Below are positions 1 through 44,260 of a stretch of DNA of 44,260 nt, piece by piece; positions within the stretch are counted from its first letter, which is position 1; each line of letters opens with the position of its first letter. A program made the position numbers and the translations under genes. This DNA is from Pseudomonadota bacterium (GTDB taxonomy: Bacteria; Desulfobacterota; S145-22): positions 1 through 44,260 of the forward strand of contig WGDA01000127.1 in NCBI GenBank assembly GCA_015493505.1, written 5' to 3'. Below the pieces are notes generated by a model. It searched no databases and had not been told where the DNA came from. It saw nothing but the letters and a program-made list of their open reading frames with translations.

Positions 1-926
1 GCGATGGTGGGATAATCCTTTTGGCCGAAGAGTAGCCCCGCGTCTCCAAGCGTTTCGGGAACGGCGGCGGCGGTGTAGGCCACAATGGGAAGGTCAAAGT
101 ACATGGCCTCAACGAGCGGGACACAGAATCCCTCGTGCTCGCTCATGCAGAGATAGGCGGACGCGTGAGAGTAGATTTCCGACAGGGTGTCCGTGGAGAG
201 GTGCCCGGGAAGCAGGACATCATTCAACTTCAAATGGCGAATAAGTGTCTTTAATGCCTCGACGTAGGTTCCTGTATCATAGTGGCTTCCCACCAGGAAA
301 AGACGAAGGTCGGGCCGTATCTTTTTACAGAAATAAAAGACCTTGATAATATCTTCGATTTTTTTATTGGGAGCGATGCGGCCCACGTGCAGAAGCGTGG
401 GAAAATGCTTTTTGATATAAGGAAATCGGGGAATCTTTTTCAGGCTTCTTTTATACATGGAGACATCCACAATGATGGGAAGCACCCCTGTGTTTTTAAA
501 CCCCATGGCATCCAGTTCTTCCCGGTTGAACGTGGAATCTCCCAGCGCCAGGTGAAACATGCCTGTCAGGGAAGTAAGGTCTTCACGTCCTTCTTTACAC
601 CGTTGCGCAACTTTTTGATTGATACCCTCGAAGAATCTGGCCGGTGTGATGTTGTGATAGATGAGGATTTTCCTCTCGGTAAATTCTCTAACGAACTCGA
701 TAAGTTCCGTTCCAGTTGAATAATGGAAAATCAACAGGTTATCAGGATTATGAAAATACCGATAGTAGAGGTAGAATTCCGCTTTGTTCCGATACCTGGG
801 GTGGATAACCTTGCTGAATATCCTGGACTCGAAGCCCCAGCTCCTGAGGATCCGCTGGATTCCGATGGCATCATTTCCGATGGCATCGCCGTAGCTGAAG
901 TCCGGGACGAACTGGTGAATTTCCAT
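1..926 (-). CDS. GT4-family glycosyltransferase, 3' end beyond the window
   Basis: Reading the minus strand from the ATG at 926-924 gives an open frame to position 1 with no stop, so the C-terminus is missing. It begins MEIHQFVPDFSYGDAIG. It carries the GT-B pattern LHVGRIAPNKKIEDIIKVF, where the nucleotide-sugar domain starts, and later SEHEGFCVPLVEAM, the E-x7-E type donor-site motif of GT4 enzymes. It should transfer a sugar from a nucleotide-sugar to a cell-surface polysaccharide or lipid-linked glycan; donor and acceptor cannot be read. It begins 2 bp after the stop of the preceding glycosyltransferase and is clearly its paralogue (both have YHNITPARFFE and EHEGFCVPL). The family is secure and the specific role unknown. 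Confidence 0.85.
   Translation of the reverse strand, partial: MEIHQFVPDFSYGDAIGNDAIGIQRILRSWGFESRIFSKVIHPRYRNKAEFYLYYRYFHNPDNLLIFHYSTGTELIEFVREFTERKILIYHNITPARFFEGINQKVAQRCKEGREDLTSLTGMFHLALGDSTFNREELDAMGFKNTGVLPIIVDVSMYKRSLKKIPRFPYIKKHFPTLLHVGRIAPNKKIEDIIKVFYFCKKIRPDLRLFLVGSHYDTGTYVEALKTLIRHLKLNDVLLPGHLSTDTLSEIYSHASAYLCMSEHEGFCVPLVEAMYFDLPIVAYTAAAVPETLGDAGLLFGQKDYPTI
627..662. repeat. 36-bp direct repeat, copy 1 (copy 2 at 1700-1735)
   Basis: These 36 bases are identical to 1700-1735. Each copy encodes the same peptide, IYHNITPARFFE, in one of two neighbouring paralogous glycosyltransferase genes, with the same reading-frame position. The flanking DNA has diverged, so this is a patch of exact identity inside an otherwise diverged pair. 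Confidence 0.9.
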
Positions 927-928
927 GG

Positions 929-1996
929 TCAGTTTCTCGTTTCTCCAAGGATATGGGGTAAGAGAGTTTTAAATTGTTTGAAAACGTTTTTGTATGAGAA
1001 TTGGGAGGCCCTGTTCACCCCCTTTTCCCTGAGCTGTTCCTGAAGTGCCTCGTTCTCCATCAGGGCCTCGATCCCCTCCGCTATCTCGAGGAATCTTTTC
1101 TCCTCGTAGAGGATACCGGCATCATGAACGGTTTCCGGGATAGCGCCGGCCCTGTAAGCAATCACCGGGCAACGGGAGGCCATAGCTTCGATTAGGGGCA
1201 CGCAAAAGCCCTCGTGTTCGCTCATGCTGAGGTAGAGGTCGCTGGCACGGTAGAGTGCGGCAAGGTCAGTTGAAGAAATATGGGGGATAATTCTGATATC
1301 TTTCTGCAGGTTGAAACGGTGAATCAGCGCCAGAATGGCGGCCGTGTAGTTTTCCCATTCCCAGTTCCGTCCCACCAGGACCAGGCGGCTTTCCGGATTA
1401 ATGTGATGAACCCAGTGAAACACCTTGATGAGGTCTTCAATCCTCTTGTTGGGGGCCCATTTCCCCACGTGGAGAAGCGTGATTTTTTCGCTCAGGTAGT
1501 AAAGGCTGCGGAAATTTTGATTGTCTTTCACGTTCGTTTCGACCACGAGGGGCAGGACCTCCGTATGGGAGTGCCCCGCCGCCTTCAGCTCCTGTTCGTT
1601 AAAGCGGGAAACGCCGAGAGCCAGGTCAAAAACCGTTGCGGCCCCGGAGAGTTGTTCCCGTCCCTTTCGGCAGGCCACAGCCGTTTTTCTGCTGACCCTC
1701 TCGAAGAATCTGGCCGGTGTGATGTTGTGATAGATCATGACCTTGCGGCAGGGGAGGGCGGCGATTTTTGAAAGGAGAGGCGTAAAGATGGAAAAATGGA
1801 ACAGAATGACGTCCTGTTCCCTGATATTTTCAAGGCAAGCCTCCATACCACTTACACCGGGGAGCCCTTCAGGGACGATCCTTTGAGCGCAAATCCTGGA
1901 ATTTATCCCCAGATCTGCAAGCATTTCCCGGATATGCCGGGCGTGTTGCGAGATGGCGTCATACTGGTAAAACTCCGGGACGACCTGGATAAACAT
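929..1996 (-). CDS. GT4-family glycosyltransferase
   Basis: A 355-aa protein of GT-B type. An N-terminal acceptor-side Rossmann half is followed by LLHVGKWAPNKRIEDLIKVF (about residues 173-192) and the donor-site motif SMSEHEGFCVPLIEAMASR (about 257-275), which places it in the GT4/RfaB-like group. A likely RBS (GGGGAGG) lies about 9 bp before the ATG at 1996. The gene starts 3 bp after the stop of the upstream glycosyltransferase (2000-3184), and the next glycosyltransferase starts 2 bp after its own stop, so the three are surely one transcript. It is probably cytoplasmic or peripheral to the inner membrane and acts in surface polysaccharide assembly. Sugar specificity cannot be inferred. 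It is a close paralogue of the gene ending at the left edge. Confidence 0.9.
   Translation of the reverse strand: MFIQVVPEFYQYDAISQHARHIREMLADLGINSRICAQRIVPEGLPGVSGMEACLENIREQDVILFHFSIFTPLLSKIAALPCRKVMIYHNITPARFFERVSRKTAVACRKGREQLSGAATVFDLALGVSRFNEQELKAAGHSHTEVLPLVVETNVKDNQNFRSLYYLSEKITLLHVGKWAPNKRIEDLIKVFHWVHHINPESRLVLVGRNWEWENYTAAILALIHRFNLQKDIRIIPHISSTDLAALYRASDLYLSMSEHEGFCVPLIEAMASRCPVIAYRAGAIPETVHDAGILYEEKRFLEIAEGIEALMENEALQEQLREKGVNRASQFSYKNVFKQFKTLLPHILGETRN
1700..1735. repeat. 36-bp direct repeat, copy 2 (copy 1 at 627-662)
   Basis: Exact match to 627-662, within the glycosyltransferase gene at 929-1996, encoding the same IYHNITPARFFE segment. The first mismatches are at 1699 and 1736. 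Confidence 0.9.
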
Positions 1997-1999
1997 GAC

Positions 2000-3184
2000 T
2001 CAGACCTCCCCGAAAAAATCGTGAATGGCCTGCTTGTACCGCTCCACGATAATATTCCACTGATAGTTTTGGAGGACGTAATCGCGTCCCGCCGCGCCCA
2101 GCCGGTTCCTCAGGGATTCATTGTCCAACAGAAGCGTGAGGGCCTCTTCAAATTCCGGGTAGTTTTCAAAGTAGAGCCCCCCGTTGCTTCGAATACAGTG
2201 GCCGCGGGTGACGGGACACCCCCCATGAACCATGACGGGGGTTTCCTGAAGCCATGATTCCATTATGACTAGGGAAAAACTTTCATTGACCGAGGGCTGG
2301 CAGAAAACCGTTGCAGCCTTATAGGCATCGATCTTATCCTGTACGGGAACGAACCCCAGATCGAGCACGCGTTCCTGAAGGGTGTCCGGGATGGAGATCT
2401 CTCCGTTCCCAATGAGAATGAGCATGAGGTTATCTGTGTAACCCTGTAAAAATTTATGAAAATACTGAATCATGAGCGGAGTGTTTTTACCCCTGTCTTT
2501 TCGTCCTGCATAAAGGATGAAGGGGTCTTGGATATGATATTTTTCCTTGAAGCGTTCCGCGTCCCCTTTTAGAGAGGTGTCAAGGCCGATCCCCATGACC
2601 CGTTGGCGATCCGGATTGAGGTGATAGAGGCGGTTCGCCAGCTCCTTTTCCTCCTCCACGTTGTAAAGGATTCCCGCGCATCCTTCGAAGGCCCGTTTGA
2701 CAAGTGACAGGGTCGCGTAAGGCTCGTCGTGAAGGCAGGGAAGTAGGAGGGAGCGCTCCGGATGGATGGTGGCGCCGTAAACGGTTGTGGAAAAGAGATA
2801 AGGGATGAAAATAAAGATGTCCGGTCCCTGATTCTGACGAATGAAATCCATCAGGTCATCGGATCGAAGCATCTCACGGAAAAAATAGGTTTCTTCCTCC
2901 GGGCGGATTTTCTCCTTTCTCAACAGGCGGTCGTTGATATAGCCAAAGATGTCCCAATAGGTTTTTTGGACACCAAAGCGGTGGACGGGCACACCTTCTT
3001 CATCGTAGGTTCCGGGCGCGTAGGCGTTTTCTGTCCAGTCAGACATGAAATCCCGGATCGTTGTCGTCAGGACTTCCGCCTCGACGCCAGCCTGCCGCAG
3101 ATGGGTTACCGCTCCCCGGCATTCGGCCTCTGCCCCGCCGGGAATGCTGGTCCCATACCACGGTATGACGAAATACCATTTCAT
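2000..3184 (-). CDS. GT4-family glycosyltransferase
   Basis: A 394-aa glycosyltransferase of GT-B fold. The N-terminus MKWYFVIPWYGTSIPGGAEA has the glycine-rich acceptor-site loop usual in GT4 enzymes. ILYAGRKDRGKNTPLMIQYF (about 223-242) opens the donor domain, and NESFSLVIMESW (about 300-311) is the E-x7-E motif. Its start codon overlaps the stop of the upstream methyltransferase by 4 bp (ATGA), which indicates translational coupling. It is less similar to the two downstream glycosyltransferases than they are to each other, so it probably makes a different linkage in the same glycan. The substrate is unknown. Confidence 0.9.
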   Translation of the reverse strand: MKWYFVIPWYGTSIPGGAEAECRGAVTHLRQAGVEAEVLTTTIRDFMSDWTENAYAPGTYDEEGVPVHRFGVQKTYWDIFGYINDRLLRKEKIRPEEETYFFREMLRSDDLMDFIRQNQGPDIFIFIPYLFSTTVYGATIHPERSLLLPCLHDEPYATLSLVKRAFEGCAGILYNVEEEKELANRLYHLNPDRQRVMGIGLDTSLKGDAERFKEKYHIQDPFILYAGRKDRGKNTPLMIQYFHKFLQGYTDNLMLILIGNGEISIPDTLQERVLDLGFVPVQDKIDAYKAATVFCQPSVNESFSLVIMESWLQETPVMVHGGCPVTRGHCIRSNGGLYFENYPEFEEALTLLLDNESLRNRLGAAGRDYVLQNYQWNIIVERYKQAIHDFFGEV

Positions 3185-4524
3185 GAAGCGGGGGTGTCTC
3201 CCTTGGCGGCCAGAATGGCATAATCCTGGGGGGCGTAGAGGAGCTCGTTCAATTGCATGACATTGTCGTTCAGGACGTTAATGAGTTTATCCGAGATGTC
3301 CCCGGTTCTGCGAAAAAAGTCCACCTCTTTCAGCTTCATTTCATCCGGGATGGGAGAAGTGTAGAGAATCTCCGCCGTTTCAAAGCCAATGGCCTGGCAC
3401 GCAAACTGAAGGGTCAGGGGATGCACCGGTTTAACATGGGTCGGGTCGAGGTAGAAAAGCCCGCTGAAGGTGGTCAGGCATTGGGGATTGATGGTTTCCA
3501 TGAGAATTTTTCCCCCGGGCCTCAGCTTTTGATAGGCAATCCTGATGAGTGAAAGGATCTGTGCCCAGTTCAGATGTTCCACGACCTGTGCGCAGAAAAT
3601 GCCGTCATAGTGGCCTTCGGGGGTTTCAGACAGGTGCGTGATCGCATCCCCTTTCAGGGCGTTCAGGCCGTGCTTCTGACAGTACTGGACCATGGCGGCG
3701 TTGATGTCGATACCCGTCGCGTCGATGCCCGCATCTTTCAATAATTCCAGAAACTCCCCCCGGCCACATCCGATGTCCAGCACCTGCTTACAGCCTTTGA
3801 AATGGGGGAGGTACTTTTTTTGCCGTTGCTTGATTTCTTCCCGGTTTCCACGGTGAAGGTCTTCAAAAGAGATGTAGAGGGATTCTTCCAGGTTCTTATC
3901 TTCCTCCGCCGAGACGCCGGAGGAAGAGGTCTCCGGACTGATGAGCACCCGGTTCGCGGACTTTAGGATCGCGCCGCTTTTGACAGTGCGCAGGTCTTTA
4001 CGGATGTTTCGATGCTGATCCATGGCCCGCAGGATAAGCCTGAAAAGTCTTCGCTCGGTTTCCTCCAGGTCATCTGTCTTGCCATTCAATTTGGACAGGT
4101 GCGAATGATGAAGATAAACCATATTGATAGTTAAATCTGTAATTCTCGCGAGATAAACCTTGAGGTCATTGAAGGATCGAACCACCTGCGAATTGAATGC
4201 CATCTGCCTCGCTAACAGAATCCGGGTCAATGGTGAGAAAAGCTTTTGGATCAGGGTGGTTATTTTTCCCTTGATGCCGGGTTGCGGATGGGGTTGATGG
4301 GGGATCCACAGATCGTTCAGAGGGGCCACCAGAGCGTCAAATGACTGTGAGAGCGATTTAATCTCGTCCAGCAGGTCTTCGACGTTGGGTTGAATAGAAA
4401 GCTCCGTTTCCTCAACCGTTCTGATTTCCTCTTCCGAAATCTCTCCCTTTTCGATGCGCTCCCGCACCCGTTGTTTGATGGTTTCCATCAGGGATTGGAC
4501 ATTCAGGGGTTCCGTTTCTGGCAT
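3181..4524 (-). CDS. Class I SAM-dependent methyltransferase with N-terminal coiled-coil region
   Basis: A 447-aa protein. Residues 1-60 are charged and helical, and residues about 105-180 are also predicted helical, so the first half may be a coiled-coil or membrane-association region. The methyltransferase domain starts near 240: motif I is VLDIGCGRGEFLELL (248-262), followed by the acidic GIDINAAM (271-278) and VVEHLNW (314-320). Proteins of this layout are common in LPS and O-antigen clusters, where they methylate a terminal sugar or cap a chain. The three downstream glycosyltransferases support such a role by inference. It follows purC by 22 bp and overlaps the next gene by 4 bp. It could also be part of a chain-length or tethering complex. 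Confidence 0.82.
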   Translation of the reverse strand: MPETEPLNVQSLMETIKQRVRERIEKGEISEEEIRTVEETELSIQPNVEDLLDEIKSLSQSFDALVAPLNDLWIPHQPHPQPGIKGKITTLIQKLFSPLTRILLARQMAFNSQVVRSFNDLKVYLARITDLTINMVYLHHSHLSKLNGKTDDLEETERRLFRLILRAMDQHRNIRKDLRTVKSGAILKSANRVLISPETSSSGVSAEEDKNLEESLYISFEDLHRGNREEIKQRQKKYLPHFKGCKQVLDIGCGRGEFLELLKDAGIDATGIDINAAMVQYCQKHGLNALKGDAITHLSETPEGHYDGIFCAQVVEHLNWAQILSLIRIAYQKLRPGGKILMETINPQCLTTFSGLFYLDPTHVKPVHPLTLQFACQAIGFETAEILYTSPIPDEMKLKEVDFFRRTGDISDKLINVLNDNVMQLNELLYAPQDYAILAAKGDTPAS

Positions 4525-4546
4525 GGTGGTTCCTTGTTCTTTCGGG

Positions 4547-5431
4547 TTAGCTTGTCAGGCGATTATAGGCTTCTTTATATTTCCGGCTGGTTTTTTCAAT
4601 AATCTCCTCTGGGATAACTGGGGGAGGCGGGGTTTTGTCCCAGTCAAGGCTGTCAAGGTAATCCCTGAGAAACTGCTTGTCAAAACTGACCTGCGCGTGT
4701 CCCGGTTCATAGGCGTCAGCCGGCCAGAAGCGGGAAGAATCGGGTGTCAGAAGTTCGTCGATCAGAATGATGTCCCCATCTAAAAGGCCGAACTCCATCT
4801 TGGTATCCGCTACGATGATGCCCCGGTTTTCCGCGATCTGCCGCGCGCGCACATAGATTGCGAGACTGAGGTCTCTGAGCCTTTCTGCCGTTTCCTTCCC
4901 CAGGGTGTTCGCCATGGTGGCAAAAGAGACATTCTCGTCGTGGGTCCCCTGCTCGGCCTTGGTGGCGGGGGTGAAAATGGGTTCCGGCAGACGATCAGCC
5001 TCCCGGAGACCAGAAGGGAGTGTGATACCGCAGATTTTTCCGCTCTGCTGGTATTCGCGCCATCCGGAACCGGCCAGATACCCGCGCACCACGCACTCAA
5101 AAGGGAAAGGCCGGGCCTTTTTGACCCACAGGCTTCGCCCTTTCAAAACATCCTTATAGGGTTGGCAGGCTTCCGGGAATTCATTCGCGTCTGCGGAAAT
5201 GAGGTGATTCGGAACGATGTCTTTGATCTGCTCCAGCCAAAAAAGGGTCATTTGCGTCAGGATGATTCCTTTTTCCGGAACGGGCTGGCCCATGATGACG
5301 TCAAAGGCTGAAATTCGGTCAGTCGCCACCATGAGGAGAGAATCTCCCAGATCGTAGATGTCACGGACCTTTCCACGGGAAAAGAGCGAAAGGCCGGGGA
5401 AATCTGTTTCATACAGAGCTGTTTCCGGCAT
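4547..5431 (-). CDS. purC: Phosphoribosylaminoimidazole-succinocarboxamide synthase (SAICAR synthase)
   Basis: A 294-aa enzyme that joins CAIR and aspartate with ATP to make SAICAR in purine synthesis. Recognisable family segments are [20 protein letters not shown] near the start (nucleotide-binding hairpin), [31 protein letters not shown], and [11 protein letters not shown] near residue 200. The frame is open further upstream, but the ATG at 5431 is preceded by AAGGAG at good spacing and the protein then begins at the usual family position. The start is 13 bp after the stop of the ABC-class ATPase gene, so it is co-transcribed. It is the only purine gene in an envelope-type operon; purL lies elsewhere in the window. 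Confidence 0.95.
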
Positions 5432-5444
5432 GATGGACTCCTTT

Positions 5445-7142
5445 TCAGGATGCGATGTGAAGGGAGCGCATCCGGTTGATAGCCTGTGCCACTTCCAGTT
5501 TCCGGGGCATGGCAAGGTTTCCGGCCCGGTATGGGAGAAGGATGTCCAGGCCGTTCAGTGAAAGGTTTTTAAAAACGAGATCGAGGATTTCGGAAATCGG
5601 TTTCTTCCCGTCCACATATTTTTGCGCCGCATAATGAATGATGGCCCCGATACTGCGCGTCTGGGCGATATCGACAAGCTGTTCCAGGTCCTGCAGGTCT
5701 ATCCTGGTTTGCCCGAACAGGATTGTGAACAGGTCTTTGGCGTCGATCTTGACATCCCGTTTGCCGCGGGAAGGGTTAAAGGAATTGCTAAGGGGAACAC
5801 GGTGCCGGATCTCTCCGAAAGACTCTCCGCCCTCATGGGCGCGCCGTGTGGGGTAGCGCCGGATAATTTCTTTAACTGAAGGGGTAACATCCTTCGGCTT
5901 ATAGGTGTCCATCATGATCACCGTATCGGCCACGTCGAAATAGTCTCCCGATCCCCCCATGACAAGGATGGTGGAGACACCGTGATCCGTGTAGAGCTGC
6001 CGGACTTTATCCACGAACGGTGTAATAGGCTCTTTCTCCCTGGGGACAAGGTGCTGCATCCGTTCATCCCGGATCATAAAGTTGGTGGCAGAGGTATCTT
6101 CGTCCATCAGCAGGACGCGGCATCCAGACTCCAGGGCCTCCATAATTCCCGTCGCCTGAGAAGTGCTGCCGCTGGCATTCTCCGTGGAAAACTGCGACGT
6201 TTCATTCCCGAAGGGGAGGGTGCGGATAAAGGGAGAAATGTCCACCTTTTCCACGTACCGGCCGTCCGCGGCGCGGATTTTGATGGCTTCTGGCAACGTG
6301 ACCACCCGTTCCCGCCCATCTCCTGGGATATGGTTGTAAACACCCATCTGCAGGGCATTGAGCAGGGTCGATTTTCCGTGAAACCCCCCGCCCACAATCA
6401 GTGTCACCCCTTCCGGGATGCCCATTCCCGTGATCTCACCAGAGTAAGGCGTTGGAATCCTGACCTGCAGCGCTTGAGGAGGGTCGAAGGGAATACCATG
6501 ATCAAGGGGGCGATCATCCACCCCGCTGCGGCGAGGCAGGAGGGCGCCATCCGCCACAAAAGCCACAAGCCCCTTATCGGAAAGGGAACGACGCAGGGCT
6601 TCCTGATCCGCAACGCAGCGCACGAAACGCGCCAGGTCATCCTGAGGAATTTGAAGGGTCTCGCGAATAATCTCCGGAATTTCGCTGCCAAACATGGCCA
6701 TCGCTTCTCTACCCAGAATCGTCCGTCCCGAGGCGGGGAGTCCGACGACGAAGCGGAACTCGATCTGTCCATCGGAAATAACCACGGCATTCCGTTTGAG
6801 AACCTTCTGAGACCCTGCGTCTATGTCGATCATGCCGCTCTTGCCAATGCCCCTCTGTCCCTTTGCGATACTTCTTTTTAGGGCCTTGAAGCGCCTTCCG
6901 AGAAAGTCCTCCGCTGCCATTTTCTCGATGGGGTCAGAAAGGATTTTATCCGGGATTTGTCGGGCAATCGGGGCCTTTACACAGACACGGGACGGTGCTG
7001 CGAAGGGGTCCCCCTGAACGTGGTCGATATAAAGGATGTATCCGGGAAAGCGGTATCCCCCCCGGAGCTCCTTGTAACGTTTGTAGCCCTGGTGGTCAAT
7101 CTTTCCAAGAATCCTTATGAGTTCAGTCTGGTCCAGTATCAT
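5445..7142 (-). CDS. Predicted ATPase of the ABC class (COG3044 type)
   Basis: A 565-aa soluble protein of the uncharacterised ABC-class ATPase family (COG3044, Pfam ABC_ATPase). The Walker A-like loop is GGGFHGKST (251-259), a degenerate ABC signature is seen at NASGSTSQA (322-330), and Walker B is [12 protein letters not shown] (343-354). There are no membrane segments and no partner permease, so it is not an ordinary transporter. The N-terminal 240 residues and the C-terminal [13 protein letters not shown] region are typical of the family. The molecular function is not established; a role with nucleic acid or regulation has been guessed for such proteins. It lies 27 bp after the PilZ gene and 13 bp before purC. 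Confidence 0.85.
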
Positions 7143-7169
7143 CGAGACAGCGCGTGTTTATATAGTGAA

Positions 7170-8390
7170 TTAGGCTTCCTCATCTTCTCCGTCGTGTGAG
7201 AGGTATTCAAATTTCACCCGCTCCATGCCTCTTTCCCGGCGGAGCTGACGTGCATACAAGGCGGTCACCCATTTGTGAATATCTTCATTCGTCAGGGCCT
7301 TGAGCCGTTCGAAAAAGAGTTTACCCTCCTTGATGGTTCCCCTTCGAACAAAACGGATTCCCAGAAAGTGGCGTTCTGCCCTCTGAAACATGTTATGAGC
7401 AACTTCCACTTCCATGTATATGTAGTCCTGCAAGATGCCATCCAATGAAAGGCCTGTGGGGTCGAGAAAGAATCTAATGGCGAAGGTATCTCCCTTTTTC
7501 ATGGTTTCGAGAACGCTGCCCTTTTCATAGGACAGGCGCATTCCGTCCCGGCTGATGTCTTCAACCTTGATTTCTTCAGAGAATTCAATTTCGTCAAGAG
7601 GGATACCGTGATACCTCTTGTTTTTTATCAAATCAACGGAGAATTCATGGTCCAGAGGAAGTTCGATTCGAACGGAATTTCTTCGCTGTTTGATTTCGAC
7701 GCGTTGCGGGGTTCTCAGGACAATCGCCCGCTTGAAGCCGCGCATGTTGATGGGAATAATACCCTTTGATTGCGTCACGAAAGAGTAAAATTTCTGTTTG
7801 TCACGGTAGTTGATGGCAAAGGTCACGTTGACCCTTTCCCCTTCGAAGTTATGAGAGGGGCCGCGTTCGGGGGGGTCTTCCACGAGAATGGTGTGCTCAT
7901 TGCGTTTAAAATCTAACATAAGACATTTAAAACTTTCGTATCGGTATTCGGGGACATTCAGTTCCATGACGCTTTTCCTGGCATCCGCTTCTTCGAATAT
8001 CTCGTAGATCTTCTGCGGATCCCGTATCTCAAAATGCTCCATGGGGGCCAGCGCGTCATTTTTATGCAGGTAGAAGCGATTCAGGAGGTAAAGGCCCACC
8101 CCGAGGATGATAATGCCCAGAAGCACCCATAATACCACATTCACGACACCGCAAAGATCACTCGATTCCGCCGTCTTTTGTACCGTCCGAAGAAATTCTC
8201 TGTCCACGGAGGCGGCATACGCGACGGCCCCGTATTTCACCGTGTCAGAGAGGCGTGCCCTTTTACTGTTCAGGGTTGCCGTAAAGCGGGAGACAAAATA
8301 ATTTTTCACGCCTGATGGTGGGGGGCTCTGTGCAAACGAGCGGTGGAAGGGCGTGTTATTCGTATCTTGTGATGATGATATTGTAGCCAT
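7170..8390 (-). CDS. Membrane-anchored PilZ-domain (c-di-GMP binding) protein
   Basis: A 406-aa protein. One strong transmembrane helix is seen at about 82-106 (VVLWVLLGIIILGVGLYLL). The middle region, about 145-230, looks like a YcgR-type N-terminal domain. The C-terminal PilZ domain has both c-di-GMP signatures: RNSVR at 237-241 (RxxxR) and DISRDG at 278-283 (DxSxxG). It should therefore bind c-di-GMP on the cytoplasmic face and pass the signal to an envelope or motility target. The start overlaps the end of rlpA by 35 bp and has no strong RBS. The first 80 residues are poorly conserved in character, so the true start may lie further in. The RlpA neighbour suggests a cell-wall or septal link, by inference. 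Confidence 0.83.
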   Translation of the reverse strand: MATISSSQDTNNTPFHRSFAQSPPPSGVKNYFVSRFTATLNSKRARLSDTVKYGAVAYAASVDREFLRTVQKTAESSDLCGVVNVVLWVLLGIIILGVGLYLLNRFYLHKNDALAPMEHFEIRDPQKIYEIFEEADARKSVMELNVPEYRYESFKCLMLDFKRNEHTILVEDPPERGPSHNFEGERVNVTFAINYRDKQKFYSFVTQSKGIIPINMRGFKRAIVLRTPQRVEIKQRRNSVRIELPLDHEFSVDLIKNKRYHGIPLDEIEFSEEIKVEDISRDGMRLSYEKGSVLETMKKGDTFAIRFFLDPTGLSLDGILQDYIYMEVEVAHNMFQRAERHFLGIRFVRRGTIKEGKLFFERLKALTNEDIHKWVTALYARQLRRERGMERVKFEYLSHDGEDEEA

Positions 8391-9045
8391 GTCTGGTCAG
8401 CAACTTTCCCTTTTCGATTGCCTGTTCACGGGTCTTAAAGGTCCCTACTCGCACACGATAATAGATTGTCTCTCCCGTTTTATATAACACAATGTAAACA
8501 TTATCCACAAGGTGACTGAGTGTGGCGGCAAGGTGATCGGCATGCGCTTTGTTGATGAAGGAGGCCACCTGCAGGGTATAAAGTCCCCCTGAGGGATGGT
8601 AAGAAACCTTTCTGCTCCCGGGCGTTTTCAGGACCTCAATCATGACCTTGGCCGTGCCGGGCCCAACCATTCCGATGGCCTTCGCGGCGGCGTAGCTCAG
8701 ATCAATGATGCGGTTTTTCACGAAGGGTCCCCGGTCGTTGATGGTGACCTTTACGGATCGGCCATTTTCCAGGTTTGTGACCATCACCTGTGTGCCCAGT
8801 GGAAGGGTCTTGTGCGCCGCCGTCATGTCATACATATTGTAGATTTCCCCACTGGCAGTGGGCTTCCCATGAAAATCCTTGCCATACCAGGACGCAACAC
8901 CAATCTGACGACTCCCAACCAGTGGCTGGATCGGCGGCGGAGGGGGCGGAACCCGTTTGGCACATCCCCAGAGAAGGGAAAGGAAGCCTAAGGCCAAAAG
9001 GGCGACACGAACTATTCGTGTGAATCGTGTGCTATTTGCCTTCAC
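8356..9045 (-). CDS. rlpA: RlpA-type septal lipoprotein / lytic transglycosylase with SPOR domain
   Basis: A 229-aa lipoprotein. I place the start at the GTG 9045, preceded by AAGGGGA; the frame is open further upstream, but that would put the signal peptide deep inside the protein. A hydrophobic stretch ends in LLWGC, with Cys28 as the lipidated residue, followed by a proline-rich linker. The double-psi beta-barrel has GVASWYGKDFHG, AAHKTLPLG and INDRGPF; the His and Asp in the last two correspond to the catalytic residues known from Pseudomonas RlpA. The C-terminal 80 residues form a SPOR domain (LYTLQVASF, YRVRVGTF), which binds denuded glycan at division sites. It overlaps the upstream methyltransferase by 14 bp. 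Confidence 0.92.
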   Translation of the reverse strand: MKANSTRFTRIVRVALLALGFLSLLWGCAKRVPPPPPPIQPLVGSRQIGVASWYGKDFHGKPTASGEIYNMYDMTAAHKTLPLGTQVMVTNLENGRSVKVTINDRGPFVKNRIIDLSYAAAKAIGMVGPGTAKVMIEVLKTPGSRKVSYHPSGGLYTLQVASFINKAHADHLAATLSHLVDNVYIVLYKTGETIYYRVRVGTFKTREQAIEKGKLLTRHGYNIIITRYE

Positions 9046-9697
9046 GGTTGAGATCCCCTTCTTTTTTTCTGCCAATGATAATTTTTGATTTCCCGCTGGG
9101 GGACACCACCTTTTCGACGGAATCAAAAATGGCTTCAAACCGGCGGGTTTCGTTCCGCAGGATTTCTTTCATGCGGTCCGAACCCATGGAGAGAAGCCGC
9201 AGGTAATACAATCCCCGGATGAAGCGGTTCTGGGGAACCTCATGCTCCATCATGAAAAACGCGCGGTTTTTTTTCAGGCAGCGTTTTACCTCCCTCAGGC
9301 AGCAGTCAGCCGTGTCCATTTTTAGCTCATAGAACGCGTGGGAACAGCTTACAGCGTCCGCAGTCTCGGACCGGAATGGCAGGGCGGCCACGTCCGCCAA
9401 AACGAGGAAGACATTTTTCAGATGCCTGGTTTTCCGGCGGGCAACCTTCAACATGCCAGGCGAGAAGTCGACCCCGATAACGCGCCCCTGTTCCCCGACT
9501 CTCTCGGAATAATGTGGCAGCAGGGCTCCCGTCCCCGTGCAGATATCGACAATGGTGTCACCCGGGGAGGGGTTAACCGTTGAAATGAGAAAGTTCCGTG
9601 CCGCTTGTTGAAGGTCCTTCGAGTGCAGGGCGATGAACCGGTCGTAGACGTGGGAAAAGGCGTTGTAATATTTGACTCGATACTTTCGAATCATCAA
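9032..9697 (-). CDS. UbiE-like class I SAM-dependent methyltransferase
   Basis: A 221-aa soluble methyltransferase. Motif I is VDICTGTGALLPHY, followed by GVDFSPGMLKVARRK and LADVAALPFRSETADAV, the layout of UbiE/COQ5-type enzymes. The product C-terminus is lysine-rich and lacks the UbiE C-terminal signature, so I do not call it menaquinone methyltransferase. It is the first gene of the leftward series, and its promoter is proposed at 9731-9759. The start could be either of two adjacent ATG codons (9697 or 9694). The substrate is unknown. Confidence 0.8.
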   Translation of the reverse strand: MMIRKYRVKYYNAFSHVYDRFIALHSKDLQQAARNFLISTVNPSPGDTIVDICTGTGALLPHYSERVGEQGRVIGVDFSPGMLKVARRKTRHLKNVFLVLADVAALPFRSETADAVSCSHAFYELKMDTADCCLREVKRCLKKNRAFFMMEHEVPQNRFIRGLYYLRLLSMGSDRMKEILRNETRRFEAIFDSVEKVVSPSGKSKIIIGRKKEGDLNREGK

Positions 9698-9730
9698 TGA
9701 AATCCATCGGCTTGTGGTTTCATGCCGATA

Positions 9731-9759
9731 AAATTATCATTGACGGGCGATTTAATCAA
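9731..9759 (-). promoter_or_regulatory. Sigma-70-type promoter for the leftward operon
   Basis: On the minus strand TTGATT (9759-9754) is separated by 17 bp from TAATTT (9736-9731). Transcription would begin near 9724, giving a leader of about 27 nt. A 6-bp inverted repeat (ATCGGC 9706-9711, GCCGAT 9724-9729) lies in that leader. Confidence 0.55.
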
Positions 9760-9763
9760 CAAC

Positions 9764-9802
9764 CTCTACGCTTTGCACCTTCCACCTAAAACCTTCTCCC
9801 CC
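9764..9802. repeat. Short degenerate 7-nt-type tandem array
   Basis: On the plus strand this reads as pyrimidine-rich units of 7-9 nt, mostly ending in ACC or CCC, for example TTCCACC, TAAAACC. It resembles the longer array at 24255-24415. It sits between the two divergent promoters and is not coding. Confidence 0.5.
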
Positions 9803-9807
9803 TTCCA

Positions 9808-9835
9808 TTGACTTCATGTAAAAAATGGCTAATAA
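9808..9835 (+). promoter_or_regulatory. Sigma-70-type promoter for moxR operon
   Basis: TTGACT (9808-9813), a 16-bp spacer, then TAATAA (9830-9835). The implied transcription start near 9842 leaves a short leader before the RBS AAGGAG at 9855-9860. This also argues that the TTG at 9808 is not the start of the protein. Confidence 0.5.
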
Positions 9836-9867
9836 TACTTGTGATAAAAAGAACAAGGAGTTTGCTT

Positions 9868-10722
9868 GTGAACGAAACAGAAGAGAGAGTTCAGTTTGAG
9901 GGCGGCGCAAAGTATATCCTCGACCCGGATCTGAAACAGATTGTCAACGTCTCCATGGCTCTGGAGATGCCGCTTTTGCTGAAGGGGGAGCCGGGGACAG
10001 GGAAGACCATGCTGGCCTACGCCATCGCGGAAAGCCTGCACATGCCCCTCATCGTGCTGAACGTGAAGTCGAGCATGAAGCTGATCGACGCCCTGTACCA
10101 ATACGATACCCTGACGCGCCTGAATGACAGCCGGTTTGGTGATTCGTCACGTGACGTGAGCAATATTGAGGAATATATCCGCATGGGGAAGATCGGCCAG
10201 GCCTTCGTCTCGGATGAGCGGGTCGTTCTGCTGATCGACGAGATAGACAAGGCGGATACCGATTTTCAGGATGACATGCTGGATATCCTGGAGCAGATGC
10301 AGTTTGACATCATCGAGATCGACAAAACCATCAAGGCAAAGCACCGGCCGGTGATTATCATCACCTCGAATTCAAAGAAAGATCTCTCCGATCCCTTCCT
10401 GGGGCGGTGTAACTTCCACCATATTGCCTTCCCGGACCGGGAAATGATGCGCGAGATTGTCCAGGTCCATTTTCCCGACCTGGAAGAACGCCTGGCGCAG
10501 ATTTGCATCGACACCTTTTACAAACTGCGGGACCTGCCGGCCATCGAAAAGAAACCGGCCACGCGGGAGCTGATCAACTGGATTCGCGCCCTGAAGATGG
10601 ATCCGGAGTTTCACATCGAATCTCTGCAGAAGGGTCATGTTCCCTACCTGGGTGTTTTGTTCAAGAAGAGCGCCGATTACGCCGTGGCCCTTTCCAGGAC
10701 GGCCAGGGCTCGGAGGGTTTAG
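9868..10722 (+). CDS. MoxR-family AAA+ ATPase
   Basis: A 284-aa AAA+ ATPase. The start is set at GTG 9868 because AAGGAG (9855-9860) lies 7 bp upstream. Walker A is GEPGTGKT (40-47), Walker B is VVLLIDEIDKAD (119-130), and sensor 1 is IIITSNSKKDLSD. MoxR ATPases act with VWA-domain partners as chaperones that insert metal cofactors or remodel protein complexes. The next gene, 6 bp downstream, encodes just such a VWA partner, so the two probably form a complex. It contains no membrane segments. The client protein is not in the window. A CoxD-like role is possible, but no molybdenum hydroxylase genes are nearby. Confidence 0.92.
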   Translation: MNETEERVQFEGGAKYILDPDLKQIVNVSMALEMPLLLKGEPGTGKTMLAYAIAESLHMPLIVLNVKSSMKLIDALYQYDTLTRLNDSRFGDSSRDVSNIEEYIRMGKIGQAFVSDERVVLLIDEIDKADTDFQDDMLDILEQMQFDIIEIDKTIKAKHRPVIIITSNSKKDLSDPFLGRCNFHHIAFPDREMMREIVQVHFPDLEERLAQICIDTFYKLRDLPAIEKKPATRELINWIRALKMDPEFHIESLQKGHVPYLGVLFKKSADYAVALSRTARARRV

Positions 10723-10728
10723 CGGGTT

Positions 10729-11919
10729 TTGTTCACCGAATTTTTTTATCAACTCAAGGAAATGGGGATTCCCGTCAGTCCCACCTCATTCCTGCGCCTG
10801 CAGAAGGCACTGTCCATGGGACTGGTGCGGAATCTCAACGATTTCTACACCACGGCACGGGCCATTCTTATCAAGAGCGAGCGCTACTTCGACCTCTACG
10901 ACCGCGTCTTCGCCCATTATTTCGAAGGGGCTGACCTGCCCGATCCCGAACAGGCGGATCTGACCGAGGCGGCCAAGCTTTTGCTTCAGGAATGGCTGAA
11001 ACGTCCGGAATGGGTGGCCGAGGCCCTTGGGATGGACGCGAAAAAGCTCAAACAATATACTCCTGAAGAGCTGGTTAAGTATTTCATGGAGCGCCTCAAA
11101 GAGCAGACGGGCCAGCATCACGGCGGGCACAAGTGGATCGGGACGGGGGGAACTTCACCCGTGGGCCACTCCGGATATCACCCAGGTGGCATGCGGGTCG
11201 GGGGACAATCCAGGAATAAGAGCGCCATCAAGGTGGCGATGGAGCGGCGTTACCGGGACTATTCCGCGGACAGCCACCTGTCCCAGGCACAGATGGGGGA
11301 GGCACTGAAAAGACTTCGGCGGCTGGTTCCCGTGGGGCCAAAGGATCAGGTCAATGTGGATAAGACGATTTATGAAACCATGCGGAACGCCGGAGAAATC
11401 GAGATTGTTTTTGACCGCAGTCTCAAGGACAAGCTGAAGGTTATTCTGATGATTGATAACGGGGGCTGGTCCATGGATCCCTATATCCCGGTGGTGCAGC
11501 TCCTGTTCAACCACGCCCGTTACCAGTTCAGAGACCTGAAGACCTATTTTTTTCACAACACGATTTATGATCAGGTCTGGGAGGATCCGAGGCGGTATGC
11601 GAAACCTGTGAAGGTAGAAGATTTCGCCAGGATGGATCCGGAGTCAAGAGTTATTATCGTTGGAGACGCCAGCATGGCCAACTGGGAGCTGATGACACCG
11701 GGCGGAACAATCTATTTTGATGAATACAATAAAATCCCCAGTATCGAACGGCTGCGGTTCATCGCCCGGACCTTTCGCCACACCGTCTGGCTGAACCCCA
11801 AGTTCGAGGAAGAATGGGCTTATACCCGTAGTATCCTGATTATCCGGCAGATTTTTCCCATGTTCGAGCTGACACTGGACGGTCTGGAAAAGGCGGTCGC
11901 CCATCTGATGAGTAAATAA
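10729..11919 (+). CDS. CoxE-like VWA-domain protein, partner of MoxR ATPase
   Basis: A 396-aa protein with a TTG start preceded by GGAGGG at 10712-10717. The N-terminal half is helical (about 1-125). A Gly/His-rich segment follows (about 128-160, with HKWIGTGGTSPVGHSGYHPG), and the C-terminal half is a von Willebrand A domain from about 225. The metal-site position reads DNGGWSMDP (243-251) rather than the usual DxSxS, so metal binding may be altered. RYQFRDLKTYFFHNTIYD and VIIVGDASM fit the later VWA strands. MoxR-VWA pairs work as two-part remodelling machines. The 6-bp gap to moxR and the shared orientation support this. Confidence 0.88.
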   Translation: MFTEFFYQLKEMGIPVSPTSFLRLQKALSMGLVRNLNDFYTTARAILIKSERYFDLYDRVFAHYFEGADLPDPEQADLTEAAKLLLQEWLKRPEWVAEALGMDAKKLKQYTPEELVKYFMERLKEQTGQHHGGHKWIGTGGTSPVGHSGYHPGGMRVGGQSRNKSAIKVAMERRYRDYSADSHLSQAQMGEALKRLRRLVPVGPKDQVNVDKTIYETMRNAGEIEIVFDRSLKDKLKVILMIDNGGWSMDPYIPVVQLLFNHARYQFRDLKTYFFHNTIYDQVWEDPRRYAKPVKVEDFARMDPESRVIIVGDASMANWELMTPGGTIYFDEYNKIPSIERLRFIARTFRHTVWLNPKFEEEWAYTRSILIIRQIFPMFELTLDGLEKAVAHLMSK

Positions 11920-11927
11920 CTTTTCCC

Positions 11928-12863
11928 ATGGCGTCTTCCTCCAAAAAGGTGATCTACGCCGCGCTGATAGGAAACCTGTGTATCGCCGTGACCAAGTATG
12001 CCGCCGCGTTTATCACGGGGAGTTCCGCCATGCTTTCCGAGGGGATTCACTCGACAGTGGACACAGGGAACCAGTTTCTGCTTCTGTATGGCATTCACCG
12101 GTCCAAACGCCCGCCGGATGAAAACTTTCCCTTCGGCTATGGGAAAGAGGTCTATTTCTGGAGTTTCGTGGTCGCCCTGCTGGTTTTTGCCCTCGGCGCG
12201 GGCGTGTCGGTTTTCGAGGGGATTCATCGTCTGCTTCACCCCCACCCACTTGAGAATCCCGCGGTTAATTACGTGGTACTCGCGTTGTCCTTTCTGTTCG
12301 AAGGGGCGTCCTGGATTTTTGCCCTGCGGGAGTTTTCCAGGGTCAAGGGAAGACGTGGATATCTGGAAGCCGTTCACGAGGGGAAGAATCCTTCCATTTT
12401 TATGGTTCTTTTCGAGGATTCCGCAGCCACACTGGGGCTGCTGGTCGCGTTTTTAGGTGTCTTCCTGGGGCAGGTGACGGGGAGCTCCCGGTATGATGGC
12501 CTCGCTTCCATTGTGATTGGGCTGATACTTGGCGGTACCGCTATCTGGCTGGCCGTGGAAACGAAAGGCCTGCTGATCGGCGAGAGTGCCCTGCCGGAGG
12601 TTGTCCGGGATATTCGGACATTGGCGGAAGGGTTTCCGGAGATTGAGCATGTCAATGAAGTCCTGACCCTGCACATGGGGCCTGAATATATTCTGGTGAC
12701 TATCAGCGTGGATTTCAGGGATGCCATTCCGGCGGGAAGGGTGGAGCAGGTGATTCAGGAACTGGATCGGCGGATCAAACAGAGGCATGTCTTGGTCAAG
12801 CGGGTTTTTGTGGAGGCGGAATCCCGCGTGAACACCTCCGCGTTTTCTGCGTCAAAAAGCTAA
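11928..12863 (+). CDS. Cation diffusion facilitator (CDF) transporter, ZnT9/MMT1-like
   Basis: A 311-aa integral membrane protein that should export divalent metal (Zn, Fe, Mn or Co) in exchange for protons. The first helices are VIYAALIGNLCIAVTKYAAAF and the metal-site helix EGIHSTVDTGNQFLLL, where His and Asp take the place of the DxxxD pair. The second half of the site is probably FEDSAATLGLLVA. FPFGYGKEVYFWSFVVALLVF is typical of the ZnT9-like branch. Residues about 210-295 form the cytoplasmic dimerisation domain. It starts 8 bp after the VWA gene and is probably in the moxR operon, though no clear RBS is seen. The metal cannot be told from sequence. Confidence 0.88.
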   Translation: MASSSKKVIYAALIGNLCIAVTKYAAAFITGSSAMLSEGIHSTVDTGNQFLLLYGIHRSKRPPDENFPFGYGKEVYFWSFVVALLVFALGAGVSVFEGIHRLLHPHPLENPAVNYVVLALSFLFEGASWIFALREFSRVKGRRGYLEAVHEGKNPSIFMVLFEDSAATLGLLVAFLGVFLGQVTGSSRYDGLASIVIGLILGGTAIWLAVETKGLLIGESALPEVVRDIRTLAEGFPEIEHVNEVLTLHMGPEYILVTISVDFRDAIPAGRVEQVIQELDRRIKQRHVLVKRVFVEAESRVNTSAFSASKS

Positions 12864-12893
12864 AAAATTTGTTTCGTTAGGCCCATCAATCCC

Positions 12894-12922
12894 TTGACAA
12901 GGCGATAAAAAGTTGATAAATG
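12894..12922 (+). promoter_or_regulatory. Promoter for tRNA-Val (and possibly thrS operon)
   Basis: TTGACA (12894-12899), 17 bp, then TAAATG (12917-12922). It sits just after the CDF gene and about 57 bp before the tRNA. The -35 is a perfect consensus and the -10 is moderate. Confidence 0.55.
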
Positions 12923-12979
12923 ACACTCGCTTTATGGATGGCTGTGAAATGAAAGGACGTTCAAGAATGAAAGGTATGC

Positions 12980-13054
12980 AGGCACGTAGCTCAGTGGGAG
13001 AGCGCTACCTTGACGCGGTAGAAGTCGGCGGTTCAATCCCGCCCGTGCCTACCA
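12980..13054 (+). tRNA. tRNA-Val (anticodon GAC)
   Basis: A 75-nt cloverleaf including an encoded CCA end. The acceptor stem AGGCACG pairs with CGTGCCT at 13044-13050. The D-arm is GCTC..GAGC. The anticodon stem CTACC/GGTAG encloses the loop TTGACGC, giving anticodon GAC. The T-arm is GGCGG-TTCAATC-CCGCC. Confidence 0.93.
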
Positions 13055-13170
13055 TTTCCCTCTTTATCCTGATGAATTTTTAAATTTAAAAGCCTGTGAA
13101 TGACGAAACTGGGTGATGCGACCGGGGCATCGTGTGGGTTTAGGAGTGTTTGCAAAGGACGCGGCGTGAC

Positions 13171-14916
13171 ATGAAAGAAAAAAATGGAATAACTTTAGAG
13201 GTTTTGAGACACAGCACAGCCCACGTGATGGCGCAGGCTGTCAAGGATCTCTATAGAGACGTGAAACTGGCTATCGGCCCCGCCATCGAGGATGGTTTTT
13301 ATTATGATTTTGATGCCACGGAGCGTTTCTCGGAAGACGACCTCGAGAAAATCGAAAAACGCATGGCTGAGATCGTCAGGGAAGATCTTCCGTTCGAGCG
13401 TCAGGAGATGCCCCGGGAGGAGGCCATCGAGTTTTTCAGGAAACGGGGCGAACCATACAAGGTCGAGTTGCTCGAGGAGATGGAAGATGAGACGGTATCC
13501 CTGTATAGTCAGGGGGATTTCGTGGATCTCTGCCGGGGTCCCCATGTCCCTTCGACAGGGAAAATCGGCGCGTTTAAGCTGTTGAGTCTGGCGGGCGCCT
13601 ACTGGCGCGGCGATGAGCGCAACAAGATGCTCCAGCGGATTTACGGGACGGCTTTTTTCGACAAAAAATCCCTGCGTCAGTACCTGCGCCACCTGGAAGA
13701 GGCCAAGAAACGCGACCACCGGAAGTTGGGCAAGGAGCTGGACCTTTACAGCATTAGCGAAGATGTGGGGCCCGGATTGATTCATTGGCATCCAAAAGGG
13801 GCCCGCGTGCGGAATATCATCGAGACTTTCTGGCGCCAGGCGCATTACGACAACGGGTACGAACTGCTCTATACCCCACACATCGGGCGGTCTGAACTCT
13901 GGCAGCGAAGCGGCCACCTGGATTTCTACCGTGAGAGCATGTACGCGCCCATGAACATTGACGAAAACAATTATTTCGTCAAACCCATGAACTGTCCCTT
14001 CCATATCCAGATTTACAACAGCCAGCTCCGCTCATACCGGGACCTTCCCCTTCGATGGGCTGAACTGGGGACGGTGTATCGCTATGAGAAGGGGGGCGTC
14101 CTGCATGGCCTGTTGCGCGTGCGCGGCTTTACCCAGGATGACGCCCACATCTTCTGTACGCCGGAACAGATTGAGGACGAAATCCTGGAGGTCTTGAGGT
14201 TCAGCCTCTACCTGTGGCGCTGTTTCGGGTTCGAAGACATCACGGCTTATCTGGCCACACGCCCGGAAAAGGCGGTGGGAGACCCCAAACGATGGGAACA
14301 GGCCATGAAATCCCTTGAAAAGGCCGTGGAGGCCGAAGGCCTTTCCTGTGAGATTGACGAGGGTGGGGGCGCGTTTTATGGCCCGAAAATCGACCTCAAG
14401 ATTCGGGACGCCATCGGCAGGGAATGGCAGACCACGACGATTCAGTTCGATTTTAACCTCCCGGAGCGCTTCGACATGACATTTACGGGGGCGGATGGAG
14501 AGAAACACCGGCCCTACATGGTTCATCGGGCCCTGCTTGGTTCAATTGAGCGTTTTTTTGGCATTTTGGTGGAGCATTACGCCGGCGCGTTCCCTCTCTG
14601 GCTGGCGCCGGTGCAGGTGCGGGTTATGACCATCACGGACAAACAGAAGGCATTTGCCGCGGAAGTACTGGAGAGCCTGAAAAAGGCGCGTATCCGGGCG
14701 GAGGCTGATTTCAGAAATGAAAAGCTTGGCTTCAAAATTCGCGAGGCGCAGGTGCAGAAGATTCCCTACGCCCTTGTGATTGGAGACCGGGAAGTTGAAA
14801 ACCGGCAGGTGTCCCCACGGGGGAGAGGCAACCTGACCCTTCCATCCATGGATGTGGAGACCTTCATATCCAGGATTCGCGAGGAGAGTCAGGTGATGGG
14901 ACAAACCATCCTTTAG
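13171..14916 (+). CDS. thrS: Threonyl-tRNA synthetase lacking the N-terminal TGS domain
   Basis: A 581-aa class II synthetase. The start is at ATG 13171 with AAAGGA 11 bp upstream; an in-frame TTG at 13150 adds only 7 residues. The protein enters the editing domain almost at once: [11 protein letters not shown] (His14, His18) and later CRGPHVP give the HxxxH and CxxxH editing set. The catalytic core has MNCPFH, the motif 2 region [24 protein letters not shown], and [11 protein letters not shown] (motif 3 and zinc His). The anticodon domain is the last 100 residues. The Escherichia coli enzyme is 642 aa with a 60-residue TGS domain first; here that domain is absent and there is no room for it before the upstream tRNA. 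infC follows directly. Confidence 0.95.
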
Positions 14917-14933
14917 GGAGGAGAGCAGCAATC
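14916..14933 (+). promoter_or_regulatory. Shine-Dalgarno and non-canonical AUC start codon of infC
   Basis: GGGAGGAG (14916-14923) is followed after 7 nt by ATC (14931-14933). This is the only site that gives a full-length IF3 with a well-placed RBS; the first in-frame ATG (15018) would remove 29 conserved residues. IF3 rejects non-AUG starts, so such a codon serves autoregulation, as known for AUU in E. coli infC. Confidence 0.8.
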
Positions 14934-15446
14934 GATAAAAGGGTAGCGGTTAACAAGAATATCCGGGCGGAAAAGGTTAGGGTCATAGATGTTGATGGCA
15001 CACAACTGGGGATTTACATGCTTGACGCGGCGCTGAAACTGGCGGAAGAGAGGGGACTGGATCTCGTCGAGGTCTCCTCCAAGTCGGATCCCCCCGTCTG
15101 CCGTATCATGGACTACGGCAAGTACAAGTATGAGCAGAGCAAAAAAGCCCATGAATCGAAGAAAAAGCAGAGTGTAATTGTCGTAAAGGAGATGAAGTTC
15201 AGGCCTAAAACGGAGGAGCATGACCTGAATTTCAAGGTGCGGCACCTGGAGAAGTTTTTGAAGGAAGGAAACAAGGTCAAGGTCACCGTGATGTTTCGAG
15301 GGCGCGAGATGCACCGCACGGAACTGGGAGAGAGAGTCTTGAAAATCGTGGCGGAGAAGTTAAAAGACCTTGGCACGATTGAGCAGCCTCCCAAGATGGA
15401 GGGGCGAAACATGACCATGATGATGGCGCCGATCAAGGCGAATTAA
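14931..15446 (+). CDS. infC: Translation initiation factor IF-3
   Basis: A 171-aa protein that binds the 30S subunit, checks start-codon pairing and prevents 70S joining. From the ATC start it reads [20 protein letters not shown], the normal IF3 N-terminus. The N-domain continues with [20 protein letters not shown] and [17 protein letters not shown]. The C-domain has [20 protein letters not shown] and [12 protein letters not shown]. Length matches the family (about 175). The start lies about 14 bp after the thrS stop, and L35 and L20 follow, giving the classic thrS-infC-rpmI-rplT order. Expression is likely autoregulated through the AUC start. Confidence 0.95.
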
Positions 15447-15465
15447 GGACAAAGGAGGATACAGC

Positions 15466-15663
15466 GTGCCTAAGTTAAAAACGAATCGTGGGGCGGCCAA
15501 ACGTTTTCGGACGACAGGGAGCGGAAAAATCGTGCGGCAGAAGGCTTATCACAGCCATATCCTTACGAAAAAAAGCCCTAAAAGAAAACGGAACCTGAGA
15601 CAGGACGGCTTGATTGCCGCCGCGGACACCAAAAGAGTACGGCGCTTGATTCCATTCAAGTAA
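15466..15663 (+). CDS. rpmI: 50S ribosomal protein L35
   Basis: A 65-aa basic protein of the large ribosomal subunit. It begins with GTG (15466), preceded by AAAGGAGG, and reads [14 protein letters not shown] then [14 protein letters not shown], as in all bacterial L35. It lies 19 bp after infC and 15 bp before rplT. Confidence 0.96.
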
Positions 15664-15678
15664 GCGTGGAGGAAAACC

Positions 15679-16038
15679 ATGGCAAGGGTAAAAAGCAGTG
15701 TGGCGTCAAGGAGGCGCAGAAAGAAAATTCTGAAGGCTGCCAAAGGATACTGGGGTGGCCGGGGAAATCTCATCAGGAGCGCAACGGAAGCGGTCCATCG
15801 CGCGTGGGCCTATTCCTATCGTGATCGTCGCGTTAGAAAACGTGAATTCAGAAAATTGTGGATCGCGAGAATCAACGCGGCAACCCGTGAACAGGGTCTG
15901 TCCTACAGCCGTTTCATGGATGGCCTTAAAAAAGCCGATGTGGAGCTCGACAGGAAAACCCTGTCAGAGATGGCGATCTGGGATCCGGAAGCCTTTTCAG
16001 AGCTGGTCGCTCTGGCGAAAAAACAGATCGCGCAATAA
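15679..16038 (+). CDS. rplT: 50S ribosomal protein L20
   Basis: A 119-aa large-subunit protein needed early in 50S assembly. It has the standard N-terminus [19 protein letters not shown], the RNA-binding extension with [20 protein letters not shown], and the globular C-terminal domain [19 protein letters not shown]. In E. coli, L20 represses its own operon; no matching operator fold was recognised by eye here. Confidence 0.97.
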
Positions 16039-16048
16039 AAAGACGTTC

Positions 16049-17071
16049 ATGGATTTGAAACAGGAAATTTCCGCCCTTGAGGAAGAGGTCAGGGGGCATC
16101 TTTCGACCATAGAGACGTTGGAGGGGCTGGAACGATTCCGCGTTGGTTACCTGGGAAAAAAGGGTAAAGTGACCCTTTTGACCAAGCGGTTGGGGACGCT
16201 CCCCCGAGAGGAACGTCCTGAAGCCGGTAAAGAGATAAATCGGCTCAAGGCGTGGGTAGAGGCAGAACTGGAACGGAAGACCCACACGGTCAAGGAGGCA
16301 TTGCGTCAAAAAAGACTCGCGGAAGAGAGGGTGGATATCACCCTTCCCGGGCGCCGTGTTCCGAGGGGGCGGGACCATCCGATTACCCTCGTTTCCAGGG
16401 AGATCACGGATATTTTTGTCGGCATGGGGTTCGAGGCTGTCGAAGGCCCCGAGGTAGAGCTGGATTACTACAATTTCGAAGCCCTGAATATCCCGAAAGA
16501 TCACCCCGCGCGCGACATGCAGGATACCTTTTACATTTCTGATAATGTGGTGCTGCGAACCCACACCTCTCCGGTTCAGGTGCGGACCATGGAGAAACAG
16601 CGCCCGCCCGTCCGGGTCATCGCCCTGGGTGTGGTATATCGGTGTGATTCAGATGTGACCCATACCCCCATGTTTCATCAGGTGGAGGGCCTGTTGGTGG
16701 ATAAAAACATCACCATGGGAGATTTGAAAGGGGTATTGACCCGTTTCGTGCACCTGATGTTTGGAAAAGACGTGGGCGTACGGTTCCGGCCCAGCTATTT
16801 CCCCTTCACGGAACCCAGCGCGGAAGTGGATATTCAGTGTGTGATCTGCAAGGGGAAAGGGTGCCGGGTGTGTGGAAACACCGGCTGGTTAGAGATTCTT
16901 GGATGTGGGATGGTGGATCCCGCGGTTTATGGATTTGTGGATTATGACCCGGAAACCGTTTCCGGTTTCGCGTGGGGATTGGGGGTCGAGCGGGTTGCCA
17001 TGTTAAAATACGGCATCAATGACCTCCGTTCCTTTTTTGAAAACGATTTACGTTTTCTTTCTCAATTTTAG
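16049..17071 (+). CDS. pheS: Phenylalanyl-tRNA synthetase alpha subunit
   Basis: A 340-aa catalytic subunit of the alpha2-beta2 enzyme. The reading frame is open back into rplT, but ATG 16049 gives the normal MDLKQEISALEEEV start of the N-terminal coiled coil (1-90). The class II core has RTHTSPVQVRTM (170-181), the aminoacylation region YRCDSDVTHTPMFHQVEG, and motif 3 GLGVERVAMLKYGI (311-324). A four-cysteine knuckle (C264, C267, C272, C275) sits before GNTGWLEILGCGMV, as in Bacillus-type PheS. It starts 10 bp after rplT, and pheT starts 5 bp after it. Confidence 0.96.
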   Translation: MDLKQEISALEEEVRGHLSTIETLEGLERFRVGYLGKKGKVTLLTKRLGTLPREERPEAGKEINRLKAWVEAELERKTHTVKEALRQKRLAEERVDITLPGRRVPRGRDHPITLVSREITDIFVGMGFEAVEGPEVELDYYNFEALNIPKDHPARDMQDTFYISDNVVLRTHTSPVQVRTMEKQRPPVRVIALGVVYRCDSDVTHTPMFHQVEGLLVDKNITMGDLKGVLTRFVHLMFGKDVGVRFRPSYFPFTEPSAEVDIQCVICKGKGCRVCGNTGWLEILGCGMVDPAVYGFVDYDPETVSGFAWGLGVERVAMLKYGINDLRSFFENDLRFLSQF

Positions 17072-17076
17072 AGGCT

Positions 17077-19482
17077 ATGAAGGTAAGTTTAAACTGGCTG
17101 AAAGAATGGGTGGACGTAACAGACACCCCGGAAGGGATTGCCGAACGCCTGACGATGGTAGGGTTGGAAGCGGCGGGGATTGAACCTTACGGGGTGGGTT
17201 ACGATAAGATTGTTATCGGAAAAATCCTCAAGATCGCGCGCCACCCTGACGCGGAGAAGCTCTCACTCTGTGAGGTGACCGTGGGAGGAACGGAACCCCT
17301 TTCCATTATCTGTGGAGCGAAAAACATCTATGAAGGGGCGGTGGTTCCCGTCATCCTTGTGGGCGAGACGCTCCCGACCGGGCCAAAGATCAAACGTTCC
17401 AAGATTCGGGGTGTCCTGTCCGAAGGGATGATTTGCTCCGAGGAGGAATTAGGGTTGGCGGAACATTCCTCTGGCATCATGCTGCTTCCCGAAGACCTCC
17501 CGTTGGGTGAACCCTTTTTCAGGGTGACGGGGCTTGAAGACGCGGTGATCGATTTTGAGATTACCCCCAACCGTGGGGATTGTCTCTCTGTTCTCGGAAT
17601 CGCCCGGGAGGTGGCGGCGGTCTATGACCTTCCCCTGAAGCCTCTTGATATTCACCTGAGAGAGACAGGGGAAGGCATTGATAAAGCCATAGAGATTGAA
17701 ACGATCAACCGTGAGGACTGCCCACGGTATGTTGCGCGTCTCGTGCGAAACGTGACTATTGGCCCATCTCCCCTCTGGCTCAAGGAACGCCTGGTCAAGT
17801 TGGGGTTTCGGTCCATCAACAACGTCGTGGACATCACGAATTATGTCCTGCTGGGCCTGGGGCAGCCCCTGCACGCGTTCGACTACGACATGCTTCGAGG
17901 GCACAAGATAGTAATCCGCTCAGCATCTGAAGGTGAGCGTTTTACCACCCTCGATGAAAAAGAGAGGATTCTCAGGAAAGAAGACCTCCTCATCTGTGAC
18001 GCGGAAGGTCCCGTTGCCATCGCGGGGGTCATGGGCGGACTGAATTCAGAGGTAACGGAAAAGACCGTCAACGTGCTGATTGAAAGTGCCTATTTCCGTC
18101 CGGGCGCCATCCGGCAGACAGCCAAAAAGCTGGGGCTGCCCACAGAGGCCTCTTATCGTTTTGAACGGGAGGTGGACCCGGAAGGGCTTGTTCGCGCCGC
18201 GGATTTGGCGGCCTCCCTGATGGTGGACCTGGCAGGTGGTGAAGTCGCCACCGGGATCATCGACAAAGATTACAGGGAAAAAGAAGAGCATATCATTGCG
18301 CTGCAGACAGAAAAGGTCAATGCCACCCTGGGAATTCAGTTGACCGATGAAGCCATCGAGAAAACCCTGAAGCGCCTCCAGATGAAAACAAGCAGGCGAG
18401 AAACGGGAAAGTTGATGGTTACGGTCCCGAGTTTCCGGAGGGACGTGTGGCGTCCCATCGATCTGATAGAGGAAGTGGGCCGTATCGTGGGGTTTGACCA
18501 GATACCTCCCACGTTGCCGTTCCGGGAGATGGACACGAAACCGGTCCCCACGGCTAAAAAGGCGGAAACCCTTGCCAGAAATGTTCTGGTAGGGCTCGGA
18601 TATTTTGAAGCGGTTAACTATAGTTTCGTGGACGAACGGTGGATGGACGCCTTTCTGATTTCCGAGGACGATCCCTTACGGAAAATGGTACGTTTGCGAA
18701 ACCCAATCAGCGAAGACATGGCCGTGTTACGAACCTTTTTGATTCCTTCTCTTATAAATACGGCTCGAAACAACTTTAACTATAAGGTGCAAGACATTAA
18801 AATATTTGAACTACGCAATACATATCTTTCAATCGGCAGAGAGCTTCCCGAGGAAAGACTTCATCTGGCCGGCCTTGTGATGGGAAGGAACCCGTACGCA
18901 TTCGGGTTTGAAAGGAATCCGTTCGATTTCTTTGATATCAAAGGAGACGTGGAAAATTTATGCGAGATGCTTAAAATCGATTCGCTACATTTCGCTTCTC
19001 CGGCGCGTCCCAAGCCGTTTCTGCACCCGGGTATTTCCGCTGATATCTTGCAGGGGGATACTTATTGTGGGTTTGTGGGAAAACTGAATCCCGTCGTTAC
19101 GGAGTCGTTCAAGATTGACGAAAATGTCTATTGTTTTGAGGTGGATTTCTTCTCCCTCATTCAAGGTGTTCGCGAGGAAATCACCGTGGAAGAGATTTCC
19201 AAGTATCCCCCCGTGACGCGGGATCTGGCCGTTGTGGTGGAAAAGGTCATGCCGGTGGGAGAAATAATTCAACGAATATACGCCTTTCGAAATAAATATT
19301 TGAAACAGGTGGAATTATTTGATATATACGAAGGGAAGGGAATCCCGGAAGGAAAAAAGAGCGTGGCTTTCAGGGTGACTTACCAGGCCCTTCAGAAAAC
19401 ATTGAAGGACAAAGAGGTGGATAAGATTCACCATAATCTGGCGTCATTTATAACAAAAACGGGGGACATTCAACTCAGGTAG
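17077..19482 (+). CDS. pheT: Phenylalanyl-tRNA synthetase beta subunit
   Basis: An 801-aa subunit close to the usual length (about 795). In order: N-terminal MKVSLNWLKEWVDV; the OB-fold tRNA-binding domain with IARHPDAEKLSLCEV (about 53-67) and GVLSEGMICSEEELG; B3/B4 editing domain with VVDITNYVLLGLGQPLHAFD; B5 domain near 405-475; a catalytic-like domain; and a C-terminal ferredoxin-fold anticodon-binding domain ending near 800 with KYPPVTRDLAVVVE. It edits Tyr-tRNA-Phe and binds tRNA. It runs directly from pheS into ihfA (9-bp gap). Confidence 0.96.
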   Translation: MKVSLNWLKEWVDVTDTPEGIAERLTMVGLEAAGIEPYGVGYDKIVIGKILKIARHPDAEKLSLCEVTVGGTEPLSIICGAKNIYEGAVVPVILVGETLPTGPKIKRSKIRGVLSEGMICSEEELGLAEHSSGIMLLPEDLPLGEPFFRVTGLEDAVIDFEITPNRGDCLSVLGIAREVAAVYDLPLKPLDIHLRETGEGIDKAIEIETINREDCPRYVARLVRNVTIGPSPLWLKERLVKLGFRSINNVVDITNYVLLGLGQPLHAFDYDMLRGHKIVIRSASEGERFTTLDEKERILRKEDLLICDAEGPVAIAGVMGGLNSEVTEKTVNVLIESAYFRPGAIRQTAKKLGLPTEASYRFEREVDPEGLVRAADLAASLMVDLAGGEVATGIIDKDYREKEEHIIALQTEKVNATLGIQLTDEAIEKTLKRLQMKTSRRETGKLMVTVPSFRRDVWRPIDLIEEVGRIVGFDQIPPTLPFREMDTKPVPTAKKAETLARNVLVGLGYFEAVNYSFVDERWMDAFLISEDDPLRKMVRLRNPISEDMAVLRTFLIPSLINTARNNFNYKVQDIKIFELRNTYLSIGRELPEERLHLAGLVMGRNPYAFGFERNPFDFFDIKGDVENLCEMLKIDSLHFASPARPKPFLHPGISADILQGDTYCGFVGKLNPVVTESFKIDENVYCFEVDFFSLIQGVREEITVEEISKYPPVTRDLAVVVEKVMPVGEIIQRIYAFRNKYLKQVELFDIYEGKGIPEGKKSVAFRVTYQALQKTLKDKEVDKIHHNLASFITKTGDIQLR

Positions 19483-19491
19483 GGGGGAATT

Positions 19492-19773
19492 ATGACAAAG
19501 ATGGATTTGGTGAACAGCATTTATTCCAAGGTAGGGTTTTCCAAAAAAGATTCCCTTGAGATCGTTGAAAATGTGTTGGAAATCATGAAATCACGTTTAG
19601 AGAAAGGGGAAAAAATCAAGATTTCCGGGTTCGGGAATTTTGTGGTGCGAACCAAAAAGCCACGAAGAGGAAGGAATCCCCAGACGGGAGAGCAGATTAC
19701 CATTGAGGGAAGAAGGATTCTAACCTTTAAACCCAGCAATGTTTTGAGACGATTGCTCAATGGATCAAAGTAA
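19492..19773 (+). CDS. ihfA: Integration host factor alpha subunit
   Basis: A 93-aa DNA-bending protein of the HU/IHF family. ISGFGNFVVRTKKPRRGRNP carries the beta-arm, with the intercalating proline in RNPQTGE. The residues EGRRILTFKPSNVLRRLL match IHF-alpha better than HU, and its position after pheT is the conserved place for ihfA. It would bend DNA at sigma-54 promoters, which is relevant because a sigma-54 activator lies at the other end of the window. Its 3' end overlaps the MerR gene by 14 bp. Confidence 0.9.
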   Translation: MTKMDLVNSIYSKVGFSKKDSLEIVENVLEIMKSRLEKGEKIKISGFGNFVVRTKKPRRGRNPQTGEQITIEGRRILTFKPSNVLRRLLNGSK

Positions 19774-20143
19774 TATTGATCTTTCAAACATTCCGGACAG
19801 GCTGTACTATAAAATTGGAGAGGTAAGTCAAATCGTTGGGGTGAAACCGCACGTGCTGCGGTACTGGGAATCGGAATTTCCCATGATCAAACCCTACAAA
19901 AAGGATTCAAAGCAGCGATTGTACCGGAAACGCGATTTGCGGCTTTTGCTGATGATTAAGAAGCTTCTGCAGGAGGATATGTATACCATCGCGGGGGCAC
20001 GGCAGGTTTTGAAGAGGATGAAAGACCAGGAGGCGAGCGGGCGGGACAGGCAGCTCTATTTCAAGTTTTATCAGGAGAATTACAAGGCCCAGTTGAGGGA
20101 TATAAAGAAGGAACTTCTTGAAATAAAGAAAATTTTGTCATAA
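19760..20143 (+). CDS. MerR-family transcriptional regulator
   Basis: A 127-aa regulator. The winged-helix DNA-binding domain is at about 14-80: [22 protein letters not shown] is the helix-turn-helix, and [18 protein letters not shown] completes it. The C-terminal part is a dimerisation helix ([14 protein letters not shown]..) without a long ligand domain or the cysteines of metal-sensing MerR proteins. It starts inside ihfA. This ihfA-merR pairing is common in Desulfobacterota and relatives, but its target is unknown. Confidence 0.88.
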
Positions 20144-20146
20144 GAT
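20118..20146 (+). promoter_or_regulatory. Promoter of tRNA-Pro
   Basis: TTGAAA (20118-20123), exactly 17 bp, then TAAGAT (20141-20146). It lies over the 3' end and stop codon of the MerR gene. Transcription would begin near 20153, just before the tRNA at 20158. Confidence 0.6.
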
Positions 20147-20157
20147 ATGTCAAATAT

Positions 20158-20234
<77 letters not shown>

Positions 20235-20317
20235 GATTTCATATCCTGATAAAACTTTCAATAATAAAGGGGAAATGACGAGATGGCGCGGCGCGTAACG
20301 TGCCGGGCGGGGTTGGT

Positions 20318-21067
20318 ATGCGGAACATCGATATTCTGATTACAAATGATGACGGAATTCAGTCGGAAGGGCTCAAGGCCCTGCGAGATGCCCTGGCCCC
20401 ACTCGGAACCGTGGCGGTCGTGGCTCCCGACCGGGAAAAAAGTACAATGAGCCACGCCATCACCCTGCATCGTCCCCTTCGGGTCCACTGGGTTTCCGAG
20501 GATGCCTGCGCCGTGGATGGTACCCCGGCGGACTGCGTCAATCTGAGTATCAACGGGATTCTGAAGAACCGCCCGAAGATCCTTGTTTCCGGGATCAACA
20601 AGGGTGAAAACCTGGGGGATGACGTGACTTACTCCGGGACCGTATCGGCGGCGATCGAGGGAACATTGATCGGCATTCCATCAATCGCGATTTCTCTGGT
20701 AGCCCGCGAAAACTTCATCTTCGAGTCCGCCGCCGCCTTCGCGCGGAAGATTGTCAGCCTGGTTCTGGAGCATGGATTGCCTCAGGATACCCTTTTAAAC
20801 GTCAACGTCCCTAATCTTCCCATGGAAGACATTCAGGGGGTGGAAGTTACGCGGCAGGGGAAACGTGTCTACGGCGACGCGGTCGTGGAGAAGACCGATC
20901 CCAGGGGGAAAAAGTATTACTGGATTGGCGGTGATATCCTGGGATACCGTCGCTTACCAGGCAGCGATTTTGACGCTATCAGCCGTCACAAGATCTCAGT
21001 GACGCCCCTGAAGCTGGATTTGACGGATTACGAGATGGTTGAAAAACTGAAACAATGGAATTTCTAA
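20318..21067 (+). CDS. surE: 5'/3'-nucleotidase SurE
   Basis: A 249-aa metal-dependent phosphatase acting on nucleoside monophosphates and, in some species, on 3'-AMP or short polyphosphate. ATG 20318 gives [18 protein letters not shown], with the metal-binding NDDG at 10-13; the GTG at 20300 adds only 6 residues. Other signatures are [15 protein letters not shown] and DGTPADCVN, plus [18 protein letters not shown] for the metal Asn. It starts 84 bp after tRNA-Pro, and fbp follows 19 bp later. Confidence 0.95.
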
Positions 21068-21086
21068 CAAAAAAAGGAGGTAGAAA

Positions 21087-22190
21087 ATGAGGACAACACT
21101 GTCAGTCATCAAAGCGGATGTGGGAAGTATCGGAGGACATATCGCGCCGAGCAAGGCCCAGATGGAGGCCGTGGTAGCCTACGTAAAGGAGAATGGCCAG
21201 GACAAGGGGCTCATTCTTGATTTTAATGTGAGCCACACGGGGGATGATATCGCCATTCTCATGTCCCATACCCAGGGAAAGGGCAACGCGCAGATTCACA
21301 AGCTGGCCTGGGACGCCTTTCTGGCAGGAACCGAGGTGGCGAAAGGGCAGGGGCTGTATGGTGCCGGGCAGGATCTTCTGAAAGATTCCTTTTCTGGAAA
21401 TGTGAAAGGCATGGGCCCTGCCGTGTCGGAGCTGGAATTCGATGAACGTCCCAATGAGCCATTTCTCTTCTTCGCGGCGGACAAGACAGATCCCGGTGCT
21501 TACAATCTCCCCCTCTTTCTCGCGTTCGCGGACCCCATGCACAACGCCGGCCTCATGTTGAGCCCTTCCATGAAGGATGGTTTTAAGTTCGTTATCATGG
21601 ATGTGGCGTACACCGAGGGGGATCGCATTATCGAACTGAACGCCCCGGAAGACATGTATGACATCGCCGCGCTGCTTCGTGACAATCAGCGCTTTGTCGT
21701 TGAATCCATTTACTCCCGTACCACCGGCGATATCGCCGCCGCGGTCAGCACCACCCGCCTTCACAACATTGCCGGAAAATATACGGGGAAAGATGACCCC
21801 ATTATGCTCGTGCGCGTGCAGGGCGCCTTCCCAGCCACAGGAGAAGTCCTGTCACCGTTTAATATCGGCCATTACGTGGCAGGATTCATGCGCGGAAGCC
21901 ACACGGGGCCCCTGATGCCTGTCAAACGGAATTCGACCATTTCCTTTTTCGATGGACCACCGGTTGTTTCGTGCAGCGCCTATTGTGTGCATGAGGGCAA
22001 ACTGACCGAACCGGCGGATGCCTTCGATCATCCTTATTGGGATTACATTCGCAACCAGATCTCCCGGAAAGCCACTGAGATTCGTCAACAGGGTTTCTCA
22101 GGATGTGCCATGCTTCCTTATGGAGAGCTGGAATACGGGGGCATCGTGGAGAAGATGAAGAAGCTGGATGGGAAATTTACCGTCCGTTAA
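21087..22190 (+). CDS. fbp: Fructose-1,6-bisphosphate aldolase/phosphatase (type V, archaeal type)
   Basis: A 367-aa bifunctional gluconeogenic enzyme. It condenses DHAP and glyceraldehyde 3-phosphate to FBP and then dephosphorylates it to fructose 6-phosphate. The N-terminus MRTTLSVIKADVGSIGGH has metal residues Asp11 and His18, and Asp53-Asp54 lie in HTGDDIAIL. The switching aldolase residues are in KYTGKDD: Tyr232 and Lys235 (Schiff base), then Asp236-Asp237. DADPMHNAG-type and GCAMLPYGELEYGG segments are typical. A perfect RBS (AAAGGAGG) precedes the ATG. Known from archaea and deep-branching or anaerobic bacteria, it implies a one-way gluconeogenic flow. Confidence 0.95.
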   Translation: MRTTLSVIKADVGSIGGHIAPSKAQMEAVVAYVKENGQDKGLILDFNVSHTGDDIAILMSHTQGKGNAQIHKLAWDAFLAGTEVAKGQGLYGAGQDLLKDSFSGNVKGMGPAVSELEFDERPNEPFLFFAADKTDPGAYNLPLFLAFADPMHNAGLMLSPSMKDGFKFVIMDVAYTEGDRIIELNAPEDMYDIAALLRDNQRFVVESIYSRTTGDIAAAVSTTRLHNIAGKYTGKDDPIMLVRVQGAFPATGEVLSPFNIGHYVAGFMRGSHTGPLMPVKRNSTISFFDGPPVVSCSAYCVHEGKLTEPADAFDHPYWDYIRNQISRKATEIRQQGFSGCAMLPYGELEYGGIVEKMKKLDGKFTVR

Positions 22191-22218
22191 AAGGTAAAGA
22201 CAAAACCTGACGCGACAT

Positions 22219-22249
22219 TGGCCCCGTGTGAACTGAACGCGCGGGGCCA
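22219..22249 (+). promoter_or_regulatory. Strong hairpin between fbp and miaB
   Basis: TGGCCCCG (22219-22226) and CGGGGCCA (22242-22249) form a perfect 8-bp GC-rich stem with a 15-nt loop. No T-run follows, so it is not a typical intrinsic terminator. It may stabilise the fbp mRNA 3' end or modulate miaB expression. Confidence 0.5.
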
Positions 22250-22273
22250 TGTCTGTATGGGGCCGTGCAAGCC

Positions 22274-23587
22274 ATGAAATTTTATATCCATACCTTCGGC
22301 TGCCAGATGAATGTGAACGAATCACAGAAGGTGGCGGCCCTGCTTCGCGGCCGGGGTTTCCAGGAGGCTCCTTCTCCGGAGGAAGCGACCCTGATCCTCG
22401 TGAACACGTGCAGCGTCCGGGAAAAACCAGAAAAAAAGGTCTTCTCGTTCATTGGCAGGGTCAAAACGCCGGGAAAAACCATCGGCGTGATGGGCTGTGT
22501 GGCCCAGCAACACGGACGGGAGCTTCTGAGCAGGGAACCGGCGGTTGATTTCGTGGTGGGGACACAAGCCCTTCACCGGGTTCCGGAAATCGTTTCCCAG
22601 GTTCTCCGAAATAGAAGCAGGATAGCCGCCACCCCCTTTATGGATCCGGAAGATTCCCTGACCATATTTCGTGAACCGCTTGCTGAACCGGGGAGCAGCG
22701 CCTTTGTATCGATTATGCAGGGGTGTGACCGGTTCTGCGCGTATTGCATCGTTCCCTTCGTGCGCGGCCGGGAGCGAAGCCGCCCGTCGAAGGAAATCCT
22801 GAACGAAATACAAGGGCTTGTCGCGAAAGGGGTTACCGAGGTTGTTCTTCTGGGGCAAAATGTGAATCGTTACGGGATGGACCGAAAACAAGATTTGACA
22901 TTTCCAGGCCTTTTACGTAAAATTGACAGGATTTCAGGGATCAGGAGAATACGCTTTGTCACCTCTCACCCCGCGAGTTTGAATGATGAAACAATCCGGC
23001 TTTTCAGGGAACTCAAACACCTGTGTGAAACCATCCATCTGCCTTTTCAGTCGGGCTCAGACAGGATCCTTGAGCTGATGGGAAGGGGATATACGCGGGA
23101 AATGTATCTGGACAGAATTGACCGGCTTCGGGAGGCGTGCCCCGAGATTGCCATATCGGCGGATGTCATGGTGGGCTTCCCGGGAGAGACGGAGAAGGAT
23201 TTTTCGGATACCCTCTCACTGATTGAGAGGGTACGGTTCGATACGCTTTTTTCCTTTCGATTTACCCCGCGACCCATAACGCGGGCGGCCGCTTACCCAA
23301 GACAGGTGGATGAAGATGAAAAGCTGAAGCGCCTCCAGGCCTTACAGGCTTTACAGTCGCGGATCACCCTTGAAAAGAACAGGGAACAGGAAGGAAAAAT
23401 CAAACAGATCCTGGTGGAGAAGCCCAGCCGGTACCCCGAGCAATATATGATGGGACGGGCGAGGGACAACCGCATCGTGCACTTCGAGGCACCTCTGTCA
23501 TTGAAAGGCAGGGAGGTCAAGGTCAGAATCGTCAAGGGATTTCAGAATTCCCTTTTGGGGAAATTGGAGGACGGCCATGTACATTGA
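22274..23587 (+). CDS. miaB: tRNA-2-methylthio-N6-dimethylallyladenosine synthase MiaB
   Basis: A 437-aa radical SAM methylthiotransferase that modifies A37 of tRNAs reading UNN codons. I place the start at ATG 22274 (MKFYIHTFGCQMNVNES); an in-frame GTG lies 9 bp upstream. The N-terminal UPF0004 domain has its three cluster cysteines in FGCQMN, NTCSVRE and MGCVAQQ. The radical SAM cluster is GCDRFCAYCIVPFVRGRE. VLLGQNVNRYG and ADVMVGFPGETE are MiaB signatures. The C-terminal TRAM domain ends the protein. It overlaps the next gene by 11 bp. Confidence 0.95.
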   Translation: MKFYIHTFGCQMNVNESQKVAALLRGRGFQEAPSPEEATLILVNTCSVREKPEKKVFSFIGRVKTPGKTIGVMGCVAQQHGRELLSREPAVDFVVGTQALHRVPEIVSQVLRNRSRIAATPFMDPEDSLTIFREPLAEPGSSAFVSIMQGCDRFCAYCIVPFVRGRERSRPSKEILNEIQGLVAKGVTEVVLLGQNVNRYGMDRKQDLTFPGLLRKIDRISGIRRIRFVTSHPASLNDETIRLFRELKHLCETIHLPFQSGSDRILELMGRGYTREMYLDRIDRLREACPEIAISADVMVGFPGETEKDFSDTLSLIERVRFDTLFSFRFTPRPITRAAAYPRQVDEDEKLKRLQALQALQSRITLEKNREQEGKIKQILVEKPSRYPEQYMMGRARDNRIVHFEAPLSLKGREVKVRIVKGFQNSLLGKLEDGHVH

Positions 23588-24092
23588 AATGGTGGTAGGC
23601 GGATTGACCATTGATCCATTAACGAACTCACCGGTGCTCATCCTGAAAGACCTGAAAGGGGAGCAGACATTACCAATCTGGATAGGGGTTCTCGAAGCGA
23701 CCTCCATTGCTACCGTCCTTGAAAAGATAGATGTGGGGCGGCCCATGACCCATGACCTCCTGAAAACCATTGTTTCAAACCTGGGGGCTCGGATCCTGAG
23801 GGTAGAAATCTGTGATTTGCGGAATAATACCTACTACGCCTTGCTGCATCTTGAGCGGGAGGGGGAATGTATCCAGATAGACTCCCGCCCCAGCGACGCC
23901 ATCGCGATTGCCTTGAGAAGCGGGGCGCCAATTTTTGTGTTAGACGAGGTTCTGGCCAAATCCAGAAAGGAAGGGGAGAACGAAAAGGAGGCCAAAGACA
24001 CCACTCACGCCGTCACCACGAGAGACAAAGAAAAACTGAAAGAAATTCTGCAGGAATTAGATCCGGAGGATTTTGGAAAATATAAAATGTAA
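23577..24092 (+). CDS. Bifunctional nuclease (BFN, DUF151) family protein
   Basis: A 171-aa protein. The DUF151 core occupies about 1-130: MVVGGLTIDPLTNSPVLILKD, LPIWIGVLEATSIA, RPMTHDLLK and DSRPSDAIAIALRSGAPIFV, the last being the family signature. A charged C-terminal extension (130-171) is rich in Lys and Glu. Family members show DNase and RNase activity in plants and are common in bacteria, where the role is poorly known. It overlaps miaB and ends that gene series. Confidence 0.88.
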   Translation: MYIEMVVGGLTIDPLTNSPVLILKDLKGEQTLPIWIGVLEATSIATVLEKIDVGRPMTHDLLKTIVSNLGARILRVEICDLRNNTYYALLHLEREGECIQIDSRPSDAIAIALRSGAPIFVLDEVLAKSRKEGENEKEAKDTTHAVTTRDKEKLKEILQELDPEDFGKYKM

Positions 24093-24254
24093 AAAAGTTG
24101 CATTTTATGGATCACGCAAAGCCCCGGCATTAAAACCTATATGAGCGTGGATTCAACAAGAACATTTCCATCGCTTTTAGTGCCGAGCAAAGCTGCAAAT
24201 AACGCAAAAAATCCATAGATATCAATATGTTGTAGCATTCTCGCGAAACCTGAA

Positions 24255-24415
24255 TTTCCCTTCCACCATTTACCTTTATCTTTGAGCTTTCAGCTCTTAC
24301 TCGTCACTCGTCACTTGTCTCTTATCACTATTCACTACACACTCAGTCCACAGTCCTCAGAACTCAGTCCTTTATCCTTTACCTTTTGCCTTCGACCTTC
24401 TACCTTCCCCTTCGG
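24255..24415. repeat. Degenerate heptamer tandem array in the intergenic space before purL
   Basis: The space 24093-24476 holds no gene. Its second half is a run of roughly 22 units of 6-9 nt, mostly 7: for example ACTCGTC twice at 24299-24312, then ACTTGTC, TCTTATC, ACTATTC, and further on TTCGACC, TTCTACC. Units share length and ending more than exact sequence. The first half (24093-24254) shows nothing recognisable. No intrinsic terminator is seen after the DUF151 gene. Confidence 0.7.
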
Positions 24416-24476
24416 TTATATTGAAAACCCACGCGTAACATGGTAGTTTCCCGCCATACGAAGAGGGGGCGGAGTT

Positions 24477-27455
24477 GTGATTACCCGCGTTGAAGTCGGA
24501 TTCAGAAGAGAGGTTCCTGACGGGCCGGGAGACAGAATCCGGAAGCGTATTGCCGAGGAAATGAGCCTGTCGCTTAAAGAAGTACGGGTCCTTTCCACCT
24601 ACCTGATCAGCATTGATTTATCCCCAACGGATTTTGAACAGATGGTCCGGGAAGCCTTTTACGATCCCGTGGTTCAAGATATCGCCATCGACGCGCCATT
24701 GCGGGATGACGCCGATTTTGTGGTAGAGGTGGGATTTAAGCCCGGCGTCACGGACAATGTGGGAAAAACGGCCCGGCAGGTCATTCAGGATTATCTGGGA
24801 CGTCCCTTGCGTGAGGATGAGGGTGTTTACACGGCTACGACCTACCTGCTTTACGGCGACCTGGGCCGAAATGAATCGGAACAGTTAGCCAGGCGCGTGT
24901 TGGGGAACCCGCTGATCCACCGCTTTTTGATTCTCAGGGGAGAAGAGCTTCCCAGGCACCGCGAGGCGTTACGGCGTTTGCCCGTGGTCAGGCTTGGCGC
25001 GACCGGGGACGTGATGAAATTTGACCTGAACCAGCCTCCGGAGACCCTAATTCAATTGAGCAAGGAGCGGGTATTGGCCCTAAGCCTTCGGGAGATGCAG
25101 GCCATACGGGATGAGTTGAGGCGCCCGGAAGTCCTTGAAGCGCGCCGAAGACATGGCCTGGATCACCGTGTAACGGACGTGGAACTGGAGGCCATCGCCC
25201 AGACGTGGTCGGAACATTGCAAACACAAAATCTTTAATGCAACTATTCGATACCAGGAAGCGGGTGAAGAGGAAGTCATCCATAGCCTGTTCAAGACCTA
25301 TATCCGGGGAACAACGGAGAAAGTGCGGGCGGAGAAAGGGGATCGGGAAATTTGCGTGTCGGTTTTTACCGACAACGCCGGCGTCATCCGTTTTGACGAC
25401 GCGCACAACCTGGTTTTCAAGGTGGAAACCCACAACAGCCCATCGGCGCTGGATCCCTACGGCGGGGCGTTGACGGGGATTGTGGGGGTCAATCGTGACC
25501 CATTCGGAACGGGGCTTGGCGCGCGACTGATTGCCAACACCGATGTTTTCTGTTTTGCCGATCCGAGATACAATAAGCCAATCCCTGAAGGGATTCTGCA
25601 TCCCAAAAAGATTTACGAAGGGGTCCGCGAAGGCGTGGAGCACGGGGGGAACAAGAGCGGTATCCCCACGGTGAACGGGGCGGTGGTGTTCGAGGAACGC
25701 TTTCTGGGACGCCCGCTCGTTTTTTGCGGAACCTGTGGGATTATGCCGACCGAAATCAACGGGCGCCCATCCCACAAAAAATGGATCGATCCGGGGGATC
25801 GGATCGTCATGGTGGGGGGAAGGATTGGCGCCGACGGCATCCACGGGGCGACCTTTTCGTCAGAGGAACTGTCGGAATCCTCGCCTGTTACAGCCGTTCA
25901 GATTGGAGATCCCATTACCCAGAAAAAGATGTTCGACTTCTTGTTAAAGGCCCGAGACAGGGGACTTTACAACGCCATTACGGACAACGGAGCGGGAGGG
26001 CTGTCCTCTTCCGTCGGCGAGATGGCGCAGTTGTCAGGTGGGGCGGAAATGGCGCTTGAAAGGGCTCCTCTCAAATACCCGGGACTCCGGCCGTGGGAAA
26101 TCCTTGTCTCCGAAGCGCAGGAACGAATGACTGTGGCGGTTCCGCCGGAGAAGTTAGATGCGTTTCTGGCCCTGTCGGAGAAGATGGGGGTGGAGTCAAC
26201 CGATCTGGGGCAATTTACCGATTCGGGGGTATTCCACGTAACCTTCGAGGGAAAGACTGTCTGTTATCTCGATATGGATTTTTTCCACAATGGCCTTCCA
26301 CCCATGGAACTGGAGGCCCGTTGGGATCCACCACACATCGAGGTCAGCGACAAGCCCGAAGACGGAGATTTGCGAGAAATCCTCCTGAACCTCATGGCCA
26401 CCCTGAATGTCTGCAGCAAGGAATCAATCATTCGGCAATACGACCACGAGGTTCAGGGGGGGAGCGTGATCAAGCCCCTGATGGGCGAGAAAAACGATGG
26501 CCCTTCCGATGCGGCGGTGCTGCGACCTCTCCTCGGTTCGCTTGAGGGGGTGGTGCTCGCCAACGGGATCTGCCCCAAGTACAGCGATTACGATACCTAC
26601 TGGATGGCGGCCTGTGCCGCGGATGAAGCGGTTCGAAACGCTATCTGCGTTGGATGTGACCCCGACCACATGGCGGCGCTGGACAATTTTTGCTGGTGCG
26701 ATCCCATTGCCTCGGAGACGAATCCGGATGGGGCGTATAAACTGGCCCAGCTCGTTCGCGCCAACAAGGCTCTCTATGATCTTCTTCCCGTTTATGGTGT
26801 CCCGTTGATTTCCGGAAAGGACAGCATGAAAAACGACGTGGTTGTTCAGGGAAAAAAAATTTCCATACCCCCGACGCTGCTCGTCTCCGTCATTGGCGTG
26901 ATACCGGACGCGCGAAAAGCCGTTTCCATGGATTTTAAGCGTCCGGGTGATCTTATCTACATCCTGGGAACGACATCACAGGAGCTTGGCGGTTCGGAGT
27001 ATTACGAATTTTATGGGTGTAAAGGGGGAGAGGTTCCCAGAGTTCACGCGGAGGCAGCACGGAACCGCTATCGCAAGCTCTTTTCAACCATCAGCGCGGG
27101 ACTTGTGCGTTCCTGCCACGACTGTTCGGATGGCGGGCTGGCCGTGGCGCTTGTGGAAAAGGCGCTGGCGGGCGGTTTTGGCGCGGAAATCGATTGCGGG
27201 AAGATCCCGTCGAAAGGGTGTGAGGAATGGGATGAGGTGCTCTTTTCCGAGTCCCAGAGCCGCTTGATCGTAACCGTTGCCCCGGGGGAGGCGGACGCGT
27301 TCGAGCGTATTTTCGCCGACGAGACACTGGCACGCATCGGAACCGTGCGAGGGGATCGGGAAATTGTTTTTTGGGAAGACCAGGGTGGGAAGAGACTCTT
27401 CCGCCTGACGTGTGATGAGGCGAAGCGGGCCTGGCAGGCCCCCTTGAATTTTTGA
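24477..27455 (+). CDS. purL: Phosphoribosylformylglycinamidine synthase, PurS-PurL fusion
   Basis: A 992-aa enzyme that converts FGAR to FGAM with ATP and glutamine-derived ammonia. The GTG start at 24477 follows GGGGGCGGAG. Residues 1-80 and 81-160 are two PurS-like ferredoxin-fold units (MITRVEVGFRREVPDGPGD; VVEVGFKPGVTDNVGKTARQ). The synthetase follows: TWSEHCKHKIFNA, ETHNSPSALDPYGGA, and a second half with GKDSMKNDVVV and HDCSDGGLAVALVEKALAGG. It stops without the glutaminase domain of E. coli PurL (1295 aa), so a separate PurQ must exist elsewhere. It is separated from hemC by a 61-bp gap. Confidence 0.94.
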   Translation: MITRVEVGFRREVPDGPGDRIRKRIAEEMSLSLKEVRVLSTYLISIDLSPTDFEQMVREAFYDPVVQDIAIDAPLRDDADFVVEVGFKPGVTDNVGKTARQVIQDYLGRPLREDEGVYTATTYLLYGDLGRNESEQLARRVLGNPLIHRFLILRGEELPRHREALRRLPVVRLGATGDVMKFDLNQPPETLIQLSKERVLALSLREMQAIRDELRRPEVLEARRRHGLDHRVTDVELEAIAQTWSEHCKHKIFNATIRYQEAGEEEVIHSLFKTYIRGTTEKVRAEKGDREICVSVFTDNAGVIRFDDAHNLVFKVETHNSPSALDPYGGALTGIVGVNRDPFGTGLGARLIANTDVFCFADPRYNKPIPEGILHPKKIYEGVREGVEHGGNKSGIPTVNGAVVFEERFLGRPLVFCGTCGIMPTEINGRPSHKKWIDPGDRIVMVGGRIGADGIHGATFSSEELSESSPVTAVQIGDPITQKKMFDFLLKARDRGLYNAITDNGAGGLSSSVGEMAQLSGGAEMALERAPLKYPGLRPWEILVSEAQERMTVAVPPEKLDAFLALSEKMGVESTDLGQFTDSGVFHVTFEGKTVCYLDMDFFHNGLPPMELEARWDPPHIEVSDKPEDGDLREILLNLMATLNVCSKESIIRQYDHEVQGGSVIKPLMGEKNDGPSDAAVLRPLLGSLEGVVLANGICPKYSDYDTYWMAACAADEAVRNAICVGCDPDHMAALDNFCWCDPIASETNPDGAYKLAQLVRANKALYDLLPVYGVPLISGKDSMKNDVVVQGKKISIPPTLLVSVIGVIPDARKAVSMDFKRPGDLIYILGTTSQELGGSEYYEFYGCKGGEVPRVHAEAARNRYRKLFSTISAGLVRSCHDCSDGGLAVALVEKALAGGFGAEIDCGKIPSKGCEEWDEVLFSESQSRLIVTVAPGEADAFERIFADETLARIGTVRGDREIVFWEDQGGKRLFRLTCDEAKRAWQAPLNF

Positions 27456-27465
27456 GATTGAAACC

Positions 27466-27519
27466 AACGAGATAAACTAACTAAACGAAATAAACGAGAC
27501 AGACGGAACAAAACAGATG
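27466..27519. repeat. Nonamer degenerate tandem array running into the hemC start
   Basis: Six consecutive 9-nt units fill the gap between purL and hemC: AACGAGATA, AACTAACTA, then AACGAAATA, AACGAGACA, and two more, the last (27511-27519) including the ATG of hemC. The spacing is exact. No standard Shine-Dalgarno is present, only GGA at 27505-27507 within the array. Confidence 0.65.
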
Positions 27520-28467
27520 AACCTGAAAAAAGAGATTGTCATCGGCACCCGGGGGAGCAAGCTGGCCCTGTGGCAGGCAAACTGGGTCAAGGGAGAGATT
27601 GAAAGGCTGCATCCGGAAATTTCTGCCTCTCTCCGGATTATCAAGACCACCGGGGACAAGATACTGGACGTGCCCCTGGCAAGGGTTGGCGGCAAGGGGT
27701 TGTTCGTCAAGGAAATCGAGGAGGCCTTGTTTCGAAAGAAGATCGACCTGGCGGTGCACAGCATGAAAGACGTCCCGGCGGAGCTACCGGACGGATTGAC
27801 GCTTACCGTTTACACGAAGCGGGAGGATCCCCGGGACGCGTTCGTGGGGAGAGAGAAGGGGACGCGCCTCGAAAGCTTGCCTCCTGGAAGTGTTGTCGGG
27901 ACCAGCAGCCTGAGGCGACAGGCGCACCTGATGCGTTTCTTCCCCCATGTCAGGACAGTCACCCTGCGCGGGAATCTGGATACCCGGATCCGGAAAATTC
28001 AGGAGCTGGGGCTCGCTGGAGCGATCCTGGCCGCCGCCGGAATCAGGCGTATGGGTTTTGAGGAGGCGGTCTCCGAATACCTGTCGGTGGAAACGTTTAT
28101 TCCCGCGGTAGGGCAGGGGGTCTTGGGAATCGAAACACGTGAAGACGACGCCTTCACCCGGGACGCGGTTGCCGACTTAAACGACGCGCGTGCCAGGCTT
28201 GCCGTGCTGGCGGAACGCGCCTTTCTGAAAACCCTTGAGGGTGGTTGTCAGGTGCCCATTGCCGCCTACGCCCGGGTTGAAGGGGAGCGGATCACCCTTC
28301 ACGGGATGGTCGCCAGTCTGGACGGGAAGCGAGTGATTGAGGACAGCCTCGAAGGAGAGGGAGCCGAGGCGGAACCCCTGGGCGCGCGCCTGGCGGAAGC
28401 CTTGCTGGAACGGGGCGCGCGTGAAATCCTAAAGGAGGTTTATCAGGATGGACAGTGTGGATTATAA
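27517..28467 (+). CDS. hemC: Porphobilinogen deaminase (hydroxymethylbilane synthase)
   Basis: A 316-aa enzyme that polymerises four porphobilinogen units into hydroxymethylbilane for heme, siroheme and corrinoids. Segments: IGTRGSKLALWQA at the start, KGLFVKEIEEAL, HSMKDVPAELPDGL, GTSSLRRQAHL, LRGNLDTRIRK, and LEGGCQVPIAAYA, whose Cys holds the dipyrromethane cofactor. Length is normal. Its 3' end contains the RBS of the next gene (AAAGGAGG, 28431-28438). Confidence 0.96.
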   Translation: MNLKKEIVIGTRGSKLALWQANWVKGEIERLHPEISASLRIIKTTGDKILDVPLARVGGKGLFVKEIEEALFRKKIDLAVHSMKDVPAELPDGLTLTVYTKREDPRDAFVGREKGTRLESLPPGSVVGTSSLRRQAHLMRFFPHVRTVTLRGNLDTRIRKIQELGLAGAILAAAGIRRMGFEEAVSEYLSVETFIPAVGQGVLGIETREDDAFTRDAVADLNDARARLAVLAERAFLKTLEGGCQVPIAAYARVEGERITLHGMVASLDGKRVIEDSLEGEGAEAEPLGARLAEALLERGAREILKEVYQDGQCGL

Positions 28468-29008
28468 CGCGCGGGGTTCTACGACCCAGAACGGGCAAGA
28501 ACCCGCGGCCTTGCCGGAAAAATGTTTCAGATCCTCCTGGGTGAATGCTGCTGTGAACTGCGGGGTGATCGGCGTGGCCATGTTTCTCATCATGTGTCTG
28601 ATTCTCGGATGGAAGACCTGGGCGTACGCGAGTGGGTGTGGCGTGTTTGTCTTTGGATTTTACTTCATTCGCTACTTGGTGAGAACACCGAAGGAGATTA
28701 GAATCGGTGAAAACGGGTTCACACTGATCAAAAGAAAGGGTGAAAAGACATTTCTGCCTTGGGAAAGGATTGAAAAGGTCGTCGCGGGAGGTACGTGTGA
28801 GGATCTCTATATGCTGGAAAGCTGGGATGGGTCTATCCAGTTTTCGGATGATGGCTATTCCGTAATCCAGTGGGAAGATTTAACGAATGAGCTAAAAAGG
28901 ATTGCGCAGGCGCGGGGCATCCCGTTCGAGAAGAGGGATTATCGAAAAAAGAAAAGTGCTGCGAACTTAATGAGCTTCGGCAAAGGAAAGAGAAACAGTG
29001 AGGAATGA
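28448..29008 (+). CDS. Membrane protein with PH-like C-terminal domain, function unknown
   Basis: A 186-aa protein that I do not recognise at family level. Two adjacent hydrophobic segments (about 33-54 and 59-77) form a hairpin in the membrane. The segment that follows (about 80-160: IRIGENGFTLIKRKGEKTFL, PWERIEKVVAGG) has the strand pattern of bacterial PH-like domains. The C-terminus is very basic. A perfect RBS (28431-28438) sits 9 bp upstream, inside hemC, so the gene is real and coupled. Its place between hemC and cobA-hemD suggests a link to tetrapyrrole synthesis or simply co-transcription; the sequence shows no heme ligand motif. Confidence 0.7.
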   Translation: MDSVDYNARGSTTQNGQEPAALPEKCFRSSWVNAAVNCGVIGVAMFLIMCLILGWKTWAYASGCGVFVFGFYFIRYLVRTPKEIRIGENGFTLIKRKGEKTFLPWERIEKVVAGGTCEDLYMLESWDGSIQFSDDGYSVIQWEDLTNELKRIAQARGIPFEKRDYRKKKSAANLMSFGKGKRNSEE

Positions 29009-30557
29009 AAAGGAAGAGGACGTGAGCGGGGAAAAGAGGACAGGAAAGGTCTATCTGATCGGGGCGGGTCCGGGCGACGCGGGGCTGTTGACGATCAAGG
29101 GACGGGAAATCCTCCAGACGTGCGACGCCGTGGTTTATGATTACCTGGCGAACCCGGAGTTTTTGGGATATATCCGGGAAGGGTGCGAAACCATTTACGT
29201 GGGGAAGAAAAGCGCCCATCACACCCTTTCACAGTGGGAGATTAATCAGCTCCTCGTGAGACTGGGAAAAGAAGGGAAGGTTGTGGCGCGGCTGAAAGGA
29301 GGGGACCCCTATATTTTTGGACGCGGCGGAGAAGAGGCGCAGGTGCTTCAGGAAGCCGGGATTTCTTTTGAAGTGGTCCCCGGGATCACATCCGCCATCG
29401 CGGCGCCAGCCTACGCGGGGATTCCCCTTTCCCACCGGGATTTTACCTCAACCATCGGGATCGTGACGGGGCATGAACGCCCGGACAAGGAAAAAAGCGC
29501 CATCAACTGGAAGGGCTTGGCTTCTTCCATGGGGACACTCGTCTTTCTCATGGGGGTCAAAAACCTTCAGCGTATCTGTGAAAACCTGATAGAGGCGGGG
29601 AAGGCACCGGAAACGCCCGCGGCTGTGGTGCGATGGGGAACAACCCCCCGGCAGCAGACGGTAACGGGTACGCTTGACACCATGCCGGAGGTCGCCGAAC
29701 GGGCGGGTATCACACCTCCCGCCATCCTGGTGGTGGGCCAGGTGGTCTCCCTGAGGGATTCGCTGAACTGGTTTGAAACACGTCCGCTTTTCGGGAAGCG
29801 GATTGTGGTCACGCGGGCCCGGGCCCAAGCCAGCGAGATGAAGCGGCGTCTGGAGGCCCTCGGCGCGGAGGTGATTTCCTTCCCCACAATCCGGATTGTC
29901 CCCCCGGCGTCGTGGCAGCGTCTCGATCAGGCATTGGAGGAATTGACCAGCTACGACGCGATGATTTTTTCCAGTGTCAACGGGGTAGAGGCCTTTTTTG
30001 AACGGCTTTTTGCGAGGGGGAAAGATACACGGGCGCTCGGCGGACTTTTTGCCTCGGCGATTGGCCCAAAGACGGCGGAAAAACTTCGTGATTTCGGAAT
30101 CGTTCCGGATCTCGTCCCGGATGATTATCGGGCGGAAGGGCTCTTGTCCGCTTTCCCGGAAGGAGAGGCGAAACGGATTCTCTTCCCGCGTGCCAGGGTG
30201 GCGCGGGAAATCCTTCCGGAGACCCTCAGACAGCGGGGGCATCAGGTGGATGTCATCCCGGTTTATGAAACGGTCATGGAAGAACCGGCACTCGAAGACA
30301 GGGATGAAATTCTTGAGGGGAAGGTGGATATTATTACCTTTACCGCTTCCTCGACGGTCCGGAATTTCGTTGCGATGATGGGCGGGCAGGATGTCGCGCG
30401 GACGATTCCTGACAAGGTGATGATTGCCTCCATCGGCCCTGTGACCTCTGAAACCCTGAGGAGCGTGGGGCTCAAGGTGGACATAGAACCGCCGGAGTAC
30501 ACCATTGACGCCCTGATTGAGGCGATACGGGAAGAAGTTGAAAAGCGACGGGTATAA
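28998..30557 (+). CDS. cobA-hemD: Uroporphyrinogen-III C-methyltransferase / uroporphyrinogen-III synthase fusion
   Basis: A 519-aa two-domain enzyme. Residues about 15-255 are the SAM-dependent methyltransferase (VYLIGAGPGDAGLLTIKG; LKGGDPYIFGRGGEEAQVL; VPGITSAIAAPAYAGIPLSHR), which makes precorrin-2 for siroheme and B12. Residues about 265-515 are uroporphyrinogen-III synthase (KRIVVTRARAQASEMKRRLE; FTASSTVRNFV). Two starts are possible: GTG 28998 (used here, preceded by AAAGGAAAGAG) or GTG 29022, which also has AAGGAAGAGG upstream. It works directly after hemC. It converges tail to tail with the next gene, 9 bp away. Confidence 0.95.
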   Translation: MRNEKEEDVSGEKRTGKVYLIGAGPGDAGLLTIKGREILQTCDAVVYDYLANPEFLGYIREGCETIYVGKKSAHHTLSQWEINQLLVRLGKEGKVVARLKGGDPYIFGRGGEEAQVLQEAGISFEVVPGITSAIAAPAYAGIPLSHRDFTSTIGIVTGHERPDKEKSAINWKGLASSMGTLVFLMGVKNLQRICENLIEAGKAPETPAAVVRWGTTPRQQTVTGTLDTMPEVAERAGITPPAILVVGQVVSLRDSLNWFETRPLFGKRIVVTRARAQASEMKRRLEALGAEVISFPTIRIVPPASWQRLDQALEELTSYDAMIFSSVNGVEAFFERLFARGKDTRALGGLFASAIGPKTAEKLRDFGIVPDLVPDDYRAEGLLSAFPEGEAKRILFPRARVAREILPETLRQRGHQVDVIPVYETVMEEPALEDRDEILEGKVDIITFTASSTVRNFVAMMGGQDVARTIPDKVMIASIGPVTSETLRSVGLKVDIEPPEYTIDALIEAIREEVEKRRV

Positions 30558-30566
30558 ATCCTGAGC

Positions 30567-32645
30567 CTATCTATCAGAATCCACCTCAACCCGGACATCG
30601 ATGGCCTGAACCCCTTTCCCCTTTTCGAACAGGATGAGGGGGTTGATGTCGATCTGCCCGATACCTGGAAAGTCTTCCATGAGGCGGGATAATCTCAAAA
30701 TCGCCAGGTAAAGGGCTTCCCGGTCCCGGGGAGGCTGGCCACGATACCCTTCCAACAGGCGGTGCCCCTTGAGGCCGTTGACCATCTCCATGGCATCCGT
30801 CAGGGTCAGGGGCGCGATACCGAGGGCCGTATCCTGAAGGATTTCCGAGAATATTCCGCCCATTCCCATGAGCACCACAGGTCCGAAAACGGGATCCCGG
30901 CGGGCGCCGAGAATCATTTCCAGCCCGTTTTCGGCCATTTTCTGAATCAGAAACCCTTTGCCTCCATTCCGGTAAGCGGGTGACTGGCTCAGTGTGTCCA
31001 GGGCGTCTTTCAGGGCGGAGGGGGTTTTGATATTGAGGGCTAAGGCGCCTGACTCGGTTTTGTGGATCGGCTCCGAAGACACTACTTTTACAGCGACCGG
31101 GTAGCCTATCCCTTCCGCCGCGGCAAGGGCGTCGTCAGGCGTTTTCGCGACCTCGTAAGGAGCACTCTCGATGCCATAGGCCTGAAGCAGCCGGAACCCG
31201 CTATCCATATCCAATGGGGGTTTTCCGTTCAGGACCTGTTGCGCCTTTGAAAACTGGATGCCTAATTCCGGTGAGGCCAGCACCTCCCGATGCTTGCGTC
31301 GATAATGGTCGCGGGAGACTGCGAGGGCCTCCATGGCATCCTCTGGTTCCGAAAAGACAGGAAAGGCGAAGTCACGACGGACAGCCGCCAGTTCGGTGTC
31401 ATCCGTATGATACCGAAAAGCGATGGGTTTCCTGTACTGGGACGAGAGCTGGCCAAGGGCCTTGATGAGACGGCGGGAAGCAATCTTCTCGGTGTCACTG
31501 ATTGCCCCATGGAGGAACATGATCCCATCCACGTCGCGTCGCTGGATGGTGTACTCAAGGATTTTCGTGTAAAGCTCGAAATCGAAGAGATCACCCAGGT
31601 CAAGGGGGTTTGTGGGGTTGATGACTTTGGCGCGAAAGACCTCTCTCACCTTTTTCAGGAAGATTTCCGGGAAGGGAACCAGGTTGAAACCGTGTTCTTC
31701 CGCCAGATCAGCCGCCACGATGGCGATTCCTCCGGAACGGGAGATAACCACCAGGTTGTTGCCCCGCATGGGAGGTTGCGTGAAGACCATGGCGCAGTGA
31801 ATGAACTGCCGGAAGTTCCTGACCCGCACCATCCCGGATTGGCGGGCGGCCGCGTCCACGACACGGTCATCGGTCGCCAGCGCGGCGGTGTGGAATTGGG
31901 CGATTTTTTGGCTGGCCTGTCCCGTGTTGGACTTGTGCAGGAGAATCGTTTTGGAGGACCGGCGCGCGAAGGCCATCAGTTCTTTCCCCCGCGTGATGCT
32001 TTCCAGGTAAAGCCCGATGATCTCCGTGTTGGCGTCTTTTTCAAGGTATTTCAGGTAATCGAGTTCCGTTAAATCCAGCTTGTTCCCCATGCTGATGATT
32101 TTGTTGGGGCGCACGTTCATGTTGGAAAGCTGGTGAAGATAGGTCAGCGCGACGCCGCCGCTTTGCGAGACAACGGACACACTGCCGGGGTGCGTAACAA
32201 ACCCCTTGAGGCCCACGAATGGAGAGCAGAGACCGTTTTCGAAGTTGATGATCCCGATACAGTTAGGGCCCACGAATCGGATACCCCATCGCCGCGCCCG
32301 TTTCAGGACTTCCTCTTCCAGCTTCGCGCCTTCCTCCGAGAACTCCCGGAATCCGCCCGTTTCGATAATCATCCGTTTGATCCCCTTTTCTCCGCACTGG
32401 TCAACAAGATCAGGGACGGTAGCCGCTGGAGTCAGGACAATCGCCAGATCGATCCCCTCCGGAAGTTCCGCGAGCGAGGTGAGGATCCGGTGCCCCAGAA
32501 GGACGCCGCCATGACGCCCCACAAGAAAAATCTCGCCGTGGTAACCAAATTCAAAGAGGTTTTCGGCGATGAGCCTGCCAAGGTTGGTTTCCCGTTCGGA
32601 AACCCCGATGACGACAACCCGTTCCGGGTAAAAAAGACGATCCAT
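30567..32645 (-). CDS. NDP-forming acyl-CoA synthetase (fused alpha-beta, acetyl-CoA synthetase ADP-forming type)
   Basis: A 692-aa enzyme that interconverts acyl-CoA plus ADP and Pi with acid, CoA and ATP. The alpha part (about 1-460) has the CoA-binding Rossmann fold (VVVIGVSERETNLGRL; RFVGPNCIGIIN), VSQSGGVALTYL, and the phosphorylated-loop region AQFHTAALATDD with His252 as the likely phosphohistidine. The beta part (about 470-690) is an ATP-grasp domain (GIGYPVAVKVVSSEPIHKTE; GMGGIFSEILQD). The substrate acid cannot be read. It starts 15 bp after the PII-like gene, so it belongs to the efflux operon transcript. AAAGGGA serves as RBS. Confidence 0.9.
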   Translation of the reverse strand: MDRLFYPERVVVIGVSERETNLGRLIAENLFEFGYHGEIFLVGRHGGVLLGHRILTSLAELPEGIDLAIVLTPAATVPDLVDQCGEKGIKRMIIETGGFREFSEEGAKLEEEVLKRARRWGIRFVGPNCIGIINFENGLCSPFVGLKGFVTHPGSVSVVSQSGGVALTYLHQLSNMNVRPNKIISMGNKLDLTELDYLKYLEKDANTEIIGLYLESITRGKELMAFARRSSKTILLHKSNTGQASQKIAQFHTAALATDDRVVDAAARQSGMVRVRNFRQFIHCAMVFTQPPMRGNNLVVISRSGGIAIVAADLAEEHGFNLVPFPEIFLKKVREVFRAKVINPTNPLDLGDLFDFELYTKILEYTIQRRDVDGIMFLHGAISDTEKIASRRLIKALGQLSSQYRKPIAFRYHTDDTELAAVRRDFAFPVFSEPEDAMEALAVSRDHYRRKHREVLASPELGIQFSKAQQVLNGKPPLDMDSGFRLLQAYGIESAPYEVAKTPDDALAAAEGIGYPVAVKVVSSEPIHKTESGALALNIKTPSALKDALDTLSQSPAYRNGGKGFLIQKMAENGLEMILGARRDPVFGPVVLMGMGGIFSEILQDTALGIAPLTLTDAMEMVNGLKGHRLLEGYRGQPPRDREALYLAILRLSRLMEDFPGIGQIDINPLILFEKGKGVQAIDVRVEVDSDR

Positions 32646-32660
32646 AATGAGTCCCTTTCA

Positions 32661-32951
32661 TTAAATCCATGTGGTTGCGGACAGTTCAAAGGCCTTGATA
32701 CCTTCTCCCTGCGGAGTATTGGCTAATTGCTGGAGGGCCTCCCTCAGGATTTCAGCTTCTTCATCTCTGAGGGCGACCATGAGTATCTGGTTTTCACCCG
32801 GCCAGATCTGGGTTCCCATGCGGGGGTCCGAGCTCCGGCCCTTGCCATAGACGGGACCCCACGTGGTGAACCCGACGTTCAACCGGGACCCCAGGATTTC
32901 ATGCAGTGTTTCTTCTTTATCGGCATGAAAAACGATCAGGATCAGTTTCAT
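32661..32951 (-). CDS. PII-like protein associated with an RND transporter
   Basis: A 96-aa protein with a PII-like ferredoxin fold: MKLILIVFHADKEETLHEIL, then GFTTWGPVYGKGRSS at the T-loop base, RMGTQIWPGENQILMVAL, and EGIKAFEL at the end. The GKGRSS-x2-MGTQIWPG pattern matches my recollection of PG0541-like PII relatives found beside RND pumps. It lacks the long T-loop with the uridylylated tyrosine of GlnB, so it is not a nitrogen regulator. It overlaps the RND gene by 4 bp. It probably binds a small ligand and controls the pump; that is inference. Confidence 0.78.
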   Translation of the reverse strand: MKLILIVFHADKEETLHEILGSRLNVGFTTWGPVYGKGRSSDPRMGTQIWPGENQILMVALRDEEAEILREALQQLANTPQGEGIKAFELSATTWI

Positions 32952-35900
32952 CGCAACACCTTCCTTGTGCCTTTTCGTGTAAAGTAGGTGTAAACCACCG
33001 GGACGATCAGGAGGGTCACGAAGGTGGACACGGTCAGGCCTCCGATGACGGTGATTCCCATGGGCTTCCAGACCTCTGACCCTTCGCCGTTGCTGAGGGC
33101 CATGGGAAGCATTCCGAAGATGGTGGTAAACGTGGTCATCAGGACGGGGCGCAATCGGCGCACTCCCGCCGTCTTGACCGCCTCGAAAAGCTCGATCCCC
33201 CGTTTCCGCAGGATGTTGGTGTAATCCACGAGGACGATGGCGTTGTTCACCACGATTCCGATAAGCATGATGATCCCGATGAAGGACATGAGGTTCAAAG
33301 TGGTGTGGGTCAGATAAAAGGCCCAGATGACCCCCACAAGGGCGAAGGGAACGGAAAACATGATGATAAAGGGGTCCCGGAAGGATTCGAACTGGGCGGC
33401 CATGACCATGAAGACCAGGACGATCCCCAGGAGGAAGAGCAGCCTCAGGTCCCGGAAGGATTTCTGCTGCTGTTCCACTTCCGATCCCTCGCGAATCTCG
33501 ATACCGGGGGGAAGAGGGAAGTGCTTCATGGCCTTACGAATATCTCTCATGACCTGGCCCATGGATCGGCCATACGTGTCGGCGTCCACTGTGATGACCC
33601 GCTGCCGGTTTTTTCGATCGATCTGAATGGGGCCATACCGCTGGGCAATGGTGGCCACGTTAATCAGCTTGATGGGTTTCCCCGTTACGGAATAAATCGT
33701 CAGGTTGCCGATATCGCTGAGAGACCGCCGGTCGTTTTTCGCCAGCCGGACAAAGATGTCGTAATCATCGCCCGCGTCCCTGAATTTTGTGGGGGCGTTA
33801 CCATAGAAGGCCGTCCGGACGGTGTCGGCGATAAGGGCCACATTGAGCCCCAGCACGGCCGCCTTCTGGCGGTCCACATGAATCCAGATCTCCGGACGGA
33901 ACCCGCGTTCCGAAGTGGTCACATCGACCGCTCCCGGTATCTTCTCCACCAGCGCCTTCAGTCGGTGCGCCACATTTCGAATGGTTTTGGAATTGCTGCC
34001 CAAGACCTCCAGGGAGATGGGTTTCCGGCCGCCCCCGAAAAAGATTTTTTCCACGGGGCTCACCACCTGAACCCCAAGATATTTGATGCCCGGTATCTTC
34101 TCGATATCCTTTCGAACCGCGTTGGCAATCTGTTTGACGGACCGTTTCCTCTGATTTTTCGGAACGAGTTTAACACCGACGCGGCCAACATAACTTCCTT
34201 CCTCAAATCCCAAAGCCGTGGCCACCCCTTCGCGGCTCTGGCCCACCAAAGCATAGTAATTGTCTTTTTCAGGAATTTCCTTTTCAAAAATCTCCATGAT
34301 TTTTTTGGCGACCTTTTCCGTTTCCTCCAGGCGGGTCCCTTCTTTCAGTCGAAAATTGATCTCCATATCTCCCGAATCGATGCTGGGAATAAACTCCGAT
34401 CCCGTGAAACGGAGCATGTTGAGTGAAACCGCGAAGATGCCAATCCCCAGCAGGATAATCAGGCGGCGATGCCTTAGGGCGAACGACAGGAGGCCCCGGT
34501 AAACGGTTTCAAAAAATATCAGCACCTTTTCACCCATCCGGTAGAAAAGGGAAAACAGGGCGCCGATTCCCTTTCTTTTGGGTTGTGTGGCGGATTCCGG
34601 ATTCAGCCACGCCGCCCCCAGCATGGGGGTCAGGGTGAGGGAGGTAAAGAGCGACCCCAGCAGGGTGATGGTCACGACAGCGGCCAACTGGTGGAAGATA
34701 ATGCCGCTGATGCCCTTGACGAAGATGAGCGGGATGAAGACCACGACCGTCGTCAGGGTCGAGGCGAAGATGGCCAGCCCGATCTCGGAGGAGCCGGAAA
34801 TCGAGGCGAAACGCGGGGATTCGCCCGCTTCGATATGGCGCATCACGTTTTCGAGCACCACGATGGCGTTGTCCACCACCATCCCGATGGCAATGGACAG
34901 GCTCATGATGGAGATCAGGTTGATGGTGTAATGGAACATGTAGAGAAAGATGAAGGCGATGATGAGCGAAAAAGGGATGGTCAGGGCGATGATGATACTA
35001 GCGCGTAGTTTCCTGAGAAAGAGCAGGGTAACGAGAATAACGAGCAGGCCGCCAAAATAGACGGTTTGGGACAGGTCGTGAATGGAGTTTCGGATGTCCC
35101 GGGCGGAGTCGATGATAATCTTTATCTTCACGTCGGCGGGAATGCGTTTCTGGATTTCCCGCAGTTTCGCTTTCACCGCGTCCACCACCTCGACGGTGTT
35201 GGCCTCGGACTGTTTCTGAACCATCAGCACCATTCCGGGGCGGCCATCGCCCCAGGCCTTTTCAATCTGTTCCTTGAACCCGTCCTGGATGGTTGCCACG
35301 TCGCGGAGATAGAGGATATGGCCTTCGTGCTGCCCGATGACAAGGTTGTTGAGCTGCTTCGGGTTGGTAAACCGGCCGATAATCCGGATATTGTAATCCA
35401 TCCGGCCTGTTTTCACATCCCCCGCCGGCAGGTTGATATTCTCCGCCTTCAGCAGTGCTTTGATCTTTTGGAGCGAAAGGTGATAGGCCTGCAGCTTGTC
35501 TTCATGGAGGAAGACGTTGATCTGGCGTTCCAGTCCCGCCCGCAGTACGACCGTTCCCACCCCCGGAACCCGTTTCAAGGGGTCGGCGATCATCTTATCG
35601 GTAATCTGGTAGAGTTGAGGGTAGCTTTCTTTGGCCGTGATGGCCGCGATCACGACGGGGAAGCTCGAGCTGCTGAACTTGAAGATCAGGCTTTTTTTCA
35701 CGTCGTCAGGGAGGCGCGGCCGCGCGAGGTCCACCTTATCCCGAACATCGTTGGAGGCGGTGTCGAGATCAGTTCCCCATTTGAATGTGCAGTTGACCAC
35801 CGAGAGGTTGTCTTTGGAGATGGAGGTAATCTTGTCCAGGTTGTTCACGGTGGTCAGTTCGTCTTCCAGGTATTTGGTGACGTTCGATTCCACGTCCGAG

Positions 35901-36067
35901 GCGTTGGCGCCCGGATAGAACGTAATCACGCTGATGACAGGCGGCGTGATCTTCGGCAGCATGTCCAGTTTCAGGCGCGTGAGGCACAGCACGCCGAAAA
36001 TGAGGATCGCCAGGAAGATCATGGCGATGGTGACGCGTCTGTGGACGGAAAACTCGGGGAGTTTCAC
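32948..36067 (-). CDS. RND-family multidrug efflux pump, inner-membrane subunit (AcrB/HAE1-like)
   Basis: A 1039-aa proton-driven exporter. The first helix MKLPEFSVHRRVTIAMIFLA and two large periplasmic loops, each followed by a block of helices, give the usual 12-TM duplicated layout. The central proton site reads AIGMVVDNAIVVLEN, with one Asp where AcrB has DD; the second-half site reads GIVVNNAIVLVDY, with Asn instead of the AcrB lysine, a common variant of this branch. PGANASDVESNVTKYLEDEL is the usual loop 1 start. The substrate cannot be named; the HAE1-like sequence favours organic compounds over heavy metals. It overlaps its neighbours by 4 bp on both sides. Confidence 0.93.
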   Translation of the reverse strand: MKLPEFSVHRRVTIAMIFLAILIFGVLCLTRLKLDMLPKITPPVISVITFYPGANASDVESNVTKYLEDELTTVNNLDKITSISKDNLSVVNCTFKWGTDLDTASNDVRDKVDLARPRLPDDVKKSLIFKFSSSSFPVVIAAITAKESYPQLYQITDKMIADPLKRVPGVGTVVLRAGLERQINVFLHEDKLQAYHLSLQKIKALLKAENINLPAGDVKTGRMDYNIRIIGRFTNPKQLNNLVIGQHEGHILYLRDVATIQDGFKEQIEKAWGDGRPGMVLMVQKQSEANTVEVVDAVKAKLREIQKRIPADVKIKIIIDSARDIRNSIHDLSQTVYFGGLLVILVTLLFLRKLRASIIIALTIPFSLIIAFIFLYMFHYTINLISIMSLSIAIGMVVDNAIVVLENVMRHIEAGESPRFASISGSSEIGLAIFASTLTTVVVFIPLIFVKGISGIIFHQLAAVVTITLLGSLFTSLTLTPMLGAAWLNPESATQPKRKGIGALFSLFYRMGEKVLIFFETVYRGLLSFALRHRRLIILLGIGIFAVSLNMLRFTGSEFIPSIDSGDMEINFRLKEGTRLEETEKVAKKIMEIFEKEIPEKDNYYALVGQSREGVATALGFEEGSYVGRVGVKLVPKNQRKRSVKQIANAVRKDIEKIPGIKYLGVQVVSPVEKIFFGGGRKPISLEVLGSNSKTIRNVAHRLKALVEKIPGAVDVTTSERGFRPEIWIHVDRQKAAVLGLNVALIADTVRTAFYGNAPTKFRDAGDDYDIFVRLAKNDRRSLSDIGNLTIYSVTGKPIKLINVATIAQRYGPIQIDRKNRQRVITVDADTYGRSMGQVMRDIRKAMKHFPLPPGIEIREGSEVEQQQKSFRDLRLLFLLGIVLVFMVMAAQFESFRDPFIIMFSVPFALVGVIWAFYLTHTTLNLMSFIGIIMLIGIVVNNAIVLVDYTNILRKRGIELFEAVKTAGVRRLRPVLMTTFTTIFGMLPMALSNGEGSEVWKPMGITVIGGLTVSTFVTLLIVPVVYTYFTRKGTRKVLR

Positions 36068-37206
36068 GCGGGGTTCTCCTGCCTGATGATGGTGATTTTC
36101 GTCCCGGTTCGCAGGCTGGCGTTACCCACCGTGACCACATGGTCTCCTTCCTTGAGGCCTTTCAGGACCTGGACGAAGGTGTCTTCCATGATGCCTGTTT
36201 TCAAGTTGACCTTTTCAACGGTGTTCCCCGTGACCCGAAATGCGTAGTAGACGCCTGTGCCGGGGATTTTGAGAAGGGCGCTTCTGGGGACGACGAGCCC
36301 CCGGATTTTCCTGACCCGAACCCGGACATGCGCGAACATGCCGGCCTTGATGGCCAAATCGGGATTGGCGAGGTCTGTTTCGATGGTGAAATTGCGCGTC
36401 ACGGGATCCACCCGGGGATAAACGCGCGTCACTTTCCCCTGAAAAACCTTCCCCGACAAGGCATCGAACCGTATGCGGGTGGGCGTGCCGGGGTGAATCC
36501 GGGACATCTCCCGTTCGGGAATATCCGAAATGACCTTGACGCGCGAGATGTCCATGACGACCATCATGACGGTGGGGGGCATGGTATAGACCCGGTCGCC
36601 TGGGTCCACCAGGCGGCGTGTCACGATGCCATCAAACGGTGCGAGGATACGCGTGTTCTGCAGGTTGGTCTTGGCGATTTCCAGCGCCACTTTCGCCCTG
36701 GAGACGCGCGCGCGGGTCAGTTCCTGGAAGATTTCGGCCTTTCGTTTCGCCGTATCCATGTGATCCCATTTCTGTTTCGAGATCACCTTCTTTTCGTACA
36801 GACGTTTGTAACGGCGCCAGTCTTTCAGGACGTCCTGCAAGGTCACGCTGGCTTCCTTATGGGAAAGTTCCGCCGCCCTCAGGGCGTCCCGAGCGTTCGC
36901 GACGGCAAGCTTGTAGTCCTTTGGGTTCAGCTCCACAAGAAGCTCTCCCTTGTGGATTCTGCTGCCTTCATCCACCAGGACGCGAATGATTTTTCCGGGG
37001 ATTTTGGGCTTGATAAAGACCACCTGGTTGGGTTTTACCGTACCTACTGAGGAGATGGTAACCCAGAAGGATCGCGTCCGGATGGTCGTAACCTTGACGG
37101 GAACCGGTTTTTCCGCCTGCTTTTTCCCGGTTTCCTTTTTCTTGTTCCGGCACCCCCATGTGAGGAAGAGGGCCGGAATGAGAAGGCATAGCGCAATCTT
37201 TTTCAC
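36064..37206 (-). CDS. RND efflux periplasmic adaptor subunit (membrane fusion protein), lipoprotein
   Basis: A 380-aa adaptor. The signal peptide ends at FLTWGC, so Cys19 should be lipidated and anchored in the inner membrane. A lysine-rich stretch follows. The lipoyl/barrel-sandwich part begins near FIKPKIPGKIIRVLVDEGSR, a coiled-coil hairpin covers about 95-165, and the beta-barrel starts near IPEREMSRIHPGTPTRIRF. It bridges the pump and the TolC-type channel. It overlaps both neighbours by 4 bp. Confidence 0.93.
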   Translation of the reverse strand: MKKIALCLLIPALFLTWGCRNKKKETGKKQAEKPVPVKVTTIRTRSFWVTISSVGTVKPNQVVFIKPKIPGKIIRVLVDEGSRIHKGELLVELNPKDYKLAVANARDALRAAELSHKEASVTLQDVLKDWRRYKRLYEKKVISKQKWDHMDTAKRKAEIFQELTRARVSRAKVALEIAKTNLQNTRILAPFDGIVTRRLVDPGDRVYTMPPTVMMVVMDISRVKVISDIPEREMSRIHPGTPTRIRFDALSGKVFQGKVTRVYPRVDPVTRNFTIETDLANPDLAIKAGMFAHVRVRVRKIRGLVVPRSALLKIPGTGVYYAFRVTGNTVEKVNLKTGIMEDTFVQVLKGLKEGDHVVTVGNASLRTGTKITIIRQENPA

Positions 37207-38561
37207 ATCATGTCCTCCGTGATGGGTTTCCCGACAGCCTTTTCGAGGCGCGCGAGGGCACTCAGATAGTCAATACGGGCCACGGTCAGATTGACCTGTG
37301 TCTTGAGAAGCAGAGTTTGCGCGTCGATGACATCGGTGGACGTGGCGACCTGTTCCTGGTACCTGACGTTGTTGATGCGCAAATTTTCCTTGGCCTGGGT
37401 AACGGCGTCCTGAATGGTTTGAATCCGCCTGTAAGATTCCTTGACATTCAGGTAGGCGGTTTTTACCTCCTGGAGAACAAGCTGTTTCAACTGGCTTTCC
37501 AGAAGAACGGCTTGTTCGAGCTGCGCCTTTTTTGCGTCCACCTCCCATTTGCGTTTGTTCCATTCGAAAATAGACCAGTTAGCGGTGACGAAAACACTGG
37601 CTGAGTCGTTTTCCAGGGATTCGTCACTGAGGTCCCGGTAATTGACGCTCATGGCAACCTGCGGGTAATAGCGGCTTTTCGCCAGGCGGACGAGGGCCCT
37701 GGCCTGACGAACCTTGGTCTCGGCTACCTTCAGGTCGGGCCGGGACGCGAGGGCGATGTTTTGATAATAGGCGAGAGATTTGGCCAGGGGGCGTACACGG
37801 GGCGACAGTTCCGCCTGGACAGGGGTGTTTAAATCCCGGTTGAGCAGCAGATTTAGCCCGGACTGGGCGATTTTCCGGGCGTTTTTGGCCTTGATCAGGT
37901 TCAGCCGCGCGTTGGACAGGGTAACCTTGGTCTGCAGGTAATCGTTCATGGGGATGATGTTCTCATCCAGGAAGGCCTTGGCGATTTTCAGATGGTCAGC
38001 AAGTTGGTTCACAAACTTTATCATCAGAAACTGAATCTTTTGCGCCTTAAACAGGCCGAAATACGCGTCCTTGATGGCTTCGATCAGTGCCTGGCGGGCG
38101 TTTTCATAAATGCTTTCCTCCGATTTCTCCTGCAGTTTTGAGAGATGGTAACGTTCCGTCAGGGCGCCGCCGGTAAAAAGGGGCTGCACGATGCTCGTCG
38201 TCATGATTCCGGAGTTTCGCGCGGCCTTCGTGACCGTCGTCGGAGGGGAGGTGAGGGGACCTATGGGCGTTTGGATAGAGATCGCGGGAATGTCGATGGT
38301 TACAGGGTTATCGATCCAGCGATATGATCCGTTGACCTTTAGCTTGGGGAAAAAATCCGCGTGGGCGGCCTTTTCCAGGTATTTCGCCTTTTCGATGGAG
38401 AGGTGAACCGCCTGCAGGTTCAGGTTACGTTTCAATCCTATCTGGATGCATTCCTGAAGCGTCAGGACCGCTGAGCCCGTGTTTTTGGCAAAGGCTGGCG
38501 TGTTCCAGGCGATAATAAAAAAACAGACCGTGATGGCAAGTGAAACAATTCCTCTTTTCAT
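37203..38561 (-). CDS. TolC-family outer-membrane efflux channel
   Basis: A 452-aa protein with a cleavable signal peptide (MKRGIVSLAITVCFFIIAWN, cleavage likely after PAFA). Two OEP repeats follow, beginning at LTLQECIQIGLKRNLNLQAV and again near YQNIALASRPDLKVAETKVR. The long coiled helices end with LSALARLEKAVGKPITED, typical of the family. It forms the trimeric exit duct of the tripartite pump. It overlaps the tetR and adaptor genes by 4 bp each. Confidence 0.93.
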   Translation of the reverse strand: MKRGIVSLAITVCFFIIAWNTPAFAKNTGSAVLTLQECIQIGLKRNLNLQAVHLSIEKAKYLEKAAHADFFPKLKVNGSYRWIDNPVTIDIPAISIQTPIGPLTSPPTTVTKAARNSGIMTTSIVQPLFTGGALTERYHLSKLQEKSEESIYENARQALIEAIKDAYFGLFKAQKIQFLMIKFVNQLADHLKIAKAFLDENIIPMNDYLQTKVTLSNARLNLIKAKNARKIAQSGLNLLLNRDLNTPVQAELSPRVRPLAKSLAYYQNIALASRPDLKVAETKVRQARALVRLAKSRYYPQVAMSVNYRDLSDESLENDSASVFVTANWSIFEWNKRKWEVDAKKAQLEQAVLLESQLKQLVLQEVKTAYLNVKESYRRIQTIQDAVTQAKENLRINNVRYQEQVATSTDVIDAQTLLLKTQVNLTVARIDYLSALARLEKAVGKPITEDMM

Positions 38562-39214
38562 TGCTCGACGCCTCGCATGAAAAGTTCATAAATAATCATT
38601 GCCTTGTTTTTAAGGTTCCACGCAGGTTTTTCTGTTAACCATTTATAAAAAAAGGTGTTGCACACCCCCCCCCACGCCTCCGCCAGGTCTTCCGGGTCAT
38701 ACCGCTTAAAGAGACCGTTTTCAATTCCGTCGGAGAAAATCTCTTTGAGGGTTCCAAGATAACGCTGGTAACGGGTGGCGACCTCATCTCCCATCTCCTT
38801 GGCAAGCGACCAGGGAAACCGGTTTTTATCCCGGATGAAGATGATGAAAAAATCCCGGTTCTTCTCAATGAAAGAAGATTGAATCTCCAGCATAGTCTTG
38901 AGGCGCTCCTTCACATCCCGGATATTTTGCGTTTTGCCAATCACCTCCTGGCGCATCTCGTCCAGGTGTGAGGTGATAATCCTGGAATACAGCGTTTCCT
39001 TGCTGGAGAAAAAGTTATAAATGGTTCCCACGGCCAGCTCGGATTCGTTCGCGATTTCCTGGATGGTGGCTCCCTGGAACCCTCGTTTGGCGAATACCTT
39101 TTCTGCAACCTTCAGGATATGGTGTTCCCGTTGTGCGCGCTCCCTTTCTTTGCGGCGCAGGGTGGCCCGGTTCCGGTTGTTTTTTTGTGTATCATTATTC
39201 ATTTTATGAATCAT
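38558..39214 (-). CDS. TetR/AcrR-family repressor of the efflux operon
   Basis: A 218-aa regulator. The helix-turn-helix is ATIQEIANESELAVGTIYNFF (about 49-69) after a basic N-terminus. The C-terminal ligand domain (about 85-218) is variable. It is the first gene of the operon and overlaps tolC by 4 bp, so it is very likely autoregulated through the palindrome at 39205-39222. The ATG at 39214 lies inside that palindrome, and a second ATG at 39202 is possible. Neither has a Shine-Dalgarno, and the promoter position implies a leaderless message. Inside the gene is a run of nine G (38665-38673), where slippage would cause a frameshift. Confidence 0.9.
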   Translation of the reverse strand: MIHKMNNDTQKNNRNRATLRRKERERAQREHHILKVAEKVFAKRGFQGATIQEIANESELAVGTIYNFFSSKETLYSRIITSHLDEMRQEVIGKTQNIRDVKERLKTMLEIQSSFIEKNRDFFIIFIRDKNRFPWSLAKEMGDEVATRYQRYLGTLKEIFSDGIENGLFKRYDPEDLAEAWGGVCNTFFYKWLTEKPAWNLKNKAMIIYELFMRGVEQ

Positions 39215-39222
39215 GATTCATA
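39205..39222. promoter_or_regulatory. 18-bp perfect palindrome, likely TetR operator
   Basis: TATGAATCATGATTCATA is its own reverse complement and is typical in size and A+T-rich arms for TetR-family operators. It covers the start codon of tetR and touches the -10 box at 39222-39227, so a bound repressor would block transcription start of the efflux operon. Confidence 0.75.
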
Positions 39223-39249
39223 TTTTAATCTCTCTCAGTCAAAAGTCAA
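39222..39249 (-). promoter_or_regulatory. Sigma-70-type promoter of the efflux operon
   Basis: On the minus strand TTGACT (39249-39244), 16 bp, then TAAAAT (39227-39222). Transcription would start about 39215, next to the tetR ATG. A second TTGACT at 39242-39237 is too close to the -10 box to serve. Confidence 0.65.
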
Positions 39250-39353
39250 GAACTTTTTTTATGGCTTACATAAAATAAGTCGTAATAACTATGATAATAA
39301 TATGTTACATATGATTTTTAGAAAACGTATGATATTTTAAGTACTGATGCGCC

Positions 39354-39383
39354 TTGACAGACAGCAAGGTCAAGCGCTAAAAA
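39354..39383 (+). promoter_or_regulatory. Promoter of hflKC with internal inverted repeat
   Basis: TTGACA (39354-39359), 18 bp, then TAAAAA (39378-39383). CTTGAC (39353-39358) and GTCAAG (39369-39374) form an inverted repeat between and over the -35 box and spacer, a possible operator. Confidence 0.5.
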
Positions 39384-39409
39384 TAGAGCACCGTTAAAGG
39401 GGGGACTTT

Positions 39410-40447
39410 TTGGATTGGGATCAGTTTAAGGGAACGGAGCACGGGACCTCAGATGGCATGCGTCAGATGGAAGACGCCTACCGTCAATTCAAGCAAAAAT
39501 TTAAAGGAAAGATTCCCGGGGGCTGGGTTATTCTGGTCATTCTGATTGTGATCTGGATGGCCAGCGGAATTTACATCGTGAGCCCTGATGAAGCGGGGGT
39601 CGTTAAGCGGTTTGGTAAATACGTCTATATGACAAAACCTGGTCCGCATTTTCATTTACCCTATCCAATTGAAACGGTCATAAAACCTAAAGTTACCGAG
39701 GTCAAAAGAATCGAGGTTGGATTCAGAACGATTGACCCCGGCCCGCCGGCCAGATATCGTGATGTTCCCAAGGAGTCTCTGATGCTGACGGGGGACGAAA
39801 ACATTGTGGACATGAACCTGATCGTCCAGTATAAAGTCAAAAACCCGGTGGACTACCTGTTTAATGTGTACAATATCCCAAAGACGGTAAAAGACGCGAC
39901 GGAAGCCTCGATCCGCGAAATTGTAGGGAAGAATAATATCGACGAAATTTTGACAACGGGTAAATATCAGGTACAGCAGGATACCAAAAAACTTCTTCAG
40001 AGAATTCTGGATAAATACAAAGCAGGGATTATGGTTGTGGCGGTTCAATTGCAGGACGTGCATCCGCCCGAACAGGTTATGCAGGCTTTCAAAGACGTGG
40101 CAAGCGCCAAAGAGGATAAGATCAAGTATATCAATGAAGCGCAAGGTTACCAGAACGATATTATCCCCAAGGCAAAGGGGCAGGCTCAAAAGGTTATCAA
40201 TGCCGCCCAGGCGTATCTGAAATCGAAGGTGGCGGAAGCCCAGGGAGATGTGAACCGTTTCCTCCAGGTTTACAGCGCCTATAAAATGGCAAAAGATATC
40301 ACGCGAAAACGTTTGTATATCGAGGCGATGGAAAAGGTATTGACGCACACCCATAAAATCATTATTGACCCAAACCTGGGGGAGAAAATTTTACCCCTGT
40401 TGCCCCTGGACGCGTCGTCCGTGCAGAGGCTTCAAAAGAAACCATAG
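39410..40447 (+). CDS. hflK: HflK, SPFH-family membrane protease regulator
   Basis: A 345-aa protein starting at TTG 39410, with GGGGGG 5 bp upstream. A hydrophilic N-terminus precedes one transmembrane helix (about 38-58: GGWVILVILIVIWMASGIYI). The SPFH/band 7 domain follows (SPDEAGVVKRFGKYVYMTKPGPHFHLPYP) and then a long helix (NEAQGYQNDIIPKAKGQAQ). HflK and HflC form a large periplasmic-side cage around FtsH and control its proteolysis. hflC follows 9 bp later. No hfq or hflX is nearby. Confidence 0.94.
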   Translation: MDWDQFKGTEHGTSDGMRQMEDAYRQFKQKFKGKIPGGWVILVILIVIWMASGIYIVSPDEAGVVKRFGKYVYMTKPGPHFHLPYPIETVIKPKVTEVKRIEVGFRTIDPGPPARYRDVPKESLMLTGDENIVDMNLIVQYKVKNPVDYLFNVYNIPKTVKDATEASIREIVGKNNIDEILTTGKYQVQQDTKKLLQRILDKYKAGIMVVAVQLQDVHPPEQVMQAFKDVASAKEDKIKYINEAQGYQNDIIPKAKGQAQKVINAAQAYLKSKVAEAQGDVNRFLQVYSAYKMAKDITRKRLYIEAMEKVLTHTHKIIIDPNLGEKILPLLPLDASSVQRLQKKP

Positions 40448-40456
40448 GATAGCGTC

Positions 40457-41329
40457 TTGAGAAACCGGGTCATTGTCATTGTTGTTATTATTCTGATTGC
40501 CCTTTTTGGTTTGAACCAGGCCTTTTTTGTTGTGGATCAGACCAAGCAGGCGATTGTCTTGCAGCTTGGAAAGCCCGTCAGGGTCTTACGCGAGCCGGGC
40601 CTGTACATGAAGATTCCGTTTGTGCAAAACGTCATTACCTTTGAGAAAAGGCTTCTGGAATATGACGCGGCACCTGCGGAGATCCTCTCATCAGATAAAA
40701 AGAATCTTGTCGTGGACAACTACTCCAAGTGGCGGATTGTGGACCCGCTGAAGTTCTATCAGACCGTTCGGAACATCACGGGAGCCCAGTCCCGCCTGGA
40801 TGACATCATTTATGCCCAGCTTCGGGTGATTCTCGGGAAAAGTACGCTGACGGATGTGGTGTCCCTGAAACGGGATGCCATCATGAAAGCCGTGACGCGC
40901 CAGTCGAACGCCATCGCCGGAGATTACGGAATTCAGGTGGTGGATGTGCGGGTTAAACGGGCGGACCTTCCGCCTCAGAACGAGAAGCATGTGTATGAGC
41001 GGATGCGCGCCGAACGGCAGCGGGAGGCCATGCGGTACCGTTCCGAGGGGAAGGAGATTGAGCTGAAGATCAAGGCGGAAGCGGATAAGGAACGCACAAT
41101 TATCCTGGCGGAGGCCTACAAACAGTCAGAGACGATCCGCGGGAAAGCCGACGCCCTCGCCTTGAAAATCTACGCGGATGCCTACACAAAGGACCCGGAA
41201 TTTTACGCCTTTACAAGAAGCCTTCAGGCTTACGAACGCGCCTTTCAGAAAAACACCACGCTCGTGCTGGAACCCGACAACTGGTTTCTGCAATATCTTT
41301 CCAAGGCGCCGAAAGAATTGAAAAAGTAG
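40457..41329 (+). CDS. hflC: HflC, SPFH-family membrane protease regulator
   Basis: A 290-aa partner of HflK. TTG start at 40457 with AGGAT about 7 bp upstream. One N-terminal transmembrane helix (about 5-23), then the SPFH domain (FVVDQTKQAIVLQLGKPVR; EPGLYMKIPFVQNV) and the helix ERMRAERQREAMRYRSEGKE typical of HflC. It ends with the hydrophobic C-terminal strand WFLQYLSK. Confidence 0.95.
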   Translation: MRNRVIVIVVIILIALFGLNQAFFVVDQTKQAIVLQLGKPVRVLREPGLYMKIPFVQNVITFEKRLLEYDAAPAEILSSDKKNLVVDNYSKWRIVDPLKFYQTVRNITGAQSRLDDIIYAQLRVILGKSTLTDVVSLKRDAIMKAVTRQSNAIAGDYGIQVVDVRVKRADLPPQNEKHVYERMRAERQREAMRYRSEGKEIELKIKAEADKERTIILAEAYKQSETIRGKADALALKIYADAYTKDPEFYAFTRSLQAYERAFQKNTTLVLEPDNWFLQYLSKAPKELKK

Positions 41330-41365
41330 CTGGATTTCGAGAGAACCTGTTACCAGGGGATTTTT

Positions 41366-42169
41366 ATGCAGAAAGCCTTCCCATTTCAGATCCCTGACAG
41401 TGCCTTGCTGGAAATCCTATCGAAAATTAAATCCCTGCATGCGCAAGTCTCAACTGTTCAGGAATGGTTCTATGCCGTCATGCTGCTGCTTGACAGGCAG
41501 GCACAGGTGCATTTTGGAGACCTGGTGACCCATTCTCCCGGCCGAAACGGGTGCCCCACGGGACTTTCCGTGATTTCATACCAAAAAGGCGAGATCAGCC
41601 ATCACCAACAATTCCCCAACAAGTTCATCGCGCACGCGTATCAGTGCTGCATGGGCAAAAAAGTTCCTGAATTGACCGAGATTCAGATAGAACCTTGCAG
41701 GTTGGATTGCGACCTTCCTTATTGCCCGGTTGTAATTCCTTTGGGATGCTGTGATTACCACTTTGGCGTTCTTGCAGCCGGGAGCTACCACGACAAGTCC
41801 ATCGTTAGGAGAAACCGCCGATTGTTTGAAATTCTTGGGATGGAATTGTCCCTCTTTTTGCTGGTACGCCACATGGACGAAATGGTTTCTCAGTTTCTGT
41901 TTAAAAATGAGGGTGGCACGGGGAGTCAGGATCCTTTGAGCTTCGAAAGTCTTTTGACATACAAATTTAAACAACTCATAGACAAGATTGAGCCGGATGC
42001 CAGTGGAAACATTCTGGGAGATGTGATTACCTTGGTTGAAAAGATTCTAATCAAGCTGGCATTGGAGAAAACAGGTCACAGATTGGGGCATTCGGCGGAT
42101 CTTCTGGGGATTAACCGAAACACCCTTCGAAAGAAAATTCAACTACTCGGGATTGAATCCAAGGAATAA
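41366..42169 (+). CDS. Cysteine-rich sensory protein with C-terminal Fis-type HTH
   Basis: A 267-aa likely transcription regulator. The C-terminus (about 241-264: HSADLLGINRNTLRKKIQLL) is a Fis-type helix-turn-helix of the kind seen at the end of sigma-54 activators, but there is no AAA+ domain. The N-terminal region (about 1-165) looks like a GAF- or PocR-like sensor. It carries eight cysteines at 63, 94, 95, 111, 115, 120, 128 and 129, a spacing that could bind a metal or Fe-S cluster. An RBS (AGGGGA) precedes the ATG. A sigma-54 activator is 300 bp downstream. The ligand and targets are unknown. Confidence 0.72.
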   Translation: MQKAFPFQIPDSALLEILSKIKSLHAQVSTVQEWFYAVMLLLDRQAQVHFGDLVTHSPGRNGCPTGLSVISYQKGEISHHQQFPNKFIAHAYQCCMGKKVPELTEIQIEPCRLDCDLPYCPVVIPLGCCDYHFGVLAAGSYHDKSIVRRNRRLFEILGMELSLFLLVRHMDEMVSQFLFKNEGGTGSQDPLSFESLLTYKFKQLIDKIEPDASGNILGDVITLVEKILIKLALEKTGHRLGHSADLLGINRNTLRKKIQLLGIESKE

Positions 42170-42470
42170 TTTTATTTGTCGCGATAAAAGGCTGACAGGG
42201 GAGTAAAAGATGCCGTTCTCACCTTTTTCGCCGCCTGAGCACAGGAGATTTTCTTTCATGAACTCTCCGACTTGCTTTATTCCGTTAATGGCGCGAAAAT
42301 TATAGGGATGGACGTGGTTGAGGTGAATCCATTCCTGGATATCCGGAGCCAGGCAACGGCTCATCTCGCAGTATGAGTTGATGCTTGAAGCTCCCTTATA
42401 AAACGGATAAAAAAATCCGTAGTGATAGAAAACATGTGACAATCTATTAGCGTTTTAAAAACCTGGGAAA
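42170..42470. other. 300-bp intergenic space with a possible gene remnant on the minus strand
   Basis: No plus-strand gene is seen. On the minus strand a frame from TTG 42442 into the end of the upstream gene (42143) is open for 99 codons and has protein-like text (NHVHPYNFRAINGIKQVGEF), but it has no ATG, no RBS and a stop 4 codons before the TTG. It could be a decayed gene or chance. No clear sigma-54 -24/-12 promoter was found. Confidence 0.3.
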
Positions 42471-43886
42471 ATGATGGAAAGCTTGAAGCCCCTCAAACAT
42501 CACGCGGATGTCCTGGACGCCATTATCGAGTCATCGTATGATGGGCTCTGGATCTGTGACGGGAAGGGCAAAGTCCTTAAAATCAACAGGGCTTCCGAGA
42601 AGATCAACGAGGTAAAGGCGAAGGATGTCATAGGCCGGAACGTGAGTGATTTGGTACGGGAAGGCCTTTTCGATAAATCGGTGACTCTCGAGGTTCTAAA
42701 AAGGAAGAAGCGGGTCTCTATTCTGCAGACCCTGAACAACGGGAAGACCCTGCTCGTGACGGGAAACCCCATATTCATCGAGGGGAAACTGGAATACGTG
42801 GTGACCAACGACCGGGATATCACGGAGCTGATCCATCTTAAGGAGGAGCTGGAAGAGAGCCGAAAGACCTCCCTCAAGTATTACAGGAAACTCCAGGATG
42901 CCCTGAAAAAGGAGCGGGATGAGGAAAACCGCATCGTCTTCTGCAGCAAGGTGATGCGCAGCATCCAGGAAACCATCCAGAACGTTTCGGAGGTTGACGT
43001 CACGGTTTTCCTCCAGGGGGAATCCGGCGTTGGGAAAAGCCGGCTTGCCACGATGATCCATACCCTCTCCGAGCGATCCAAGGGGCCTTTCATCCATGTC
43101 AACTGTGGGGCAATCCCAGAAAACCTGTTAGAAAGCGAGCTGTTTGGGTATGTAAAGGGGGCATTTACTGGGGCGCGAAAAGAAGGCAAGCCTGGGATGG
43201 TTGAGTTAGCGGACAATGGGACCCTTTTTCTGGATGAAATTACAGAGTTACCCCTGAATCTTCAGGTAAAACTGTTACATTTTCTCGACAGCGGGATCAT
43301 CAAGAGGGTAGGGGATACGAGGGAGCGGAAGGTTAATGTTCGAATTATCGCGGCTTCCAACCGGGACATCACGCAATACGTCAAGGCTAAGCATTTCCGG
43401 GAGGATCTCTATTTCAGACTCAACATTGTACCCATCATTATCCCGCCCCTTCGGGAGCGCCAGGAAGATATCCCGCTGCTGATCGCCTATTTTCTCGAAC
43501 GCTTCGATGAGAAATATGGAAAAGATGTCACGATTTCACCGGAAGCCGTGGACCTGTTATGCCGTTATTCCTTCCCTGGTAACATTCGGGAGTTGTCGAA
43601 TATTCTGGAGCGCCTGGTGGTAATGTCCCGAAATACTCAAATCGAAGCGGGGGACTTGCCTGATTACGTCAAAGAGAATATCTTTGTTCCCATCGAGGGG
43701 TATTCACCGGTGAGTCCATTGAAAACCACCTTGAAAAACCTTCTGGCCGAATACGAAATGAATATTCTTAAAAAGGCCTTGGCAGTATGCAAGACACAGC
43801 AGGAAATGGCAAAGCTCTTGGGTGTTAGCCAACCAACGATTGCGAGAAAAATAAAGGAGTATAGACTAAACAAACGAAAATCATGA
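42471..43886 (+). CDS. Sigma-54-dependent activator with PAS sensor domain
   Basis: A 471-aa activator. A PAS domain (about 12-118: AIIESSYDGLWICDGKGKVL) is joined by a coiled linker to the AAA+ domain. There, Walker A is GESGVGKS (183-190), the sigma-54 contact loop is GAFTGA (230-235), Walker B is TLFLDEI (251-257), and the arginine fingers are in FREDLYFRLN. The C-terminal HTH (about 443-464: QQEMAKLLGVSQPTIARKI) is TyrR-like. It is not preceded by a receiver domain, so it responds to a direct ligand in the PAS domain. The RBS is weak. Its targets are not visible; none of the genes here shows a sigma-54 promoter. Confidence 0.92.
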   Translation: MMESLKPLKHHADVLDAIIESSYDGLWICDGKGKVLKINRASEKINEVKAKDVIGRNVSDLVREGLFDKSVTLEVLKRKKRVSILQTLNNGKTLLVTGNPIFIEGKLEYVVTNDRDITELIHLKEELEESRKTSLKYYRKLQDALKKERDEENRIVFCSKVMRSIQETIQNVSEVDVTVFLQGESGVGKSRLATMIHTLSERSKGPFIHVNCGAIPENLLESELFGYVKGAFTGARKEGKPGMVELADNGTLFLDEITELPLNLQVKLLHFLDSGIIKRVGDTRERKVNVRIIAASNRDITQYVKAKHFREDLYFRLNIVPIIIPPLRERQEDIPLLIAYFLERFDEKYGKDVTISPEAVDLLCRYSFPGNIRELSNILERLVVMSRNTQIEAGDLPDYVKENIFVPIEGYSPVSPLKTTLKNLLAEYEMNILKKALAVCKTQQEMAKLLGVSQPTIARKIKEYRLNKRKS

Positions 43887-43936
43887 GTTTAAGTCTGGCC
43901 GCGAAAGCTGATTGCTGTCTATAACTTCGACAGGTT

Positions 43937-44111
43937 TCATCCATTTGTAGGAAAAAATCCCATGGCTAATAGTGTTGAATAAATAACTATGTTGATGGCA
44001 AAAGCCGTCCATGCGGCAAAAACCCCCATTTTAAAAGTCTGGGTTAACAAAAGCGTTAATCCAAGCAGGATGAAGATATAGCTGCTGGATTCGCAAAAGA
44101 ATACATACTTT
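43937..44111 (-). pseudogene. 3' remnant of a hydrophobic membrane protein gene, cut by the IS element
   Basis: On the minus strand an open frame comes out of the insertion-sequence border (about 44111) and ends at TGA 43939-43937, about 58 codons. It is almost wholly hydrophobic (SSYIFILLGLTLLLTQTF; MGVFAAWTAFAINIVIYS). The GVFAAWTAFAIN pattern recalls the last helices of MATE transporters, but the match is weak. It has no start of its own. I read it as the C-terminal end of a membrane protein gene broken by the insertion. Confidence 0.42.
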
Positions 44112-44260
44112 ATAGTGGACCCCAGAAATGGGACAGTATGTTAAAGTGAAAAGGAGTAGACAAAAGAAAGGGGGTTCACAGGGATGAAACAGCGCAGGAA
44201 ATTCACAGATGAATTCAAAGCCAAAGTTGCCATAGAAGCCATCAAGGGAGACAAGACCGC
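44112..44260 (+). mobile_element. IS3-family insertion sequence, left end (continues beyond the window)
   Basis: The element appears to begin near 44112. Its end reads TAGTGGACCCCAGAAATGGG, of the type seen at ends of IS3-family elements, and orfA begins 70 bp inside. The exact border and target duplication cannot be fixed without the other end. Confidence 0.7.
44184..44260 (+). CDS. IS3-family transposase OrfA (N-terminal part)
   Basis: ATG 44184 after AAAGGGGG. The first 25 codons read MKQRRKFTDEFKAKVAIEAI then KGDKT, the standard start of IS3-family OrfA, a helix-turn-helix DNA-binding protein. It should be followed outside the window by orfB with programmed frameshifting. Confidence 0.85.
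   Translation, partial: MKQRRKFTDEFKAKVAIEAIKGDKT

Follow-up and report, generated by a model that had tools for sequence, protein, structure and literature searches.

The array of degenerate heptamers that lies upstream of purL in the stretch analysed here (44,260 nucleotides, hereafter the window) belongs to a class of period-7 arrays that is widespread in the intergenic DNA of bacteria, and in the loci compared such arrays are concentrated, as inverted matching pairs, around genes for the 23S rRNA intervening sequence protein (PF05635, a four-helix bundle; hereafter IVP). We give about an even chance to the reading that the purL array is a lineage-specific relic, a stranded arm, of a hairpin-type small-gene element. 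The features of the window discussed below are summarized in Table 1.

Table 1. Positions in the window of the array, its look-alikes and the neighbouring features
Feature	Position	Strand	Remark
Short heptamer look-alike	9764..9802	+	weak taken singly
Bifunctional nuclease domain gene (bfn, PF02577)	23577..24092	+	upstream neighbour
Extra DNA relative to syntenic relatives	24093..24412	.	boundaries approximate
Dispersed piece TTTTATGGATCACGCAAAG	24103..24121	+	many copies in genome
59-bp dispersed element, terminal inverted repeats GGCATTAAAACC ... GCTTTTAGTGCC	24126..24184	+	three further copies in genome
Degenerate heptamer array	24265..24407	+	~20 units, pyrimidine-rich on + strand, one orientation
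Promoter-like conserved block TTGAAAACC-N-GTAACATGGTAGTTT	24421..24449	+	upstream of purL in four genomes
purL	24477..27455	+
Degenerate array of 9-nt units, purL-hemC spacer	27466..27519 (to about 27536)	.

The array upstream of purL and its locus

Across 24251-24420 (170 bp), the identity between positions seven nucleotides apart was 0.613, against 0.305 (sd 0.034) in dinucleotide-preserving shuffles, whose maximum was 0.43 and none of which (0/5000) reached the observed value. In 1000/1000 shuffles the best of any lag from 2 to 29 also stayed below it. The other multiples of seven gave 0.506 (lag-14), 0.450 (lag-21) and 0.401 (lag-28), and the remaining lags gave about 0.2-0.36, near the background. 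The heptamer array described in the earlier note is therefore real, and shuffled sequence has no such period. The top-scoring segment, which defines the array in Table 1, is composed mostly of 7-nt units, and its identity at successive multiples of seven nucleotides was 0.68, 0.53, 0.48, 0.42 and 0.38, reaching background near 63 nt. Neighbouring units are thus more alike than distant ones, suggesting local duplication of units followed by mutation rather than decay from one ancestral word. The successive words along the array are CCTTT, GAGCTTT, CACTCGT, CACTATT, CAGTCCT, CCTTTTG and CCTTCTA; the description of the units as ending in TC or CC holds roughly, but the array drifts through several words. 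Because the copies are too divergent, TRF splits the array into short pieces (fragments of 2-5 copies only), and the near-perfect copies on which SSR detection relies are not present.

The units run head to tail, without a constant repeat or spacers, and the array is non-coding, so that the earlier view of it as neither a CRISPR, a microsatellite nor a gene was borne out. A structured leader RNA or riboswitch was also rejected: the array has no Rfam match, its predicted RNA fold is unremarkable on both strands (z +1.04 and -0.39), and the tract is missing from relatives. The idea that the heptamers place stop codons in every frame was likewise discarded (131 versus 124, sd 10, and 139 versus 120, sd 17, for column-permuted words). 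A sigma-70 promoter scan inside the array returned nothing, and a plasmid collection searched with the array as a DNA query gave no match.

G005 and G003 (sister genus) have the same gene order as the window (rimO-like gene, bfn, purL, hemC), with a bfn-purL gap of 145 bp and 136 bp, respectively, versus 385 bp here. The array is missing at the purL site of both genomes, showing a presence/absence polymorphism instead of base-for-base conservation. In G001, from the same genus, the gene before purL is a different one (apparently eno), and no array is present. Dispersed repeats fill the extra DNA, indicating that the bfn-purL intergenic space is a lineage-specific patchwork. One of them, the 59-bp element, is MITE/REP-like and was seen in four copies with the inverted ends GGCA(C/T)TAAAACC ... 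GGTTTTAGTGCC; the other copies (G000 C137:5762-5854, C42:12537-12635 and C42:15287-15348) show 81-86% identity. Elsewhere (L058:5811, L067:12496, L190:12394 and others), CGCAAAG repeats come after the piece TTTTATGGATCACGCAAAG, and an inverted CTTTGCG run often lies beyond them; at contigs C27 and C122 the piece stands directly before a GxxExxY gene.

The array ends 14 bp upstream of the promoter-like block, which is conserved upstream of purL in all four genomes compared (also written TTGAAAACC-N-GAACATGATAGCGTT). This position would suit a functional tract or RNA controlling purL, which we regard as very improbable, since the array is missing from relatives that keep the block, has neither structure nor Rfam match, and resembles arrays adjoining unrelated genes; a purL-specific function is unlikely. 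That the array might be an artefact of a metagenome-assembled genome, here a draft of 174 contigs with about 4% contamination, is hardly credible, as the window consists of a single contig, the flanks are conserved, and numerous independent genomes, some of them in one contig, have like arrays, as do complete plasmids.

Two look-alikes had been proposed in the window. The array of 9-nt units in the purL-hemC interval is genuine (identity at lag 9 of 0.62 versus 0.38, p=0.0006); an array of 9-nt units, differing in sequence and length, occupies the same site in another genus (G003; L023:1360-1409), and the array is shorter in G005 and absent in G004. The short heptamer tract near the start of the window is weak by itself (0.56 versus 0.35, p=0.017).

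Period-7 arrays in the genome

We scanned 1.08 Mb of the 2.8-Mb source genome, a sample partly chosen by BLAST, and repeated the key within-genome word test on its unbiased part. As the leading array class in the intergenic DNA, period 7 came ahead of all other periods. In the 1.08 Mb, 25 period-7 arrays scored at least 12 and 14 scored at least 16, versus 2 and 0 in three shuffled copies summed (significance was taken from simple shuffles, and several of the genomes used in this study are drafts). The arrays are mostly intergenic, with a mean coding overlap of 0.19 in DNA of which ORFs cover about 93%. These counts agree with the earlier suggestion that many such arrays occupy the intergenic DNA of this genome.

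The arrays of the source genome have words in common (best 21-mer match 18.4 versus 15.7, sd 0.36, for column-permuted versions, in the unbiased part). Furthermore, the purL array and an array at C27:5447-5576 show the same word order over about 115 bp (52 versus 34, sd 5.7, in block-shuffled controls; 3/500), suggesting that at least some arrays were copied from one another. Across genera the array words mostly differ. A single phylum-wide word list was rejected because an unbiased sample gave little or no sign of one (11.73 versus 11.44, sd 0.20), and the resemblance of words within the phylum is therefore largely due to BLAST selection. As separate observations, the 23-bp phrase CTCAGTCCTCANYACTCAGTCCT is exact in seven genomes of five families (L252-L259; the reversed control, in one genome) and forms an inverted pair beside a gene end in three loci, and other Desulfobacterota have 8-nt arrays of GGAAGGCT/GGAGGCTA words in a heptamer-like style (L121:3365-3449 and L028:4500-4534).

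The simplest account of such arrays is plain slippage, by which a heptamer SSR is born in place, slippage favours 7-nt units, mutation degrades them, and IVP genes tolerate or enter the result. In most bacterial genomes, heptamers are described as the most frequent class of long repeats, and contact by the polymerase was proposed as an explanation (Mrazek 2007, as cited in PMC4679880; PMC4692102); their excess was attributed to polymerase slippage (PMC4679880). The fading of similarity with unit distance in the purL array fits this account, as it fits the slipped synthesis with strong divergence proposed earlier; the shared words, the one shared word order and the inverted arms at IVP genes described below are left unexplained by it. 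In particular, slippage does not predict words common to distant loci. We consider it an unlikely, if serious, explanation.

An inverted copy was present within 250 bp for 10/27 arrays in an unbiased Desulfobacterota sample of purL flanks and for 3/20 in the source genome, the other 17/27 and 17/20 having no inverted partner. The purL array itself belongs with the latter (best match within 250 bp 20, versus 18 in shuffles). Since the inverted copies suggested hairpin elements, two small gene families were tested.

Inverted arms at IVP genes

Around 30 PF05635 loci, which were the best-scoring ones, we found 48 period-7 arrays in 89.6 kb (53.6 per 100 kb), distributed over 21/30 loci. The baselines were 2.5 per 100 kb in purL flanks and 0 in 90.5 kb around 30 ParE-toxin genes, so that heptamer arrays are about 21-fold enriched around IVP genes. 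Flanks of 250 bp that match in inverted orientation were observed at 19/21 IVP loci, 0/22 ParE loci (Fisher 3e-10) and 1/315 random positions, and the nearest arms mostly lie 17-70 bp from the IVP ORF. The words of the arms vary from locus to locus, yet agree within a locus: over 34 loci, an arm scored a mean of 47 against its own partner versus 18 against arms of other loci, and its partner was the best of all in 28/34. The RNA of one unit (L280, in G001) is predicted to form an extended stem that holds the ORF in its loop (z -7.3). Slippage does not predict that inverted matching arms should occur at IVP but not ParE genes, although the majority of arrays do not stand beside an IVP gene, as it would lead us to expect. 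In fact, most arrays in the genomes examined are far from any IVP gene, and gene-less arrays are the common state.

In the source genome, the sole IVP gene (C20:14116-14421) lies between inverted arrays of 8-nt units, and 5/5 IVP loci inspected in the family of this genome have arrays or array-like arms on both sides. A six-frame search in which stops were read through found this one IVP in the genome and no PF05635 ORF in the window. When compared with the IVP arms from its family, the purL array gave word matches no better than those of column-permuted versions.

The second family, GxxExxY (PF13366/TIGR04256; L290-L319), was examined in the same way. Two of the stronger heptamer arrays of the source genome adjoin such genes (C27 and C122), and inverted flanks, rich in 9-nt arrays and CGCAAAG pairs instead of heptamers, were present at 18/23 of the loci. 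As a partner of heptamer arrays this family was rejected, being only about 2.5-fold enriched and having repeats of its own of 8-9 nt; its units are possibly a sister element class.

Arms of this kind were also found outside the phylum. Among plasmid relatives of the source genome's IVP (from cyanobacteria, Azospirillum and Gemmatirosa), 11/13 have period-7 arrays and 11/13 have inverted flanks. The background in three of those plasmids was 11 arrays in 150 kb, with inverted flanks at 2/54 other small genes, the stronger of which, annotated as hypothetical, is PF05635 itself (E 8e-22). Three cyanobacterial plasmid IVP genes (L403, L410 and L412) are situated within CRISPR-Cas operons, twice between cas6 and cas4 and once between cas10 and cmr3, with heptamer arms at 2/3. 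In Coxiella burnetii, the 23S intervening sequence carries a PF05635-family ORF and complementary ends, and three tandem heptamers, whose number varies among strains, precede the ORF (PMC4990558). In Xanthomonas, heptamer arrays of the word GGGAATC form about 70 inverted pairs per genome, described without association with mobile elements (PMC4692102). Both of these published observations fit the reading of heptamer arrays as arms of IVP units.

Comparison of related genomes revealed that a unit may be there, missing or reversed at a given site. The IVP unit at L261 (G043), 474 bp including the arms and the gene, is missing in the congeners G138, G164 and G078, whose empty sites hold a short pair of inverted heptamers, ATCGTAAATCGTA-C-TTACGAGTAACG. 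A fourth congener, G110, has the unit reversed between the same flanks (L325, C159:19715-20200), which suggests recombination between its inverted arms. At the L265 site, the counterpart of the IVP unit of G058 in the congener G021 is a GxxExxY gene flanked by inverted 9-nt repeats; G058 retains just one 9-nt arm beside the IVP unit, which is a direct example of a solo relic arm. The IVP unit at L274 is absent in G140, where arrays are missing altogether. Empty and flipped sites are not predicted by slippage.

The same sites raise the alternative of a landing pad, in which heptamer arrays able to form hairpins are already in place before IVP or GxxExxY units enter at the hairpin tips. Such a sequence of events is suggested by the inverted heptamer pair kept at the G043-type empty sites, by the L265 site, where G058 and G021 have different genes (IVP and GxxExxY, respectively), and by the fact that 23S intervening sequences replace tetraloops (PMC4990558). 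However, the short inverted pair could equally be an excision footprint, and G140 has no arrays at all at the other site. We hold this order of events to be rather improbable.

The purL array as a putative stranded arm, and related systems

The element class that we propose would comprise a small IVP ORF between two inverted arms of degenerate 7-nt (sometimes 8-nt) units. Arm units may multiply by local duplication while the hairpin arms are copied; arms may then be lost or separated, and a solo arm would drift until its words form a gradient. In the case of purL, the unit would have been inserted, or have accumulated, beside other dispersed repeats and just upstream of the promoter-like block. 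The purL array has no IVP gene, no inverted partner and no word match to the arms of its family, and it is therefore not a complete element; because it has neither an ORF nor a second arm, we infer that it is a stranded arm at the level of the class. This assignment rests on its period, its intergenic insertion, the dispersal of such arrays in the genome and the solo arms demonstrated elsewhere. The stranded-arm, slippage and landing-pad readings partly overlap. Of the two guesses offered earlier, slipped synthesis and an unrecognised element, the latter proved the better half, in view of the association of inverted arms with IVP genes. More broadly, it is plausible, at slightly under an even chance, that many bacterial heptamer arrays are arms or stranded arms of a cross-phylum IVP/S23 hairpin class, with a sister class that has GxxExxY nuclease genes between inverted flanks rich in repeats of 8-9 nt.

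Several known systems resemble parts of this picture. Heptanucleotide SSRs and cyanobacterial STRR are, like the purL array, intergenic 7-nt tandem units with degenerate variants and genome-wide enrichment (PMC4679880, PMC4692102), whereas the purL array runs through several words in succession and has degenerated beyond what standard SSR detection can pick up; the published accounts in these two papers present the repeats without a tie to IVP genes. The 23S intervening sequences share with IVP units the PF05635 protein, complementary termini and an ORF in the loop (PMC4990558), but the IVP units sit between protein genes and both of their arms are long heptamer arrays. The GGGAATC repeats of Xanthomonas likewise form heptamer arrays in inverted pairs whose length varies by species (PMC4692102), although they use one dominant G-rich word. 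MITEs, REPs and REPINs are dispersed, intergenic and often hairpin-forming, and include gene-less relatives of gene-bearing units; here, in contrast, no fixed terminal sequence is used, and each arm is a tandem array whose words are specific to the locus. We know of no transposase for the heptamer/IVP elements.

The excess of heptamers in bacteria is already known. In open-access papers we found no earlier report that heptamer arrays are linked in general to free-standing IVP genes, and with respect to that literature the link may be new. To our knowledge, the dominance of 7-nt units among bacterial tandem repeats, on record since 2007, is without a tested cause, and no function is known for the four-helix-bundle proteins that are free-standing. 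If the arrays are IVP hairpin arms, the question of the 7-nt unit would become testable, since arms, protein and empty sites are all defined, and these proteins would gain a context resembling that of 23S rRNA intervening sequences. Arms that match each other in words specific to their locus would imply copying between arms or selection on their pairing, an unusual mode of repeat evolution.
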